From Tateyamaria omphalii (lineage in GTDB: Bacteria > Pseudomonadota > Alphaproteobacteria > Rhodobacterales > Rhodobacteraceae), in contig NZ_BMWT01000002.1 of assembly GCF_014651375.1 (NCBI RefSeq), positions 687,477 through 751,476 of the forward strand: a stretch of 64,000 nucleotides of DNA, in the 5' to 3' direction. Made by a program: the position numbers and the translations under genes. The stretch's first letter is position 1, and every line of letters starts with the position of its first letter. The notes below the pieces were generated by a model. That model was not told where the DNA came from and did not search any database. It worked only from the letters and a program-made list of their open reading frames with translations. Positions 1 through 64,000 of this stretch are shown piece by piece.

Positions 1-791
1 CAGCCTTTCACCGTTTGAGGCTGCTTCAGGGTGATCTTGCCATCTGTGATCCAGCGCCGGTCGGCGCGGTCCAGATCGTGGGTGAAGTATCCTGCGGGAC
101 GACACAGCGTGCGCCCTTCGATATCGCTATCCTGCGCAAAGGGGATGGGCCGCGTTTTGTCCACGAAGAGCAGGATCAGCATCTCGAACATCGGGTCCGA
201 GAAGTGGAAATTCGTGCAGCGGTAATTGTCCGGAGAACCTGCGCAATCGGGTTTGTACCAGGGAAAGGCCATGTCCATCATGGCGCTGCTCATCAGCGGG
301 TCCAGATGCGAAGACCAATCATTGACCCAGTGCACACGGAAATTGTCATTTGATTGCGAACTGCGCATCGCTGTGTGGACGACATCCGTAATGAGCCCTT
401 CGTTTTCAAGGGCTTGGTCGGTGAAAGGGGCAAAGTCACCGGCCGTGACGATATTGATCGACTGTTCGAGTTTACGCCGCGTGGGTGCTGCCGCCGCCTG
501 TGCGACCGGGGCGGCGGTTGCCGTCGCCCCCGGAAGACCGACCGGCAGACCGTCGATACAGCCCAGCCGCAACTCCATTCCCACCCGTAGGGCGTCTGGG
601 TTCTCACCGATGACAGACAGGTTGTTGCGGTGCACCTCGGTCCACTTGGTCGCGTTCTTGTACTGCTGATCCGCGATCACAGACAGGCTGTCGCCCCGTT
701 CCACTGTGTAGACGCCGCCGCATGCCTGTGCAGCAACCGTTGTGGCCGTCGCTGCAAATGCCAGCGCCGCCGCCCCCAAGAATCGTTTCAT
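1..791 (-). CDS. LysM plus periplasmic solute-binding domain protein (partial, 3' end outside window)
   Basis: The frame read from the ATG at 791 stays open to base 1, giving about 263 residues with the C-terminus missing. Residues 1-22 are a signal peptide (MKRFLGAAALAFAATATTVAAQA). Residues about 25-78 look like a LysM module (VYTVERGDSLSVIADQQY...), a peptidoglycan-binding fold. From about residue 105 (INIVTAGDFAPFTDQAL) the sequence resembles a family-3 extracellular solute-binding protein of the amino-acid type, with Cys pairs (PDCAG, YRCTN). A periplasmic protein is expected. The LysM domain would tether a binding protein to the wall, which is uncommon. The ligand cannot be told. No ABC permease or ATPase gene is visible next to it. 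Confidence 0.75.
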   Translation of the reverse strand, partial: MKRFLGAAALAFAATATTVAAQACGGVYTVERGDSLSVIADQQYKNATKWTEVHRNNLSVIGENPDALRVGMELRLGCIDGLPVGLPGATATAAPVAQAAAAPTRRKLEQSINIVTAGDFAPFTDQALENEGLITDVVHTAMRSSQSNDNFRVHWVNDWSSHLDPLMSSAMMDMAFPWYKPDCAGSPDNYRCTNFHFSDPMFEMLILLFVDKTRPIPFAQDSDIEGRTLCRPAGYFTHDLDRADRRWITDGKITLKQPQTVKG

Positions 792-913
792 TGCCTGTTC
801 CCCCAGGTGTATTAGGGCGCAAAATCCCTTATTTTGCTGGGCTCCGTCAACTCACAAACCAGATATTGGGCCAAAGTATACAGGTTGACAGTCTGGGCGT
901 GGTGCCCACCGCA

Positions 914-1546
914 TCAGGGGTAAGCGATTCCGCGGAATGGTGGGAAGTCGGCATAGCGGCGCTGCCTTTGCTCCAGCGGCTCTGCCGGGTCGTTCCCGCG
1001 CCGCAGAAGCAGACCCTTGGGCGCGATATAGCTGCCAATCATGCGGTGTGGCGTTGGGCGCCAATCGAGATTGAAGGCGCAGAGTTTTGGAAAGAACCAC
1101 ATGCCGGAATAGGGCAAATAGTCATGAACCCACCATGCCAGATCGCGCCAGTCACGCCCCTGTTCGTATTGGTCGGTGAACCATGGTATCACCAGTGATG
1201 TGCCCGCGATGGCCGCATCCCCCTGCCCCCAATCCCAGATGTGGCATTCGATCGGGTTGTCGTTGCGGGCGCAGTTCAGCCTGTTTTCATTGCCGTACTG
1301 GTTGAGTTCCGGCGAGCGGTAGCCGGAGCGGATGGCAAGCCTGCCAAAGGTTTCTTCGAGCGGGTCGAGCAATTGGGTGCAGAGCTGTTTGCCATGGGCG
1401 ATTGCAAGGTCCGGGTCCCGGGGCAGGTTCTGGATTTCGTGGTAGTTGCCGATTTCCGAGTAGAGGAAGTCGCGCATGTAGAAGTGTTTGGACAGCCGCA
1501 CGCGGCCAAGGCTTTCAAGGCTCCACATGCTGCCGGGGCGGCGCAT
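914..1546 (-). CDS. conserved protein with M15-like (YcbK/peptidase) core
   Basis: 210 residues. The stretch around residues 70-80 (AIRSGYRSPELN) resembles the motif of D-Ala-D-Ala carboxypeptidase-like M15 and YcbK proteins, and a later WHVHDY-like stretch (AWWVHDYLPYSGMWFFP) is rich in aromatic residues and His. No signal peptide is visible, so a cytoplasmic location is likely. The ATG follows the TGA of the VOC gene with no gap, so translation is probably coupled; it is the last gene of a four-gene minus-strand unit from 3706. Catalytic activity is not established because the zinc ligands of true M15 enzymes are not all recognisable. Confidence 0.6.
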   Translation of the reverse strand: MRRPGSMWSLESLGRVRLSKHFYMRDFLYSEIGNYHEIQNLPRDPDLAIAHGKQLCTQLLDPLEETFGRLAIRSGYRSPELNQYGNENRLNCARNDNPIECHIWDWGQGDAAIAGTSLVIPWFTDQYEQGRDWRDLAWWVHDYLPYSGMWFFPKLCAFNLDWRPTPHRMIGSYIAPKGLLLRRGNDPAEPLEQRQRRYADFPPFRGIAYP

Positions 1547-1975
1547 TCAGGCGGCCCCGTTCCATTGGAATTCGCCGTTTGGCCCAAGCGGGGAGAACGG
1601 GTTGTAGGCGATTTCCCAGATGTGCCCTTCGGGATCAGCGAAGTAGCCGTGGTGGCCGCCCCAGAACACGTCCTGGGTCGGTTTGAGGATCTTGGCCCCT
1701 GCTGCCTCGGCCCGCGCGAGGAGCGGTGCAACGTCGGTCTTTTCCGGTACGTTGTGTGCAAGGGTTATGGCGCCGCGCCCAAGTTGATCGATGGGCAGTC
1801 CGATCTCGTCTGCCAGAGCTTGCAGCGGGTATAGGCCGAGCGTCTGTCCGATCAGGTTGAAAGCGATAACCCCATCGGGGCTGTCGACCCTTTGCCAGCC
1901 CAGCGCCTCGTAAAACGCCGCCAGCTTTTCCATGTCGCGGGCACCGAGTGTGATGAGCGAGACGCGTTGGTCCAT
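1547..1975 (-). CDS. VOC family (glyoxalase/bleomycin resistance-like) protein
   Basis: 142 residues from MDQRVSLITLGARDMEKLAAF, a typical first beta-alpha unit of the vicinal oxygen chelate fold. The C-terminal half carries GGHHGYFADPEGHIWEIAYNP, the usual metal-site strand pair of the family (His and Glu ligands). The substrate is unknown. I prefer the ATG at 1975 to one 21 bases upstream because 1975 lies one base past the stop of the preceding hydrolase gene and starts at the conserved fold edge. It sits between an alpha/beta hydrolase and an M15-like gene in one apparent operon. Confidence 0.85.
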   Translation of the reverse strand: MDQRVSLITLGARDMEKLAAFYEALGWQRVDSPDGVIAFNLIGQTLGLYPLQALADEIGLPIDQLGRGAITLAHNVPEKTDVAPLLARAEAAGAKILKPTQDVFWGGHHGYFADPEGHIWEIAYNPFSPLGPNGEFQWNGAA

Positions 1976-1976
1976 A

Positions 1977-2957
1977 TCAGTTCTCCAATGTGGCAATCCA
2001 GTCGAGCATACCCTCCACTGTTGCCATGGTCTGGCCAGAGGACATGATATCGCCCGCTATCACATGGCTCTGCGGGTCGTCCTGCGCGCCCATGGTTGGG
2101 TTGACCGTGTGGGTGGGTGCGCCCCATGCGTTTGCCACTTGCGCCGTCAGGTCCGGGCGGACGACTTCGTCGGCTTCCGAGTACCAGAAGAGCGCAGGAA
2201 TCGTTTGGGTGCTATGGTCCATGTCGGCGACCGCGTCGATCAGAGCTGCCATCGGCATGACGGCGACGCTTGGATATTCGGTTGTCCAGTATAGCGCATG
2301 TTCTTCGTTGCGCGGCGTGAAGCTGCGCCGCTCACCTGCCAGCGGGGGTAGCCAGTGGCGCGCGGCAGGCCAGCTGAGCAGTTTGGCGAGCGGGTTGCTG
2401 AGCCCGAAATTGGGCGAGACGAGGATGAGGCCCGCGACGTTTTCCATGAGGTCCGCGTTTTGGGCTGTGGCCGTGACGAGGGTGCCGCCGGTGGAGGTCG
2501 ACAGGATCAGCACCTTGGCCCCGGCTTGTCGGGCGGCGGCGAGCCCTTCGGCCAGATCGTTGACCCAGCCTTGGACGGTGCCTTCGGCAAGCGCGTCGCT
2601 GCTGCGCCCGTGGCCTTGGAGCCTTGTGTAGATCAGGTTTGCGCCCAGCGCCTCGGCGATGCGGTCGGGGACGGGGCGGATTTCTTCGGAGGTGGCGGAG
2701 AAGCCGTGGACGTAGAGGATGGACCAGTCGGTTTTGGTCTCCGCTTCACCAGCCCAGACGATCCGCTTTTCCGTGCCGGGGGTGATGTCGTCGAACCGGC
2801 TTTCGACGTTTGCGAAATGTGCGTCGAGGTCCGCGCCTATCTCGGTGATCGTGGGGGTCAGTAGCGCCTTTTCGTGGGGGCCGAAAAGCCACAGGCCTGC
2901 GATCAGTAGGACGAGGATCAGGAGGATGCGCCCGAGCGCCTTGCCGAAGGTTTTCAT
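1977..2957 (-). CDS. membrane-anchored alpha/beta hydrolase (lysophospholipase-like)
   Basis: 326 residues. Residues about 8-26 (LGRILLILVLLIAGLWLF) form one N-terminal membrane segment or uncleaved signal. The hydrolase core shows the oxyanion strand ILYVHGFSATSEE, the RLQGHGRSS turn, and a nucleophile elbow STSTGG around residue 155, a Ser-based variant of GxSxG. A late Asp (EADEVVRP) and His (SHVIAGD) can complete the triad. An esterase or lysophospholipase acting at the envelope is likely; the substrate is unknown. Its start overlaps the stop of the upstream hydrolase by 4 bases, so the two are probably co-translated. Confidence 0.85.
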   Translation of the reverse strand: MKTFGKALGRILLILVLLIAGLWLFGPHEKALLTPTITEIGADLDAHFANVESRFDDITPGTEKRIVWAGEAETKTDWSILYVHGFSATSEEIRPVPDRIAEALGANLIYTRLQGHGRSSDALAEGTVQGWVNDLAEGLAAARQAGAKVLILSTSTGGTLVTATAQNADLMENVAGLILVSPNFGLSNPLAKLLSWPAARHWLPPLAGERRSFTPRNEEHALYWTTEYPSVAVMPMAALIDAVADMDHSTQTIPALFWYSEADEVVRPDLTAQVANAWGAPTHTVNPTMGAQDDPQSHVIAGDIMSSGQTMATVEGMLDWIATLEN

Positions 2958-3706
2958 GTGGTTGCGTCCAGAATATCGGTGATGGCGTCTTCGATCAGGC
3001 CGAGGCAGGGGCCGTCGGAGAAGCGGTGGTCGGCGTCTTTGACCAGGTTCAGATGCATGTCTGGACAGTCGGCGTGGTTCAGAAGGCGGATGGCGGTTTC
3101 GGTCGTGACCGCGGTGTCGGCGGTGCCTTGGAGGCAGCGGACAGGGAACGGCAGCGGCAGCCGGCCGCGTAAGACGAGGTTGTTACGTCCGTCTTCGATC
3201 AGGCGTTTGGTGATGATGTAGGGTTCCATGTAGTCCGAGGGCATGGCGATCTGGCCTTCAGCTTCCAGAGTTGCCTTCTGCGCGTCAGTAAACGAGGCCC
3301 AATAGCCGTCCTCGGTGAAGTCGGGGGCGGCGGCAATGGTTACCAGTCCCACCACCCGCTCCGGGTGAGAACGTGCGTAGAGCAGAGATTGCCAGCCGCC
3401 CATGGAGCTGCCCACCACGATCAGCTTGCCGTTCGTCAGGGTGTTTAGAGCGTGGGCCGTATCCTCGGCCCAGTCACCAATACACCCCTCTTCGAAGGTG
3501 CCGGAGCTTTCACCGTGGCCGGAATAGTCGAACCGCAGGAACGCGCGGCCTTGGGCGCGACACCAGGCTTCGAGGTGGATGGCTTTGGTCCCTTCCATAT
3601 CAGACTTCAGCCCACCTAGGAACACGACCCATGGCCCTGTTCCCTCGCTCCGATGATAGGCGAGCCGCCGCCCTTGTGGCGTGTCGAGATAGTCTGGTCC
3701 GCTCAT
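2954..3706 (-). CDS. alpha/beta hydrolase (ABHD10/thioesterase-like)
   Basis: 250 residues, soluble. Core motifs in order are WVVFLGGLKSDMEGTKA (oxyanion region), RFDYSGHGESSG, the nucleophile elbow VGSSMGGW at about residue 98, and a C-terminal Asp/His pair (GTADTAV and DADHRFS). The LGGLKSDM and FDYSGHG signatures fit the ABHD10-like group of acyl-protein thioesterases or acyl-glucuronide esterases; that substrate assignment is by family resemblance only. It is the first gene of the minus-strand unit ending at 914 and is transcribed away from the ArsR-type regulator at 3829 across a 122-base intergenic region that holds repeated GTGAC palindromes. Confidence 0.85.
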   Translation of the reverse strand: MSGPDYLDTPQGRRLAYHRSEGTGPWVVFLGGLKSDMEGTKAIHLEAWCRAQGRAFLRFDYSGHGESSGTFEEGCIGDWAEDTAHALNTLTNGKLIVVGSSMGGWQSLLYARSHPERVVGLVTIAAAPDFTEDGYWASFTDAQKATLEAEGQIAMPSDYMEPYIITKRLIEDGRNNLVLRGRLPLPFPVRCLQGTADTAVTTETAIRLLNHADCPDMHLNLVKDADHRFSDGPCLGLIEDAITDILDATT

Positions 3707-3783
3707 GTCCCCTCCCCTTCGTTTGGCGGATCATCTGCAAGCACGCCGCATCTGTCCATCCTGACGCTGGGGGATTTTTATAA

Positions 3784-3815
3784 GTGACTATCTTGTCACG
3801 TGACTAAAGAATCAC
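3784..3815. promoter_or_regulatory. palindrome cluster, candidate operator of the ArsR-type regulator
   Basis: The gap between divergent genes contains GTGAC (3784-3788) facing GTCAC (3795-3799), the perfect 10-base palindrome GTCACGTGAC (3795-3804), and GTGA (3800-3803) facing TCAC (3812-3815). Overlapping dyads of this kind right before the ATG at 3829 are typical of ArsR/SmtB operators. Binding by the neighbouring regulator is inference. Confidence 0.5.
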
Positions 3816-3828
3816 ATATAGAACTCCC

Positions 3829-4602
3829 ATGGATGATCTGTTCAAAGCCTTGTCAGACCCCGCCCGCCGCACGCTGCTGGACAGCCTACGGGATCGAGAC
3901 GGTCAGACCCTACAGGATTTGCAGGGGCTGCTCGACATGACCCGGTTCGGGGTCATGAAGCATCTGGGTGTTCTGGAAGAGGCCGGATTGATCACCACAA
4001 AGAAGGTGGGGCGCTTCAAGCACCACTACCTCAACGCCCTGCCCTTGCAGGAAGCGATTGACCGTTGGATCGACCCGTATCGGGTGAAACCTGCGGCCCG
4101 AGCGGTACTCGACCTCAAATATCAGCTTGAAGACGAAGGAGACCCCGAGATGTCGAAACCCGATTTCGTGATGGAGACGTATATCAAGACCACGCAGGAC
4201 CGTTTGTGGGACGTGCTGCTGGATGAAGATGCAATCCCGCATTACCACTTCATCTGCAGCAAGGCGACGCGCAACGGCGATGCCATCACCATGCACTTTC
4301 CCGACGGTTCACCCATGCTGACCAATCGGCTGCTGTCATCCGACCCCAAAAGCCGTCAGGAATGGACATTCGAGCCGCATTGGGATCCGACAACCGACAT
4401 TCCAGCCAGCCGCGTTATCTATCTGCTGAAAAACGAAGGCGAGTTCATCCGCCTGACAGTCGAGCATTATGAACTGGGTGAACCTGCCGTACCCGGCGAG
4501 GGTGTCGCCGATGGGTGGGTGCGTTGGGCCGCGGGCCTCAAAACCTGGATTGAGACGGGTGAAGACGCCCATATCGGCCCGATGGACGGGGCGGAGGCGT
4601 AG
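3829..4602 (+). CDS. ArsR-type HTH fused to SRPBCC (AHSA1) domain regulator
   Basis: 257 residues with two domains. Residues 1-90 are an ArsR winged helix (FKALSDPARRTLLDSL at the start, recognition region MTRFGVMKHLGVLEEAGLI, wing KKVGRFKHHYLN). Residues about 105-245 resemble an AHSA1/SRPBCC ligand-binding fold (ETYIKTTQDRLWDVLLD...; WTFEPHW...; GVADGWVRWAAGLKTWIETG). No ArsR metal-binding Cys cluster is visible, so a hydrophobic ligand is more likely than a metal. It probably represses itself and the divergent hydrolase operon through the GTGAC palindromes just upstream. The MAPEG gene follows after 3 bases. Confidence 0.88.
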   Translation: MDDLFKALSDPARRTLLDSLRDRDGQTLQDLQGLLDMTRFGVMKHLGVLEEAGLITTKKVGRFKHHYLNALPLQEAIDRWIDPYRVKPAARAVLDLKYQLEDEGDPEMSKPDFVMETYIKTTQDRLWDVLLDEDAIPHYHFICSKATRNGDAITMHFPDGSPMLTNRLLSSDPKSRQEWTFEPHWDPTTDIPASRVIYLLKNEGEFIRLTVEHYELGEPAVPGEGVADGWVRWAAGLKTWIETGEDAHIGPMDGAEA

Positions 4603-4605
4603 AAC

Positions 4606-5022
4606 ATGCCAACCGAGCTTGTCATTCTAGGTGTGTTGGCAGTGATGGCCGTCTCGCTCTGGATTCCATACATCGTTGGGGTCAACACAGCGCCCGAGGG
4701 TTCAATCCCCGCAGACGCGCCGGACGGGTTCATAATACCGCCTGATCCGAATGTGCACCGTCCCTGGGTTCGGCGTGCGTACCGGGCACATCTGAACCTT
4801 CTGGAACAATCCGTACCCTTCGCCATCTTAGTGTTTCTGGTGGACCGGGCGGACGGGTTCACGGCGCTCACCCTTTGGGCCAGCATCGCCTTTCTGCTGC
4901 TGCGTATCGCTCATGCCGTGGGTTACATCACCGGAACAGCCCGTTTCCCAGCGCGCCCATTGATCTTTACCGCCGGATGGATCTGTTGCCTGTTGATGGC
5001 GTGGGCATTTTTTGCCGCTTGA
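4606..5022 (+). CDS. MAPEG family membrane protein
   Basis: 138 residues with about four membrane segments: 5-25, a region near 66-85 (SVPFAILVFLVDRA), 87-105 and 118-136. The motif RAYRAHLNLLEQSVPF near residues 57-72 matches the conserved ERAQNAHLENLP-like block of the MAPEG superfamily (membrane-associated proteins in eicosanoid and glutathione metabolism). The bacterial function is unknown; some members conjugate glutathione. It is very probably co-transcribed with the ArsR-AHSA1 gene and is followed by a strong hairpin. Confidence 0.85.
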   Translation: MPTELVILGVLAVMAVSLWIPYIVGVNTAPEGSIPADAPDGFIIPPDPNVHRPWVRRAYRAHLNLLEQSVPFAILVFLVDRADGFTALTLWASIAFLLLRIAHAVGYITGTARFPARPLIFTAGWICCLLMAWAFFAA

Positions 5023-5026
5023 TGCC

Positions 5027-5053
5027 AATCCGCGCCCTTGACGGGCGCGGATT
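5027..5053 (+). terminator. strong hairpin after MAPEG gene
   Basis: An 11-base perfect stem, AATCCGCGCCC (5027-5037) with GGGCGCGGATT (5043-5053), closes a TTGAC loop five bases after the MAPEG stop. There is no long T run, so it may stabilise the 3' end as well as terminate. Confidence 0.6.
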
Positions 5054-5106
5054 TGCCGGTTTCAGTGTGCACATGAGCAACCGCATTGCACATCGCTATT
5101 ACTTTG

Positions 5107-5129
5107 GCACGCATTCCTTGCGTGCTTTT
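5107..5129 (+). terminator. small terminator-like hairpin
   Basis: GCACGC (5107-5112) pairs with GCGTGC (5120-5125) and is followed directly by TTTT. It is the second of three hairpins between 5027 and 5174. What it terminates is not clear. Confidence 0.4.
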
Positions 5130-5151
5130 GGTGTGCCTGCATAGACCACCC

Positions 5152-5174
5152 AAAGCCGCGTTCGAGCGGCTTTT
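5152..5174 (+). terminator. intrinsic terminator-like hairpin
   Basis: AAAGCCGC (5152-5159) pairs with GCGGCTTT (5166-5173), with A's before the stem and T's after it, so it could work in both directions. It separates the MAPEG region from the acetyltransferase gene. Confidence 0.6.
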
Positions 5175-5218
5175 CCCCTGCCTCCCCGAACGCGGCGCGT
5201 TTGAAAAAGGAGGCAGAG

Positions 5219-5683
5219 ATGCCCATCACCATACGAAAGATGACCGAGGCCGACGTGCCGCAGGTCGTGACGATGATCAACGGATTGGCCGCGTGCCACG
5301 ATGACGTGCCGGATATTGATGCTGAACGGTTGGCACGTGATGCGTTGGGGCCCCATCCCTGGGCCACTGTTTTGGTGGCCGATGGTGGATCGCAGCTGTT
5401 GGGCTATGCCGCTCTTTTGCCCATGGCGCAGCTGCAATTCGGGGTGCGCGGGATGGACATGCACCATCTGTTCGTCTGTCGGCATGCGCGTGGCAACGGC
5501 GTGGGTGCGGCCCTTGTGCGCGCCTGTCAGGCAGAGGCACGGGCGCAAGACTGCAGCTTCATGACCGTGGGCACACATCCCGACAACCGGAAGGCTGGCA
5601 AGTTCTATGAACGAGAAGGGTTCCTGCGCCGCAGCGGCACGGGGCCGCGGTTCAGTCTGCGGCTGGATCAGCCGCCGACATAG
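5219..5683 (+). CDS. GNAT family N-acetyltransferase
   Basis: 154 residues. The GNAT acetyl-CoA site is visible as MHHLFVCRHARGNGVGAALVRAC around residues 80-102 (R/Q-x-x-G-x-G/A type), followed by the C-terminal block GTHPDNRKAGKFYEREGF. The start is set by an excellent Shine-Dalgarno, AAAGGAGG at 5206-5213, five bases before the ATG at 5219; the frame opens earlier with a TTG that has no ribosome site. The acceptor substrate is unknown. Its 3' end overlaps the oppositely transcribed small gene by 16 bases. Confidence 0.85.
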   Translation: MPITIRKMTEADVPQVVTMINGLAACHDDVPDIDAERLARDALGPHPWATVLVADGGSQLLGYAALLPMAQLQFGVRGMDMHHLFVCRHARGNGVGAALVRACQAEARAQDCSFMTVGTHPDNRKAGKFYEREGFLRRSGTGPRFSLRLDQPPT

Positions 5684-5880
5684 GGCCCTTTGGCGGGGCG
5701 GTAGAACGTCTTTTGATTGTGCAGCCGCCCCAGCAGATCATGGATCTGGCGAACATTGTCATTGGCGGCCTTTTCGGCAAGGTCGTCATTGATGGCAGCG
5801 TTTTTGGACGCGCGCAGCGCATCCTCGATCAGGTCCAGGTCTTCAACGGACAGTTCAAACGTCTTGTTGTACTTGGGCAC
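5668..5880 (-). CDS. small conserved hypothetical protein
   Basis: 70 residues, soluble, largely helical and acidic (FELSVEDLDLIEDALRASKNA; AANDNVRQIHDLLGRLHNQK) with a basic/aromatic tail. No domain is recognised. It looks like a genuine gene because composition is coherent and because alphaproteobacteria carry many helical proteins of this size. It converges on the acetyltransferase gene and overlaps its end. Function unknown. Confidence 0.65.
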   Translation of the reverse strand: MPKYNKTFELSVEDLDLIEDALRASKNAAINDDLAEKAANDNVRQIHDLLGRLHNQKTFYRPAKGPYVGG

Positions 5881-5973
5881 TGCGCGTTCCTCTCGCGATC
5901 AGAAGTTTCCGATAGTGAACACCTCTTTAATTATGGATTCGCGCGGGCGCGTCCAGTGCAAATAGTCGCAAAT

Positions 5974-5995
5974 CGACAGTTTTTTGTCGCTTTTT
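5974..5995 (+). terminator. terminator-like hairpin upstream of thrS
   Basis: CGACA (5974-5978) pairs with TGTCG (5985-5989), followed by C and TTTTT. It may end read-through from the acetyltransferase gene or a short transcript in the 5881-6150 gap; the rest of that 270-base gap shows only a probable thrS leader. Confidence 0.45.
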
Positions 5996-6150
5996 CGGCA
6001 TGCCTTTGTATGCCGGACAATGGGCGCCTCAAAATCTGGCAACGCATGTGCCATGCGCCTTGACGATATGGGTCCGCCCTGTCACATCGCACGTACACAT
6101 ACCCTAGCAACCGGGCGTTCCGTGGGCGCCAAACTGACGAGGATGCCGAT

Positions 6151-8109
6151 ATGGCCAAAGATCAGCACCAGATTTCCCTTACTTTTCCCGACGGCAATGC
6201 GCGCGCCTTTGACGCGGGCATCACCCCTGCCGCCGTGGCAGAGAGCATTTCCAAGAGCCTGTCCAAGAAAGCCATCAGTGCGACCGTAGATGGCCAGCAC
6301 TGGGATTTGCAGTGGCCCATTGAGTCCGATGCACAGATCGCCATCCACACCATGCAGGATGAGGAACAGGCCAATGAGTTGGTCCGCCACGATCTGGCCC
6401 ACATCATGGCCCGCGCCGTGCAGGAGATCTGGCCCGACACCAAGGTCACCATCGGCCCGGTGATCGAGAACGGCTGGTATTACGACTTTGACCGGGAAGA
6501 ACCGTTTACCCCCGAAGACCTCGGCCTCATCGAGAAGAAAATGAAGGAGATCATCAACAAGCGTGATCCAGTCACCACCGAGGTGTGGGACCGCGATGTG
6601 GCGATCAAGTGTTATGAGGACCGGGGCGAGCCGTACAAGGTCGAGTTGATCGAGAGCATTCCGGGTGACGAGCCGCTGCGCATGTACTGGCATGGCGACT
6701 GGCAAGACCTGTGCCGTGGTCCGCACCTGCAGCACACCGGACAGGTGCCGGGTGATGCGTTCAAGCTGATGTCCATCGCAGGTGCCTATTGGCGCGGAGA
6801 TTCAAAGCGCGCGATGTTGCAACGAATCTACGGCGTGGCCTTTACCGGCAAGGAAAAGCTGCGCGCGCATCTGAACATGCTGGAGGAAGCGGCCAAGCGC
6901 GACCACCGCAAGCTGGGCCGCGAGATGGACCTGTTCCACATGCAGGAGGAGGCGCCCGGCCAGATCTTTTGGCACCCGAACGGGTGGACCATCTACACCG
7001 AGCTGCAGGACTATGTCCGTCGCAAGCAGAAGGTTGGTGGTTATGTGGAGGTGAACACCCCGCAGGTGGTGAACCGGAACCTGTGGGAAAAGTCGGGGCA
7101 CTGGGAGAAGTACCAGGAAAACATGTTCATCGTCGAAGTGGACGAGGACAATGCCCGCGAGAAGGCCGTCAACGCGCTGAAGCCGATGAACTGCCCTTGC
7201 CACGTGGAAATCTTCAAGCACGGGCTGAAGTCCTACCGCGACTTACCGCTACGCATGGCCGAGTTCGGGTCCTGCGCGCGCTACGAGCCTTCTGGCGCGC
7301 TGCACGGCATCATGCGGGTGCGCGGCTTTGCACAGGATGACGGGCACATCTTTGCGGAAGAAGGCCAGATCGGCAGCGAATGCGCGCGCTTCATCACCTT
7401 CCTGACCGACATGTACAAAGACCTCGGGTTCGAAAGCTTCTCGGTCAAGTTCTCGGATCGCCCCGAGACGCGTGCGGGGTCGGACGAAGTTTGGGACAAG
7501 GCCGAAGAAGCCCTGTTGACCGCAACCCAGGCGGCGGGCGTCGAGCCCGAGTTAAACCCCGGCGAGGGCGCCTTCTATGGTCCGAAGCTGGAGTTTGTTT
7601 TGACCGACGCGATCGGTCGCGATTGGCAGTGCGGCACCTTCCAGGTGGATTTCGTGCTGCCCGAGCGGCTGGACGCAACCTATATCGGTGCGGACGGGGC
7701 CAAGCACCGCCCCGTGATGCTGCACCGCGCAACCCTTGGGTCGTTCGAACGCTTCATCGGCATTCTGATCGAGGAACACGCGGGCAAGCTGCCCTTCTGG
7801 CTGGCCCCGCGCCAGGTGGTCGTTGCATCGATCACATCGGAAGCTGATGACTACGTGGCGGAGGTTGTAGAGACCCTGCGCGCCGCGGGCGTGCGAGCCG
7901 AACCAGACACGCGGAACGAAAAGATCAACTACAAGGTCCGCGAACACTCGGTCGGCAAGGTGCCGGTCATTCTTGCCGTCGGCGCGCGCGAGGTCGAAGA
8001 AAAGACAGTGTCCGTAAGGCGCTTGGGTGAGAAGCGGACAAGTGTGCATCCTCTCACAGAGGTTGCGGCAGAGCTTGGCGTTGAGGCCACCCCGCCGGAC
8101 CTGCGCTGA
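6151..8109 (+). CDS. thrS: threonyl-tRNA synthetase
   Basis: 652 residues, the normal length of bacterial ThrRS. Domains in order: TGS (residues 1-65), second additional domain with the zinc-type editing motif [11 protein letters not shown] (about 80-92), class II catalytic core from about 245 with [14 protein letters not shown] and [17 protein letters not shown], and a C-terminal anticodon-binding domain ([10 protein letters not shown]... to the end). It charges tRNA-Thr and hydrolyses mischarged Ser-tRNA. It is a single-gene unit, closed by a strong terminator at 8151. No T-box or other leader element was recognised upstream. Confidence 0.98.
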
Positions 8110-8150
8110 CGCAGAGCTTTGCAACATCTGCACACTAGTTTGCAACAATT

Positions 8151-8183
8151 GGGCCGAAATTCGCGTGGATTTCGGCCCTTTTT
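8151..8183 (+). terminator. rho-independent terminator of thrS
   Basis: GGGCCGAAAT (8151-8160) pairs perfectly with ATTTCGGCCC (8169-8178), an 8-base loop between, followed by TTTTT. This is a textbook intrinsic terminator 42 bases after the thrS stop. Confidence 0.9.
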
Positions 8184-8300
8184 CTAACAACTGATAACGG
8201 CTCTGTGACACACGCGCTCGTGGGTGGTAACTTACCATCAGGCCGACCTATGTAAGGCTCACGACCGTACTGTAACCGATATCCGAAAGGGACGTTGAAG

Positions 8301-8609
8301 ATGTCGAAGACCATGAAATCCGTTGCGATTGTTGGCGCAGTTGCCGCTGCAATGACCGCACACTCCACAACCACTGCATCCGCTGCGGGCAAAGAGAAAT
8401 GCTATGGCATTTCGTTGGCTGGTGAAAACGACTGCGCCGCAGGCGCTGGCACCACCTGCGCCGGCACGTCGACTGTAGACTATCAGGGCAACGCCTGGAC
8501 ACTTGTTGACGCAGGCACCTGCGCCGAGATCGAACTGCCCGCACTGGCGGACGGCACGCCGCGTCAGGGTTCGCTGGAAGAGCTCGACCGCGACCTGCCC
8601 TCTGCATAA
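8301..8609 (+). CDS. bufA1: bufferin-type precursor (DUF2282, BufA1 family)
   Basis: 102 residues. Residues 1-29 form a Sec signal peptide ([20 protein letters not shown], cleavage after ASA). The mature part carries four Cys in the DUF2282 pattern: [31 protein letters not shown], and [14 protein letters not shown]2282 proteins with an adjacent MNIO enzyme are now known as bufferins, RiPPs whose Cys are modified to bind copper in the periplasm. The ATG at 8301 has AAAGGGA seven bases upstream; an in-frame TTG at 8295 is less likely. First gene of the four-gene unit to 10878. Modification of this particular peptide is inferred from its neighbours. Confidence 0.88.
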
Positions 8610-8686
8610 GGCGACGTCACACGCCTGCGCCGGACCCCACGCGGGCCCGGCGCACTATTTCCCAAAGACGCCCCGGAGGGCAAGAC

Positions 8687-9547
8687 ATGCTCGATGCGAC
8701 ATTGACACCGCCTCGCCTGCCGTCAGCCCCCGGCGTTGGGTACAAAGCCCAGCATTTCACCGAATTGCGGGCCGATCCCGGTCCGGTCAAATGGCTGGAA
8801 ATTCACGCAGAAAACTACATGGGCGACGGTGGTCGACCACACGCGCAATTGGGCGCGCTGCGTGATGATTTTGCCATTTCTGTGCATGGCGTCGGTCTGT
8901 CGATCGGTGGCGAAGGTCGCCTTGATCCGGATCACCTTGCCCGTTTGCAGCACCTTGTTGGTTGGCTGGAACCCGCCAGCTTTTCCGAGCATCTGGCCTG
9001 GTCCACCCATGGCGCCGAGTTTCTGGATGACCTGCTGCCCCTGCCCTATACCGACGCGACCCTGACCCGCGTTGCGGATCACATAGACGAGGTGCAAGAG
9101 GCGCTCGGTCGTCGGATGCTGCTTGAGAACCCATCAAGCTACCTGGCTTTTGCCGAAAGCACGTGGTCCGAGACGGATTTCCTGGCCGAATTGGTGCGCC
9201 GCACAGGCTGCGGCCTATTGCTGGACGTGAACAACGTGTTCATCTCGGCCACCAATCTTGGCTACACGCCGCAATCCTATCTGGATGCCTATCCCCTGTC
9301 CGCCGTCGGTGAAATCCATATTGGCGGCCATGACGAGGATGAGGATGACCATGGCGCGCCGCTGCTGATCGACAGCCACGGGCGCGAAGCGGCCGAGCCC
9401 GTCTGGGCCTTGCTGGATCATGCGCTGGCGGGCACCGGTCCTGCCCCCGTTCTGGTCGAATGGGACAACGATGTTCCAGACTGGCCCACCCTGCGTGCCG
9501 AAGCTGATCGCGCTGCGGCCGCGCTGGCCACGATCAACGCCGGATAG
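8687..9547 (+). CDS. bufB: MNIO family (DUF692) bufferin maturase
   Basis: 286 residues, a TIM-barrel multinuclear non-heme iron oxidase. Conserved blocks are visible in order: [78 protein letters not shown] and PVLVEWDND, which supply the His, Glu and Asp iron ligands. By family knowledge it converts precursor Cys residues to heterocycles such as thiooxazole. It stands 77 bases after the precursor and 4 bases before the DUF2063 partner. A ribosome site (GGAGGGCAAG) precedes the ATG. Confidence 0.92.
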
Positions 9548-9551
9548 CGCC

Positions 9552-10310
9552 ATGGCAGCCTCGCAATCCGACTTTCGCGCGGCCCTTCTTGACCCCGACC
9601 GCCCCGTTCCGGACGGCCTGACGGACGGAGACGGAAACCCCACGACCCGCCGATTTTCTGTCTACCGCAACAATGTGACGGTCGCCCTGATCGACGCGAT
9701 GCGCACAGGCTTTCCAGTTTTGGCGAAACTGTTGGGCGATCAGAATTTTGATCAGTTGGCCCGGCTTTTTGCGCGCGCCCATCCGCCTGCATCCCCGCTG
9801 ATGATGCACTATGGAGAGGCGCTGCCTGCCTTTCTCGACGGGTTCGAGCCGCTGGCCCATATCGGCTATCTTTCGGATGTCGCACAACTGGAATTGGCGG
9901 TGCGCCAATCCTATCACGCGGCAGACAGCACACCGCTGGATGCGGCCCGGCTTGGCGCAGTTGCCCCCGATGTGTTGATGCGCACCCGCCTTCGGCTGGC
10001 CCCTGCCGTGCAATTCTTGTCGTCCCGCTGGCCGATCGTGGATATCTGGCGGTACAACATGGAAAACGGCGCGCAGAAGCCGCGTGGGATTGCGCAATCT
10101 GTCTTGATCACCCGCACGGAATTCGACCCCGAGCGCCATGCTATCTCGGACGCACAATTTGCATGGCTCAGTGCCATTCTTGCTGATGCCACATTGGAAG
10201 AGGCCGGAGATGCGGCCACGGAGATGGACCCCGAGTTTGACCTTGGCCCGTTGCTGACACTTCTGATCCAGCACAACGCCCTTACTGACATGATCACCCC
10301 AAAGGAATGA
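9552..10310 (+). CDS. bufC: HvfC/BufC family (DUF2063) MNIO partner protein
   Basis: 252 residues. The N-terminal DUF2063 helical domain is clear: SQSDFRAALLDPDRPVP, RRFSVYRNNVTVALIDAMRTGFPVLAKLLG, FARAHPPASPLMMHYGEALPAFL and YLSDVAQLELAVRQSYHA. By analogy with other MNIO systems it works as the precursor-recognition partner of the DUF692 enzyme. I start at the ATG at 9552, just after the bufB stop, because the DUF2063 fold begins there; the frame extends upstream within bufB without a ribosome site. The C-terminal half is poorly conserved in the family. Confidence 0.88.
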   Translation: MAASQSDFRAALLDPDRPVPDGLTDGDGNPTTRRFSVYRNNVTVALIDAMRTGFPVLAKLLGDQNFDQLARLFARAHPPASPLMMHYGEALPAFLDGFEPLAHIGYLSDVAQLELAVRQSYHAADSTPLDAARLGAVAPDVLMRTRLRLAPAVQFLSSRWPIVDIWRYNMENGAQKPRGIAQSVLITRTEFDPERHAISDAQFAWLSAILADATLEEAGDAATEMDPEFDLGPLLTLLIQHNALTDMITPKE

Positions 10311-10314
10311 CCCA

Positions 10315-10878
10315 ATGACCGCCCTTTCCCGTGTGCACACCGCAATCTTTGGCCCAATTGAACGCGCTGACTGGTTGCTGCCGACCCTTGCCCGTTTTCT
10401 GTTTGCCGCAGTGCTGGCGGTCTATTTCTGGGTGTCCGGCATGACAAAGCTGGGTGACGGGATCTTTGGCGTGTTCCAACCGTCGTTGGGGGCCTATGCA
10501 CAGATCTTTCCCAAGGTGATGGAGAATGTGGGCTATGACGTTACCCAGCTAAGCCTGTATCACTGGGCGGTTGTCACCGCCGGGACTGTGGCCGAGTTCA
10601 TCCTGCCCTTGTTGATCATCATTGGTCTGTTCACGCGCCTCGCTTCGCTGGGCATGATCGGCTTCATTGTGGTGCAGTCGCTGACCGACTTGAACGGGCA
10701 TGACAAATGGGGTGATGGGCTTGTTTTGGGCGCGTGGTTCGACGCGCCGTCCAACAGCCTGATCATGGACCAGCGTTCGTTGTGGGTGTTCCTGCTGCTG
10801 GTGCTGGTGGCCAAAGGGGCCGGGCCGCTGTCTTTTGACCGTGCCCTTGCCCCGAAACCTGCGTCTGACGCCGCTTAG
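10315..10878 (+). CDS. DoxX family membrane protein of bufferin operon
   Basis: 187 residues with four predicted membrane segments (about 25-45, 75-100, 105-125, 145-165). The DoxX signature is recognisable: RFLFAAVLAVYFWVSGMTKL, AEFILPLLIIIGLFTRLASLGMIGFIVVQ and DQRSLWVFLLLVLVAKGAGPLSFDRAL. DoxX proteins accompany MNIO operons (HvfD type), probably in the redox or membrane step, though the role is not settled. It starts 4 bases after bufC and overlaps the convergent ArsC-like gene by 4 bases. Confidence 0.88.
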   Translation: MTALSRVHTAIFGPIERADWLLPTLARFLFAAVLAVYFWVSGMTKLGDGIFGVFQPSLGAYAQIFPKVMENVGYDVTQLSLYHWAVVTAGTVAEFILPLLIIIGLFTRLASLGMIGFIVVQSLTDLNGHDKWGDGLVLGAWFDAPSNSLIMDQRSLWVFLLLVLVAKGAGPLSFDRALAPKPASDAA

Positions 10879-11192
10879 GTCACGCCAAGCGCGGTCTGCA
10901 CGTCCTTGGTCCAACCAAGATGCAGGCTGTCGCCATCCGCAACCAGCGGCCGTTTCATCAGTGTGGGGTGCACTGCAAGCAAATCCTGCGGTGCGCCTTG
11001 CCGCTCAGCATCGGAGAGGCCGCGCCACGTGGTGGACCTTGTATTCACCAGTTTGACGCCAAATGTCGCAAGGGCCGCGGCCATCACATCCGCGGGTACA
11101 CCATCGGCCCGAACGTCCACAAAACGCGCCTCTGGCAACGCCTTGATTGCCTTGCGACAGGTGTCGCATGTTTTCAATCCGTATATTTCCAT
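10875..11192 (-). CDS. ArsC/Spx family protein
   Basis: 105 residues with the thioredoxin-like ArsC fold. The N-terminal YGLKTCDTCRKAIKAL gives a CxxC motif at about residues 9-12, typical of the Yffb/ArsC-like group rather than the single-Cys arsenate reductase. RPLVADGDSLHLGWTKDVQ is the usual C-terminal block. The ATG at 11192 follows GAGGTGG and begins the fold; an upstream in-frame start adds 12 unlikely residues. A thiol-dependent reductase or regulatory role is possible; arsenate as substrate is not supported by neighbours. Confidence 0.8.
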   Translation of the reverse strand: MEIYGLKTCDTCRKAIKALPEARFVDVRADGVPADVMAAALATFGVKLVNTRSTTWRGLSDAERQGAPQDLLAVHPTLMKRPLVADGDSLHLGWTKDVQTALGVT

Positions 11193-11381
11193 ATCCACCT
11201 CTGCCGTTTGCGTTGAATTAAGCGGCAACCCGCGCGGATTACACCCCCCAACCTTGAATTTCGCGCCATAAGTGCAATCTCATTAAGTGGCGGCAGCGTC
11301 TGGATATTGCTGGCGTCATGACGGCCCCTGGCACGACGTTCCGCGTCGGGGGAGACTGCAAGGTAAAGGAGGCACGGGAAC

Positions 11382-11588
11382 ATGCCAACTGGCACCGTGA
11401 AGTGGTTCAACACCACTAAAGGCTACGGATTTATTGCTCCGGATGAGGGCGGCAAAGACGTTTTTGTACATATTTCAGCCGTCGAACGGTCCGGGCTTAC
11501 CGGGCTGGCCGACAATCAAAAAGTCAGTTTCGAACTGCTGGAAGGCAGGGATGGGCGCCAGATGGCTGGCGAACTGAAACTGCTCTGA
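11382..11588 (+). CDS. cold-shock domain protein (CspA family)
   Basis: 68 residues. RNP1 (KGYGFIAPDE) and RNP2 (DVFVHISAVE) are both present after the usual MPTGTVKWFNTTKGYGF start, so this is a single-domain nucleic-acid chaperone. The Shine-Dalgarno AAAGGAGG lies 12-19 bases before the ATG. The 189-base gap upstream probably holds the promoter and a 5' leader; no cold box was recognised. It is monocistronic, ending in an inverted repeat at 11608. Confidence 0.96.
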   Translation: MPTGTVKWFNTTKGYGFIAPDEGGKDVFVHISAVERSGLTGLADNQKVSFELLEGRDGRQMAGELKLL

Positions 11589-11607
11589 CCCCCTGAGACA
11601 CGCGATA

Positions 11608-11638
11608 AAGCGGCGCACGACCTTATCCTGCGCCGCTT
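11608..11638. terminator. inverted repeat between convergent genes
   Basis: AAGCGGCGC (11608-11616) pairs with GCGCCGCTT (11630-11638), a 9-base stem with a 13-base loop between the cold-shock gene and the convergent small secreted-protein gene. There is no clear T run, so bidirectional termination is only probable. Confidence 0.5.
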
Positions 11639-11657
11639 GCATTGGTGAGCGTGGTGA

Positions 11658-11945
11658 TCAGTTGAACGAGCAGCCCTTGGCGCCGACCGGGCAGCTGCTG
11701 TGGCGCGCGCGATGCCGTTTCTTGGCCGCTGCGTGAGCCAGTGCCTGTTGATAGCTGATGCCTTGGTTGGGACGACCACAGCAGATGGTGCCATCGATTG
11801 TCACGGGTTGCAGCCCGGTCGGGCAGTAATTGTGCTTGCTGTGAAAGGCGTAGATCTTGGGACCCGCCTGATCCTGCGCCAAGGCCGCCCCAGCCCCGAG
11901 AAGCGCAAAGGCCGCAGCGGCCGTCATCACTTTGGTGAATGGCAT
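11658..11945 (-). CDS. small secreted Cys-containing protein
   Basis: 95 residues. A signal peptide covers residues 1-24 (MPFTKVMTAAAAFALLGAGA, cleavage after ALA). The mature part has Cys at NYCPTG, TICCGRP, SSCPVG and KGCSF and a basic middle (HAAAKKRHRARHS), suggesting disulfides or metal binding in the periplasm. The ATG at 11945 has GAGGGAAG just upstream; a start four codons earlier is less likely. No family is recognised and the neighbours do not point to a function. Confidence 0.65.
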   Translation of the reverse strand: MPFTKVMTAAAAFALLGAGAALAQDQAGPKIYAFHSKHNYCPTGLQPVTIDGTICCGRPNQGISYQQALAHAAAKKRHRARHSSCPVGAKGCSFN

Positions 11946-12114
11946 ATCTTCCCTCATTCCTTCAACACACCACGAAATCTATGCAAACGATGCCGTTTGG
12001 CTGGTCACAAGTCCAGTTTTTTTGGCGGATCACACCACCGCACGCATGATTTACTCGGAATTTGCCGGTTTGTGGCTAGGCTGGAAACAGTCACCACAAC
12101 CCACGGGTATACCG

Positions 12115-12354
12115 ATGACCGAATTGATGCGCCTGCTGTCCCTCTACTACGCGTGCGAAGTGTCGGCGGAAACACAGTTCCCGTCGCCCAGCGAGTGGGC
12201 GCGCTGCATGGGGCATTACCACGCAGTGAAGGCGCATTTCGCGGGTGATTTGACGGGTCCACAGGCGCAGATCGAAGGGTACCGGGCGTGGAAAATGTGG
12301 GAAGAGGACAACGGCGCGCTGGTGGCCCAATTGCGCGATCGCGCAGCGCCCTAG
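12115..12354 (+). CDS. hypothetical protein
   Basis: 79 residues if started at the ATG at 12115 (MTELMRLLSLYYACEVSAET); the frame is open back to about 11932 and the ATG at 12045 (MIYSEFAGLWLGW) is a possible longer start. The protein is rich in Trp and Tyr and looks soluble (SEWARCMGHYHAVKAHF; YRAWKMWEEDNGALV). No domain recognised. It ends with a 4-base overlap against the convergent gene at 12351. Moderate support only. Confidence 0.45.
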   Translation: MTELMRLLSLYYACEVSAETQFPSPSEWARCMGHYHAVKAHFAGDLTGPQAQIEGYRAWKMWEEDNGALVAQLRDRAAP

Positions 12355-12626
12355 GCCGGGTTTTTCACCTCGGACCAATGTTCGCCCATGGCCACGATGC
12401 ACGACGTGCCGCTGGCATAACGGACCACCATGGTCCAGTCGCCACGGCTGTCCGTCCACACCTCCATCATCTCTTCGGGGCTACGCATGCCAGTTGCGGT
12501 GCGCGTGGTGCCGAATTGCTGTTTCAGCCTGGCTTGCATCTGGTCGGTTGGGGCGCAGATCACCTCGGCAATCGGGCTGGCGGCGAGGGGTGCGCCGAGC
12601 AGAAGACGAGGGATGATTTTCCACAT
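12351..12626 (-). CDS. small exported hypothetical protein
   Basis: 91 residues with a hydrophobic N-terminus (MWKIIPRLLLGAPLAASPIA) that reads as a signal peptide. The mature part contains MEVWTDSRGDWTMVVRYASGTSCIVAMGEHW, a short beta-rich stretch resembling small periplasmic proteins common in Rhodobacteraceae. Two Cys residues could pair. Function unknown. Confidence 0.6.
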   Translation of the reverse strand: MWKIIPRLLLGAPLAASPIAEVICAPTDQMQARLKQQFGTTRTATGMRSPEEMMEVWTDSRGDWTMVVRYASGTSCIVAMGEHWSEVKNPA

Positions 12627-12690
12627 ATCCCAAAGATAGCAGCTTTCAGGCCATGTGACAGTTTTATGACGTGCTGTGGATAAACCGCTT

Positions 12691-13011
12691 TCAGCCGCGC
12701 GTGCAATCGAGACAGCGTGGAATGGTCGGATCCGCCATCAGGCGCTTTGCTTCGACGGGCTCACCACAATCGGTGCAATAGCCATATTCATAGTCATCGA
12801 GCCGTTTGAGGGCGGCAAGGATGCGCTGGCGTTCGGCATTGCGCATCCGGGCTTGGGCCTGCGCCATGGCCTGGTTCTGGAGCGCATCCATGCGGGAGAG
12901 ACGCCCGACGGCCTGCTGGTCGAGTTCCACGGTGGCCTGGGCGTGTACGCCTGCGGCGTCCTCGGCATCGAGGGTTTCGAGGCGGGCGTGGAGTTGGGTG
13001 CGCGGGTCCAT
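12691..13011 (-). CDS. DksA/TraR-type C4 zinc finger protein
   Basis: 106 residues. The C-terminus carries a C4 zinc finger, YCTDCGEPVEAKRL followed by PRCLDCTRG, and the N-terminal two thirds are helical (LHARLETLDAEDAAGVHAQA...MDALQNQAMAQAQARMRNAERQRILAALKRLDDYEYG), matching the DksA/TraR family. The usual coiled-coil-tip acidic pair of canonical DksA is not evident, so a secondary DksA-like role on RNA polymerase is more likely than stringent-response DksA itself. I start at the ATG at 13011; the ribosome site is weak. Confidence 0.8.
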   Translation of the reverse strand: MDPRTQLHARLETLDAEDAAGVHAQATVELDQQAVGRLSRMDALQNQAMAQAQARMRNAERQRILAALKRLDDYEYGYCTDCGEPVEAKRLMADPTIPRCLDCTRG

Positions 13012-13463
13012 GGGGGAGCGTAGGCTTTGGAAGGTCCATGGCGCAAGGCCATCCCCCGTGGTGTGATATGCAGCGCATTTTGTGGAAGGTGCGAACGAGC
13101 GGCGCCCCGGGGCGCATTTCAATTGAGCGCTGAGCCGTGACAGCGCCGGACCGCGGGTTGGCGCGGCGACGGTGCTGCGGCGCGGTTTATGGTTGTCGTG
13201 TGAGTGAGTTTGGTGGGGCGGTGCGCTGGTGGGGATGTAGCGCCGGCCCGGGGGGCGGTCCGGCGCTGGCACGGCGGCCTTTGGCCTTGATTCCGTGCTT
13301 GGGGCGTTGATGGCGTCACAACATGATGCGGTACGACACGCTGTGTGCACCCTCCCTAGATGCGGCAGCTTGACGCAGCGTGAGGTATGTGTTACTCTTA
13401 CTCAAAGCAGGGAGGAGGAAAATTTAGCGAGGAACAAAGCGTGAAAGGCGTTTTGTTCTCTCT
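13012..13463. other. non-coding gap with GC-rich inverted repeat
   Basis: Open frames here have no ribosome sites and no recognisable protein character. An inverted repeat AGCGCCGG (13239-13246) / CCGGCGCT (13260-13267) is present. Composition shifts from GC-rich to AT-rich near 13380, at the edge of the next gene, which may mark a transfer boundary. Confidence 0.4.
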
Positions 13464-14525
13464 TTGGACTCGAAAGGTTCATTGTTGAAGTCTGCATCTG
13501 CAAATACAGTAAGCAAAACTGACACCGTAACACTCCGGGACAAACCGTCTCCCAACATGATAGCTTCGTTTAAGGATCATGTCAGGAAAACTGGGCAACC
13601 CGAGACATATAGCCTGATTACCACCAAACAAGCCTTTGACTTAGACAACGCAGAGATCCTTGCTGAATTTCAAGTTGATCGGAAAAAGCGCGAAGACCTG
13701 CGGGCCGTTCCTTGCCCGATTTGTTCACCAACCTCCCCAAAGTATTTGGCCGGATACCTAGTTTGGTTCCCTCAGGAAAGGGTTATTCGTGCTATTGGCC
13801 GTGAGTGCGGCAAGCGAATAAATGAAAAATGGGATAGAGAGCAATACGCTTTCAAGAAACGACAGCAACAGGAAGCTCGAGAGGAGTACTTAGAAGCCAA
13901 TCTTCATTTACTTCCAAACCTGCTGTTGGACTATTCCGCTGAATTAGCGCGTGCTGATGCACAAGAAACAGTTTGGCTCGCGATGCGCCGCGAAAATCCG
14001 GCGATAGCTCAGTACCTACGTTCGGGAATGCGTTCAGGTTACTTGTCGGTATCGGAAAGGTTAAATTCACGTTCCGGAATAGCGATGACGACCAGTGCGG
14101 GTGCGTCGAAATTTCGCGAAGTTCGCATCGGTTTTTGCGTTGGTCAGAGCTTCGTCGCATCCAAGAACGAACTAGCAAAAAAGCTTAAACAGCAATTGGA
14201 GATGCTTAGTCTCTTTGATTTTGGGAATGAACCAAACCGCTGTTTTCTGGCAATTTGCGATATGACAACGGCAGAAATGGAAAAAGCTGAGCGCGCGATT
14301 AAGCGGTCCAAAGTTGTGCTCGATCAGGCAAGAAGCAGACTCGATGACTTCGAAAGCTTTTTTTCTTCCCAAAACATTGATCTGATCAATCAATGGGCTG
14401 GGCATCCGAGTTCCGAGCTAAACTTTCAATTGGAGATCGCCAATAACGGGAACCGCTTTAAGGTTCGGAGTCATGAGTTTGGATATACAGAGATCGACTT
14501 GACAACAATCTCACTCACCCAATAA
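13464..14525 (+). CDS. unrecognised AT-richer ORF, possible acquired gene
   Basis: 353 residues with no recognised domain. Residues about 80-120 carry [16 protein letters not shown], then [12 protein letters not shown], a Cys pattern (CPxC...C) that could be a zinc site. The middle is highly charged and helical ([57 protein letters not shown]), suggesting a coiled coil. Only TTG starts (13464, 13482, 13485) or an internal ATG at 13557 are available; AAAGG at 13473 favours 13482/13485. Codons are visibly AT-richer than neighbours. Its end overlaps convergent thyX by 11 bases. Function unknown. Confidence 0.65.
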
Positions 14526-15420
14526 CCCCTATAAACTCCCGCCATTCCCCCTTGGACATGCCGGAATTCTCCTGCGTGACCTCTTCACCTTTCAACATTC
14601 TCTGAATACACGCAAGAGCTGTGGCGCTTAGCGTCGCACCACCCATACGGTAATCCTCGAACGCCTTATACGCCGCAGGCACCCAATCCTTGACCATTTC
14701 GCAGATCGCATCCGCATAAACGCGGATTTCGTATTGCGCGTGCGCATCCGCCCGCAGCCGCAGGAAATGGAACAGATTGTGCAGGTCCACTTTCCAATAC
14801 CATTGGGTATAGATGTTCGCGGGCAGGTTCATGCGGGCGAGTTCGCGGGCGAGGCCGGATTGACCGTCCTGACTGATCATCGCCTCGTAATTGTCATAGG
14901 CGCGGGTGCTGTCGGCCTTGAGGATTTCGAGGACGCGGGCGGCTTCTTCGCCCTGCAGCATCTCTCCCCTGCCTTGGTTGTTGACGACCGATTGGGCGGC
15001 GAGCGCGTCGGGCTCGGGGATGTAAAATTCGCGGTCGAGGATCGAGTAGCGGGCCGAGTATTCGTTCACGTTGGCGGTGCGGTGGCGGATCCACTGGCGT
15101 GCAACGAAGACGGGCAGTTTGACGTGCAGCTTGATCTCGCACATCTCGAAGGGCGTCGAGTGCCAGTGGCGCATGAGGTAGCGGATCAGCCCTTCGTCGT
15201 TCTGGACGGATTTGGTGCCCTTGCCGTAGCTGACGCGCGCGGCCTGGCAGATGGCGCTGTCGTCGCCCATGTAGTCGATGACGCGGACAAAGCCATGGTC
15301 GAGCACGGGTTGGGCTTTGTAGAGATGCGCCTCCATCCCCGGGACGGTGGCACGGAGCGTGGGCTGCGTGTGGCTGCGCAGCTCTTCGATTTCGGCAAGC
15401 TGTTCGGGGCTGAGCGGCAT
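14515..15420 (-). CDS. thyX: flavin-dependent thymidylate synthase
   Basis: 301 residues. The ThyX signature RHRxxNxNEYSxRYS is present at about residues 112-126 ([15 protein letters not shown]). Other conserved blocks are [51 protein letters not shown] (dUMP and FAD contacts) and [13 protein letters not shown]. It methylates dUMP to dTMP with methylenetetrahydrofolate and FADH2. Length fits the alphaproteobacterial form. It appears to be monocistronic. Confidence 0.97.
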
Positions 15421-15627
15421 GGGGCGCGTCCTTTATCCACAGAATCTATCAGGACTACACCTTATATTGTGGATTGGCCGATGAGAACCGCTAGATCGGG
15501 GTCGTTTTTTGGCAACGGTTCACGGGCGGCGCGAATCAGTACGGTCACGAAAGCGTTGACTTTTGGGGGGTTACGGCGCTTTCTTACCACAAAAGAGGCA
15601 GGACATAGACCGCAAAGGTTTTCAGGC

Positions 15628-16530
15628 ATGAAACGGATAGTAGCAGTGTGCACACTGACCGCTCTGGTCGCGGCGTGTGGCAATGGACCCCGTAGCGACG
15701 AACCGGATTCGGGAGGCGACCCGGCCCCGGAAGACAACACGCCGGATCCAAACACCGGCACGCGGTCGGTGTTTTTTGGCGACGGCACCAGCAGCAGTAA
15801 CTTGACCGTCAACAATGTCGTGTTTGATCCAGCGTCGGACACGTTGGTCATCAACAACATTCCCTTTGATGACCCAGACAACCAATATGTCCGGATCACA
15901 ACGGAGAATTTCGTTGGCAGCGGCTTTGACGCTTATCAGAGTGACCCTGCCCCGGGCACTGGTGAACAACAGTATTTCGCGATTTTCCGCAGGTCAGATA
16001 CAGGCAACTCGCAGGTCACCGCGGCCACGTCGGCCGAATTCATAGGCTTCGGATTTGGTGGCGCGGGCGCTCAACGTTTGGGCGCGGATCCGACACTGCC
16101 CTTGAACGGTATCCTCACTTACAATGGCGAATATGGTGCCGTGCGCACGGTATTGAATGGTGTCGGGAATGGGGACCGCGTGGAATACGTAACCGGTGAT
16201 GCGCAGTTGACCGCAGACTTTGGCGACTTTGACGAAGTGGGGGCTGTCGAGGGCCGCGTTACGAACCGAGTTCTTTATGATGATACCGGCGCTCAGATTG
16301 CCACTCTTTCGGATTCGATCAGCTTGGCGAACGGTGAAATCGACTTTGACAACGGTCTTATCCTGTCTACCGACGCGGTTTTGCTAGATGCCACAGGTAC
16401 AATCGCTGGAAACGGCAACTGGGAAGGCGTATTCGCTGGCCCCAATGGCGAAGAGATCGCAGGTATTGTCGTATTGGAGACGACGGACAATACCACACGT
16501 GAGATCGGCGGCATCGTCGCGAACCGGTGA
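15628..16530 (+). CDS. TbpB-like barrel lipoprotein, probable Slam substrate
   Basis: 300 residues. A lipoprotein signal ends in the lipobox LVAAC (Cys at about 18), followed by an acidic, Gly/Pro-rich linker (PDSGGDPAPEDNTPDPNTG), as in surface-exposed lipoproteins. The C-terminal half has the small beta-barrel features of TbpB/HpuA-type proteins: GILTYNGEYGAVRT, QLTADFGDFDEVGAVEGRVTNRVL and a closing GNWEGVFAGPNGEEIAGIVVLE. The ATG at 15628 has AAAGG upstream; a long open frame further upstream overlaps thyX and is spurious. It overlaps the following Slam gene by 4 bases, supporting co-export. Confidence 0.8.
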   Translation: MKRIVAVCTLTALVAACGNGPRSDEPDSGGDPAPEDNTPDPNTGTRSVFFGDGTSSSNLTVNNVVFDPASDTLVINNIPFDDPDNQYVRITTENFVGSGFDAYQSDPAPGTGEQQYFAIFRRSDTGNSQVTAATSAEFIGFGFGGAGAQRLGADPTLPLNGILTYNGEYGAVRTVLNGVGNGDRVEYVTGDAQLTADFGDFDEVGAVEGRVTNRVLYDDTGAQIATLSDSISLANGEIDFDNGLILSTDAVLLDATGTIAGNGNWEGVFAGPNGEEIAGIVVLETTDNTTREIGGIVANR

Positions 16531-17885
16531 ACCGCGCCCTTGTGCTTTCAGTTGCGGTTGTTGGGGCCTTTTATGCACAGGCCCCTTCGACCGCACAAAC
16601 GGTGGTCAAGCCGGATGAGGCGCGAGTACTTGCTTCGCGTCTGATCAACTCTGGCCAACCTGGTGCAGCGCTGTCTGTTCTGGACGCATTGATCGAGCGC
16701 GACGGCGCGGACGCGCAGTCGCATATCCTGAAGGCACATGCCTTGCGCGCAGCCGGAGACTATAAAGAGGCCCATGCATCCGCCCGTGAGGGTTGGAAAC
16801 ATGCGGATACGCCTGAATTCAAATATCACGCGGCCATTGCAACGGCACAGGCCCTGTCCAAGGACAACAAGAAGTCGCGCGCACAGCTCTGGCTGAGACG
16901 TGCGGCGCATGTGGCACCGAACGACCACGCACGCGCGCGGGCCATTCGAGACCATAGTTTTGTCCGCAAAACGAACCCATGGTCAGTGCGGTTCAAATTT
17001 GGGATTTCCCCCAGCGACAACGTCAACAACGCCCCCCGAGACAACAGTGTCATTTTGGGTGGCTTGGTGTTTGTTGATGAGGCTGCAGTGCCGCTGTCTG
17101 GCATTGAAATCACATCTGGGGTCGATTTGCGCTACAACTTCAGCATCAAAGCACAGAGTCAGAATTTTGCATCCTTCGAGTTCGACCAAAAGAACGTGGT
17201 TCTGACCGAAGAAGATGCGAACATCCCGGCAGGTGTCGAAGATTCGGACTTTGCCTTTACACGCGCTCAGGCATCGATTGGACGAGATTTCCAATCGGGT
17301 CCGAATGCGCCAAAACACACTGTCAAACTCAGCTTTGGACGTGTTTGGTATGGCCGCGACCACCTTTCGGACGAAACAACCCTTCGGTATCGACAGTCAC
17401 GCGTTTTGCAGGGCAAGTCTCGCCTCATCTGGCACGGCAGCGTGGGTTATGCGGATCGCCAAGATTCCGAGACACGATCCGGTTTCACAACCGGTGTCGG
17501 TGCAACCTGGATCAAGCCGCTGGCGAGAGGTGACTATCTTTCGCTTAATGCCAGCCTGTCGCGCAGCGAAGCAGACAGTGCATTTGTCACCCACACAGGT
17601 CTACGGGTCGGGGCAAGCTACACGTTGGGCAAGCCCATCATGGGGGCAACTGCAACATTCTCGGCTTCCGGCGTGATAAGGCGCTATGATGATACACTGT
17701 TCGGGTTTGACGAAGCCCGTGACGACGAAGGTGTGACACTCTCGACATCGTTACTGTTCAAGGATTTTGACACCCACGGCTTTGCGCCTAAAGTCTCTTT
17801 CACGGCTGAACGTACAAACTCGAACATCAGCCGATATGAAACGCAAAATTTTGGGGTCAGCATCGGATTTCAATCCTTGTTCTGA
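16527..17885 (+). CDS. Slam-type surface lipoprotein assembly modifier
   Basis: 452 residues. A signal peptide (residues 1-23) precedes a TPR-like helical region (about 30-145: EARVLASRLINSGQPGAALSVLDALIERDGADAQSHILKA...). From about residue 150 the sequence becomes an outer-membrane barrel with alternating strands (WSVRFKFGISPSDNVNN, FGRVWYGRD, GSVGYADRQ, ATFSASGVIRRYDD) and ends in GVSIGFQSLF, a proper C-terminal Phe insertion signal. This layout matches Slam (DUF560), which moves lipoproteins across the outer membrane. GTG start within the TGA of the lipoprotein gene. Confidence 0.85.
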   Translation: MNRALVLSVAVVGAFYAQAPSTAQTVVKPDEARVLASRLINSGQPGAALSVLDALIERDGADAQSHILKAHALRAAGDYKEAHASAREGWKHADTPEFKYHAAIATAQALSKDNKKSRAQLWLRRAAHVAPNDHARARAIRDHSFVRKTNPWSVRFKFGISPSDNVNNAPRDNSVILGGLVFVDEAAVPLSGIEITSGVDLRYNFSIKAQSQNFASFEFDQKNVVLTEEDANIPAGVEDSDFAFTRAQASIGRDFQSGPNAPKHTVKLSFGRVWYGRDHLSDETTLRYRQSRVLQGKSRLIWHGSVGYADRQDSETRSGFTTGVGATWIKPLARGDYLSLNASLSRSEADSAFVTHTGLRVGASYTLGKPIMGATATFSASGVIRRYDDTLFGFDEARDDEGVTLSTSLLFKDFDTHGFAPKVSFTAERTNSNISRYETQNFGVSIGFQSLF

Positions 17886-17909
17886 CCCAGTCAATCAAGG
17901 ACAAACAGC

Positions 17910-18338
17910 ATGGGCTTAACCTATCTGCACACAATGGTTCGCGTGAAGGACCTGGATGCCTCGATGGCATTCTACAAACTGCTGGGACTTGAGGAGACAC
18001 GGCGCCATGACAGCGAAGGCGGGCGGTTTTCGCTGATTTTCATGGCACCACCGGACCAACCGGAATGCCCTGTTGAGCTGACATATAACTGGGATGGCGA
18101 TGAAGGTTTGCCGGATGACAGCCGCCATTTCGGGCATCTCGCCTACCGCGTGGATAACATCTATGAGACATGCCAGCATCTGATGGACAATGGCGTGACG
18201 ATCAATCGTCCGCCGCGTGATGGGCACATGGCCTTTGTCCGATCCCCCGACAACGTGTCGATCGAGTTGCTGCAGGCGGGCGATGCCCTGCCCCCGGCCG
18301 AACCCTGGGCCAGCATGGAAAACACAGGCCATTGGTAA
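17910..18338 (+). CDS. gloA: lactoylglutathione lyase (glyoxalase I)
   Basis: 142 residues. Two VOC repeats with the GloA metal ligands are visible: TYLHTMVRVKDLDASMAFY (His), PVELTYNWD (Glu), FGHLAYRVDNIYETC (His) and DNVSIELLQAGD (Glu). It isomerises the methylglyoxal-glutathione hemithioacetal to S-lactoylglutathione in the cytoplasm. It follows the Slam gene by 24 bases and overlaps the DUF1194 gene by 7 bases, a frequent neighbour pair in this group. Confidence 0.95.
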   Translation: MGLTYLHTMVRVKDLDASMAFYKLLGLEETRRHDSEGGRFSLIFMAPPDQPECPVELTYNWDGDEGLPDDSRHFGHLAYRVDNIYETCQHLMDNGVTINRPPRDGHMAFVRSPDNVSIELLQAGDALPPAEPWASMENTGHW

Positions 18339-19033
18339 GAACTGCAGCCGTTCTGGCCGCCTGCGTCGCCGCATCCCCTGCGGCGGCGTGTCGGTTGGCA
18401 CTTTTGCTGGCGCTTGATGTGTCATCATCCGTCGACGCGACCGAGGACCAGTTGCAACGGGGTGGCCTTGTCGCCGCCTTGACAGCGCCCGAGGTCCGCG
18501 CCGCCTTCTTTGCTGTGGATGCGCCCGTTGCGCTGGCCGTGTATGAATGGTCGGGGCGCTACAATCAGGAGGTCGTGTTGGACTGGACCCTGATTGACAG
18601 CCCTGGCGCTTTACTCGACGCGGCAGAGACTGTCGCCGCCAGCAAACGCTCCCACAACGAGTTCCCCACCGCAATGGGCTATGCCTTGGGTTTCGGGGCC
18701 GAGATGTTCGAGCGAGCGCCATCATGCCTGTACCGGACCATTGATATGGCGGGAGATGGGCAGAACAACGAAGGCTTTGGACCCCAACTGGCCTATCGCG
18801 AGTTTGCTTTTGACGAGGTGACGGTGAATGGTTTGGTTGTGAATGCAGCGGAATTTACGTCGGAGACCATGTTGATCGAGTTTTATGAACACGAGGTATT
18901 GCGGGGCCCCGGTGCATTTTTGGAGGTTGCGCAAGGTTTCGAGGATTATGAACGCGCGATGCGCCGGAAGCTTGAACGGGAGCTGACGCCGCCAATTATT
19001 GGTGCGCTTGACGTGCACATCGGCGGCGGATGA
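18332..19033 (+). CDS. DUF1194 VWA-like exported protein (first of tandem pair)
   Basis: 233 residues. The frame begins with a TTG at 18332 inside the end of gloA; residues 1-18 are a signal peptide (VLAACVAASPAAA). The metal-ion-dependent adhesion site is present as ALDVSSSVDATED (DxSxS), with later VWA blocks FFAVDAPVALAVYEWSG, AMGYALGFGAEMF and RTIDMAGDGQNNEG. VWA domains usually mediate metal-dependent protein contacts, here in the periplasm or at the surface. It overlaps the second DUF1194 gene by 4 bases, so they are a tandem duplication translated together. Partner unknown. Confidence 0.85.
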   Translation: MVRTAAVLAACVAASPAAACRLALLLALDVSSSVDATEDQLQRGGLVAALTAPEVRAAFFAVDAPVALAVYEWSGRYNQEVVLDWTLIDSPGALLDAAETVAASKRSHNEFPTAMGYALGFGAEMFERAPSCLYRTIDMAGDGQNNEGFGPQLAYREFAFDEVTVNGLVVNAAEFTSETMLIEFYEHEVLRGPGAFLEVAQGFEDYERAMRRKLERELTPPIIGALDVHIGGG

Positions 19034-19785
19034 TCCGTGCGCTTCTGATCTGCGCCGCGTTATTGGCGGCAACAACTGCAAGGAGCGAATCCGCTTGTCG
19101 CCAAGCTTTGGCCTTGGGGCTGGACGTGTCCGGGTCTGTCGATGTCCGGGAATACCGTTTGCAGATGGATGGGCTGGCGGCCGCCTTGGACAGCGGAAAG
19201 GTTCGACAAGCCTTATTGCAGGTGCCATCGGCGCCTGTGCACCTGCTTGTATACGAATGGAGCGGCCCGGAAGACCCGGAAGTGATCCTGCCGTGGACGG
19301 CGATAGATAGTGCGGCAGTGCTCAACGGCGTGATTGGTCAGTTGCGAGCGACCGAAAGACGACAGGCGAGTCCCGGCACCGCCCTTGGTCTGGCGATGCG
19401 TGAGGGCGCGGCGCATTTGGCACAGCGTTCGGATTGCTGGAAGCTCACTTTGGACTTGTCCGGAGATGGCAAGTCGAACCTGGGTATCCGCCCAATAGAT
19501 GTAAAGCCGGAGTTGGAAGATACCGGGATCACGATCAACGCCCTTGTGATCGGTGCGGACACTGTTGGCATGGGGGACCTACAGCAGGGCGAAATTTCAG
19601 CACTGTCCGCCTATTTTCAGAATAATGTGATTGTCGGATCAGACAGTTTCGTTGAAACCGCGCTGGGGTTCGAGGACTACGCCGCCGCCATGGCGCGCAA
19701 GCTAGAACGAGAGTTGGAGACGCTGATCCTTGGAGAAGTGTTTCCTGCGCCGAACCCTGGGCTTCCAGCCAGTGCTGATCAGTAG
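19030..19785 (+). CDS. DUF1194 VWA-like exported protein (second of tandem pair)
   Basis: 251 residues. Signal peptide at residues 1-19 (MIRALLICAALLAATTARSE), then the MIDAS motif GLDVSGSVDVREY (DxSxS), VHLLVYEWSGPEDPEVILPW, GTALGLAMREGAAHL and TLDLSGDGKSNLG. It shares layout and C-terminal block (ETALGFEDYAAAMARKLEREL) with the preceding gene, so the two are paralogues. Its end overlaps the convergent MarR-type gene by 7 bases. Confidence 0.87.
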   Translation: MIRALLICAALLAATTARSESACRQALALGLDVSGSVDVREYRLQMDGLAAALDSGKVRQALLQVPSAPVHLLVYEWSGPEDPEVILPWTAIDSAAVLNGVIGQLRATERRQASPGTALGLAMREGAAHLAQRSDCWKLTLDLSGDGKSNLGIRPIDVKPELEDTGITINALVIGADTVGMGDLQQGEISALSAYFQNNVIVGSDSFVETALGFEDYAAAMARKLERELETLILGEVFPAPNPGLPASADQ

Positions 19786-20300
19786 ATATAGCGAATTTGG
19801 TCCGTCCAATACCGTTCCATACGCTTGAGTGATGCGGTGATATCGATGATACCTTCAGGTCCCAGCACACCTTTGGATTGCAATCCATCTGCATGGCGCA
19901 GGAACAACTCGTTCACCACGTCGCGGATCTTGCGCCCCTTCTCCGTAAGGCGCACGCGCACCGACCGTCGGTCAATCTCGCATCGCTGGTGGTGCATGTA
20001 CCCCATTTCCACCAGTTTCTTGAGATTGTAACTGACATTCGAGCCTTGGTAGTAGCCGCGGCTTTTCAACTCGCCCGCTGTCACCTCGTTGTCGCCGATG
20101 TTGAACAGGAGCAGCGCCTGAACTGCGTTGATTTCCAACACGCCTACCCGTTCAAATTCATCTTTGATCACATCAAGCAACAAACGGTGCAGCCGTTCGA
20201 CGAGCGACAGCGCCTCAAGGTAACCCAACATGAAACTGGCGTTGGCGGTCGATTTATCGGCCATGCCTGGGACCTGGCCAATAGGGTCCTGAATGCTCAT
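19779..20300 (-). CDS. MarR-type winged-helix transcriptional regulator
   Basis: 173 residues. The winged helix is clear in the middle: INAVQALLLFNIGDNEVTAGELKSRGYYQGSNVSYNLKKLVEMGYMHHQRCEIDRRSVRVRLTEKG, with helix-turn-helix and a basic wing. The NVSYNLKKL recognition helix resembles the LdtR-like MarR group conserved in alphaproteobacteria, which controls cell-wall L,D-transpeptidase genes in one described case; transfer of that role is inference. No ligand or target is visible here. Confidence 0.85.
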   Translation of the reverse strand: MSIQDPIGQVPGMADKSTANASFMLGYLEALSLVERLHRLLLDVIKDEFERVGVLEINAVQALLLFNIGDNEVTAGELKSRGYYQGSNVSYNLKKLVEMGYMHHQRCEIDRRSVRVRLTEKGRKIRDVVNELFLRHADGLQSKGVLGPEGIIDITASLKRMERYWTDQIRYIY

Positions 20301-20378
20301 CCGTTTTCTCCGACGTCATCTGTTCTTGCCAGAAGATGCGGTTGATTCGGAAATATTCAGTTAAATGCGCCGAAGCAG

Positions 20379-20645
20379 CTAGTTTTCGGGCTGAAACGTG
20401 CGTGAGACAGCGTGAATCAGTTCGGAAAGGTGGGCTGGAGGCGTTTCTTGCCCCGTCACCCACCGATACAGATCCTGATCGTTTTCATTAAGCATCGCGT
20501 CGTACACGTCCAGTTGGGCATCCGTCATGTCCACAAGATGCCGCCCGGCATAGGTCGACAGGATCAGGTCCATTTCTTTGATCCCGCGGCGCATGGATCG
20601 CATATGCAGCCGCTTTAGCCGATGTTCGCGCGGCTCATCAGACAT
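20379..20645 (-). CDS. sdhE: FAD assembly factor SdhE
   Basis: 88 residues starting at MSDEPREHRLKRLHMRSMRRGIKEMD, which holds the SdhE RGxxE motif (RRGIKE at about 19-24). The rest (LILSTYAGRHLVDMTDAQLDVYDAMLNENDQDLYRWVTGQETPP) matches the family's helical bundle. SdhE promotes covalent flavinylation of succinate dehydrogenase subunit A. I start at 20645, not at an earlier open frame, because the family begins there; it overlaps the XRE gene by 8 bases. Confidence 0.93.
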   Translation of the reverse strand: MSDEPREHRLKRLHMRSMRRGIKEMDLILSTYAGRHLVDMTDAQLDVYDAMLNENDQDLYRWVTGQETPPAHLSELIHAVSRTFQPEN

Positions 20646-21036
20646 CGGTTGGAGTCTGCATGGCGACGCGCAACTTTTTCTCGAGCCGCCCCAGTTGTTC
20701 AGCGCGCGCCAACATGTCCGAACGCATGTCACGCACCTCGGTCAATAGATCGCGCATGTCGGCGGTCAAAGGTTCCTCGGTCACGGGGGCATCAAGGCCT
20801 TCGCCCTCGCCATTGATCAGCCACATCATTGAAACGTTCAACAATCCGGCCATCATCGACAAACGGTTGGCACGCGGTTCGCTCAGATCGTCTTCCCAGG
20901 CGCGCAGTGTTGCCAGCCGCACTCCCAAACGCTTCGCAAGTTGTTTCTGAGTCATCCCGGCCTGTTCGCGTGCGCCCGCCACACGGTCGCCGAATGTCGC
21001 CGCTTCTGCGCTGTACCAGTCTTGCAGATCATCCAT
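20638..21036 (-). CDS. XRE-type helix-turn-helix protein
   Basis: 132 residues. Residues about 17-75 form an HTH_XRE domain (DRVAGAREQAGMTQKQLAKRLGVRLATLRAWEDDLSEPRANRLSMMAGLLNVSMMWLING). A linker of acidic residues and a C-terminal coiled-coil helix (LLTEVRDMRSDMLARAEQLGRLEKKLRVAM) follow, probably for dimerisation. It is upstream of and overlaps sdhE; in related genomes such a pair is common, but whether it controls sdhE is unknown. Confidence 0.82.
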   Translation of the reverse strand: MDDLQDWYSAEAATFGDRVAGAREQAGMTQKQLAKRLGVRLATLRAWEDDLSEPRANRLSMMAGLLNVSMMWLINGEGEGLDAPVTEEPLTADMRDLLTEVRDMRSDMLARAEQLGRLEKKLRVAMQTPTDV

Positions 21037-21113
21037 GGGATTGCTCTCCTTCTCGGCGCTGGCGCTTGATCGCGCGAGGTACGCCGCCTATGAGGGTCTG
21101 GATACCGTTCTAA

Positions 21114-22331
<1,218 letters not shown>

Positions 22332-22346
22332 CGAGGGTGGTTTACT

Positions 22347-22757
22347 ATGGGCGCGGAGCTTCCTGACTATTACTTCCGTGTGCGTGAAAACGGTGCGGCC
22401 GTGTTTCGAGTGGATACCGAGAACCGGCAACGCCGGATCGAGATGGACCAGATCGCGGTCGTCAACATTCGGAACGGCGAAATCAAACCGCACGGTGATC
22501 GGACCTTGTCCGCCGATGATCTCGCGCGGATTGAAGCATGGATGGAAGAACGCGCAGAAGTGCTGGCCCATCGTGACATCGACGATATTCACCGGGCGAT
22601 CGACTACCTGAACCTTACTACGCATTGGGCGCAAAGCCGCGCGACAGAAGATCAGTTGGAAGACGTGACGGACGCCCTTCTGCTGGCCATGCACGACTTA
22701 CGGTCCGTGCTCGTGCGCAAGAAGGCTGACCGCCTGATGAAGGGGGCAAAGGGCTGA
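22347..22757 (+). CDS. conserved hypothetical protein downstream of aatA
   Basis: 136 residues, soluble and charged. The first 60 residues look beta-rich (YYFRVRENGAAVFRVDTENRQRRIEMDQIAVVNIRNGEIKPHGDRTLS); the rest is helical (ARIEAWMEERAEVLAHRDIDDIHRAIDYLNLTTHWAQ). No domain recognised. Close spacing suggests co-transcription with the aminotransferase. Function unknown. Confidence 0.7.
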   Translation: MGAELPDYYFRVRENGAAVFRVDTENRQRRIEMDQIAVVNIRNGEIKPHGDRTLSADDLARIEAWMEERAEVLAHRDIDDIHRAIDYLNLTTHWAQSRATEDQLEDVTDALLLAMHDLRSVLVRKKADRLMKGAKG

Positions 22758-22922
22758 TACCCTCTTGAACACCAGTCGGCGGATGGGCACTCAAGTTATG
22801 TGATTTTTCGAGACCGATTTGTTCACTTTCCGCCTATGACATGCGGTGGTGTACGTCGTGCTAGGCAATGAGGCGGCTTAGCGGCACTGGCTGAAGTGAT
22901 CAAACAGCCAGGAGACATGCAG

Positions 22923-24635
22923 ATGCCCCAGCCACCCATTGCACCCATCACACCAAACGGATTGGAGACCATCGCAGAACTGGTCGAAACCGAACCGGGG
23001 CTCATTGCCAATATCTATCCAGCCGATATCGAAGGCGGCGCCGCTGCGGCGCGCCAAATGAACCAAGTATTCGAAACGGCCATGTCAGCCACCGGTGTCA
23101 ACAACGAAGGCCTGCTGACACCAGGCGACATGTATGTGCTGTCGTCGTTCATCCAGAACGACCCAGCTCTGTATGAGACCTTTCTTGAAGGTCACGGCGA
23201 CGATGAGGGCAATGAGGAAACCGGGTTCCACCTTGTGCAGGGTGATGGCGGCGCACTTCAATTCCGCGGTCGCGACTTCATCGATACGGTCGCGGATGCG
23301 ATTTATCACCTCGGCTTCGACATCGTGGACGGGCGCTTTGAAAACGAGGACGGCAATGAAAACGAGCGTGTAACTGATGTTGCCGGTTGGATGAATTACT
23401 TCGTCAACGGCGAAAGCCGGGTTTACGGCACGAACGAGAGCGAAACGCTGCGTTCAGGCAACTACAGTTTCGTTTTGGCCGGGGCCGCCAACGAAATTTT
23501 CAACGCAGGTGGCGGTGATGACCAGATCTGGGCCGGGATCGGGAACGATACTGTGTTCGGGGCCACGGGCAACGACACCGCAGGAGGCGGTGAAGGCAAT
23601 GATTACCTCAACGGTCAGGCTGGCAATGACCGTATGTGGGGCGAAGAAGGTGATGACACCGTTATCGGTCAGAGCGGAAACGACACGCTGAGCGGCGGCG
23701 AAGGGCACGATTTGGTGAATGGCGGAGGCGGCCATGACACCCTGTATGGCAACGAAGGGAATGACACGTTGTGGGGTGGCGCGGGCAATGATCGACTGTC
23801 TGGCGACATTGGAAACGATGTAATGCGCGCAGACAACGGTGATGACACGCTGTGGGGCGACGAAGGAAACGACGCTCTGTTTGCTGGTGCAGGCGCTGAC
23901 GAAGCATATGGCAGTGCGGGCAATGACACCGTGTTTGCCGGTGCCGGAGACGACAGTACAACCGGCGGTGACGGCGATGACGCATTACGCGGCGAAGACG
24001 GCAATGACACGCTGCGCGGCGATGATGGCGATGACACGTTGAATGGCAATGCGGGAGACGATTCAATCACTGGCGGCGCAGGCAACGACTTCATCATGGG
24101 CGCAGATGGCCAGGACACGTTGCGCGGCGAAGACGGCAATGACACGGTGTTTGGCCATGATGGCAATGACAGCCTGCGAGGTGGCGGTGGAGAGGACCGC
24201 CTGGTAGGGGGCGCGGGGATGGATGACTTGCATGGTGGCGACGATGCAGACTACGTGTTTGCCGGGGACGGTAACGACACAGTGTCCGGCGGAAACGGCG
24301 AAGATCGTGTGATCGGAGGCGCAGGTGCCGACGAGATTCTCGACTACGAAGACATCGAGGCCCGGGACGTCTTTGTCTTCAACCCAGGTGACAGCGGGAC
24401 AACCGTAGCCACTATGGACGTGATCCGCGGCTTTACGTCGATCATCGACAAGCTCGATTTGCGAGGGTTTGGCGGGCTGACCTATGTTGAAGGTGCCTCA
24501 TTCTCCGGCACGCAGGCAGAAGTGTTGTTCGACGGCGACTTTGTGCAGATCGACAGTGATGGCGATGGCGCCGTTGACGAAATGATCGAGTTGGTCTGGG
24601 TGAACGCGGTCGAAGCCGGGGACTTCATTCTTTAG
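22923..24635 (+). CDS. RTX (hemolysin-type) calcium-binding protein, secreted
   Basis: 570 residues from the ATG at 22923, chosen because AGGAG (22910-22914) lies eight bases upstream; an earlier GTG and ATG are in frame. Residues 1-150 are a non-repeat domain (LTPGDMYVLSSFIQNDPALYETFLEGHG; GRDFIDTVADAIYHLGFDIVDGRF). From about 165 to 490 there are some twenty RTX nonapeptides of the GGxGxDxLx/GNDxL type. The C-terminus (DVIRGFTSIIDKLDLRGFG...GAVDEMIELVWVNA) is the usual type I secretion tail of serralysin-like proteins. No T1SS genes are visible nearby. It binds Ca2+ outside the cell; enzymatic activity is not evident. Confidence 0.9.
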   Translation: MPQPPIAPITPNGLETIAELVETEPGLIANIYPADIEGGAAAARQMNQVFETAMSATGVNNEGLLTPGDMYVLSSFIQNDPALYETFLEGHGDDEGNEETGFHLVQGDGGALQFRGRDFIDTVADAIYHLGFDIVDGRFENEDGNENERVTDVAGWMNYFVNGESRVYGTNESETLRSGNYSFVLAGAANEIFNAGGGDDQIWAGIGNDTVFGATGNDTAGGGEGNDYLNGQAGNDRMWGEEGDDTVIGQSGNDTLSGGEGHDLVNGGGGHDTLYGNEGNDTLWGGAGNDRLSGDIGNDVMRADNGDDTLWGDEGNDALFAGAGADEAYGSAGNDTVFAGAGDDSTTGGDGDDALRGEDGNDTLRGDDGDDTLNGNAGDDSITGGAGNDFIMGADGQDTLRGEDGNDTVFGHDGNDSLRGGGGEDRLVGGAGMDDLHGGDDADYVFAGDGNDTVSGGNGEDRVIGGAGADEILDYEDIEARDVFVFNPGDSGTTVATMDVIRGFTSIIDKLDLRGFGGLTYVEGASFSGTQAEVLFDGDFVQIDSDGDGAVDEMIELVWVNAVEAGDFIL

Positions 24636-24651
24636 AAATGACCATGGCTTG

Positions 24652-24683
24652 GAACGGGCGGGACAGTCCCCTGCCCGTTCTTT
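24652..24683. terminator. terminator between RTX gene and MATE gene
   Basis: GAACGGGC (24652-24659) pairs with GCCCGTTC (24673-24680), then TTT, in the 49-base gap between convergent genes. Confidence 0.7.
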
Positions 24684-24684
24684 G

Positions 24685-26073
24685 TCATATCGCGGACGCA
24701 GCGCCCTGTCCGGCGGTGCGCCCCAGTTTCGGCACCGACACCATCCAGAACCGCAGCATGAGTGCCACCCCGGCGCAGGCGAGTCCCAGCACAAGGCCGA
24801 GCCAGATGCCCGGCGCGCCCCACTCCAGAACGAACCCGAGGACATAGGAGGCGGGCATTCCAACCAGCCAATAGGACACTCCTGCAAGCACCATCGGTAT
24901 CGTTGTATCCTGCACGCCGCGCAACAAGCCCAACGCGATAACCTGTGCCCCGTCCACCAGCTGGAACAGTGCCGCCAGGGCCAGCAGCAATACACCAATT
25001 TCGAGTATCTGATCCCGGGCCGGTTCGTCCTGATCCATGAAAAGGGAAATCAGCGGTTCCGGAAGCGTTATGAACAAGATGATTGTGGCAACAGCCATCG
25101 CAAGGCTCATCGCAATCACCGTGCGAGCGCCGCGCAGCATATGATCCAGATCTCCGCGACCGTACGCATTGCCCGCCCGGATCGTTGCGACATTGCTGAG
25201 CCCGAGATGTACCATGAAGGTGATTGCGGCCAGTTGCAGCGCAATGTTATGTGCAGCCAGCGGAATGGTTCCGAGCCAGCCCATCATGACGGCGGAGGCT
25301 GCGAACAATCCGACTTCGCTCAGGTTGGTCAGGCCGATCGGCAGACCGAGCCGGAACACTTTGCCCAGCATCTCCCAATCCGGACGCCAAAGCCGCCTGA
25401 GCAACTGGTGTTCAGGCAGCACGATCAGGGCATAGCTCACGACACCGATCAGCATGACAAGTTGCGTTACAACCGATGCAACAGCTGCACCCGCGATACC
25501 CCAGGCAGGGGCGCCCCAATTCCCGAAGATAAACGCGTAATTTGCAAGCCCATTGGCCAGTGCCGCCGCCAGAGTGATCCAAAGTACAATCTGGGTGCGT
25601 TCAAGCGCCGCCAAGTAGCTTTTGAAAGTCATCACCAGCAAGGCCGGAAGGATGCCCCAGCCCGCGATTCTCAGATAATCGGCTCCAAGCGCTGCAATCT
25701 CTTCGGTCTGTCCCAGCGCCAGCAGCACGCGTTCGGCCATCACCATGAGAGGAATCGCCAGAAATGCGAAGCCGAGGCTCAACCACAATCCCATGCGCGT
25801 TGCCCGACGGAGGTTGGTTTCGTCCTGTTCAGCATGGAATGATGCCACCATGGGCATCACGGCCCAGGCAAAGCCTGACCCCATCAGAAACAGAACAAAG
25901 AACAGGCTGCCTGCAACCCCCTGGGCCGCCAGCTCCTCGATTCCATACCAGCCCAGCATGACCGTGTCGGTCACGCCGATCGCAATCTGTCCGAGATGCC
26001 CGCCAATCAACGGCAGACCAAGCGAAAGGATTGCACGCGCATGCGCGCCATATGACATTTTACGGGTGGACAT
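24685..26073 (-). CDS. MATE family multidrug/sodium efflux transporter
   Basis: 462 residues with about twelve membrane segments arranged in two similar halves. The start region LSLGLPLIGGHLGQIAIGVTDTVMLGWYGIEELAAQGVAGS and the mid repeat LGLPIGLTNLSEVGLFAASAVMMGWLG are the two MATE family signatures. Such proteins export cationic compounds in exchange for Na+ or H+. Substrate unknown. Monocistronic as far as visible. Confidence 0.93.
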   Translation of the reverse strand: MSTRKMSYGAHARAILSLGLPLIGGHLGQIAIGVTDTVMLGWYGIEELAAQGVAGSLFFVLFLMGSGFAWAVMPMVASFHAEQDETNLRRATRMGLWLSLGFAFLAIPLMVMAERVLLALGQTEEIAALGADYLRIAGWGILPALLVMTFKSYLAALERTQIVLWITLAAALANGLANYAFIFGNWGAPAWGIAGAAVASVVTQLVMLIGVVSYALIVLPEHQLLRRLWRPDWEMLGKVFRLGLPIGLTNLSEVGLFAASAVMMGWLGTIPLAAHNIALQLAAITFMVHLGLSNVATIRAGNAYGRGDLDHMLRGARTVIAMSLAMAVATIILFITLPEPLISLFMDQDEPARDQILEIGVLLLALAALFQLVDGAQVIALGLLRGVQDTTIPMVLAGVSYWLVGMPASYVLGFVLEWGAPGIWLGLVLGLACAGVALMLRFWMVSVPKLGRTAGQGAASAI

Positions 26074-26149
26074 TCCCCACCCTTACGCCTGCTTTTTGAG
26101 CAAGAAAAGCCCCAGTGTACTCCGGGCGGCGAGATGCCACCCGGACCCG

Positions 26150-27034
26150 CTAAAGCAGGGGCAGAACGAGGGTCGTTGCCACCAGTGCAATCAATGCACC
26201 GGCCATGATCTCGATAACACCCATGGCGCGGACACTGCCCGCCCCCGACCAGCCGGAGAACGCTGTTTGCCGGGCTGTCACTGCAACAAGCGCAACAAGG
26301 ACCGTCACGCTGGCTGTGCCCAACCCCATGACAAACGCACCTGCGACGCCCGCCCAGGGAATGCCGAAGCCAAAGCAAAGAATCAGCAGGAACACAGCAC
26401 CGGTACAGGGCCGCATGGCGATCGAGCCAATTATGGCGATCGCATCCCGCCAGGACGATACCGATGCCGCTTGCTCGACACTTGGTCCATGCGCGTGACC
26501 ACAACTGCTGCAATGTCCTTTCTCGTCCACATCATGGACAACGACATTCCGCGTACGGCGCACCCCTCTCACTATGAGCCAAAGGCCCAAGAGCGCTATT
26601 GCAATATAGCTGGCGGGTGCCAGCACCTTCTCAGCTGCATCGGTCAATTCATTGCGGCCCCACCCAAGAACCCATGCCCCAAGGGCAACCAGCAACACCG
26701 CTGTAAATGCCTGTGCGAGGGAAGATGCGATGGCGAGCCATGACAAACGCCACGCGGTCACCTGTTCTGCTGCGCCGTAGCCACCAATCACGAGCTTGCC
26801 ATGGCCCGGCCCGGCAGCGTGAAAAAACCCGTATGCAGCGCAAACTCCCATCAAAGCGAACCACGCGCCCGGCTCGCCTGCCCGCACCGCGCGTAGGCCA
26901 CTTGCAAGAGCCGCCTGGGTTTCACGCTGCTGGGCAGCAGCCCATTGGCCGATATCTGTCACCCCGCCAAAGCCAAAGAGCCACAGCGTTGCTGCGGCAA
27001 CAGCCAGAAGGACGCCAATCCTTAGCCCGCGCAT
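26150..27034 (-). CDS. NicO/RcnA-type nickel/cobalt transporter
   Basis: 294 residues, about six to seven membrane segments. Family motifs are GFFHAAGPGHGKLVIGGYG (HAxGPGHGK) near residue 73 and SIAMRPCTGAVFLLILCFGFG (RPCTGA) near 205. Between them a soluble loop carries metal-binding residues (DVDEKGHCSSCGHAHGPS). The start at 27034 overlaps the DUF1007 gene by 13 bases; an open frame further upstream in that gene is spurious. The pair DUF1007-NicO is widespread and is linked to Ni, Co or Zn homeostasis; whether import or export is not shown here. Confidence 0.88.
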   Translation of the reverse strand: MRGLRIGVLLAVAAATLWLFGFGGVTDIGQWAAAQQRETQAALASGLRAVRAGEPGAWFALMGVCAAYGFFHAAGPGHGKLVIGGYGAAEQVTAWRLSWLAIASSLAQAFTAVLLVALGAWVLGWGRNELTDAAEKVLAPASYIAIALLGLWLIVRGVRRTRNVVVHDVDEKGHCSSCGHAHGPSVEQAASVSSWRDAIAIIGSIAMRPCTGAVFLLILCFGFGIPWAGVAGAFVMGLGTASVTVLVALVAVTARQTAFSGWSGAGSVRAMGVIEIMAGALIALVATTLVLPLL

Positions 27035-27657
27035 GACAGCGTGACAGTATCCGCAAAGGATTCGCCCACTTCCGGATAGGAGTCTTCTGCCTCCGCCGCT
27101 GGCGTGGCGTAAAGCAGCTCTTCGACCAGGGTGTAGGCCGCATCGAGATCGGCAGGCTGGATCGTGGCAGAGCAAGGCCCGTCTGTAGCGACCGGACCAA
27201 TCAAATGATAGGCCGTGTAAAAGGTCGGATCATATGCCTTGATAACGACACCCGCCGCAGGTCCCTGCGCACGTCGGAAATGCGCCGAGGTGATCCGACC
27301 ATCCTTGACCGAGATCCCCCGTCCAGAGGGTTTGCCAAGCGCAACAGGTTTGCCGTTGCGCGCGACATAACTATCCCCTTCAAACCCTTCGATCCATTGC
27401 AGGTCGAAGCCATTCAACCGGGCCAGTTCGCCGTCCGTCAGTTCGCCGTCACCATCGGGGTCCAGACCGAGGTCAGCCATCAGGAGCAAGGAATAGAATT
27501 CATCATAGGTCCAATGCACCTCGACCCCTTCGAGCGTACCATCCGGGCTGACAACGACCTTCAGCTTTGTATCGACGAACACGTGCGGATGGGCAGACGC
27601 CACGTGGGCTGACAGCGCCACAGCTGCAATAGCAATTAGAGATCGACGAAAGGACAT
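27022..27657 (-). CDS. DUF1007 family periplasmic metal-associated protein
   Basis: 211 residues with a signal peptide (MSFRRSLIAIAAVALSAHVA, cleavage after ASA). The mature N-terminus HPHVFVDTKLKVVV exposes a His motif typical of DUF1007, followed by WTYDEFYSLLLMADLGLDPDGDGELT, which resembles an EF-hand-like acidic loop. It is expected to bind a transition metal in the periplasm and work with the downstream NicO transporter. I start at the ATG at 27657 (AAAGG upstream) rather than the TTG two codons earlier. Confidence 0.85.
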   Translation of the reverse strand: MSFRRSLIAIAAVALSAHVASAHPHVFVDTKLKVVVSPDGTLEGVEVHWTYDEFYSLLLMADLGLDPDGDGELTDGELARLNGFDLQWIEGFEGDSYVARNGKPVALGKPSGRGISVKDGRITSAHFRRAQGPAAGVVIKAYDPTFYTAYHLIGPVATDGPCSATIQPADLDAAYTLVEELLYATPAAEAEDSYPEVGESFADTVTLSCAG

Positions 27658-27828
27658 TGCCAAGATTTAGGCAAGCCATCGCGTTGCCTCAACCCCGATC
27701 TTCATTTTGCGCAACCGCCCGCCCGAAGAGAAGGCGTTGCGACACAGATCAACACTTGCACCTCCGGGCGGCTCTGTCACAGTAGGGGATGCATTACCAT
27801 AGGTTGAATCTATCCAAAGGATGCCGCT

Positions 27829-29118
27829 ATGACTGTCTCACGTGCACTCGGTCCGGCACTTGCCGCAACCCTGACCGCAGCAGGTGCTTGGGCGAACTCG
27901 ATTGACCAAGTTCGCCCGGATGCGCCAGAATTGGCAAAGTACGGTGCCTTCCCAATCGGTGTGCAAACCCTGGAAGTCACGATTCCCGACAGCATCGACG
28001 TCGTAAATGTGAAGGGCAAAACCATGCCCACTTATGATCGCCCGCTGACCCTGGAAGTCTGGTACCCGGCTGCGGAGGGAACCGAACCGGGCGGCACATA
28101 CACCGCCATTCTGCGTGACGGTACAACCGAAGTAACACTGAACGGTCGTGCGGCGCGAGATGCGCAGCCTGCAAGCGGCAGCCGGTTTCCATTGGTGATC
28201 ATCAGCCACGGGTATCCCGGGAACCGCTTCCTGCTGAGCCATTTGGGCGAAAACCTGGCATCCAAGGGCTATGTCACCGTATCGATTGATCATACGGACA
28301 GCACCTATTCCAACCAAGCCGCTTTTGGGTCGACCCTGTACAACCGTCCTTTGGATCAGGCTTTTGTCTTAGATCATATGGCCGAATTGCAGGGGTCACT
28401 GGGTGAGATCGTTGATGCGGATCACACCGGCGTCGTGGGCTATTCCATGGGTGGCTATGGTGCGTTGATCTTTGGCGGTGCCGGAGTCACGCAGGCCTCG
28501 ACCGAGTTCAGCTGGGGTGCTCCAAATGATCTGCTGGAGGCACATCTGGCCATGTCCGAAAGTCACGAGGCACTAATGGACGATCGTGTCAAAGCGATCA
28601 TCGCCATCGGGCCTTGGGGAAACAATGCAGGGTTCTGGGATACAAGCGGGGTAGCTGGCCTGCGCGTACCTACGATGTTCATGGCCGGCAGCGATGACGA
28701 TGTGTCGGTCTATGATGCCATGCGCGAGCTCTTTGTTGGTGCTGTGGGTGCGGACCGTCATCTTTTGACGTTTGACTACGCCAATCACAACGCTGCGGCG
28801 CCCATCCCTGCCCCAAAGGAAAGCTGGGAGCCTGTTGACGGGCTCGATTTCCACCCCTTCGAGCACTACGCTGATGCGGTGTGGGATACGACCCGGATGA
28901 ACAACATCGCGCAGCACTTCGCCACCGCGTTCTTTGATCTGCACCTCAAGAGTGATACGGCAAAGGCGGAGTATCTGGAGCTGGTACCGGATTCCCGCAA
29001 TGGGCTGGTTGATCTTGATGAGGCCGGCAACCCGACCGAGGATCACACCTATTGGAAAGGCTTTGCGCCGCGCACTGCCAAGGGTCTGCGCTTCGAAACG
29101 CTGCCAAAGGGTCAATGA
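27829..29118 (+). CDS. exported alpha/beta hydrolase (PAF-acetylhydrolase/dienelactone hydrolase-like)
   Basis: 429 residues with a signal peptide at residues 1-22 (LAATLTAAGAWA). Hydrolase motifs: PLVIISHGYPGNRFLLSHLGENLASKGYVTVSIDHTDS (oxyanion region), the nucleophile elbow VGYSMGGYGAL near residue 206, MAGSDDDVS (Asp) and DYANHNA (His). The HGYPGNR and DHTDST signatures resemble large secreted platelet-activating-factor-acetylhydrolase-type esterases. Substrate unknown. The next hydrolase gene begins within its stop codon. Confidence 0.85.
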   Translation: MTVSRALGPALAATLTAAGAWANSIDQVRPDAPELAKYGAFPIGVQTLEVTIPDSIDVVNVKGKTMPTYDRPLTLEVWYPAAEGTEPGGTYTAILRDGTTEVTLNGRAARDAQPASGSRFPLVIISHGYPGNRFLLSHLGENLASKGYVTVSIDHTDSTYSNQAAFGSTLYNRPLDQAFVLDHMAELQGSLGEIVDADHTGVVGYSMGGYGALIFGGAGVTQASTEFSWGAPNDLLEAHLAMSESHEALMDDRVKAIIAIGPWGNNAGFWDTSGVAGLRVPTMFMAGSDDDVSVYDAMRELFVGAVGADRHLLTFDYANHNAAAPIPAPKESWEPVDGLDFHPFEHYADAVWDTTRMNNIAQHFATAFFDLHLKSDTAKAEYLELVPDSRNGLVDLDEAGNPTEDHTYWKGFAPRTAKGLRFETLPKGQ

Positions 29119-29981
29119 TGGACGTTACCACACGCGATTTGGGCGGACATGACTTCACGGTGCGGTCATGGGGAGACCCAGCGCATCCGATGATTTTGAT
29201 GCTGCACGGGTTTCCCGAATATGGCGGCGCGTGGGACGAAATCGCCACGCGCCTGTCCGACCGCTACTACTGCGTTGCCCCCGATCAACGCGGATATGGC
29301 GCCAGTTACGCCCCGAACGATATCGGGGAATACGCGACATCGAAGCTGGTTGGCGACATGGCGCACCTGATCGGGGACCGCGGTTCGGTCATCGTGATGG
29401 GCCATGATTGGGGCGCATCCGTTGCTTATGGTCTGGCCATGTTCCGGCCCGAGTTAGTGGCGCACCTGATCATTGCCAACGGTGTGCATCCAGTCCCCTT
29501 CCAGCGGGCGATGGCGGCAGGTGCTGCGCAGTCAGAGGCGTCGCAATACATCAACTTCCTGCGCAGCGCGGGGTCCGAGGATATGTTGTTGGCTGACGAT
29601 TTCGGCAAACTTCTCAAGATGTTCTCGGCCAAGATGGACATGAGCTGGCTGGCAGGTGAGCGGCTGGAGGCCTACAAGGCTGCGTGGCGGCAATCCGGGC
29701 TGCGTGGCATGATCAACTGGTATCGCGCTTCCCCCCTGATCGTCGCCGATCCTGGCAAGCCGGTAGACATGCCAGACCTGCCCCTGGACCGGCTGCGTGT
29801 GACCTGTCCGCATCTGTTGATCTGGGCGGATGGCGACACGGCGTTGCTGCCCGTGTCGACCGAGGGTTTGGAAGAGTTTGCCCCGTCACTGACCCGCGCC
29901 CATGTGTCGGATGCTGACCATTGGCTGCTGCACCAACAGCCCGACGCCGTTGTGGAGATCGTAAACAACTGGCTTGGCTGA
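29118..29981 (+). CDS. alpha/beta hydrolase, epoxide-hydrolase-like
   Basis: 287 residues. Motifs fit the epoxide hydrolase/haloalkane dehalogenase branch: LMLHGFPEYGGAWDEIATRLSDRYYCVAPDQRGYGASY, then the nucleophile elbow MGHDWGASVAYGLA (Asp nucleophile at about 97), the cap with two Tyr (INWYRASP), LLIWADGDTAL (Asp) and SDADHWLLHQQP (His). It should open epoxides by water; the natural substrate is unknown. ATGs at 29115 and 29118 are both possible; AAAGGG at 29106 gives better spacing to 29118. Coupled to the upstream hydrolase. Confidence 0.88.
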   Translation: MDVTTRDLGGHDFTVRSWGDPAHPMILMLHGFPEYGGAWDEIATRLSDRYYCVAPDQRGYGASYAPNDIGEYATSKLVGDMAHLIGDRGSVIVMGHDWGASVAYGLAMFRPELVAHLIIANGVHPVPFQRAMAAGAAQSEASQYINFLRSAGSEDMLLADDFGKLLKMFSAKMDMSWLAGERLEAYKAAWRQSGLRGMINWYRASPLIVADPGKPVDMPDLPLDRLRVTCPHLLIWADGDTALLPVSTEGLEEFAPSLTRAHVSDADHWLLHQQPDAVVEIVNNWLG

Positions 29982-30044
29982 TGTCTTCCCAAGTGGCTTT
30001 GACCGCGGCATAGTTGTCGCATTTCAAAGTACGGAGACATTTTC

Positions 30045-30704
30045 ATGACCCATAGATATGATATCAAGCTGGCCGCAAAGATGGCCGAAGCCTCCTATAA
30101 AGGCAGAAGCAACGCCTCATTGGCGAACGCTTGGCGGGACGGTCTGGACGAAAATGATGTGCAGGCGATCTTCCTCAAGGGGGACATTCTGCTGATCCCC
30201 GGCTCCAATTCGGTGATGGACTACCTCAAGTACAATTTGCGGGTTCTGAACATCGGCGGCAAACGGTACCGGCTGGCTGACGATGACACTGAAAAAGGTG
30301 CGTCCGGCACGGTTTGGCATCAGGGTTTCCTGGCCCACGCCAAGGTGATCTTTGACTGGTTGGAGCGGAAAAACCACCGCCCGAAATACGTCATTGGTCA
30401 TTCGTTGGGGGCCGCTGCGACGCAAATCCTTGTGCGTACCTATGGTGTGCCGGGCATCGCGTTTGCTGCCCCGCGCCCGCGACGTAATCGCGGTGCCATC
30501 AAGCATTCGAACCTGTGCCTGTGCATCAATCGGGACGATGACAGCGTGTGCGATCTGCCAGGATCGTTTCACCACATGGGTCATGTGCACAAGGCCCGCG
30601 CGCGCCGGTCCGTCTTTGGCCCGGATCACAGCATGAAGCATTACCGCAAGGTGATCGACGAACAGCAGACGGTGGGCAAACTCGGAGCACATTGGCCGGG
30701 ATGA
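30045..30704 (+). CDS. class 3 lipase-like protein
   Basis: 219 residues, no signal peptide. The lipase elbow is VIGHSLGAAATQILV (GHSLG near residue 118), preceded by QAIFLKGDILLIPGSNSVMDYLKYNLRVL and VWHQGFLAHAKVIFDWL and followed by GIAFAAPRPRR, NRDDDSVCDLPGSFHHMGHVH, the Asp and His region. This layout is that of the lipase 3/Mbeg1-like fold. A cytoplasmic esterase is likely; substrate unknown. Confidence 0.78.
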   Translation: MTHRYDIKLAAKMAEASYKGRSNASLANAWRDGLDENDVQAIFLKGDILLIPGSNSVMDYLKYNLRVLNIGGKRYRLADDDTEKGASGTVWHQGFLAHAKVIFDWLERKNHRPKYVIGHSLGAAATQILVRTYGVPGIAFAAPRPRRNRGAIKHSNLCLCINRDDDSVCDLPGSFHHMGHVHKARARRSVFGPDHSMKHYRKVIDEQQTVGKLGAHWPG

Positions 30705-30837
30705 GCCACGATCGTGTTCACAGATCCCCGGCATATTGTCAGCGACCGGAAACCGCACAAGAGCGCTGGCGTGGAAGTAGCCACCCGCCAACCCGACCAC
30801 GTCTCATCTCACGCTTAATTAACAAAAGGACCGAAAC

Positions 30838-31380
30838 TTGAGACACTTCCCACTAACCATCATGCTGTTTTGCATTGGCACATCTGCATACGCACAGGAC
30901 ATTCGTTGGAAGCTCGAAACCTTTAAGTCCGGAGACTATGTCAGCATAGATCAGAGCCAGAACGGGCTGATCCACCATGTTTTCAGAGGCAAAGTGGGAC
31001 CGTCCTTTGTTCTCGAGAGTTTTTCGGGGCCGGCCCCACAAGGCACACCAGTTTTTACAACGTACTTGGACAGGGATGGAAATCACGTTCGTTGGGTCAG
31101 AAAAGATGGGTTTGAGGTCGCATACACGCCGCACGATTGCAGCCGCACGCAAGGTCGTTGCCAATACACATCCATCGACACCGAGGGAAAACGGGAAGTT
31201 CGATTGCGGATAACCAAGCCAACCCGCAAAGGGTTCGCATTTGATGAATATGATGCCGACGGGAAACGTCTGTCTGGTGGTCGTTTTGCGCTGGATGGCC
31301 GCGGAACTGCGGGGAACGGGACGATCACCGGTAACCGAGGCACCAACAGGTATCGTCTTATCAGGCAAGTGTATCAGTGA
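30838..31380 (+). CDS. exported hypothetical protein (TTG start)
   Basis: 180 residues with a signal peptide (MRHFPLTIMLFCIGTSAYAQ, cleavage after AYA). The mature part is beta-rich (IRWKLETFKSGDYVSIDQSQNGLIHHVFRGKVG; GTPVFTTYLDRDGNHVRWVRKDGFEV) with one Cys pair (HDCSRTQGRCQY). The TTG at 30838 follows AAAGGA and begins the signal peptide exactly, so it is the probable start. Composition is AT-richer than the flanking genes. No family recognised. Confidence 0.65.
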   Translation: MRHFPLTIMLFCIGTSAYAQDIRWKLETFKSGDYVSIDQSQNGLIHHVFRGKVGPSFVLESFSGPAPQGTPVFTTYLDRDGNHVRWVRKDGFEVAYTPHDCSRTQGRCQYTSIDTEGKREVRLRITKPTRKGFAFDEYDADGKRLSGGRFALDGRGTAGNGTITGNRGTNRYRLIRQVYQ

Positions 31381-31554
31381 AACTGTAGGGCACCGGAGGT
31401 TTCAGAGAGGAGGTGATCTGCAAGAAATGGCGGTTCGCCTGTTACCCGATTTGCTCACTACATCCATTTTTTGGACGATGGCAGTTCCGCTCGCCTCTTC
31501 CCTGCTTCCTACGGCTCTGGCATAGTGCGCTCCAACCAACAAAGAGCAGCTGCC

Positions 31555-33510
31555 ATGTCCGATCTTCTTGCCGGGGCCAATGGGCCCTCTGACTACGATG
31601 CCTCCTCCATTCAGGTGCTCGAGGATATGGAGCACGTGCGCCTGCGCCCGGGCATGTATATCGGGGGCAAGGATGACCGCGCGCTGCATCACATGGTGGC
31701 TGAGATCATCGACAACTCGATGGACGAAGCGGTCGCGGGACATGCTACGTGGATCGAGGTCGAGCTGCACGATAACGGCCATGTGTCAGTGCGCGACAAC
31801 GGGCGCGGCATTCCGACCGATCCTCACCCAAAGGACCCGTCAAAGAGCGCGCTTGAAATCATCTTTTGCACGCTGAACGCAGGCGGCAAGTTTTCCGGCG
31901 ACAGTTACGAGACATCCGGCGGTCTGCACGGGGTTGGGTCATCCGTGGTGAACGCTCTGTCCGACCATTTGCGGGTCGAAGTGGCGCGCAATCGCGAACT
32001 GTCTGCCATGGAGTTTTCACGCGGTGTGCCGCAGGCGCCGTTGGCCAAGGTGGGTGCCGCCCCGAACCGGCGCGGCACTTCGGTCACGTTCCATCCGGAT
32101 CCTGAAATCTTCGGCTCGCTCAAACTGAAACCTGCGCGCCTGTTCAAAATGGCGCGGTCCAAGGCATACCTGTTCTCGGGTGTGGAAATCCGCTGGAAGT
32201 CGGCCATTGCCGATGGGGACACGCCACAAGAGGCAACGTTTCACTTCCCCGGCGGTCTGGCCGACTACCTGACCGAAGCCATGGGCGGAGCGACCACTTA
32301 TTCCGAAGCGCCCTTTGCCGGGTCGGTGTCGTTCGAGAAATTCAAGGTGCCAGGCAAGGTGGAATGGGCGATCAACTGGACGCCCAGCCGCGACGGGTTC
32401 ATCCAATCCTACTGTAACACCGTGCCCACGCCCGAGGGTGGCACGCACGAGGCCGGGTTCTGGGCGGCGATCCTTAAAGGGATCAAAGCTTATGGCGACT
32501 TAGTGAACAACAAAAAGGCCGGCACGATCACGCGCGAAGACCTGATCACGGGGGCAGGCGCGCTGGTGTCGTGCTTTATTCGTGAACCTGAGTTCGTGGG
32601 TCAGACCAAAGATCGCCTTGCCACGGTTGAAGCACAGCGGATGGTCGAAAACTCGGTCCGCGACCACTTTGACAACTGGCTGGCCGCCGACACCAAGTCT
32701 GCCGGGGTCATCCTTGATTTCCTGGTTCTGCGCGCCGAAGAACGGCTGCGCAGAAGGGCCGAGAAAGAAACACAACGCAAATCCGCCACTAAGAAACTTC
32801 GGCTTCCCGGCAAATTGGTGGACTGCTCTTCATCAACACGCGATGGTACGGAATTATTCATTGTCGAGGGCGACAGTGCGGGGGGCTCGGCGAAAATGGC
32901 CCGGGATCGCAAGACCCAGGCGTTGCTGCCCCTGCGCGGCAAGATCCTGAACGTGCTAGGTGCGGCCTCGTCCAAGCTGGGGTCGAATGCCGAGATTTCG
33001 GATTTGACGCAGGCGCTTGGTGTGGGTCTGGGGGCCAAGTTCAACATTGATGATCTGCGCTATGACAAGGTTATCATCATGACCGACGCGGATGTGGATG
33101 GCGCGCATATCGCGGCGCTGTTGATGACGTTCTTTTACACCCAGATGCGACCGATGATTGATGCAGGGCATCTGTATCTGGCGTGCCCGCCCCTGTTCCG
33201 GCTGACGCAAGGGGCGCGCCGTGTCTATTGCCTGGACGAAGTTGAGAAGAATGAGTTGATGGAGAGCGGTCTGGGCGGCAAGGGCAAGATCGACGTGTCC
33301 CGCTTCAAGGGTCTGGGCGAGATGGACGCGAAGGACCTGAAAGACACCACCATGAACCCGGCGACGCGCAAGCTGATCCGCGTGTCGATTGACGAGGATG
33401 AACCCGGTGAGACCGGGGACCTTGTGGAGCGTTTGATGGGCAAGAAGCCGGAGATGCGGTTTCAGTATATTCAAGAAAATGCTAGATTTGTAGAAGAATT
33501 GGATGTGTAG
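31555..33510 (+). CDS. parE: DNA topoisomerase IV subunit B
   Basis: 651 residues, normal ParE length. The GHKL ATPase is visible (LRPGMYIGGKDDRALHHMVAEIIDNSMDEAVAG; SGGLHGVGSSVVNALS), then the transducer, then the TOPRIM domain (LFIVEGDSAGGSAKMARDR; MTDADVDGAHIAALLMTFF). The start at 31555 gives the conserved MSDLL leader; the open frame before it has no ribosome site. ParE pairs with ParC, not seen in this window, to decatenate chromosomes. Confidence 0.96.
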   Translation: MSDLLAGANGPSDYDASSIQVLEDMEHVRLRPGMYIGGKDDRALHHMVAEIIDNSMDEAVAGHATWIEVELHDNGHVSVRDNGRGIPTDPHPKDPSKSALEIIFCTLNAGGKFSGDSYETSGGLHGVGSSVVNALSDHLRVEVARNRELSAMEFSRGVPQAPLAKVGAAPNRRGTSVTFHPDPEIFGSLKLKPARLFKMARSKAYLFSGVEIRWKSAIADGDTPQEATFHFPGGLADYLTEAMGGATTYSEAPFAGSVSFEKFKVPGKVEWAINWTPSRDGFIQSYCNTVPTPEGGTHEAGFWAAILKGIKAYGDLVNNKKAGTITREDLITGAGALVSCFIREPEFVGQTKDRLATVEAQRMVENSVRDHFDNWLAADTKSAGVILDFLVLRAEERLRRRAEKETQRKSATKKLRLPGKLVDCSSSTRDGTELFIVEGDSAGGSAKMARDRKTQALLPLRGKILNVLGAASSKLGSNAEISDLTQALGVGLGAKFNIDDLRYDKVIIMTDADVDGAHIAALLMTFFYTQMRPMIDAGHLYLACPPLFRLTQGARRVYCLDEVEKNELMESGLGGKGKIDVSRFKGLGEMDAKDLKDTTMNPATRKLIRVSIDEDEPGETGDLVERLMGKKPEMRFQYIQENARFVEELDV

Positions 33511-33539
33511 TGTATCGGCGTATTTAGCCGAGACCATTC

Positions 33540-34427
33540 ATGATTGAGTTTTTCAAAGAAAAAATCGAACCCGTATTAACACCAATCGCATCACTGCTTA
33601 CCGTTGTATCCATCGTGGTTGCAGGCGCTTTTTGGATATCGAACCTACAAACGCGAGTGAATACTTTGGAAGAGCTCGTGCGTGATGCACGGCTGAACTC
33701 GGTCGCCGAAGAAAAAACCATAGCCATTGCTGACATCAATCAACGCGCAGGTGAGGTTTTTGATGCATTTACAAGCAAGGAAGTCGAGATACGTGGTCTC
33801 ACAGCCAAAATTGACACCAACTATTCCAGCACTCTCGAACGCATCAATGCAGCTGAAAATCAGCTGAGGGAGGAACAGGAGGCCAACTTGAACACGTTCC
33901 AGGTTCAATTGAGAAACGAGATTTCGCTGAGCGAAGCCCGTTTCAATACGTTAATCGTTCAAAAGAGCCAGGAGTTCTTGTCCGAGATCGAAGCGATCAC
34001 GGAAATCAAATCTCAAGTTGAGACAACGGCCTCAAAGGCTGAACAGACTGTGTCTGGAATAGAAACACAACAGAAAGAGCTTGCGGAAAGAGTCCAAGAC
34101 TTCGAGGCGCTTATTCGCACCTATCAGAAGTTTTCCGAAGACAGAATTGACGAAGCGGCTCACCCAGATCGTTCCATTCTGTTTCTGGCTTCAGATGAAA
34201 GGTGCCCAACTCATTTTAGTGAATATGCCAGAACACTGTTCTACGTTTACGAAGATGATCTTCCACGCGTTGATTCAGACAAAAGCTTCCTGGCCGAATC
34301 CACATTTGACTTTGGGATTCGGAGCGTCAACGGACAAAAAAGTATTGGGTTTGTAAATCCACGAGCAAGCGGTCAGACCCGTTCGTATGACGCATATCAG
34401 ATCAAAACCTGCATCAAGACCGGTTAA
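33540..34427 (+). CDS. membrane-anchored coiled-coil protein, unrecognised
   Basis: 295 residues. One membrane segment at about 14-34 (LTPIASLLTVVSIVVAGAFWI) is followed by a long coiled coil (about 36-205: NLQTRVNTLEELVRDARLNSVAEEKTIAI ... SKAEQTVSGIETQQKELAERVQDFEAL). The last 90 residues form a small domain with two Cys (ASDERCPTHFSE, IKTCIKTG). Base composition is clearly AT-richer than parE, 29 bases upstream. It could be a transferred gene or a membrane-tethered spacer protein. Function unknown. Hairpins follow at 34430. Confidence 0.65.
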   Translation: MIEFFKEKIEPVLTPIASLLTVVSIVVAGAFWISNLQTRVNTLEELVRDARLNSVAEEKTIAIADINQRAGEVFDAFTSKEVEIRGLTAKIDTNYSSTLERINAAENQLREEQEANLNTFQVQLRNEISLSEARFNTLIVQKSQEFLSEIEAITEIKSQVETTASKAEQTVSGIETQQKELAERVQDFEALIRTYQKFSEDRIDEAAHPDRSILFLASDERCPTHFSEYARTLFYVYEDDLPRVDSDKSFLAESTFDFGIRSVNGQKSIGFVNPRASGQTRSYDAYQIKTCIKTG

Positions 34428-34429
34428 AA

Positions 34430-34451
34430 AGCGGAGGCTTTCGCCTCCGCT
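34430..34451 (-). terminator. hairpin, terminator for minus-strand transcripts
   Basis: AGCGGAGGC (34430-34438) pairs with GCCTCCGCT (34443-34451) around a TTTC loop. The A run lies on its left (34426-34430), so the T tail is on the minus strand, downstream of the 26-aa gene at 34659. Confidence 0.6.
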
Positions 34452-34464
34452 ACTACTCGATACA

Positions 34465-34498
34465 CGAAGCGGAGCACATCTTTATCCGCTTCGTCTTT
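34465..34498 (+). terminator. terminator of the coiled-coil gene
   Basis: CGAAGCGGA (34465-34473) pairs with TCCGCTTCG (34485-34493), followed by TCTTTTA. Confidence 0.65.
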
Positions 34499-34658
34499 TA
34501 TATGCCCGCATCAGGTTAAGGACCCTTTACCCAACAAAGGCGCTTTCTGGGCGTTCAAAGGGCGGCGGGGGCCGCATGTGTTAAAGGGGGAACCAAAGAG
34601 GCCCTCCGCCGCGCTGCTCCATCCCCGGGACGTCCAGAAGACCGAGGCTGGAACCCTT

Positions 34659-34739
34659 TTAAACCGTGGTGCCGACGATGACCCACAAGCTCATCATGGC
34701 AGCAAATCCAAACACGGTTGGAATGATAACCTTTTCCAT
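34659..34739 (-). CDS. 26-residue single-pass membrane protein
   Basis: A complete short frame, MEKVIIPTVFGFAAMMSLWV then IVGTTV and stop. Nearly the whole chain is one membrane segment with charged residues only at the start (E2, K3), so an N-in small membrane protein is likely. The ribosome site is excellent: AAAGGAGAG ends seven bases before the ATG. It is too short for ordinary gene callers. No neighbour reveals a partner; small proteins of this shape often join respiratory or transport complexes. Hairpins upstream (34758-34816) may belong to its leader. Confidence 0.6.
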   Translation of the reverse strand: MEKVIIPTVFGFAAMMSLWVIVGTTV

Positions 34740-34757
34740 ATCTACTCTCCTTTCCAG

Positions 34758-34816
34758 GCAGGCCGGGAACACGTGAGTGGTGGCCTGCGGTGCAGTCCGC
34801 GAGGGTGATCCCCGCG
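34758..34816 (-). other. structured leader upstream of the 26-aa gene
   Basis: Two inverted repeats, GCAGGCC (34758-34764)/GGCCTGC (34782-34788) and CGCGAGGG/CCCCGCG (34798-34816, one bulged base), lie 20-75 bases before the small gene. They may fold in its 5' untranslated region. The rest of the gap 34817-34959 shows nothing recognisable. Confidence 0.35.
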
Positions 34817-34959
34817 ATGATGAGAAAGACGTGGGTGCGACAACCTGACACAAAAACCCCCTGCCCCATCACCTCTGATCACGGAGATGCGACAACGGCG
34901 CGAGGATCCACGCGGTTTCAAGCCTTGATCCCGCCCCCGTTCTGCCCCCTACTGCGGAC

Positions 34960-35640
34960 ATGATTTTACGCCTGTTTCTGATCCTGACCCTGTTGGCCGC
35001 ATGTGGCCGTCCGTTGACCGATGCCGAGCGTGAATTTGCGAGCACCATCCATGGCGATCAGTTGAACACGGACCGTGTGCGCTTGATTGACGGCGCACCG
35101 ACCCGCGCCGTCACGTTCAAGCGCAAGGCGCGGCCCCGGACCACCTGCCGGGAACGCATCCTGCCGCCACCAACCACGGACGTCATCACGGCCAAGCCCG
35201 CAGCCGTGGCCCTCTGGCAGAACGTGCTGTTCGACAAGGACTGGTATCTGGACGATTACGTGCCCGCCTACCCGGACGAGATCAACCTGATTGCCGCCAT
35301 GCTGTTAGCCCATGAACTGACCCATGTGTGGCAATGGCAGAACCGCGAGGTGACCGGATATTCCCCGCTCAAGGCCGCGCGCGAGCATCGGTTCAGCGAC
35401 GATCCCTATCTTTTTGACGTGTCAGCGGACCGGAAATTCCTGGATTTCGGATTTGAACAGCAAGGCTCCATCGTAGAAGAATTCGTGTGCTGCCGTGCGC
35501 TGGACCCGCAAGGCGGACGCACACAGCGTCTGCATGCCTTGATATCGCAGGCGATGCCCGTATCCCCCCTTCCGCAATCCCGGCAGCACGATGTCCGCCT
35601 GCCATGGGATGGTGTACAGGTGAATGGAATTTGTGCCTGA
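34960..35640 (+). CDS. lipoprotein with HELTH zinc-protease-like motif
   Basis: 226 residues. Lipoprotein signal with lipobox LLAAC (Cys 15). Residues about 118-125 read AHELTHVWQWQ, the HExxH signature of metallopeptidases, and a Glu downstream (SIVEEFVCCRAL) could be the third ligand. Two Cys in tandem follow it. It resembles DUF4157-like or putative peptidase lipoproteins, but proteolysis is unproven. Stands alone; the YdcZ-like gene follows after 28 bases. Confidence 0.75.
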   Translation: MILRLFLILTLLAACGRPLTDAEREFASTIHGDQLNTDRVRLIDGAPTRAVTFKRKARPRTTCRERILPPPTTDVITAKPAAVALWQNVLFDKDWYLDDYVPAYPDEINLIAAMLLAHELTHVWQWQNREVTGYSPLKAAREHRFSDDPYLFDVSADRKFLDFGFEQQGSIVEEFVCCRALDPQGGRTQRLHALISQAMPVSPLPQSRQHDVRLPWDGVQVNGICA

Positions 35641-35668
35641 CCCAAGACCAAATGATGGAGGTGCCGGA

Positions 35669-36103
35669 ATGGCCCAATATGCCGTGATCATGCTTTTGGC
35701 CGGTATCGGCATCCCGATCCTGGCCGCGCTGAATGCTGCGCTTGGCACGCGCTTGGGCAGTCCAGCCGCAGCCGCAACGGTGCTGTTTGTCATCGCCTTT
35801 GGCACGGCGGTGGTCGTTTTTGTACTGACGGGCGCGCAGGGTATGTCCAAGCTATCCGCCGCGCCGAAACATCTGTTGCTCGCCGGTGTTCTGATCGCGT
35901 TCTATGTACTGAGCATCACCTATATCGCCCCGCATTTTGGCATCGGGAACGCTGTTTTCTTTGTTCTGTTGGGCCAATTGATTTCGGCCGCCGCGATCGA
36001 CCATTTCGGGTTATTCGGCGCGCAGGCAACGTCTCTGGGACTGGCGCGCATAGGGGGCATCGCCCTTATGGCGGTGGGCGTCTGGTTAACCCAACTGGCC
36101 TGA
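35669..36103 (+). CDS. YdcZ/DUF606 family membrane protein
   Basis: 144 residues with five hydrophobic segments (MAQYAVIMLLAGIGIPILAA; AAATVLFVIAFGTAVVVFVLT; HLLLAGVLIAFYVLSITYIA; IGNAVFFVLLGQLISAAAIDHFGLFG; LGLARIGGIALMAVGVWLTQL). The pattern GQLISAAAIDHFGLFG is typical of the DMT-type YdcZ (DUF606) family. A ribosome site GGAGG lies seven bases before the ATG. Transported substrate unknown. Confidence 0.88.
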   Translation: MAQYAVIMLLAGIGIPILAALNAALGTRLGSPAAAATVLFVIAFGTAVVVFVLTGAQGMSKLSAAPKHLLLAGVLIAFYVLSITYIAPHFGIGNAVFFVLLGQLISAAAIDHFGLFGAQATSLGLARIGGIALMAVGVWLTQLA

Positions 36104-36104
36104 G

Positions 36105-37091
36105 CTAGCCCGAGATACCGGCCAACTCTTGCGCTTGGGCCCATGCTGTCGGGTCAACGTCCACCGGATCAGCCAGAACACGGTTTTGCCCGGGCATCCG
36201 ACCTGCGCTGTCTTCGGCGAGGAACGCTTCGAACTGCGCAAGGCGATCCGTAAAGGCACCGGATGTGCTGGGGTCGATCAGGATGTAATATTGCCCGAGG
36301 TCATGGGGTGGCCCTTCGGGCGCTTTCAGAGGCTTCACCTCCCGGCTGAGCACACCACCTGTCAGACCGGCGGTCAGCAACTCGACCATCAGTCCAAAGC
36401 CCCAGCCTTTGTATCCGCCGGTCGACACGAGCGACCCGGCCAGAGCGGCCTCAGGGTCCGTTGTCGGGTTGCCATTTGCATCAAGCGCCCATCCTTCCGG
36501 GATGGCTTCACCTGCGGCCTTGGCCATGGTGATTTTGCCCAAGGCAACCGTTGTGGTCGACTGGTCGAACTGCATGGAAAGACCGCCCTTTCCGTCAGGA
36601 ACGGAAAACGCAATCGGGTTAGTTCCGATCATACGCGTTTTGCCGCCAGGAGGTGCCACAATGGGCGATGCATTGGTCATGCCCAAGCCAATCAACCCGG
36701 CCTGCGCGATCTGTTCCGTAAAGTATCCCAATGCGGTGCACGTATGCGCGTGACCGATGGCTAGGCTTGCAATGCCAAATTGCCGCGCTGCATCCAAGGC
36801 CGGTGCCAATCCGTATGCAAAAGCGGGTTGAGCAAACCCCATTAAAGCATCCACATGGATGGCAGCAGGGCGCGGCGCGGTCACAACTGGCACGGCGTCG
36901 CCTTTGACGCGCCCTGTGCGCAGTTGCTGACAATAGCTTTCCAGATAATAGAGGCCGCAAATTCGGTTCCCAGACGCTTCGGCCTGTGCGACTGCACGCG
37001 CCACTTCTGCCGCCGGAAAGGCCGCTGCGCCATGCGCCATCAGTGCCGCTTGCACCGTGCGCTCAATCTCTGCCGTGGATATCTCCGGCAT
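36105..37091 (-). CDS. Ldh family NAD(P)-dependent oxidoreductase
   Basis: 328 residues of the malate/L-lactate dehydrogenase (LDH2) fold, unrelated to classical lactate dehydrogenase. Family blocks: ARAVAQAEASGNRICGLYYLESYCQQL, IGHAHTCTALGYFTEQIAQAGLIGLGMTNASPIVAPPGGKTRMIGTNPIAFSVP, and GGYKGWGFGLMVELLTAGLTGG. Members reduce 2-oxoacids or cyclic imines such as piperideine-2-carboxylate. The exact substrate cannot be told. It converges on the YdcZ-like gene with one base between. Confidence 0.88.
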   Translation of the reverse strand: MPEISTAEIERTVQAALMAHGAAAFPAAEVARAVAQAEASGNRICGLYYLESYCQQLRTGRVKGDAVPVVTAPRPAAIHVDALMGFAQPAFAYGLAPALDAARQFGIASLAIGHAHTCTALGYFTEQIAQAGLIGLGMTNASPIVAPPGGKTRMIGTNPIAFSVPDGKGGLSMQFDQSTTTVALGKITMAKAAGEAIPEGWALDANGNPTTDPEAALAGSLVSTGGYKGWGFGLMVELLTAGLTGGVLSREVKPLKAPEGPPHDLGQYYILIDPSTSGAFTDRLAQFEAFLAEDSAGRMPGQNRVLADPVDVDPTAWAQAQELAGISG

Positions 37092-37123
37092 TGTTCTTCT
37101 ATCCCCCCACGGTCATTGCCGCG

Positions 37124-37246
37124 AGGTCAAGAAAGAGCAAACCGGAACGCAGCCGTCAAGCTGCGGATTTCGTATCAGGTCAGGAAAACCATTTTGAGAG
37201 ATGTGATCGGTCGTTCAGATCATGGAAGAAAGGTCAAGAAAGAGCA
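37124..37246. repeat. 16-base direct repeat flanking the ldh-lolD gap
   Basis: AGGTCAAGAAAGAGCA occurs at 37124-37139 and again at 37231-37246, the second copy covering the end of lolD. The copies are 107 bases apart; origin unknown. The 142-base gap between the genes shows nothing else. Confidence 0.55.
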
Positions 37247-37920
37247 GCTAAATGGCCTGCGTCCAGACGGACTGTGCGATCCATGCGTGCAGCAAGATCG
37301 AAATTGTGCGTTGCAATCAGCGCAGACAGCCCCGTGTCCCGCACAAGTGACATCAGTGCATCAAAAACCTGATCAGACGTCGCGGGGTCGAGATTGCCAG
37401 TCGGTTCGTCCGCCAGCAGCAGGGCTGGCGCATTGGCCAGAGCACGACAAAAGGCGACGCGCTGTTGTTCTCCGCCAGACAATTCTGCAGGGCGGTGCGT
37501 CGCGCGATCAGCCACCCCAACCTTTTCAAGAAGGGACAGCGCACGCGCCTCTGCATCCGCCTTGGAAATGCCCGCCGCCAATTGGGGCAACGCAATGTTT
37601 TCGATAGCTGAGAATTCGGGCAACAGATGGTGAAACTGATAGATAAACCCCACATCGGCACGGCGAGCCAGAGTTCTAAGCCGATCTGATTGGCCGGTCA
37701 TATTCTGACCATTCAAGGTGACGTTCCCGGCATCAGGCGTGTCCAACATGCCTGCGATGTGCAATAGAGTCGATTTCCCGGCTCCCGAGGGCGCAACGAG
37801 GGCAACGACCTCACCCCGTTTCAGATCAAGGTCCACACCGCGCAGGACATCCACCTGCCCGGGCAGGCCCGCATTGTAGGTTTTGGTGATGCCACTGAGG
37901 GACAGAACGTGATCATTCAT
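37234..37920 (-). CDS. lolD: lipoprotein-releasing ABC transporter ATPase
   Basis: 228 residues. Walker A (APSGAGKST) at about 43-51, the signature [15 protein letters not shown] at about 146, Walker [13 protein letters not shown], and the H-loop THNFD. The typical LolD region with [36 protein letters not shown] is present. With the LolC/E permease it extracts outer-membrane lipoproteins from the inner membrane for LolA. Overlaps the permease gene by 8 bases. Confidence 0.95.
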
Positions 37921-39199
37921 AGCGCAGCGCCTCGACCGGGTTCATGCGCGCAGCACGTCGCGCCGGGAACAGGGTGACAAGCCAGCTCAGCGTCAGGCTC
38001 AGTGCCGCAGCGGACAGCACGTCGCCCGCGGACAGGACAGCTGATGGGAAGATGAAACCGCGGCCTTCCAGATCGGTGACACCGTTGCCCGTCAACGTAT
38101 TCACGAGGCGGTAGACATGTTCGATATTGGCGGAAAAGAGCGCCCCCAACACGATGCCCAGGATGGTGCCAACAGTGCCGACCCATGCCCCGCACAGGAA
38201 GAAGATTCGCAGGATTGAACCCTGGCTCAGCCCCATTGTGCGCAAGATACCGATGTCGCGCCCCTTGTTCTTGACCAGCATGATCAGCCCCGACACGATA
38301 TTGAGTGCGGCGATCAGGACGACAATGGCGAGCACGATGAAGATCGCATTGTTTTGCAGCTCAAGTGCGCGCAGCATCCCGCCAAACCTGTCCTGCCACG
38401 TCCAGCTATAGGCCCGGTCGCCTGCCACGCCGCGCAGTGCGTCCACCACCGGCGTCAGGTCTTCGGGATCGGCGAGGCGCAGGTCGATCTGGTCCACCAC
38501 GCCTTCGCGGTTGAAAAAGCTTTGGGATTCAGCCAGCGGGAGGTAGATGCGGGACTGGTCCATGAAGGGTTGGCCGGTGGAAAAGATATAGACCACCTCA
38601 TAGGCCGAAATACGGGGCGTGATGCCAAGTGCGGTCCGCGCCCCATCGGGTGAGATCAGTTTGACCCGGTCGCCGATACCCACGCGCAGTTGCGAGGCAA
38701 GCTGCGATCCCACAGCTATGCCTTCGTCAAAGCGGTCAAGCGAGCCCTGTTGCCCCTCGGCACTTGCCACAAGCGGGTATTCGAGAAGATCGGCGCGACT
38801 GATCCCGTAGACATCCGCTGGCGCATTGCTGCCCCGAAAGCTGCCCATGACCTGGGCACGGACCAGCGGTGCTGCATCGGTGACACCTGACAGTGCCTCG
38901 ATGCCGGGCAGGATGTCGTTGTAGTTGGGGATGGTGGTATCTGGCGCGCGCCCTTCCTCTTGCACCGCGACGTAGCGCAGTTCGATATGGGCATTTCCGC
39001 CCAGCATCGCGTCAACGAAATCCGCACGCAGACCGGCGCGCACCGCAAGGGTGGCCACAAGCGCGAAAACGGCCAGCGTAATGCCGATCAGGCTGATCCA
39101 CGTCATGGTGCTCACCCCGCCTTCGGCCCGACGGGCGCGCAGATAGCGCCATGCGATCATCCACTCGAAAGGGGCAAAGGGGGCTGTGGGTTTGGCCAT
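37913..39199 (-). CDS. lolC: lipoprotein-releasing ABC transporter permease
   Basis: 428 residues. One N-terminal membrane segment ([24 protein letters not shown]), a large periplasmic MacB-like domain, and three C-terminal segments ([66 protein letters not shown]). The [31 protein letters not shown] block is the LolC/E FtsX-like signature. One merged LolC/E permease, acting as a homodimer, is common outside Gammaproteobacteria. Confidence 0.95.
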
Positions 39200-39250
39200 T
39201 TACGGCTCCTGCTCGGGTTCAGGGAGATGTGGCGGGGTCCGTCCCCGAGG

Positions 39251-39754
39251 TCAAGTCCCGCGCGCAGGTTGCCGCCGTCCAAAGGGCCATAGCAGGAGCT
39301 TGAGCGCCGCCCAAACCGTCAGGAGTCCGGCAAAAAGACCGGTTGTGGCAAAGATGCCCCCCGCCATCGTCAGAGGCACCGCCGGTTCGAAACTGGACAG
39401 CGCGGCGGCGGCCACTTCGGTATCTCTTGACCGCGCCACGTAATACGTGCGCAAGAGCGGCCCGGCGCCGTTCAGGGTGATCAGGTCCATTTGCAACTGA
39501 TCATAGCGCGCAAACGTGCGGGTCATGTCCGCCCTTCTACGATCCAGAAAGGCTGTACCGTGCATCTGCGCCAGGGCTGCCGTGCGGGTCAGCCCTTCGG
39601 CCTGGGCCGACGCATCGAAATCAGCCACCACTTCTGAAAGCGCATCCACAGCACCGCCAAGGCGTTGCCGATATTGTTGCGAAAATTCGGGCAGTTGCGA
39701 TGCCAGCGCGCCACCAAACAGACCACCCGCAAGCACAATAGCGCGCAGGATCAT
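39251..39754 (-). CDS. DUF2937 family membrane protein
   Basis: 167 residues. A hydrophobic start (MILRAIVLAGGLFGGALA) and a C-terminal membrane segment (LTMAGGIFATTGLFAGLLTVWAALKLLLWPF) frame a helical periplasmic part (PEFSQQYRQRLGGAVDALSEVVADFDASA...). The PEFxQQYxQRLGGAxDEL pattern is the DUF2937 signature. Function unknown. Overlaps the upstream serine hydrolase gene by 4 bases. Confidence 0.85.
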   Translation of the reverse strand: MILRAIVLAGGLFGGALASQLPEFSQQYRQRLGGAVDALSEVVADFDASAQAEGLTRTAALAQMHGTAFLDRRRADMTRTFARYDQLQMDLITLNGAGPLLRTYYVARSRDTEVAAAALSSFEPAVPLTMAGGIFATTGLFAGLLTVWAALKLLLWPFGRRQPARGT

Positions 39755-40752
39755 GGACGCTTTCCGTAGACAGCAGCGCTGAGCGCCGCGTCCAGCCCCC
39801 CCATGGCATCACCGTCGACACATTGATCATACAGGGCAATCACACTGACTTTGCCCTCCCAGATGACCGCGAAGCTCCCGATGTTCAGGCGCCCGGGAAA
39901 ACACAAGGCACCAAAATGCCAGAAGTTGAAACTGTCCTGATAGGGACGGAACACCATGCCCATGCCGTAATAAGCACCGCCGCCCAGCGCGACATGTGGC
40001 AAGTCAAACGGATCACGGGCAACCCGGCTGCCCGGCCCAAAATGGGTCTGAAGAAACGAAAGGTACCCTTCGGCATCTGACACCAACCCTCCCCAGGGTT
40101 GGAACATGCCTGTAACTGCGCCGGGCTGAATGCTGGCCGGCAAGTCCAGCACGTCACTGCATGCATCGAAATAGGACATGTCGGTGACGTGCTCGATCAC
40201 GAGCGCCAGCAAGGCGTAGTTTTCGTTGTTGTAGAAATATTCACCAACAGTGGCAGTTTGTTCGGGCCGCGCGTTGACCAGATCCAGCACCTGTGTACTG
40301 AAGTGGCTGTGCTCCGCCCCAGCCTGACCTAACCATCCGAACATGGCAAATTGAGTGACATCCGGGGCGAGCCCGGACGTATGTGTGACCAGTTCGCCCA
40401 CCGTCACGTCCGGTGCAGGATTAACGAAGTCCCGCAGAGAGTCGGACCAGTCAAGACGCCCCTGATCAACCAGATGAAGAGCGCACACGGCCGTTACGGA
40501 CTTCGATACACTAGCGAGTTCTGCAGACTTGTCCGCCGCACCGTCATAAGCATCGACAATCCAACCGTAGTCCGCCTGAAACACGCCTGACGCCATACTG
40601 CCGGATGCATCTTGCGCAGCAAGCCAGTCCGCAAATGCGGCTTCAAGGTTACGATGCTTGTATGCCGGCGTTGTTTCATCCCCGCTTGCAAGCGCGGGCA
40701 GCGCTATTGACGCCGCACATAAGATCAATCTGAAAAGAGCCTGCATTTGCAT
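39751..40752 (-). CDS. serine hydrolase, beta-lactamase/PBP-like fold
   Basis: 333 residues with a signal peptide (LFRLILCAASIALPALA, cleavage after ALA). The three catalytic motifs of the class C beta-lactamase superfamily are visible: SVSK (SxxK, ELASVSKSVTA), YNN (YFYNNENYALLALV) and HFG (FWHFGALCFPG). Such proteins are often D-aminopeptidases or esterases rather than antibiotic-resistance enzymes. Periplasmic. An in-frame ATG two codons on (40746) is an alternative start. Confidence 0.85.
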   Translation of the reverse strand: MQMQALFRLILCAASIALPALASGDETTPAYKHRNLEAAFADWLAAQDASGSMASGVFQADYGWIVDAYDGAADKSAELASVSKSVTAVCALHLVDQGRLDWSDSLRDFVNPAPDVTVGELVTHTSGLAPDVTQFAMFGWLGQAGAEHSHFSTQVLDLVNARPEQTATVGEYFYNNENYALLALVIEHVTDMSYFDACSDVLDLPASIQPGAVTGMFQPWGGLVSDAEGYLSFLQTHFGPGSRVARDPFDLPHVALGGGAYYGMGMVFRPYQDSFNFWHFGALCFPGRLNIGSFAVIWEGKVSVIALYDQCVDGDAMGGLDAALSAAVYGKRP

Positions 40753-40759
40753 CAGGTTA

Positions 40760-42097
40760 CTACAACCCCGCGTAAATCTCCGCCACTTTCTTCACTGCTT
40801 CTTCTGGCGGCAACTCTTCGCTTTCGCCTGTCCGGCGCGACGTGAGTTCCACAACACCATTCTTGAGGCCGCGCGGCCCAACCGTGATCCGCCATGGTAG
40901 ACCGATCAGGTCCATGGTAGCAAACTTGCCCCCTGCCCGTTCGTTGCGATCGTCATAGAGTGGCTCAAGCCCCAGTGCCGTTAGGCTGGCATAGAGCGCG
41001 TCGCAGGCGGCGTCCGCCTCGGCATCGCCCTGTTTCAGGTTAACGATCCCGCAGTGGAAGGGCGTCACGCCTTCGGGCCAGATGATGCCGTTGTCATCAT
41101 GGCTGGCTTCGATGATTGCACCCAGCAAGCGGCTGACCCCGATCCCGTGCGACCCCATGTGGACCGGCACCTGTTTGCCATCCGGGCCTTGCACGACCGC
41201 GTTCATCGCCTCGGAATACTTGGTGCCGAAGTAGAAGATTTGCCCGACTTCGATCCCACGCGCTACGCGGCGGCGTTCTTCAGGGATTTCGTTGAACAGC
41301 GCCTCTTCATGGGTTTCATCAGTGCGGGCATATTTCGAAGTAAACTCCTCCATGATCGCAGCACATTGTTCGACACTGTCATAGTCGATGTCCCGATCGC
41401 CAAAGGTCAGATCGGTGACCGCGCTGTCGTAAAACACCTCACTCTCGCCCGTGTCGGCCAACACTAGGAACTCATGCGTGTCATCGCCGCCAATCGGACC
41501 ACTGTCCGCGCGCATTGGAATGGCCTGCAGCCCCATCCGTTCGTAAGTGCGCAGGTAGCTGACCAGGTGACGGTTGTAGGCGTGCAGCGCATCCTCTTTT
41601 GTCAGGTCAAAATTGTACCCATCCTTCATGAAGAATTCGCGGCCCCGCATCACACCAAAGCGCGGCCGGATTTCATCCCGAAACTTCCACTGGATTTGAT
41701 AGAGCGTCAGCGGCAAGTCCTTGTAGCTGCCCACATGGGCACGGAAAATGTCTGTAATCAACTCTTCGGCCGTGGGCGTAAACAGCATGTCGCGATCGTG
41801 GCGATCCTTGATGCGCAGCATCTCGGCACCATAGGCGTCATAGCGTCCACTTTCCCGCCACAAATCCGCCGACTGGATCGTGGGCATCAGCATCGGCATG
41901 TGACCGGCGCGCACCTGTTCTTCGTGCACGATATCCTCGAGCTTGCGCAGCACTTTGAAGCCCAGAGGCAGCCACGAATAGATGCCCGCGCTGGATTGCT
42001 TGATCATGCCCGCGCGCAGCATCAGGCGGTGGCTGACGATCTGCGCCTCGCTGGGGTTTTCCTTTAGCACGGGCAGAAAATAACGGCTCAAACGCAT
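40760..42097 (-). CDS. proS: prolyl-tRNA synthetase (short alphaproteobacterial type)
   Basis: 445 residues, class II. Motifs: [88 protein letters not shown], and the anticodon-binding end [23 protein letters not shown]. The chain is much shorter than the E. coli enzyme because the INS editing insertion is absent, as is usual in alphaproteobacteria. It charges tRNA-Pro. Confidence 0.97.
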
Positions 42098-42109
42098 ATG
42101 TGCGCTCCC

Positions 42110-42331
42110 TCACAAGATTTCGTCCTGATTAGGACAAAGGCGGCACACCCGCAACGGCCCTTCCGCAGGCCACCAGCATTCCACCAGATAGAGCCAGGGC
42201 GGACCCATCGTTTCAGGCCTTGCCGGATCGGGAGTGATGTTTTGACCTGCGAAGCGAACATAGCCCCCTTGAAGAAGCCAACAAAACTCCGCATCAGTTA
42301 GGGCAAGCAATGATTGGACTGTAGATGGCAC
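42110..42331 (-). CDS. small hypothetical protein upstream of proS
   Basis: 73 residues if started at the ATG at 42331, which would overlap the divergent permease gene by 7 bases; a later internal start is possible. The sequence has a coherent protein look (DAEFCWLLQGGYVRFAGQNI; PPWLYLVECWWPAEGPLRVCRLCP), with a CxxC pair near the end. It ends 12 bases before proS on the same strand. Family unknown. Confidence 0.4.
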   Translation of the reverse strand: MPSTVQSLLALTDAEFCWLLQGGYVRFAGQNITPDPARPETMGPPWLYLVECWWPAEGPLRVCRLCPNQDEIL

Positions 42332-43404
42332 TGCCCGTTGGTGATCAACTTAAGTATTGGGGAATTGCAGCCGCGATTTTCTTTCTACTTCTCTATGCGC
42401 TCGGAGATCAGCTTCTTCCCTTCTTCCTTGGCGCTGCGATCGCATATTTTCTGGACCCCGTCGCGGACTGGCTTGAGGCGCATGGGTTCAGCCGTGCCAT
42501 AGCGACCGCGATCATAACCATCGGTGCAATCATCGTCTTTGTTGTTCTTGCGCTACTCGTGATCCCGACACTGATCGAACAGGCCATCCAGCTGTTTAAC
42601 GCCGTTCCGCAGCTTGCTCGTGACCTGGGCGCATTCCTGACCGAGCGTTTCCCCAGCCTGCTTGATGAAACATCGACGGTACGCCAAAGCTTGAATTCCC
42701 TGGGTCAGACGATTTCCGAACGCGGTGGCCAGCTGCTTGAGACGGCCCTCACGTCGGCTGCCAGCCTGATCAACGTCATCGTCCTGTTTGTCATCGTGCC
42801 TGTGGTCGCAGTGTACCTGTTGCTGGATTGGGACAGGATGATTGCCCGCGTTGACGAGCTACTGCCGCGCGATCATGCCCCCGTGATCCGTCGCCTTGCT
42901 GGAGAGGTGGACAAGACTCTTGCCGGTTTCATCAGAGGAATGGGAACCGTCTGCCTGATCCTGGGCGCCTACTATGCCATCGCGCTGATGCTGATTGGTT
43001 TGCAGTTTGGTCTGGTCGTGGGGTTTGTTGCAGGCCTTCTCACATTCATACCCTATGTTGGCGCTCTGGTTGGGGGGTGTCTTGCCGTGGGTTTGGCCCT
43101 TTTCCAGTTCTGGGGAGAATGGTGGTGGATCGTCGCGGTCGCCGTTGTGTTCCAGATCGGCCAGATCGCCGAGGGCAACTTCCTGACCCCCAAACTTGTG
43201 GGCAACAGCGTCGGTCTGCATCCGGTATGGTTGATCCTTTCACTCTCTGTATTTGGCGCGCTGTTTGGCTTTGTAGGCATGTTGGTCGCGGTACCAATGG
43301 CAGCCGCACTGGGTGTCCTGGTTCGCTTCGTGATCGAGCAATATCGCGGCAGCCGCCTCTACACCGGCATCAGTGGTGCATCCAAATCGGAGGCCGAGGA
43401 CTAG
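42325..43404 (+). CDS. AI-2E family (PerM-like) transporter
   Basis: 359 residues, about eight membrane segments. The N-terminus FLGAAIAYFLDPVADWLEAHGFSRAIAT and the later AGLLTFIPYVGALVGGCLAVGLALFQF and FLTPKLVGNSVGLHPVWLILSLSVFGALFGFVGMLVAVP are the family's conserved blocks. Members export autoinducer-like compounds or small ions; substrate unknown. It precedes hdaA by 4 bases, an arrangement common in alphaproteobacteria. Confidence 0.93.
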   Translation: MALPVGDQLKYWGIAAAIFFLLLYALGDQLLPFFLGAAIAYFLDPVADWLEAHGFSRAIATAIITIGAIIVFVVLALLVIPTLIEQAIQLFNAVPQLARDLGAFLTERFPSLLDETSTVRQSLNSLGQTISERGGQLLETALTSAASLINVIVLFVIVPVVAVYLLLDWDRMIARVDELLPRDHAPVIRRLAGEVDKTLAGFIRGMGTVCLILGAYYAIALMLIGLQFGLVVGFVAGLLTFIPYVGALVGGCLAVGLALFQFWGEWWWIVAVAVVFQIGQIAEGNFLTPKLVGNSVGLHPVWLILSLSVFGALFGFVGMLVAVPMAAALGVLVRFVIEQYRGSRLYTGISGASKSEAED

Positions 43405-43408
43405 TCCA

Positions 43409-44080
43409 ATGGCCGAACAACTTGGATTTGACCTGCCCGTGCGTGTTGCGCTGGGGCGCGACGATTTTCTTGTCGCACCATCCAATGCGGTCGCATTGTC
43501 GATGGTCGATGCGTGGCGGAATTGGCCACTCGACAAACTCGTCCTGACGGGACCCGAGGGTTCTGGCAAAACCCACCTGACCCATGTGTGGGCCGCAGAC
43601 AGCGGTGCGCGCATCATTTCGGCGAGCAAGCTGGAAGACAAGGATATCGAAGCGCTTTTTAACGGACCCGTCGCTGTCGAAGACGTTGACCAGATAGCGC
43701 GAGACATGGACCAGCAAACCGCGTTGTTTCACTTGCACAATGCATTGCAGGCAGCAGGCCATCCGCTTTTGATGACAGGGGTGATTGCCCCCAATCTGTG
43801 GCGTTTGTCTCTGCCTGATCTGCAAAGCCGCGTGGATGCGGCGGGACATGCAGCCCTTGATCCACCGGATGACAGCCTGCTTGGTGCGGTTCTGGCCAAG
43901 CTCTTTTCCGATCGTCAACTGACGCCGCGCGCCGATGTGATCCCCTATCTCGTGACACACATGGAACGTAGCTTTGCTGCTGCCCGTCGCATCGTTGCCG
44001 ACATTGATGGCGCAAGTCTTGCGCAGAAAAAGCCCATTACACGAAACCTTGCGTCCGGGTGTCTGGACAATCAGGTGTGA
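43409..44080 (+). CDS. hdaA: HdaA, regulatory inactivation of DnaA
   Basis: 223 residues, a short DnaA-related AAA+ protein lacking the DNA-binding domain. It begins with QLGFDLPVRVALGRDDFLVAPSNAVALSMVD, where QLGFDLP is the clamp-binding motif. Walker A is LTGPEGSGKTHLTHVWAA. Lid residues (SRVDAA, YLVTHMERSFAAARRIVADID) follow. With the DNA polymerase clamp it triggers ATP hydrolysis on DnaA after initiation, preventing over-replication. Confidence 0.93.
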   Translation: MAEQLGFDLPVRVALGRDDFLVAPSNAVALSMVDAWRNWPLDKLVLTGPEGSGKTHLTHVWAADSGARIISASKLEDKDIEALFNGPVAVEDVDQIARDMDQQTALFHLHNALQAAGHPLLMTGVIAPNLWRLSLPDLQSRVDAAGHAALDPPDDSLLGAVLAKLFSDRQLTPRADVIPYLVTHMERSFAAARRIVADIDGASLAQKKPITRNLASGCLDNQV

Positions 44081-44131
44081 TCCGGCGGATAGTGTCACCC
44101 ATCCTTTACACTCCGCCGACATAACCCGCGC

Positions 44132-46300
44132 ATGACGAACGCCGATTTCCTCGGCTCGGACTTTCCCGAGCCTGTTTCCTTGCCAGACCTGGATACAACC
44201 GGCCCCGGCCGTTTCTTCAATCGTGAGCTCAGCTGGTTGGGATTCAATTGGCGCGTTCTGGAAGAGGCCGAGAACCCACGCGTTCCGCTGCTGGAACGGT
44301 TGCGCTTCTTGTCGATTAGCGCGGGCAACCTTGACGAATTCTACACCGTTCGGGTGGCCGGTCTGCGTGAACTGTCCATCGCAGGCAACACGACGCCAGC
44401 GGCCGATGGTCTGACACCCGCCGAGCAGCTGGTTCTCATCAACGAAAACGCGCGTCAGTTGATCCTGCGGCAAACCCGGGTTCTGGCCGACCTAAAGGCC
44501 GAAATGGAAGAGCGCGCGATCTCTATTCTGACGGCCGACGATCTGACACCCACTGACACCAAGTATCTGTCCGAGGTGTTTCTGAACCGTGTCTTTGCTG
44601 TCTTGTCGCCACTCGCGATCGACCCGGCCCATCCCTTTCCATTCATCCCGAACACGGGTCATGCCCTCGCCCTTCAGCTTGAACGGGTCAAGGACAAGCG
44701 CCCCCTGCAGGCGTTGCTGCCCATTCCGGGGCAGATTGACCGGTTTGTCGCGTTGCCCGGTGAGGGGCATCGTTTTTTGCCGCTTGAAGAACTGCTGGTC
44801 CTCAATATCCCAAGCCTGTTTCCGGGCTACAAGCTGAAGTCCCACTTTGGCTTCCGGGTCCTGCGTGACAGCGATCTGGAAGTCGAGGAAGAGGCAGAGG
44901 ATCTGGTCCGCGAATTCGAGGTTGCCCTCAAACGCCGCCGCCGAGGCGAAGTGGTGCGGCTTACTCATACGGCAGGTGCTCCCAAAGCCCTCAAAGCAGT
45001 CATCATGGAAGAATTGGGCGTCAGCGACGCCGAGGTTATTGAGGTCGAGGGCATGCTGGGTATGTCTGACCTGAGTGAGCTGGTGCTTGATGATCGGCCC
45101 GACCTGCTCTGGCCATCCTTTACTCCGCGTGTACCGGAACGGGTCACCGATTTCGAGGGGGATATGCTGACAGCAATCCGCCAAAAGGACATGTTGCTGC
45201 ACCACCCTTACGAAACCTTCGACATGGTTGTGCGCTTCCTTCAACAGGCTGCGCGGGACCCGAATGTCGTCGCGATCAAACAGACGCTCTACCGAACGTC
45301 CAAGAAGTCCCCCATCGTCGAAGCACTGTGCGAGGCGGCAGAAGACGGCAAATCCGTCACCGCGCTGGTCGAGTTGAAAGCCCGCTTCGACGAAGCGGCC
45401 AACATCCGTCAGTCTCGCCGACTAGAACGTGCTGGTGCCCACGTCGTTTACGGTTTTCTCGACCTCAAAACCCATGCCAAGATCAGCACCGTGGTCCGGC
45501 GCGAAGGCAAAGAGCTGGTCACCTATACCCATTACGGCACGGGCAACTACCACCCAATCACGGCCCGCATCTATACCGACCTGTCGCTGTTTACCTGCGA
45601 TGCCAAGTTGGGGCGCGATGCCACCAAGGTGTTCAACTATCTCAGTGGCTATGCCCCGCCCGAAGGGCTGGACAACCTTGCCATTTCCCCAACGACCCTG
45701 AAACCGCGGCTTCTGGAAATGATTGCTGCAGAGGCTGAGCATGCCCGCGCGGGCAAACCCGCGGAAATCTGGGCCAAGATGAATTCACTGATTGATAGCG
45801 AGGTGATCGACGCGCTCTATGCAGCCAGTCAGGCAGGCGTGAAAATCAGCTTGGTGATCCGGGGCATCTGCGGCCTGCGCCCAGGCATCAAGGGGTTTTC
45901 TGACAACATCCGGGTGAAATCCATTGTCGGTCGTTTCCTCGAACACAGCCGCATTGTCTGTTTTGGCAATGGTCACGGCCTGCCCTCGAAAAAGGCGCGC
46001 GTGTTCATCTCATCTGCGGACTGGATGGGGCGCAACCTGAACCGCCGCGTCGAAACGCTTGTGGAAATCGAAAACAACACCGTCAAAGCCCAGATTGTAA
46101 GCCAGATCATGGCAGCGAACCTGGCCGATGTTGCACAAAGCTGGATCATGGCCGCGGACGGCACATTTAAGCGGCCGGAATTGCCAGCCGGCACCTTCGC
46201 GTTCAACTGCCACAGGTTCTTCATGGAGAACCCGTCTCTTTCGGGAAGGGGATCAGCAGGCGCGGCTGATGTACCAAAGTTGACACACACCGAAGATTGA
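44132..46300 (+). CDS. ppk1: polyphosphate kinase
   Basis: 722 residues, full PPK1 length. N-terminal domain [44 protein letters not shown], head domain, and two PLD-like C-terminal domains with the autophosphorylated His ([18 protein letters not shown]) and [27 protein letters not shown]. It polymerises the gamma phosphate of ATP into polyphosphate. It stands directly upstream of ppx. Confidence 0.97.
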
Positions 46301-46426
46301 CGCCGCCTGGGTCGGTGGGTGGGCACATTTTGGCGCCAGCCAAAACAGAGCCGCACAACCGACCAGATCATTGACCCACGCCACAGGCTGGTCCATCAAC
46401 GGACAAACAGATGCCACGGGGGGTCC

Positions 46427-47980
46427 ATGAACGTTTCTGTTTCGCCAGAGCACGGCGATGGCAGCCTCTTTGGGCGCCCGCTCTTTGATGACCCGTCAGT
46501 CCGTGCGTTGTCACGTGTGGGTGTCGTCGATGTGGGGTCAAACTCCGTTCGGCTTGTTGTGTTTGATGGGGCTGCCCGATCCCCTGCATACTTTTACAAT
46601 GAAAAGATCATGTGTGCACTTGGCGCAGGGCTATCGGACTCAGGACATCTGAACCCGGAAGGCCGGGTGCGCGCGTTGGAGGCGCTTCGGCGCTTTCAGC
46701 GCCTCGCCGAAGGCATGGGGTTGTCCGATTTGTCCGTGGTTGCGACGGCCGCAGTAAGGGATGCAACCGACGGACCCGATTTCTGTGCCGACGTCCTTCG
46801 GGAGACCGGGCTGCACGTTCGCGTCATTGACGGTCGTGAAGAGGCACGACTGTCTGCACAAGGCGTGCTTCTGGGCTGGCCCGGTTCCTACGGCCTCGTT
46901 TGCGATATCGGCGGCTCTTCGATGGAATTGGCTGAAATCTCGGATGGTATCGTGGGCAGACGGGTCACGTCTGACCTTGGGCCCTTGAAACTGCAAACTG
47001 TAAAAGGCGGAAAGAAAGGGCGGCGTAACCACATCAAGGCCGCTATGGAACACCTGAAGACGGAAATGGGACCACAACGCGACCGCCTGTTTCTTGTCGG
47101 CGGGTCATGGCGGGCGATTGCGCGCGTTGACATGCACAGACGTGGCTACCCATTGAACGTGCTTCACGAATACCGGATGTCGCCGCAATCGGTTCAACGC
47201 ACCGCAAAATACATCAAGGAACATGACAACCATGAAGCCTTGCGGGGTGCGTGCGGTATCTCATCCGCCCGGATGGCTCTTGTGCCATTGGCCGCCGAAG
47301 TTCTTGCCCGATTGGTCAAAACCTTCCGTCCTCAGGACATTGCCGTATCCAGTTACGGCATCCGTGAAGGTATGCTCTATGAACAAATGCCCCAACGTTT
47401 GCGTGACCGTGATCCCTTGATCGAAGCCTGCCGCTTTGCCGAAGCCAAGGACGCGCGCATGCCGGGTTTCGGCAAGTTACTGTACCAATTCATCGAGCCC
47501 ATATTCAAATCAGCACCCCTGCCTCGCAAGCGGCTGATCAAGGCCGCCTGCCTGCTCCATGACGTCAGTTGGCGTGCGCATCCTGATTATCGGGCCGAGG
47601 TTTGTTTCGACAATGCAACCCGCGCCAATCTTGGCGGTCTCAAACACTCCGAGCGTATCTTTTTGGGCCTCGCCCTCTTGCACCGCTACACCAACAAACG
47701 TGAAGGCACCCATTTCGAAGAGCTATACGACCTGATTGACCAAAAAATGCAACGCGAAGCCGAGGTTCTGGGTAAGGCCATGCGTTTCGGTGCAATGCTG
47801 TGGATGGAAAAAGACGCCGAACGGGGTGAATTCAGATGGTTCCCGAAGAAAAGAGAACTGGAGCTGCGCCTGTCCCCAGATGCCATGCCTCTGTTTGGCG
47901 AGGTGGCCGAGGCGCGCTTGAATTCGCTTGCCTCGTCCCTAAACGCCAGTGTCATCGTTAAAAAGCGGCGACGGTCCTAG
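46427..47980 (+). CDS. ppx: exopolyphosphatase Ppx/GppA family
   Basis: 517 residues. ASKHA-fold motifs: VGVVDVGSNSVRLVVFDG, VVATAAVRDATDGPDF and VCDIGGSSMELAEI, followed by the long HD-like C-terminal domain (KRLIKAACLLHDVSWRAHPDYRAEV). It removes terminal phosphate from polyphosphate or from pppGpp. I start at the ATG at 46427 because the family begins there; an open frame further upstream is not coding. With ppk1 it makes a polyphosphate synthesis/degradation pair. No Pho box was seen between them. Its 3' end overlaps the next gene by 4 bases. Confidence 0.95.
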   Translation: MNVSVSPEHGDGSLFGRPLFDDPSVRALSRVGVVDVGSNSVRLVVFDGAARSPAYFYNEKIMCALGAGLSDSGHLNPEGRVRALEALRRFQRLAEGMGLSDLSVVATAAVRDATDGPDFCADVLRETGLHVRVIDGREEARLSAQGVLLGWPGSYGLVCDIGGSSMELAEISDGIVGRRVTSDLGPLKLQTVKGGKKGRRNHIKAAMEHLKTEMGPQRDRLFLVGGSWRAIARVDMHRRGYPLNVLHEYRMSPQSVQRTAKYIKEHDNHEALRGACGISSARMALVPLAAEVLARLVKTFRPQDIAVSSYGIREGMLYEQMPQRLRDRDPLIEACRFAEAKDARMPGFGKLLYQFIEPIFKSAPLPRKRLIKAACLLHDVSWRAHPDYRAEVCFDNATRANLGGLKHSERIFLGLALLHRYTNKREGTHFEELYDLIDQKMQREAEVLGKAMRFGAMLWMEKDAERGEFRWFPKKRELELRLSPDAMPLFGEVAEARLNSLASSLNASVIVKKRRRS

Positions 47981-48342
47981 ATGTCGATCTGATTGTCTGC
48001 GTCAGGTTCACTCTCGAGTTCCTGAGGTGTTTTGCGCCGGATAATGATATCGCCGTTTTCCAGAAGTTCGGGCGGGTGGTAAACACTCCAATCCTCAACC
48101 TCTTCCAGAAGGTTGCGCAACGCCGGACCCATCTGCGACGTGAACTCGCGCAGCGCCGGACCAAACTCCTCAGCCATATCCTGTAGCCCGTCCATGGCAG
48201 GCTCCATCTCGCGCATCAGCCCTTCCATCAACATTTGCGCGCCGCGTTCCATCAACGAAAGACCCTGCTCTTGTTCATCGTCTTGCGCCGAAACCAAAGT
48301 GGTCATCGCGAGCAGGCAAAGGGCAGCAGCTATCTGTTTCAT
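47977..48342 (-). CDS. small exported helical protein
   Basis: 121 residues with a signal peptide (MKQIAAALCLLAMTTLVSAQ). The mature part is acidic and helical with a Met/Glu-rich stretch (LMERGAQMLMEGLMREMEPAMDGLQDMAEEFGPALREFTSQMGPALRNLLEEVEDW) and an acidic tail. It has been seen only as a conserved unknown in this family. The start is uncertain: ATG at 48351 adds three residues. Confidence 0.75.
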   Translation of the reverse strand: MKQIAAALCLLAMTTLVSAQDDEQEQGLSLMERGAQMLMEGLMREMEPAMDGLQDMAEEFGPALREFTSQMGPALRNLLEEVEDWSVYHPPELLENGDIIIRRKTPQELESEPDADNQIDI

Positions 48343-48358
48343 AGGCCTCATATGGGCA

Positions 48359-49360
48359 CTATAGCACGATATCCAAGCTCACCGGAAAATGATCGGACGC
48401 GGTAACAAGGGCATCGCGCAATGCAGGCTGTTCCCAACACGCCGGATCATCAAGCGGGTGCCAGATACGCCAAACTGGTTCGCGCCCAGTCAGATCGGGC
48501 GAGATCATGATGTAATCCAGCAGCGCCTGAAGAAACCGTTGTTCCGGCCTGATCCAGAAGCGGGCTGTTGTCGGCGTCGCGCCCAATCGGCGTTGCAAAG
48601 CCTGCCTTGCATGCGGATCAAAAAGCGCAGTTTCGCCATCCCCCATGATGATTTCGACCGAAGAGCGTCCAAACAGGTTCTCGTACTCATCCAGTCCCGG
48701 GCCGTCGTTCAAATCGCCCATCAGGATCACCGGATGCCCATCCGCCAGCAAACCGTCGACACGCGCGCGCATCCAAATGGCCTGTGCCAACTGTTTGCGC
48801 CGGTTCGCAATCGAGATGCGCATGACCTCGTCCCGATTGTTGGCGCCGTGTGGGGCTTTGGATTTCAAATGAGCCCCGATCATGCGCAACGACAAGCCTT
48901 GGACCGTCTCAACTTCAAGCTCCAGAGGAGGCTTGGAAAAAACAACCTCGTCCTGGGTCGCATCAATATCCAGGTCGATCCTAAAGCGTTCGTTGAAGCG
49001 AGGCGCATCCTGATGGATCAACGGATCGTGCAAAACTGTCAAAACATCGGGGTCATATAGCAAAGCAATCTCTTGCTGCGTGTCATTCGAAAAGCCGATA
49101 ACGGCCTCACGGGCGCGCAAACTTGCAAAACTGGCAAAGTTCTTGAGTGCCTGTACCGTGTCCCGGTTCCGACTGTTGTCGGGGGCTTCGATGATCATCA
49201 CTGCATCTGCATCAAGGGCTTGGAACACCATGCGCAAAGCATCCGTTTGCGCCGTGCGGGTGACATCATAGCGTGATGACCATCCGGTGTCGTTCAGAAG
49301 CGCGCCCTCATCATTGAAAAGGCTGTTCATCCACTCGACGTTATAAGTTGCAAAACGCAT
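48359..49360 (-). CDS. endonuclease/exonuclease/phosphatase (EEP) family protein
   Basis: 333 residues. The EEP fold shows RFATYNVEWMNSLF at the start, MIIEAPDNSRN, GAHLKSKAPHGANNR, VILMGDLNDGPGLDEYE (Asp-Asn) and the C-terminal SDHFPVSLDI (DH pair), so the metal-dependent catalytic site is complete. Substrate, nucleic acid or phospholipid/phosphoester, is unknown. The ATG overlaps the stop of the TerB-DnaJ gene by one base (TAATG). Confidence 0.88.
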   Translation of the reverse strand: MRFATYNVEWMNSLFNDEGALLNDTGWSSRYDVTRTAQTDALRMVFQALDADAVMIIEAPDNSRNRDTVQALKNFASFASLRAREAVIGFSNDTQQEIALLYDPDVLTVLHDPLIHQDAPRFNERFRIDLDIDATQDEVVFSKPPLELEVETVQGLSLRMIGAHLKSKAPHGANNRDEVMRISIANRRKQLAQAIWMRARVDGLLADGHPVILMGDLNDGPGLDEYENLFGRSSVEIIMGDGETALFDPHARQALQRRLGATPTTARFWIRPEQRFLQALLDYIMISPDLTGREPVWRIWHPLDDPACWEQPALRDALVTASDHFPVSLDIVL

Positions 49361-50040
49361 TAACTGCTGCTGCCCAAGATTTCTTCCCAAGCGCGATTGA
49401 TGTCGATCATACGCTTTTCAGCCAATCGTACAGCCTCTTCGGGAACACCGCGGGCCATCATGGCATCGGGATGGTTTTCACGGACCAGCTTGCGCCACGC
49501 CTGGCGGATGTCTTCGAGTGCCCAATCCGGATGAACGCCAAGGACCGAGTAAGGGTCGGGCGTCGCATCTGGAACAAAGCGTGCCCGCAATGCACGGAAA
49601 TCAGCGTCCGAAATATCAAAGATATGCGCCACCTCTTCGAGGAACGCGTCTTCGTTCGGGTGATAGAACCCGTCCGCCATTGCAATGTGGAACAAGCCTT
49701 CGATCAAGTCGGTCAGCGTTTCGGGCTGGCTTGAGAACATCGCGTGGATACGCGTGGCATAATCTTCGAAGCCCGCCACGTCCTGTCGTGCAAGGTTGAA
49801 CACTTTGGCCGCGCCCGCTTCGTCCTTGGCCGCGATATGGAACACTTCGCGAAAAGCTGTGACCTCGTCCCGCGTCACTTGCCCATCCGCCTTGGCCATC
49901 TTCGCCCCAAGCGCAATCACCGCAATGGCAAAGGCCACACTGCGTTCGGGGGGCGCGCGCAATTTGTCGAACACCTCGGCCAGGCTTTCACCTGCGGTCA
50001 GCGCTGCCAGCGCATCTGATATGCGGGCCCAGAGGGACAT
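49360..50040 (-). CDS. TerB-DnaJ protein (DjlA-like)
   Basis: 226 residues. Residues about 35-145 form a TerB-like helical domain (FAIAVIALGAKMAKADGQVTRDEVTAFREVF; GLFHIAMADGFYHPNEDAFLEEVAHIF). Residues 160-225 are a J domain with the HPD motif (DPYSVLGVHPDWALEDIRQAWRKLVRENHPDAMMARG). It should recruit DnaK to membrane or stress-related clients. No N-terminal membrane anchor is visible, unlike E. coli DjlA. First gene of the pair with the EEP protein. Confidence 0.9.
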   Translation of the reverse strand: MSLWARISDALAALTAGESLAEVFDKLRAPPERSVAFAIAVIALGAKMAKADGQVTRDEVTAFREVFHIAAKDEAGAAKVFNLARQDVAGFEDYATRIHAMFSSQPETLTDLIEGLFHIAMADGFYHPNEDAFLEEVAHIFDISDADFRALRARFVPDATPDPYSVLGVHPDWALEDIRQAWRKLVRENHPDAMMARGVPEEAVRLAEKRMIDINRAWEEILGSSS

Positions 50041-50049
50041 TCGTTGAAC

Positions 50050-50553
50050 CTATACACTATCCCGCGACTTGGCGCTGGCACTCTCCGTCGCACCCAGTTG
50101 TTTCTGCATAAGGATCAGATCCAGCCAGCGACCGCCCTTGCGCCCCACCTCGGGCATTTCAGCAACCGTGTCGTAGCCCATGGCTTTGTGAAATGCGGCC
50201 GCCTCCTGGTTTTCACTGCTGATCGCTGCCACCATCACATGATGGCCGGCGTCTCCTGCCTGGCCTTCCAAAGCGGACAGCAACCTTTTGCCCTGGCCCT
50301 TGCCGCGCGCATGTTTCGCGAGAAAGATGGTGTGCTCCACCGTCGCAACATAGCCCAGACCTCTGCGAAACGCGCCATAGGTCGCAAACCCACCTTGGTC
50401 CGGAAGCACCAGAAATACACGATCGCGGATCATCGCTTCGATCTCGGGCACCGTTTTGAGTGTCGTGGTGAACGTTATGTGCGTGTGGGCAATAACATCG
50501 TTCCAGATGTCTGCAATCCAGCTTGCATCGTCTGGTGCAGCGTCTCGGATCAC
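50050..50553 (-). CDS. GNAT acetyltransferase, phosphinothricin/PAT-like
   Basis: 167 residues. MIRDAAPDDASWIADIWNDVIAHTHITFTTTLKTVPEIEAMI is the typical PAT start; the acetyl-CoA motif is EHTIFLAKHARGKGQGKRLLSALEGQA near residues 76-103, and SSENQEAAAFHKAMGYDTVAEMPEVGRKGGRWLDLILMQK is the conserved end. Such enzymes acetylate amino acids or related amines; resistance to phosphinothricin is not implied. Its start overlaps the stop of the VOC gene by 4 bases. Confidence 0.9.
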   Translation of the reverse strand: MIRDAAPDDASWIADIWNDVIAHTHITFTTTLKTVPEIEAMIRDRVFLVLPDQGGFATYGAFRRGLGYVATVEHTIFLAKHARGKGQGKRLLSALEGQAGDAGHHVMVAAISSENQEAAAFHKAMGYDTVAEMPEVGRKGGRWLDLILMQKQLGATESASAKSRDSV

Positions 50554-51158
50554 AGCGAACGCGCGCCGTTCGGGGTGTCAAAGGTAGCGTGCAGAGCAAC
50601 GGGCCCAACCTCAACCGAGACCCGGTCATCTGTCAAATGGTGCGCAAGTATCGCTGCAAATGCATCGCCATTGGGATGTACCAGAGTGAAACGGCGCAGC
50701 CGAACGCCGGTCGGTTTCAGGTTTGTAGCCGGGTGTACGCCCTTAGGCCACTCGATCAGGGCAGGCCACAAGTTGTCAAATGGGGTTGTGCCGTCAGCCG
50801 ACACGGCCATGCGCCATGACAAGGCGTCGCGGCGGACCCCCACCGGCGATCCCGCACCATCCGGCATGTCCGCAAGGGCAGCATCCATATCCTCGACCGA
50901 ACAAGCCCAATTGGACAGGGCCGCATCGCCCGCATACCGGTCCAGATCGTACCAGCGCGGGCGCGTGGGTGCGGGCACCGCTGGATTCGGCGCGATGGCC
51001 TCAAGATAAAGACCATCCTCCAGTCCCATCAGCGCGTTGTGCGTCTGAAACACTGCATGTGCCCCGCCGGGCTGCATGGAGACGCCCAGCGCATCCTCGA
51101 CACGGGCGCGGGCCGCGTCCAGATCGGTTGATCCAACAACAAGATGGTCGAACAGCAC
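50550..51158 (-). CDS. glyoxalase-like VOC protein (PF13468 type)
   Basis: 202 residues. FDHLVVGSTDLDAARARVEDALGVSMQPGGAHAVFQTHNALMGLEDGLYLEAIAPNP is the usual first half; the second half (LSNWACSVEDMDAALADMPDGAGSPVGVRRDALSWRMAVSADG) mirrors it. The GTG at 51158 has AGGAGG five bases upstream and begins the fold, so I prefer it to a TTG six codons earlier. Function unknown. Confidence 0.82.
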   Translation of the reverse strand: MLFDHLVVGSTDLDAARARVEDALGVSMQPGGAHAVFQTHNALMGLEDGLYLEAIAPNPAVPAPTRPRWYDLDRYAGDAALSNWACSVEDMDAALADMPDGAGSPVGVRRDALSWRMAVSADGTTPFDNLWPALIEWPKGVHPATNLKPTGVRLRRFTLVHPNGDAFAAILAHHLTDDRVSVEVGPVALHATFDTPNGARSL

Positions 51159-51316
51159 GGGGGCCTCCTGCTCCAAGCTTTCATGCGCTGCACATCGGGT
51201 CCTGAAACGCGAGGTACCGCGGTCCAGCCTATAGAACTGAAGAGGCCCCGATGGTCAACGCACACTGCTACCAGAGATGGAAGACGAGCTGCCGAGATTC
51301 AGGCAGCCCGCAAGCA

Positions 51317-53452
<2,136 letters not shown>

Positions 53453-54516
53453 GTCCTTGTCCTCTTGTCAGCGGACCATGCGGCAGGGTTTGCCCCGCTC
53501 CTCTTTGGCCCAAATCCTCTGTCAGTGTTGCCAGTCCGTCGCCACCAGCGGTGAGCCAGTGTATGTCGTCCAGATATGCCTCGCGCAGCGCTGCTGCCGC
53601 GGCTGGGTCAAAAGGTGCCCATTTGTTTAATGGCCCACCGATCACATCTTGATGCTCACCGCGCTCGGCAATTATGCCGCGTAGCTCTTGCAAAGTGGGC
53701 GAGCGATTTGCCCATATCTCCGCCGCATTTCGTGGGCCACCAAGGCCTGTCGTCGCCAGGAACATAGCGTCAGGACGGCCCGATGTACGCTCGAACGGCA
53801 CAACAACAAGCTTGGCGTCTGGCACCGCACAGGCCACATCAGAAACGACGTCTCGCCATGTTCGTGGACTATTCGCAATGCGGTTCATGTGATCTGGATC
53901 GGGCATCGAATGCCCGCGCGTGACGCAGAAAGCCGCGGCAGATCTCCAATAGTGACTCAGTTCGCGTACAGAAAGCACGACCGTATCGATCCGCCCATCA
54001 AATGCCGCCGCAGTCCGCGACATCCGTTCACCCACATCATCATAAAGAGACAGGTTGCGCAGATTACGCCGCATCATGCCCAGCATGTTTTCCTCGGACA
54101 CAATCAGGGTCTTGATCCCATTGCGTTCAGACTTGTCCATTTGCAACATAATGCGCCCGCGTGCGCGCCGTGCTGCTTCGGGTCCAACTCCGGGCTCAGG
54201 CTGGATGCCCGCGAACAGGCCTTTGCGCGTTCGCATAGGGCCCCAAAAACCGATACGTCGCGTGCGCATGAAATCCGAATTTTTTCGAATATAGGCCTGA
54301 AAAGATGTTGTTCCGGTGCGATGCGCTCCGATATGCAAGATGACTTTCATGCCAGTTTTACCCTTCACCATAGTCGCGCATCGCGGGGTTAACCCCATGC
54401 GATCATGGTTAAGGCGTCGCACACAAAGGCTTGCCGAGCGATTAAAGCTAAAATTGACGCGAGCAGCCGTCGTAATTGCCGAAAAAGCCGCTACATTGGG
54501 GAAGGCAGGAGGGCAG

Positions 54517-54966
54517 ATGAAACACCTATTACCCATTGTTCTGGTTGGCCTTTTCAGCGGCTCAGTCGTCTCTGCGGAAAGCGGAGATACTGCAACTTCA
54601 TCCATCTTCATCACGACGGATGTGCAGGATTTGAACGAATTCGTCTGGGAAAATCGGCCCATCGTCGTGTTTGCTGACAGCCCGAATGACCCGAACTTCC
54701 GACAACAGATAGAGTTTCTGGAAGAGCGTGCGGACGAGCTCGCCGAACGCGATGTGGTTGTCCTCACGGACACCGATCCATCAAAAGACAGCGCACTGCG
54801 CCAGAAATTACGCCCTCGTGGGTTCATGATGGTTCTTGTCAGCAAGGATGGCAGCGTGTTGCTGCGCAAACCTTTCCCGTGGAGCGTCCGCGAACTGATG
54901 CGGTCCATCGACAGATTGCCGAGCCGCCAGCGCGAAATCCGCGAAAGGCGGAGCTCTGACGGGTGA
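54517..54966 (+). CDS. DUF4174 exported protein
   Basis: 149 residues with a signal peptide (MKHLLPIVLVGLFSGSVVSA). The mature part reads LNEFVWENRPIVVFADSPNDPNFRQQIEFLEERADELAERDVVVLTDTDPSKDSALRQKLRPRGFMMVLVSKDGSVLLRKPFPWSVRELMRSID, the DUF4174 thioredoxin-like pattern without the CxxC. The ATG at 54517 has AGGAGGG just upstream; the longer open frame to 54316 is not used. Likely periplasmic; function unknown. It faces the sulfotransferase-like gene and is the only plus-strand gene in this region. Confidence 0.87.
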   Translation: MKHLLPIVLVGLFSGSVVSAESGDTATSSIFITTDVQDLNEFVWENRPIVVFADSPNDPNFRQQIEFLEERADELAERDVVVLTDTDPSKDSALRQKLRPRGFMMVLVSKDGSVLLRKPFPWSVRELMRSIDRLPSRQREIRERRSSDG

Positions 54967-55078
54967 GATATTTGGTCCGTTGATGTGATCGAGTAAACGT
55001 CACAGCCAACGGACCTGCGGAAAGCATGGGCATCCCACCGCTTGGCCGAAGATAGGCCAGATATGTGGGACGCGAAAC

Positions 55079-57100
55079 TCACTCGAATTCCATGATCACA
55101 TCGTCGACAGCGAGGCTGTCGCCTGCGCCCGCGTTGATCTTGGACACGACACCCTTTTTCTCGGCGCGGAGAATGTTCTCCATCTTCATCGCCTCGATAG
55201 TGCACAGGGCCTGTCCCTCTTGCACTTCGTCGCCTTCGGCCACGTCTACCTTCACGACAAGACCAGGCATCGGGCAGAGCAGCATCTTGGAGGTATCCGG
55301 TGGTGTCTTCTCTGGCATAAGCCGGGCCAGTTCGGCCTGACGTGGTGAGCGCACGTGAACCTTGAGGTCCGCCCCGCGGGTCCGGATGCGGAAACCGCCC
55401 GACACTTTGCCGACTTTCAGCACCAAAGGTGCCCCGTCCACCGTCATCTCGGCCAGTTGATCGCCTGGTGTCCAATCGCCTGACACGCGCAGGGCCGCTC
55501 CGCCATCGAACGTCACCGTGGCGCCTTCGTGATCCGCATCGATCACAACGTCATAGGATTGCCCCTGAAGCGTGACGTTCCAGTCCTTGCCGACCTTGCG
55601 TTCGTGATTGTCCATACGGCCCGACACGCGCGCGCGCCGAATCTCGGCCACGCGGTGCATCGCGGCGCAGGCCGCTGCGACACGGCGCAGATCCGCTTCT
55701 GCCAATTCCACACCTTCGAAACCATCCGGGTATTCTTCAGCAATGAAGGCGGTTGTCATATCACCCGAAACAAATTTCGGGTGGTCCATGACGGCGCTCA
55801 GGAAGGGCAGGTTGTGACCGATGCCTTCCACCTCGAAGCTGTCCAGTGCAACACGCATCGCCTCAATCGCTGTGGCACGATCAGGGCCCCATGTGCAGAG
55901 CTTGGCAATCATCGGGTCATAATACATGCTGATCTCGCCGCCTTCGTAGACGCCGGTATCGTTACGGACCACGATGCTCTCCGGCGTCACACCGGGGCTG
56001 TAGCTTTCGGTTTCGGCTGGTGGACGGTAGCGCGTCAAGCGACCGATGGACGGCAGGAAGCCGCGATAGGGATCTTCTGCGTAAAGCCGATTTTCGATGG
56101 CCCAGCCGTGCAGTTTGACGTCATCCTGTGTGATCGACAGCTTTTCGCCGGCAGCGACGCGGATCATCTGTTCCACAAGGTCAACGCCGGTGATCAGTTC
56201 CGTCACCGGGTGTTCCACCTGAAGGCGGGTGTTCATCTCAAGGAAATAGAAGTTCTTGTCGCCATCCACGATGAACTCAACCGTGCCGGCACTCGCGTAT
56301 CCCACGGCCTTAGCGAGAGCCACAGCCTGTTCGCCCATGGCCTTACGAGTGGCTTCGTCCAGGAAAGGCGACGGCGCTTCCTCGACCACCTTCTGGTTCC
56401 GGCGCTGGATAGAACATTCACGTTCGCCCAGATAGATGCCGTTACCATGGCTGTCGCACAGCACCTGGATTTCGATATGGCGAGGTTGGGTCACGAACTT
56501 CTCAATAAAGATCCGGTCGTCACCAAAGCTGTTGGCCGCTTCGTTCTTGGACGATTGAAAGCCTTCGCGTGCCTCCTCATCGTTCCAAGCGATGCGCATC
56601 CCCTTGCCGCCACCCCCGGCGGAGGCCTTGAGCATGACAGGGTAGCCAATCTCGGTCGAGATTTTCACAGCCTCATCAGCATCCTCGATCAGGCCCATAT
56701 AGCCGGGCACGGTGCTGACCCCAGCATCCTGCGCGATCTTCTTCGAGGTGATCTTGTCCCCCATCGACTCGATTGCCCCTTTGGGCGGACCGACAAAAGC
56801 AACGCCAGCGGCATCCAGCGCTTCGGCGAACTTGGCGTTCTCTGACAAAAAACCATAGCCAGGGTGCACCGCTTCGGCACCCGACTGCTTGATCGCATCC
56901 ATGACCTTGTCGATGACGATGTAAGACTGGTTTGCCGGGGGCGGACCGATATGGATCGCTTCATCCGCCATCTCGACATGCAGCGCCTGCGCATCCGCGT
57001 CGGAATAGATCGCAACAGTGGGAATACTCATCTTGCGAGCTGTCTTGATCACGCGGCAGGCGATCTCGCCCCGGTTGGCTATCAGGAGTTTCTTGAACAT
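55079..57100 (-). CDS. pccA: propionyl-CoA carboxylase alpha subunit (biotin carboxylase/BCCP)
   Basis: 673 residues. Biotin carboxylase half: KLLIANRGEIACRVIKTARKM, LKASAGGGGKGMRIAW (ATP-grasp loop), FIEKFVTQPRHIEIQVL and NTRLQVEHPVTELITGVDL. The C-terminal BCCP contains IEAMKMENILRAEKKG, with biotinylated Lys, and the BT linker region between. It transfers carboxyl from bicarbonate to biotin for the PccB step. A small lipoprotein gene lies just upstream with a terminator between, so pccA may have its own promoter. Confidence 0.97.
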   Translation of the reverse strand: MFKKLLIANRGEIACRVIKTARKMSIPTVAIYSDADAQALHVEMADEAIHIGPPPANQSYIVIDKVMDAIKQSGAEAVHPGYGFLSENAKFAEALDAAGVAFVGPPKGAIESMGDKITSKKIAQDAGVSTVPGYMGLIEDADEAVKISTEIGYPVMLKASAGGGGKGMRIAWNDEEAREGFQSSKNEAANSFGDDRIFIEKFVTQPRHIEIQVLCDSHGNGIYLGERECSIQRRNQKVVEEAPSPFLDEATRKAMGEQAVALAKAVGYASAGTVEFIVDGDKNFYFLEMNTRLQVEHPVTELITGVDLVEQMIRVAAGEKLSITQDDVKLHGWAIENRLYAEDPYRGFLPSIGRLTRYRPPAETESYSPGVTPESIVVRNDTGVYEGGEISMYYDPMIAKLCTWGPDRATAIEAMRVALDSFEVEGIGHNLPFLSAVMDHPKFVSGDMTTAFIAEEYPDGFEGVELAEADLRRVAAACAAMHRVAEIRRARVSGRMDNHERKVGKDWNVTLQGQSYDVVIDADHEGATVTFDGGAALRVSGDWTPGDQLAEMTVDGAPLVLKVGKVSGGFRIRTRGADLKVHVRSPRQAELARLMPEKTPPDTSKMLLCPMPGLVVKVDVAEGDEVQEGQALCTIEAMKMENILRAEKKGVVSKINAGAGDSLAVDDVIMEFE

Positions 57101-57130
57101 GGGGCCTCACTTCCTTGGGTCCTGGAACGC

Positions 57131-57162
57131 AAAACACCGCCCTGCCCGAAGACAGGACGGCG
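57131..57162 (-). terminator. terminator between small lipoprotein gene and pccA
   Basis: Read on the minus strand, an imperfect stem with CCTG/CAGG core (57136-57144 with 57153-57161) is followed by TGTTTT. It follows the 67-aa lipoprotein gene. Confidence 0.5.
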
Positions 57163-57205
57163 TTCCGCGTGTGATCTGAAACCGCGCGCGCAGCGCGGGG
57201 AAAAC

Positions 57206-57409
57206 TTAACAGCGGCTGGGGTATCGGTCGCAATAAAGGATGTTTGCACCAGCACCGACGGCTGCACCGGCAACTGCGTTGCCACCAAGTACTGCACTTC
57301 CGACACCGCCCGCGGCGCCGCCGAACACAGCCTGCTCGCCGACCGTGTCGCCGCATGCCGCGAGCCCAAGGGCCGTTGCCGTCGCAAGAACAAGGGTTTT
57401 GATACACAT
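57206..57409 (-). CDS. small glycine-rich lipoprotein
   Basis: 67 residues. Lipobox LGLAAC with Cys 19, then a Gly/Ala-rich chain (GGAAGGVGSAVLGGNAVAGAAVGAGAN) resembling a glycine zipper that can insert in membranes, and a Cys-containing tail (YCDRYPSRC). It may be an outer-membrane or peptidoglycan-associated small lipoprotein. The ATG follows AAAGGAAGAT. Just upstream ACACC (57429-57433) faces GGTGT (57439-57443). Function unknown. Confidence 0.75.
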   Translation of the reverse strand: MCIKTLVLATATALGLAACGDTVGEQAVFGGAAGGVGSAVLGGNAVAGAAVGAGANILYCDRYPSRC

Positions 57410-57826
57410 ATCGATCTTCCTTTGTTTGACACCTTTTTGGTGTGGCAAACGACCAAAGGGATCAACAATTCCGGGATGGAAACGGAAGAATGCGCACCGC
57501 ATCGCCGAAATGCGCGCAGGATGGCACGAGGTTGCCGAAGACCGGATGCACTTGTTTTGTACTCGGCGGGGTCATGCGCCATTTTCGCGCGCCAAGGCAA
57601 AAAAAAGGTGGGCAGCATAATATCTTGCGACATTCGCTGCCCACCAGGGGAAGGGGTACGGAAATGGTACACGTCGCCGCAGATAACCTGGGGAAGCGGC
57701 TCCGTAGTTGTACGGTTGCATGCTTTTTCGCCGCGTAGAAAGAGCAAGGATCGCTCTGGGCGGAAATGAGCCGGGTTTCGCCCATAGCGGGAATCTGACG
57801 GCGGAAAAGCGCCGAAAGTTGCATGA
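57410..57826. other. gap of about 420 bases without a protein gene
   Basis: The open frames here overlap one another on both strands and have no ribosome sites. The region contains a strong minus-strand terminator (57599-57645) and a small inverted repeat before the lipoprotein gene. A small RNA of roughly 200 nt running from about 57826 to 57600 on the minus strand is possible. Confidence 0.35.
57599..57645 (-). terminator. strong minus-strand terminator
   Basis: GGTGGGCAGC (57607-57616) pairs with GCTGCCCACC (57636-57645), 19 bases apart; on the minus strand the stem is followed by TTTTTTTT. It lies about 180 bases after the 119-aa gene stop and may end that transcript or a small RNA. Confidence 0.75.
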
Positions 57827-58186
57827 TTACCCATCCCAATCCTCCCCGAACGCATCAGGAAAGGACGCACGTGCGAGACCTTCATCAATCTGTAAAAGTG
57901 CTTCATAATCAGCAGGATCGAAGGGATCTGTGGCAGGGATCACCTCGCGACCAAACAGCCAAGACAGCCGGCCTGCATCCAGATTGCCACGTTCGAACGG
58001 TTCACCCCCGAAATGCGTCCAGAGGGCGGCCATAAACGCCGCATCTGCCCGCCGATCAGCAGGCTTGCGATCGGCAAAACGCTCGCGCCGCTGCAGCGGC
58101 GTGACCCCCTTGGGGTTCGGGCGGCGGATTGTGAATTGAAAATCGGTGCCGGTCAGGCGACCTGGGAAACCGCGGTGTTTCAGCAT
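57827..58186 (-). CDS. conserved hypothetical protein in the pcc region
   Basis: 119 residues, soluble. Basic N-terminal half (FPGRLTGTDFQFTIRRPNPKGVTPLQRRERFADRKPADRRADAAF), acidic C-terminus (EVIPATDPFDPADYEALLQIDEGLARASFPDAFGEDWDG). No domain recognised. It lies between pccA and pccB on the same strand, which suggests a conserved association with propionyl-CoA carboxylase, but its role is unknown. Confidence 0.6.
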   Translation of the reverse strand: MLKHRGFPGRLTGTDFQFTIRRPNPKGVTPLQRRERFADRKPADRRADAAFMAALWTHFGGEPFERGNLDAGRLSWLFGREVIPATDPFDPADYEALLQIDEGLARASFPDAFGEDWDG

Positions 58187-58216
58187 ATGCTGTCCCCCGC
58201 GGCAAAGGGGGATGTC

Positions 58217-58240
58217 AGGGCGGGCTGAAACGCCCGCCCT
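58217..58240 (-). terminator. hairpin after the 48-aa lipoprotein gene
   Basis: AGGGCGGGC (58217-58225) pairs perfectly with GCCCGCCCT (58232-58240), six bases between them, just past the stop codon of the small lipoprotein gene. Confidence 0.55.
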
Positions 58241-58246
58241 GTGGAA

Positions 58247-58393
58247 TTACTTGAACTTGCCGGTGTGGACAGGCTCTTGGCTGATGGGCTCAGGCTCGAC
58301 AACCACGAAATCGTCGTCGTTGTTGTTGCGGCCGCAGGCTGCAACCAGAACCATGAGGCTAACCATGCCCAAAACTTTGATGCTCTTCGACAT
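58247..58393 (-). CDS. 48-residue small lipoprotein
   Basis: A complete short frame: MSKSIKVLGMVSLMVLVAAC, then an Asn/Asp-rich linker and a tail of Pro, Glu and Val (FVVVEPEPISQEPVHTGKFK). The lipobox VAAC gives Cys 20, so the mature lipoprotein is about 28 residues. GGAGAGAC precedes the ATG. It is below the usual length cut-off of gene callers. The acidic, disordered tail suggests a small outer-membrane or peptidoglycan-linked role. Function unknown. Confidence 0.78.
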   Translation of the reverse strand: MSKSIKVLGMVSLMVLVAACGRNNNDDDFVVVEPEPISQEPVHTGKFK

Positions 58394-58571
58394 CTGTCTC
58401 TCCTGTAGTCAACTTCCAGGCACGCGAAAAGACGCACCCGATGCGAGGTAAGGCGGTCTTGGGGACCGCTCATTTCGCCTATACGTGATTTTCCGGGGGA
58501 AAGATATGGGCCCACACAGGCTTGCGCGGGTTGTGGCCTCAATGCCTCATATGCAAAAAACCGCCTGCGCA

Positions 58572-58964
58572 TCAAAACGCCTCCCAAACACAACCGTTTG
58601 TCTCTGGCCGGAACGCCTCGAAGAACTGTGTTGCCTCTGGATCAGACGTCCCAAACGGCACGGGACGGTCCATCAGAGAAATCACCACGACATCCACAGC
58701 CAATTCGAAATCAATGATGTAGGTCAGTGCAAAACCGTCGCACAAAGCCTGAAAATCACCTTCGGCCTCCGCATAGCTGATTGTGCCTGCACCCTTGGCA
58801 ATTTCAGGCGCAATAAACCGGAAACGGACCCAGCTTTCAGTTCCAACGGCATCCAAAAGCACCTCGGACAATGACACCGGTTGGCCCGATGGAACCTCTT
58901 GGGCAATCGCGCATGTTGCAGACAGACAGAAAACGGATACGCAGCCCCGGACCCATCCCCGCAT
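58572..58964 (-). CDS. DUF6497-like exported protein
   Basis: 130 residues from the ATG at 58964, with a signal peptide (MRGWVRGCVSVFCLSATCAI then AQ). The mature part PSGQPVSLSEVLLDAVGTESWVRFRFIAPEIAKG...DFQALCDGFALTYIIDFELAVDVVVISLMDRPVPFGTSDPEATQFFEAFRPETNGCVWEAF fits the DUF6497 pattern common in Rhodobacteraceae. Two Cys may pair. GC-rich inverted repeats surround the start codon and make the start uncertain. Confidence 0.75.
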   Translation of the reverse strand: MRGWVRGCVSVFCLSATCAIAQEVPSGQPVSLSEVLLDAVGTESWVRFRFIAPEIAKGAGTISYAEAEGDFQALCDGFALTYIIDFELAVDVVVISLMDRPVPFGTSDPEATQFFEAFRPETNGCVWEAF

Positions 58965-58977
58965 GCGGGTCCGGGCT
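58943..58977. repeat. GC-rich inverted repeat at the DUF6497 start
   Basis: AGCCCCGGACCC (58943-58954) pairs with GGGTCCGGGCT (58967-58977) with one bulged base; inside it lies the perfect 12-base palindrome CCCGCATGCGGG (58958-58969), which contains the start codon of the minus-strand gene. It may be a dispersed repeat or a translation-control hairpin. Confidence 0.45.
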
Positions 58978-59056
58978 CCTCCCTCCGGGGCTGCTGTGCG
59001 TGCGGTGATAACCCGTCGCACTGTGCTATTCGGCGAAGTATGCAGCCGTTCGCGCA

Positions 59057-59779
59057 TCATCGTGCATCTTCTTCTTGCGTTGTAAAGTCTGCAGGAGACG
59101 TGATTTCAATCAGTTCAAGGTCGTCCGAGTGCCGAACTTCCCGGTGCACGATGCCCGGCGGCTGCAATACACAAGAGCCCGCGCGCAGCACATGCTCACC
59201 CTGCCCTTCATATTCAAAGACAACCCAGCCTTGGGTGACATAGACCATCTGGAAGTCCAGTTCATGACTGTGCCACGTGCCCGGACTTTCCTTGCCCGGC
59301 ACAGCGCGAATGACATGCGCGCCATAGGCACCCTTCGTCGCCTCGGCGATACCAAGCTGACGATATTCAAAGAACGGGCGCAGCCCTGCGCCTTCGAACG
59401 CACGGCTGTCGGCATGGCTGATGGTGAACGCCTGGTTTTCAAATACAGATCTCGCGCCTTTTCGACGCCAATGCTCCCGCACCAAAACCATTTCGACAAC
59501 TTCGGTTGGATCCAAGTCCTTTCGAGTTTCGATCAAGTCTGATGCGATTTCATGATCTCTAAGTTTCCAAAAGCCTTCTTCAACTTTTGCAAATAGATCT
59601 TTCTTTAACTCACCGCCCGCGTCAGAGGAGTTTTCGTAGATGCGACCCCGAATGCCTGCGCGCCACGTCTTGGGCAACTCTACGTCAACCGTTTTTTCAA
59701 AGTAAGCGTAGACATCAGGCAACCTTGCTGCACCGCCCAGCTTCCTAAAAACATCAACGACCTGTTCAACCCTTTTCAT
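59057..59779 (-). CDS. winged-helix-like domain fused to cupin, unusual
   Basis: 240 residues. Residues 1-115 (KRVEQVVDVFRKLGGAARLPDVYAYFEKTVDVELPKTWRAGIRGRIYENSSDAGG...KVEEGFWKLRDHEI) resemble the winged-helix module found in restriction-associated proteins and are AT-richer than the rest. Residues about 118-240 are a cupin: ISHADSRAFEGAGLRPFFEYRQLGI, GTWHSHELDFQMVYVTQGWVVFEYEGQGEH (HSHE metal ligands), VLQPPGIVHREVRHSDDLELIEI. A stand-alone cupin of this type is common beside pccB, so the front part looks inserted. The start ATG overlaps the preceding stop (ATGA). Confidence 0.75.
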   Translation of the reverse strand: MKRVEQVVDVFRKLGGAARLPDVYAYFEKTVDVELPKTWRAGIRGRIYENSSDAGGELKKDLFAKVEEGFWKLRDHEIASDLIETRKDLDPTEVVEMVLVREHWRRKGARSVFENQAFTISHADSRAFEGAGLRPFFEYRQLGIAEATKGAYGAHVIRAVPGKESPGTWHSHELDFQMVYVTQGWVVFEYEGQGEHVLRAGSCVLQPPGIVHREVRHSDDLELIEITSPADFTTQEEDAR

Positions 59780-60129
59780 TGCGACCATTGCCCTGTCATA
59801 CGAGCAGCATTGACCCATCTGGCACGATTGCGTCGGCTGTTAAGCACATCTTCAGCGGTCGCGACCATTGCCTCAGTAACCGGCCCTAAAACACGCCCAC
59901 CTGCCATCACGTGCCAACATTCGGCAATCCACTCCAAGCGCACAACGGGCGAAAACCCCCGCAGCGTCTGAAGCGCGCGCCACAGATCTTGCCGGATCTG
60001 ATGCGCCAGACGCAGAGCTTGACCGCCCGGCAGCACCGTATACACCACGAAATCAAAACGTGGTGGCAGGTGACGACAGAGAGTCAACCCGGTGTCATCC
60101 TTCAGGATATGCCAACCAGACCGAGACAT
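59776..60129 (-). CDS. conserved hypothetical protein downstream of pccB
   Basis: 117 residues from [21 protein letters not shown], which begins inside the pccB stop (TGATG). Soluble, with RLAHQIRQDLWRALQTLRGFSPVVRLEWIAECWHVMAGGRVLG and a basic tail (NSRRNRARWVNAARMTGQWSQ). No domain recognised. Tight coupling suggests a role linked to propionyl-CoA carboxylase. The cupin gene starts within its stop. Confidence 0.65.
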   Translation of the reverse strand: MSRSGWHILKDDTGLTLCRHLPPRFDFVVYTVLPGGQALRLAHQIRQDLWRALQTLRGFSPVVRLEWIAECWHVMAGGRVLGPVTEAMVATAEDVLNSRRNRARWVNAARMTGQWSQ

Positions 60130-61661
60130 CAGAGCGGGATGTTGTCGTGTTTCTTCCACGGCATCGGCGTCTTCTTGTTGCGCAGCGATGCAAAGGCGCG
60201 GCTGACCCGCTTTCGGGTGCTACGCGGTTGGATCACCTCGTCGATGAACCCGCGTTCTGCAGCCACAAACGGATTGGCGAACCGGTCCTCGTAATCAGCC
60301 GTATGCTGCGCAATCTTGTCGGCATCCCCCAGATCGGCCCGGTGAATGATCTCGGTCGCACCTTTTGCGCCCATCACCGCAATCTCGGCCGTTGGCCAAG
60401 CATAGTTGAAGTCAGCCCGCAAATGCTTGGACGCCATCACAACATATGCGCCGCCATAAGCCTTGCGTGTGATGACTGTGACCTTAGGTACCGTCGCCTC
60501 GCCATAGGCAAAGAGCAGTTTCGCGCCGTGTTTGATCACGCCGCCATATTCTTGCGTTGTGCCGGGCAGGAAGCCGGGCACGTCAATCAGGGTCAGGATT
60601 GGAATATCAAAGCAATCGCAGAAGCGAACAAAGCGGGCCGCCTTGCGGGCGCTGTCGATGTCCAGCACGCCCGCCAACACCATCGGCTGGTTCGCAACCA
60701 CGCCAACGGTGCGACCTTCAAGGCGAATGAAGCCGGTGATGATGTTCTTGGCGAACTCTTCCTGCAGCTCGTAAAAATCGCCCTCGTCAGCCATCTTCAC
60801 GATCAACTCTTTCATGTCGTAGGGCATGTTCGGATTGTCTGGCACCAAAGTGTCCAGACTGCTTTCAATCCGGTCAGGCTCATCAAAGAACGGACGAACA
60901 GGTGGCTTTTCGCGGTTGTTCAGCGGCAGGAAGTCCACGAGGCGACGCACCTCGGCCAGCGCCTCAACATCATTGTCGAATGCAGCATCAGCAACCGATG
61001 ATTTCTTGGTGTGGGTCGATGCCCCACCCAACTCTTCCGCCGTGACCTGTTCGTTGGTCACGGTCTTGACAACATCTGGGCCCGTCACGAACATGTAAGA
61101 GCTGTCTTTGACCATGAAGATAAAGTCGGTCATCGCCGGAGAATACACCGCACCACCCGCACACGGACCCATGATCACGCTGATCTGCGGCACCACGCCC
61201 GAGGCCATGATGTTGCGCTGGAAAACCTCACCATACCCTGCAAGGCTGTCGACACCCTCCTGAATACGCGCGCCACCGGAGTCGTTGATACCGATGACGG
61301 GTGCACCGTTCTCAACCGCCTTGTCCATGATCTTGCAGATCTTGGCCGCATGGGTCGCAGAGACCGAACCGCCCAGAACGGTGAAGTCTTGCGAAAAGAC
61401 ATAGACCTGCCGCCCGTTGATGGTGCCCCACCCGGTCACGACACCGTCGCCCGCGGGTTTCTGTTTCTCCATGCCGAAATCGGTGCAACGGTGGCTGACA
61501 AACATGTCGAACTCTTCGAAAGAGCCTTCATCCAGCAACAGATCAATCCGCTCGCGTGCGGTGAGCTTGCCACGCCCATGCTGCGCATCGATGCGCTTTT
61601 GTCCGCCACCCAGACGCGCATCTACACGCCGTGCTTCCAATTCGGTCAGAATATCTTTCAT
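60129..61661 (-). CDS. pccB: propionyl-CoA carboxylase beta subunit (carboxyltransferase)
   Basis: 510 residues, normal length. Carboxyltransferase motifs: [122 protein letters not shown] and [45 protein letters not shown]. It carboxylates propionyl-CoA with biotin on PccA. The ATG at 61661 is conserved; the open frame before it is not coding. Its promoter region carries repeated GCAAA boxes (61732-61779). Confidence 0.97.
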
Positions 61662-61731
61662 GCTGTCCCCGCTGGTGATTTCTGGCCTTATACAAGCGCA
61701 GCAGCACATGGTTGAAGCGACTTTCGGCATA

Positions 61732-61779
61732 TTTGCAAACTTTTCGCAACTCACAAGTTGCAAATTGCAAATCCGCAAA
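61732..61779. promoter_or_regulatory. cluster of TTTGCAAA-like boxes, candidate PccR sites
   Basis: Between pccB and the divergent transporter lie TTTGCAAA (61732-61739), TTCGCAAC (61743-61750), GTTGCAAATTGCAAA (61757-61771) and CCGCAAA (61773-61779). PccR/ScfR-type regulators bind TTTGCAAA-type repeats in related bacteria; the neighbour at 63125 is such a regulator. Binding here is inferred, and the same boxes may also control the transporter. Confidence 0.7.
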
Positions 61780-61841
61780 TCACAGCACCCTGTGCACAGC
61801 TGCACTGGACAGTTCACTTTTGCACGCATACCTCAGCAATC

Positions 61842-63059
61842 ATGCAAGCGCCGCACCAGGTCCGCTTTCTGGACCGCACAACCCCGCCTCATATCGCAAC
61901 GCTGATCCTGCTGGCCGGGGTCTCGGCCATGGTCATGAACATGTTCCTGCCCAGCTTGCCAAATATGACGGAGTATTTCGACACCGAGTATCGCCTCATG
62001 CAGCTGTCGGTCGCACTGTATCTTGCCGTGTCTGCGGTCATGCAAACGATCATTGGACCAGTCTCGGACAATCTCGGACGGCGCAAGGTGCTGATGTGGG
62101 GCATCGGGCTGTTCATGCTGGCAACGCTTGGCTGCATTTATGCTCCGAATGCCGAAGTCTTCCTGTTCTTCCGCATGTGTCAGGCCATCATTGCCGTCGC
62201 CATGGTGCTGAGCCGTGCCATCATCCGCGACCTCTACGATCAGGATCACTCAGCCTCGATGATTGGCTATGTGACGATGGGGATGGCGGTGGTTCCTATG
62301 ATTTCCCCCGGCATTGGCGGCGTATTGGACGAGGCCTTCGGGTGGAAATCAGTCTTCTGGTTTTTCTTCCTGACCGGTGCGTTGCTGCTGTGGCTCGTGC
62401 ACCAGGATGTCGGCGAAACGGCACAACCCTCCTCCAAATCCCTCATGGGCCAATTCAAGGAGTACCCCGAACTGCTGCGCTCACCGCGCTTCTGGGGCTA
62501 TTCGCTGGCTGCAGCCTTCTGCTCGGGATCATTCTTTGCCTATCTGGGAGGAGCCCCCTTTGTCGGGACCGAGGTGTTCGGCATGTCGCCCGCAACGCTG
62601 GGTTTCTTTTTTGGCGCTCCTGCCATCGGATACTTTGTCGGCAACGGGCTTAGCGGTCGGTTTGCCACACGGTTCGGTGTGAATCGACTGGTCCTTTGGG
62701 GGACGGTGGCTAACGCGATAGGCACATTCCTGTCACTGGCCATTTTCCTCGCGGGCGCGGGCACGCCCGTGTCTTTCTTCGGGATGATGACCTTTGTCGG
62801 CCTCGGCAACGGCCTGGTGATCCCCAACGCGACCGCCGGCATGCTCTCGGTTCGGCCTCACCTCGCCGGAACAGCATCAGGTCTGGGCGGGGCGATCATG
62901 ATCGGTGGCGGCGCCGCGCTGTCTGCACTTGCGGGCTTCCTTCTGACGCCCGAAACCGGCGCATACCCGTTGCTCTACATCATGTGCATCACCGGCGTCT
63001 GCGCGTTGATCGCCATCGGCGCGGTTTACCGTCGTGAGCGTCGCATGGCCCACGCATAG
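61842..63059 (+). CDS. Bcr/CflA family multidrug exporter (MFS)
   Basis: 405 residues, twelve membrane segments. Family features: MVMNMFLPSLPNMTEYFDTEYRLMQLSVALYLAVSAVMQTIIGPVSDNLGRRKVLMWGIGLFMLATLGC, with the MFS loop GPVSDNLGRRKV, then MCQAIIAVAMVLSRAIIRDLY. It exports small hydrophobic compounds by proton antiport; natural substrate unknown. I start at the ATG at 61842; the open frame to 61758 runs through the regulatory boxes. Divergent from pccB. Confidence 0.9.
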   Translation: MQAPHQVRFLDRTTPPHIATLILLAGVSAMVMNMFLPSLPNMTEYFDTEYRLMQLSVALYLAVSAVMQTIIGPVSDNLGRRKVLMWGIGLFMLATLGCIYAPNAEVFLFFRMCQAIIAVAMVLSRAIIRDLYDQDHSASMIGYVTMGMAVVPMISPGIGGVLDEAFGWKSVFWFFFLTGALLLWLVHQDVGETAQPSSKSLMGQFKEYPELLRSPRFWGYSLAAAFCSGSFFAYLGGAPFVGTEVFGMSPATLGFFFGAPAIGYFVGNGLSGRFATRFGVNRLVLWGTVANAIGTFLSLAIFLAGAGTPVSFFGMMTFVGLGNGLVIPNATAGMLSVRPHLAGTASGLGGAIMIGGGAALSALAGFLLTPETGAYPLLYIMCITGVCALIAIGAVYRRERRMAHA

Positions 63060-63075
63060 TGGTTGCGTCGGGCGC

Positions 63076-63115
63076 TTTGCAAAACTAGCCTGCGCTCACT
63101 GCAAAACTGCAAAAC
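63076..63115 (+). promoter_or_regulatory. GCAAA boxes upstream of pccR, candidate autoregulatory site
   Basis: TTTGCAAA (63076-63083), CTGCAAAAC (63099-63107) and CTGCAAAAC (63107-63115) lie 10-49 bases before the ATG at 63125. They match the boxes before pccB, so autoregulation by the encoded protein is likely. Confidence 0.65.
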
Positions 63116-63124
63116 GGACGCATC

Positions 63125-64000
63125 ATGGCCGCCCCAAAACTCTATGCCGGAGCAAAGCTGCGCGAGGTGCGCACGCGCGTCGGCCTCACGCAAAAAGATT
63201 TCGCCAGCAAGCTGGGCGTGTCCCTGCCCTATCTGAACCAGATGGAGAACAACAACCGGCCGGTCAGCACAACAGTCCTGCTGAACCTCGCGCAGGAGTT
63301 TGGGCTGGATGTGACCGAACTCAGCTCGGGCGATGGCGAGCGGTTGGTGTCAGACATGCGCGAGGCCTTGGCCGACCCTGTCTTTTCCGGAGACATACCG
63401 CCCCTCGCCGACCTTAGACTGGCGGCTTCCAACGCCCCAGCGCTGGCGCACGCCTTCCTCGACCTGCACCGCGCCTACCGCCAAACGCATGAACGCCTTG
63501 CCTCACTCGACGAAGCACTTGGCCGCGAAGACGCACGCGCCCGCCCCTCTCCTTGGGAAGAAGTGCGCGATTTCTTCCACTACTGTGACAACTATATCGA
63601 CGCAGTCGACCGCGCGGCTGAACATTTCGCTAGCACGGATGGGAAACATCACAACATCAGGCAAGTCGCCATCACCGCCCTTTCAGATATGGGGGCCAAT
63701 GTCGCCTTTGAAGGCACTGACACGCTGCGCCACTACGATACCGACAGCAAAACCCTGACCCTTTCTGACCGGGCCAACCAGGAAACTCAAACCTTCCAGA
63801 TGCTGCTACAAATCGCCCTGCTGCAACAGGACAAACTGCTGGAAGCAACACTCGACTTCGCTCGTTTCCAGACTGACGAAGCCCGCTCCATCGCCAAGAT
63901 CGGACTCGCCAATTACTTCGCGGGTGCCGCTCTCATGCCCTACAGCCGCTTCCTGCAAGCGGCACAGGAGACACGGCACGATCTTGAGCAACTTGCGACA
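63125..64000 (+). CDS. pccR: PccR/ScfR-type regulator of propionyl-CoA metabolism (partial, 3' end outside window)
   Basis: 292 residues visible, still open at base 64000. Residues about 9-65 are an XRE helix-turn-helix (LREVRTRVGLTQKDFASKLGVSLPYLNQMENNNRPVSTTVLLNLAQEF). The rest carries the DUF2083/short-chain acyl-CoA regulator features (SDMREALADPVFSG, AFLDLHRAYRQTHERLASLDEALG, FETQTFQMLLQIALLQQ, ARSIAKIGLANYFAGAALMPYSRFLQAAQETRHDLEQLA). PccR controls propionyl-CoA carboxylase in Rhodobacter sphaeroides; the same role fits here because matching boxes precede pccB and this gene. Confidence 0.88.
   Translation, partial: MAAPKLYAGAKLREVRTRVGLTQKDFASKLGVSLPYLNQMENNNRPVSTTVLLNLAQEFGLDVTELSSGDGERLVSDMREALADPVFSGDIPPLADLRLAASNAPALAHAFLDLHRAYRQTHERLASLDEALGREDARARPSPWEEVRDFFHYCDNYIDAVDRAAEHFASTDGKHHNIRQVAITALSDMGANVAFEGTDTLRHYDTDSKTLTLSDRANQETQTFQMLLQIALLQQDKLLEATLDFARFQTDEARSIAKIGLANYFAGAALMPYSRFLQAAQETRHDLEQLAT

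Follow-up and report, generated by a model that had tools for sequence, protein, structure and literature searches.

The 64,000-nucleotide stretch of Tateyamaria omphalii DNA analysed here (the window) contains four consecutive plus-strand genes, which very probably constitute a chromosomal bufferin-1 (Buf1/DUF2282) operon with the chemistry, export and promoter of its own proposed below. The first gene, bufA (8301..8609), encodes a DUF2282 bufferin-1 precursor of 102 aa. It is followed by bufB (8687..9547), encoding an MNIO (DUF692) bufferin maturase of 286 aa, by bufC (9552..10310), encoding a DUF2063 MNIO partner of 252 aa, and by the gene of a DoxX-family membrane protein of 187 aa (10315..10878), with intergenic gaps of 77, 4 and 4 bases. 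All four products match their Pfam families: DUF2282 at 86.4 bits (cut-off 22.4), MbnB_TglH_ChrH at 332.6 bits (cut-off 25), DUF2063 at 93.2 bits (cut-off 27.2) and DoxX at 34.3 bits (cut-off 23.6). The ORF coordinates and these matches bear out the four genes with 4-77 base spacing described in a sequence-only reading of this DNA. The assignments draw further on alignment for BufA, NCBIfam models and conserved metal-site residues for BufB, a structure model and fold search for BufC, and conserved gene order for the DoxX protein. The ORF list placed the start of the DUF2063 gene at 9420; as this position falls within the MNIO gene, the ATG at 9552, 4 nt past the bufB stop, was taken as the start of bufC.

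The bufferin 1 operon of Caulobacter (CCNA_03363-03366 / CC3254-CC3257) consists of these four families in identical order, a likeness based on family content. The available text of PMC12452194 describes the Buf1 bufferins as copper-binding peptides of the DUF2282 family, in which the central cysteines are converted to thiooxazoles and a disulphide joins the outer two; growth in copper is aided by the characterised Buf1 product, itself a copper binder (PMC12452194). The gig operon of Cupriavidus metallidurans (PMC8224329) and Legionella pneumophila, hosts from other classes of Pseudomonadota, is described as the same cluster, and is likened to the present one by description. The captophorins of the repeat type (fontiphorin, oxazolin, and gonophorin) likewise combine an MNIO, a DUF2063 partner and a Cys-containing precursor, and their products carry 5-thiooxazole (Gadgil 2026, PMC13097082). 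However, as far as the accessible sections of that paper describe them, their precursors are Lys-Cys repeat peptides, whereas the precursor here is a DUF2282 protein.

BufA contains four cysteines, Cys34, Cys45, Cys53 and Cys74, arranged as C-x10-C-x7-C-x20-C; the spacing C-x11-C-x6-C given earlier was a misreading. All four are invariant in 40/40 aligned precursors (the window, 34 from its best 80 relatives, and five from a DUF2282 scan of 148 genomes). The spacing is the same in 80/80 parsed loci, window included, a uniformity that is partly selected, since the loci were picked by patterns containing the first or third cysteine and ranked by similarity. Outside the family the middle gap varies by eye, being x8 in loci L006 and L007 and x6 in L016. 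Residues 1-30 of BufA, read by eye, comprise lysines, a hydrophobic stretch and ASA at 26-28, resembling a Sec signal. The structure model of BufA is poor (pLDDT 58.8), and a sequence search of the PDB with BufA gave a best match of E 0.58. Two further features of these precursors may be recorded. A C-terminal tail, SLxxLxRDLP (about 8570-8603 in bufA), is present in 69/80 precursors; by eye, eight precursors from beyond the family lack it, as do some family members (L004, L005, L010). At the second cysteine, NGC or NAC replaces NDC in the family precursors L183, L191, L192 and L193.

BufB scores 360 bits against the NCBIfam model NF050167 (MNIO_BufB; cut-off 310), and the models for four other MNIO subfamilies, HvfB, ApyH, MbnB and ChrH, all remain below their own cut-offs, with 216 bits against 360 for the HvfB equivalog and 53 bits against 325 for MbnB. 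Residues H102, E147, D180, H211, D229, H231 and E258 are kept in 79/79 sequences, window included, and H67, N182 and H215 in 78/79 each. These positions align with the solved chain 3bww and, over shorter matches, with 8hci, 7dz9 and 7tcr. We take them to correspond to the iron ligands in solved MNIO enzymes (MbnB/TglH structures). The enzyme had been called intact beforehand, and loss of the MNIO metal ligands was looked for as a finding that would speak against the bufferin reading; in alignments of the 79 sequences the ligand residues are retained. D260 is invariant among the same 79 sequences as well, and we take it as a candidate counterpart of FonB-Asp249, the residue proposed as catalytic base in the available text on fontiphorin (PMC13097082).

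The partner protein is recognised mainly by its fold. The structure model of BufC has a mean pLDDT of 95.2, and a fold search with it returned three PDB matches at E <=0.001: 8hci_A and 8hi7_A, both TglHI entries, and 3dee (NGO1945); the MbnC chain 7fc0_C followed at E 1.7. NGO1945 (3DEE) is the protein named PME1 by Gadgil and colleagues (PMC13097082). By sequence, BufC found no significant PDB match (best E 0.62). TglHI and MbnBC thus share the MNIO metal-site residues and the partner fold with BufB and BufC, but differ in substrates and products. On the NCBI models named for the oxazolin branch, BufC reaches 48 bits (HvfC, cut-off 142) and the DoxX protein 28.5 bits (HvfX, cut-off 80), and these scores below cut-off were counted against the bufferin reading. 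An oxazolin/HvfA-type cluster was itself considered and rejected, as the HvfB, HvfC and HvfX models are all below cut-off, and a methanobactin cluster was rejected on the MbnB score. The BufB equivalog, the DUF2282 precursor, the intact MNIO site, the partner model and the DoxX gene together support the earlier identification as a bufferin system.

By analogy with relatives and with the published Buf1 products, BufA would be made in the cytosol, and BufB with its partner BufC would oxidise Cys45 and Cys53 to 5-thiooxazoles, each losing four H. Sec would then export the modified peptide, Cys34 and Cys74 would form a disulphide, and the mature peptide would bind excess copper in the periplasm, with DoxX as a probable accessory membrane protein. 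The earlier expectation that some or all cysteines are modified is narrowed here, following the published Buf1 scheme (PMC12452194), to a predicted modification of the two central ones, with the outer two in a disulphide. In Caulobacter, copper raises the four families by 1.4 to 6.3 log2 units under each of the four conditions in Table 2, with one DoxX value reaching significance only when the fold-change cut-off is dropped, and mutation of sigF causes sensitivity to copper (PMC8224329). It is unlikely, but should be weighed, that an operon of this type answers mainly to another metal or stress, such as gold, silver, mercury, chromate or cadmium. The accessible parts of the literature report that dichromate and cadmium too elicit a response of the Caulobacter operon via sigma-F (PMC3511200), that gold and silver as well as copper induce the gig cluster of Cupriavidus (PMC8224329), and that MerC-bufferin fusions exist (PMC12452194). 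Against this, the characterised Buf1 product is the copper-binding one that helps growth in copper, and BufA of the window keeps the four Buf1 cysteines.

The sequence-only reading had proposed the operon as a good new representative, a view that does not hold: it is a typical Buf1 cluster, ordinary in its family and one of hundreds. DUF2282 was found in 87/148 related genomes, own included; in the own genome, DUF2282 and MNIO are each represented by a single gene (profile searches, E 0.001). A precursor alignment scan of one genome per species gave at least 579 relatives among at least 590 pattern matches, of which the 80 best were retained; among the matches listed, the nearest relative is from Tateyamaria omphalii, at 93%. 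The order thrS-bufA-bufB-bufC-doxX followed by an ArsC-family gene on the opposite strand is the same in 66/81 loci, window included, which makes the gene set more than a chance association; these loci are the window and its best 80 precursor matches, hence close relatives, and some of the other 15 end at contig ends. One locus (L095) lacks a parsable bufA start, so that 80 of the 81 enter the analyses of upstream regions. The loci and genomes named here by L and G numbers share some species.

What is new is the control region, which appears to differ from that of Caulobacter; the operon itself is of a known and widely shared kind. An intrinsic terminator follows thrS on the plus strand (8151..8183), with a 12-pair stem (8151-8178), a 4-nt loop and a T5 tail; the fold of 8145-8184 has -20.9 kcal/mol. 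This terminator separates the operon from thrS. Behind it, on the same strand, lies a 23-bp element (8205..8227), a putative regulator site, whose consensus GTGANNCAC-N6-GTGANTGG was read from the upstream sequences of relatives and whose window copy, GTGACACACGCGCTCGTGGGTGG, has one mismatch. The sequence TATGTA (8249..8254, plus strand), 44 nt from the element start, resembles a -10 box of the form TANNNT and, judging by its conservation, may be part of the promoter. TANNNT occurs at +43/+44 from the element start in 37/57 non-redundant loci, compared with about 1.4 expected from shuffles, and is absent from that position in the other 20/57; the shuffles used for this box and for the weight matrix preserve base composition only. 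A sigma-70 consensus scan gave no sites. Transcription would thus start from the operon's own promoter, past the thrS terminator, at a TANNNT -10 box behind a conserved element that is probably bound by a regulator.

Among relatives, exact copies of the element are found mostly before bufA. Scored by weight matrix, it is present in 67/71 thrS-linked loci and 1/9 others, a result that is partly circular because the matrix was trained on the loci it scored. A search of 100 family genomes for the exact pattern gave 14 matches in 14 genomes and none for the reversed pattern; 11/14 sit upstream of a bufA start, and those in L143, L146 and L155 do not. Within the genus (20 genomes), 10/12 exact copies are at bufA, and with up to one mismatch there are 38 matches versus 13 for the reversed pattern. 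The own genome holds five one-mismatch copies, one before bufA and four elsewhere; when up to two mismatches are allowed there are 37, versus 19 for the reversed pattern. As the window copy is mismatched and further copies lie elsewhere in the own genome, the specificity of the element rests on the relatives. A score above 13 is reached by 15/19 bufA genes of the genus; G006, G013, G015 and G016 score below 13, though all are thrS-linked, and to judge from these sequences the element is decayed or lost there. These four genus members with a poor element lowered our confidence both in the operon reading and in that of a dedicated regulator.

The preference for thrS-linked loci could also indicate that the conserved stretch is a feature of an RNA or of the thrS 3' end instead of a protein site, a view to which we assign a low probability, slightly below that given to a non-copper stimulus. 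It would agree with a hairpin that lies about 56 nt past the element start, at the inferred transcript start, in many relatives (L033, L044, L084, L086, L093). The mean z of this hairpin is -1.04 over 58 loci versus -0.14 in a control stretch. However, the window itself has no such leader hairpin, and the window element sits after the thrS terminator and ahead of the -10-like box. Moreover, by eye, sigma-F-type bufA promoters also contain the TCAC-N6-GTGA part of the element, and most of these promoters have no adjacent thrS. A protein site remains the preferred reading of the element.

In Caulobacter the four families belong to the sigma-F targets; their promoter, GTAACC-N16-CGAA, was mapped by 5' RACE, and NrsF acts as negative regulator (PMC3511200, available text). 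Tateyamaria omphalii differs in having no NrsF match and another conserved promoter region, and the driver of its operon is accordingly unlikely to be the sigma-F/NrsF pair. The search of the own genome (4.75 Mb, E 0.001) gave no NrsF match, with Caulobacter vibrioides recovered as control; NrsF is present in 22/148 genomes and in 0/20 of the genus. The bufA rows of the family, 63 collected by regex and four by hand (L183, L191, L192 and L193, which failed the regex because of their NGC or NAC), were compared with thrS linkage judged within 1.5 kb and with L019 counted twice. None of the 48 thrS-linked rows is from an NrsF genome; the element scores above 13 in 41 of these rows and below 13 in 7. 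The eight rows from NrsF genomes show the converse: all have GTAA[CT]-N16-18-CG upstream, with the GTAA box 75-89 nt before the ATG, none is thrS-linked, and none exceeds 13 for the element (highest 12.1). The other 11 rows have neither thrS nor NrsF, and three of these score above 13.

No GTAACC-N16-CGAA promoter lies at the usual distance before bufA of the window, where only GTAACC-N15-CGTT is found, at 8272-8296. A sigma-F-like factor driving the operon from this site, with the upstream element incidental, is the least probable of the alternatives and very unlikely. The site resembles the mapped Caulobacter promoter (PMC3511200), and the GTAA[CT]-N16-18-CG regex matches at 8272 in the window and in other members of the genus. 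However, this placement would leave only 4 nt between the end of the -10 and the ATG, with the -10 overlapping the ribosome site, whereas in the eight NrsF rows the GTAA box lies 75-89 nt upstream of the ATG, and an NrsF match is lacking in the own genome and in the 19 other genomes of the genus. The regex is also loose, matching 11 family rows without NrsF (the window and 10 further ones), and so proves little alone. The conserved element with its -10-like box is hence preferred as the control region of the operon.

The two kinds of promoter have one component in common. In the eight NrsF rows a TCAC-N6-GTGA dyad, exact or with 1-2 letters changed, was seen by eye at a distance of 5-6 nt ahead of GTAA, except in G061, where it is about 10 nt more distant. 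The same form was seen by eye, again 5-6 nt ahead of GTAA, in seven sigma-F-like loci (L059, L074, L089, L096, L099, L105, and L106), two of them thrS-linked; it was not seen by eye in the sigma-F-type loci outside the family (G094, G121, G128, G131). A search of 198 family genomes for the exact dyad joined to the sigma-F promoter pattern gave 8 matches, versus 2 for the reversed control, of which 5 are at bufA, 1 is before a DoxX-like gene (by eye) and 2 are elsewhere. The match in L228 places the dyad and a sigma-F-like promoter 82 nt upstream of this gene resembling DoxX by eye. From these comparisons the dyad would seem to predate the loss of sigma-F control and to have been retained, with GTGA added, when the operon moved behind thrS with a TANNNT promoter.

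Regulator binding is the simplest explanation of the dyad, and we infer a putative regulator with few targets that binds the conserved element. Lying immediately before the -35 region or overlapping it, the site is placed as might be expected for an activator, although the regulator may instead be a repressor. Tentatively, and at somewhat less than even probability, we propose that in roseobacters the bufferin operon left sigma-F/NrsF for a dedicated DNA-binding regulator with the bufferin promoter as its main or only target. The site, with its TCAC-N6-GTGA core, would predate the switch and represent an older second layer of control, possibly by directly sensing copper or the modified peptide. 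No obvious gene for a dedicated regulator was noticed by eye among the ORF groups shared by at least 12 of 80 loci within about 5 kb; 13 loci share an ArsR-like ORF ahead of thrS and 64 a cold-shock protein, and a further shared group is the ArsC/Spx-like gene, which may be a candidate. A literature search, with most subscription journals outside its reach, found no paper on a roseobacter bufferin promoter, and the available text of two roseobacter copper papers (PMC10723695, PMC6308992) holds nothing on these genes. The 23-bp element offers a starting point for finding out how bufferin production may be turned on in marine bacteria that lack NrsF.

Some observations concern the genes downstream of the operon. 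The ArsC/Spx-like protein is encoded on the minus strand (10878-11189), convergent with doxX, and lies beside the bufferin operon in 67/81 loci. Further downstream, a small Cys-rich protein (11658-11957, minus strand) counts 98 aa without its first codon and shows, by eye, CPTGLQPV and ICCG motifs and a signal-like start; a Pfam search with it gave no match, and a group of ORFs resembling it occurs in 14/80 loci. Between doxX and arsC, 41/80 loci (for example L038), the window not among them, carry a minus-strand ORF of about 122 aa that appears by eye to be a membrane protein.
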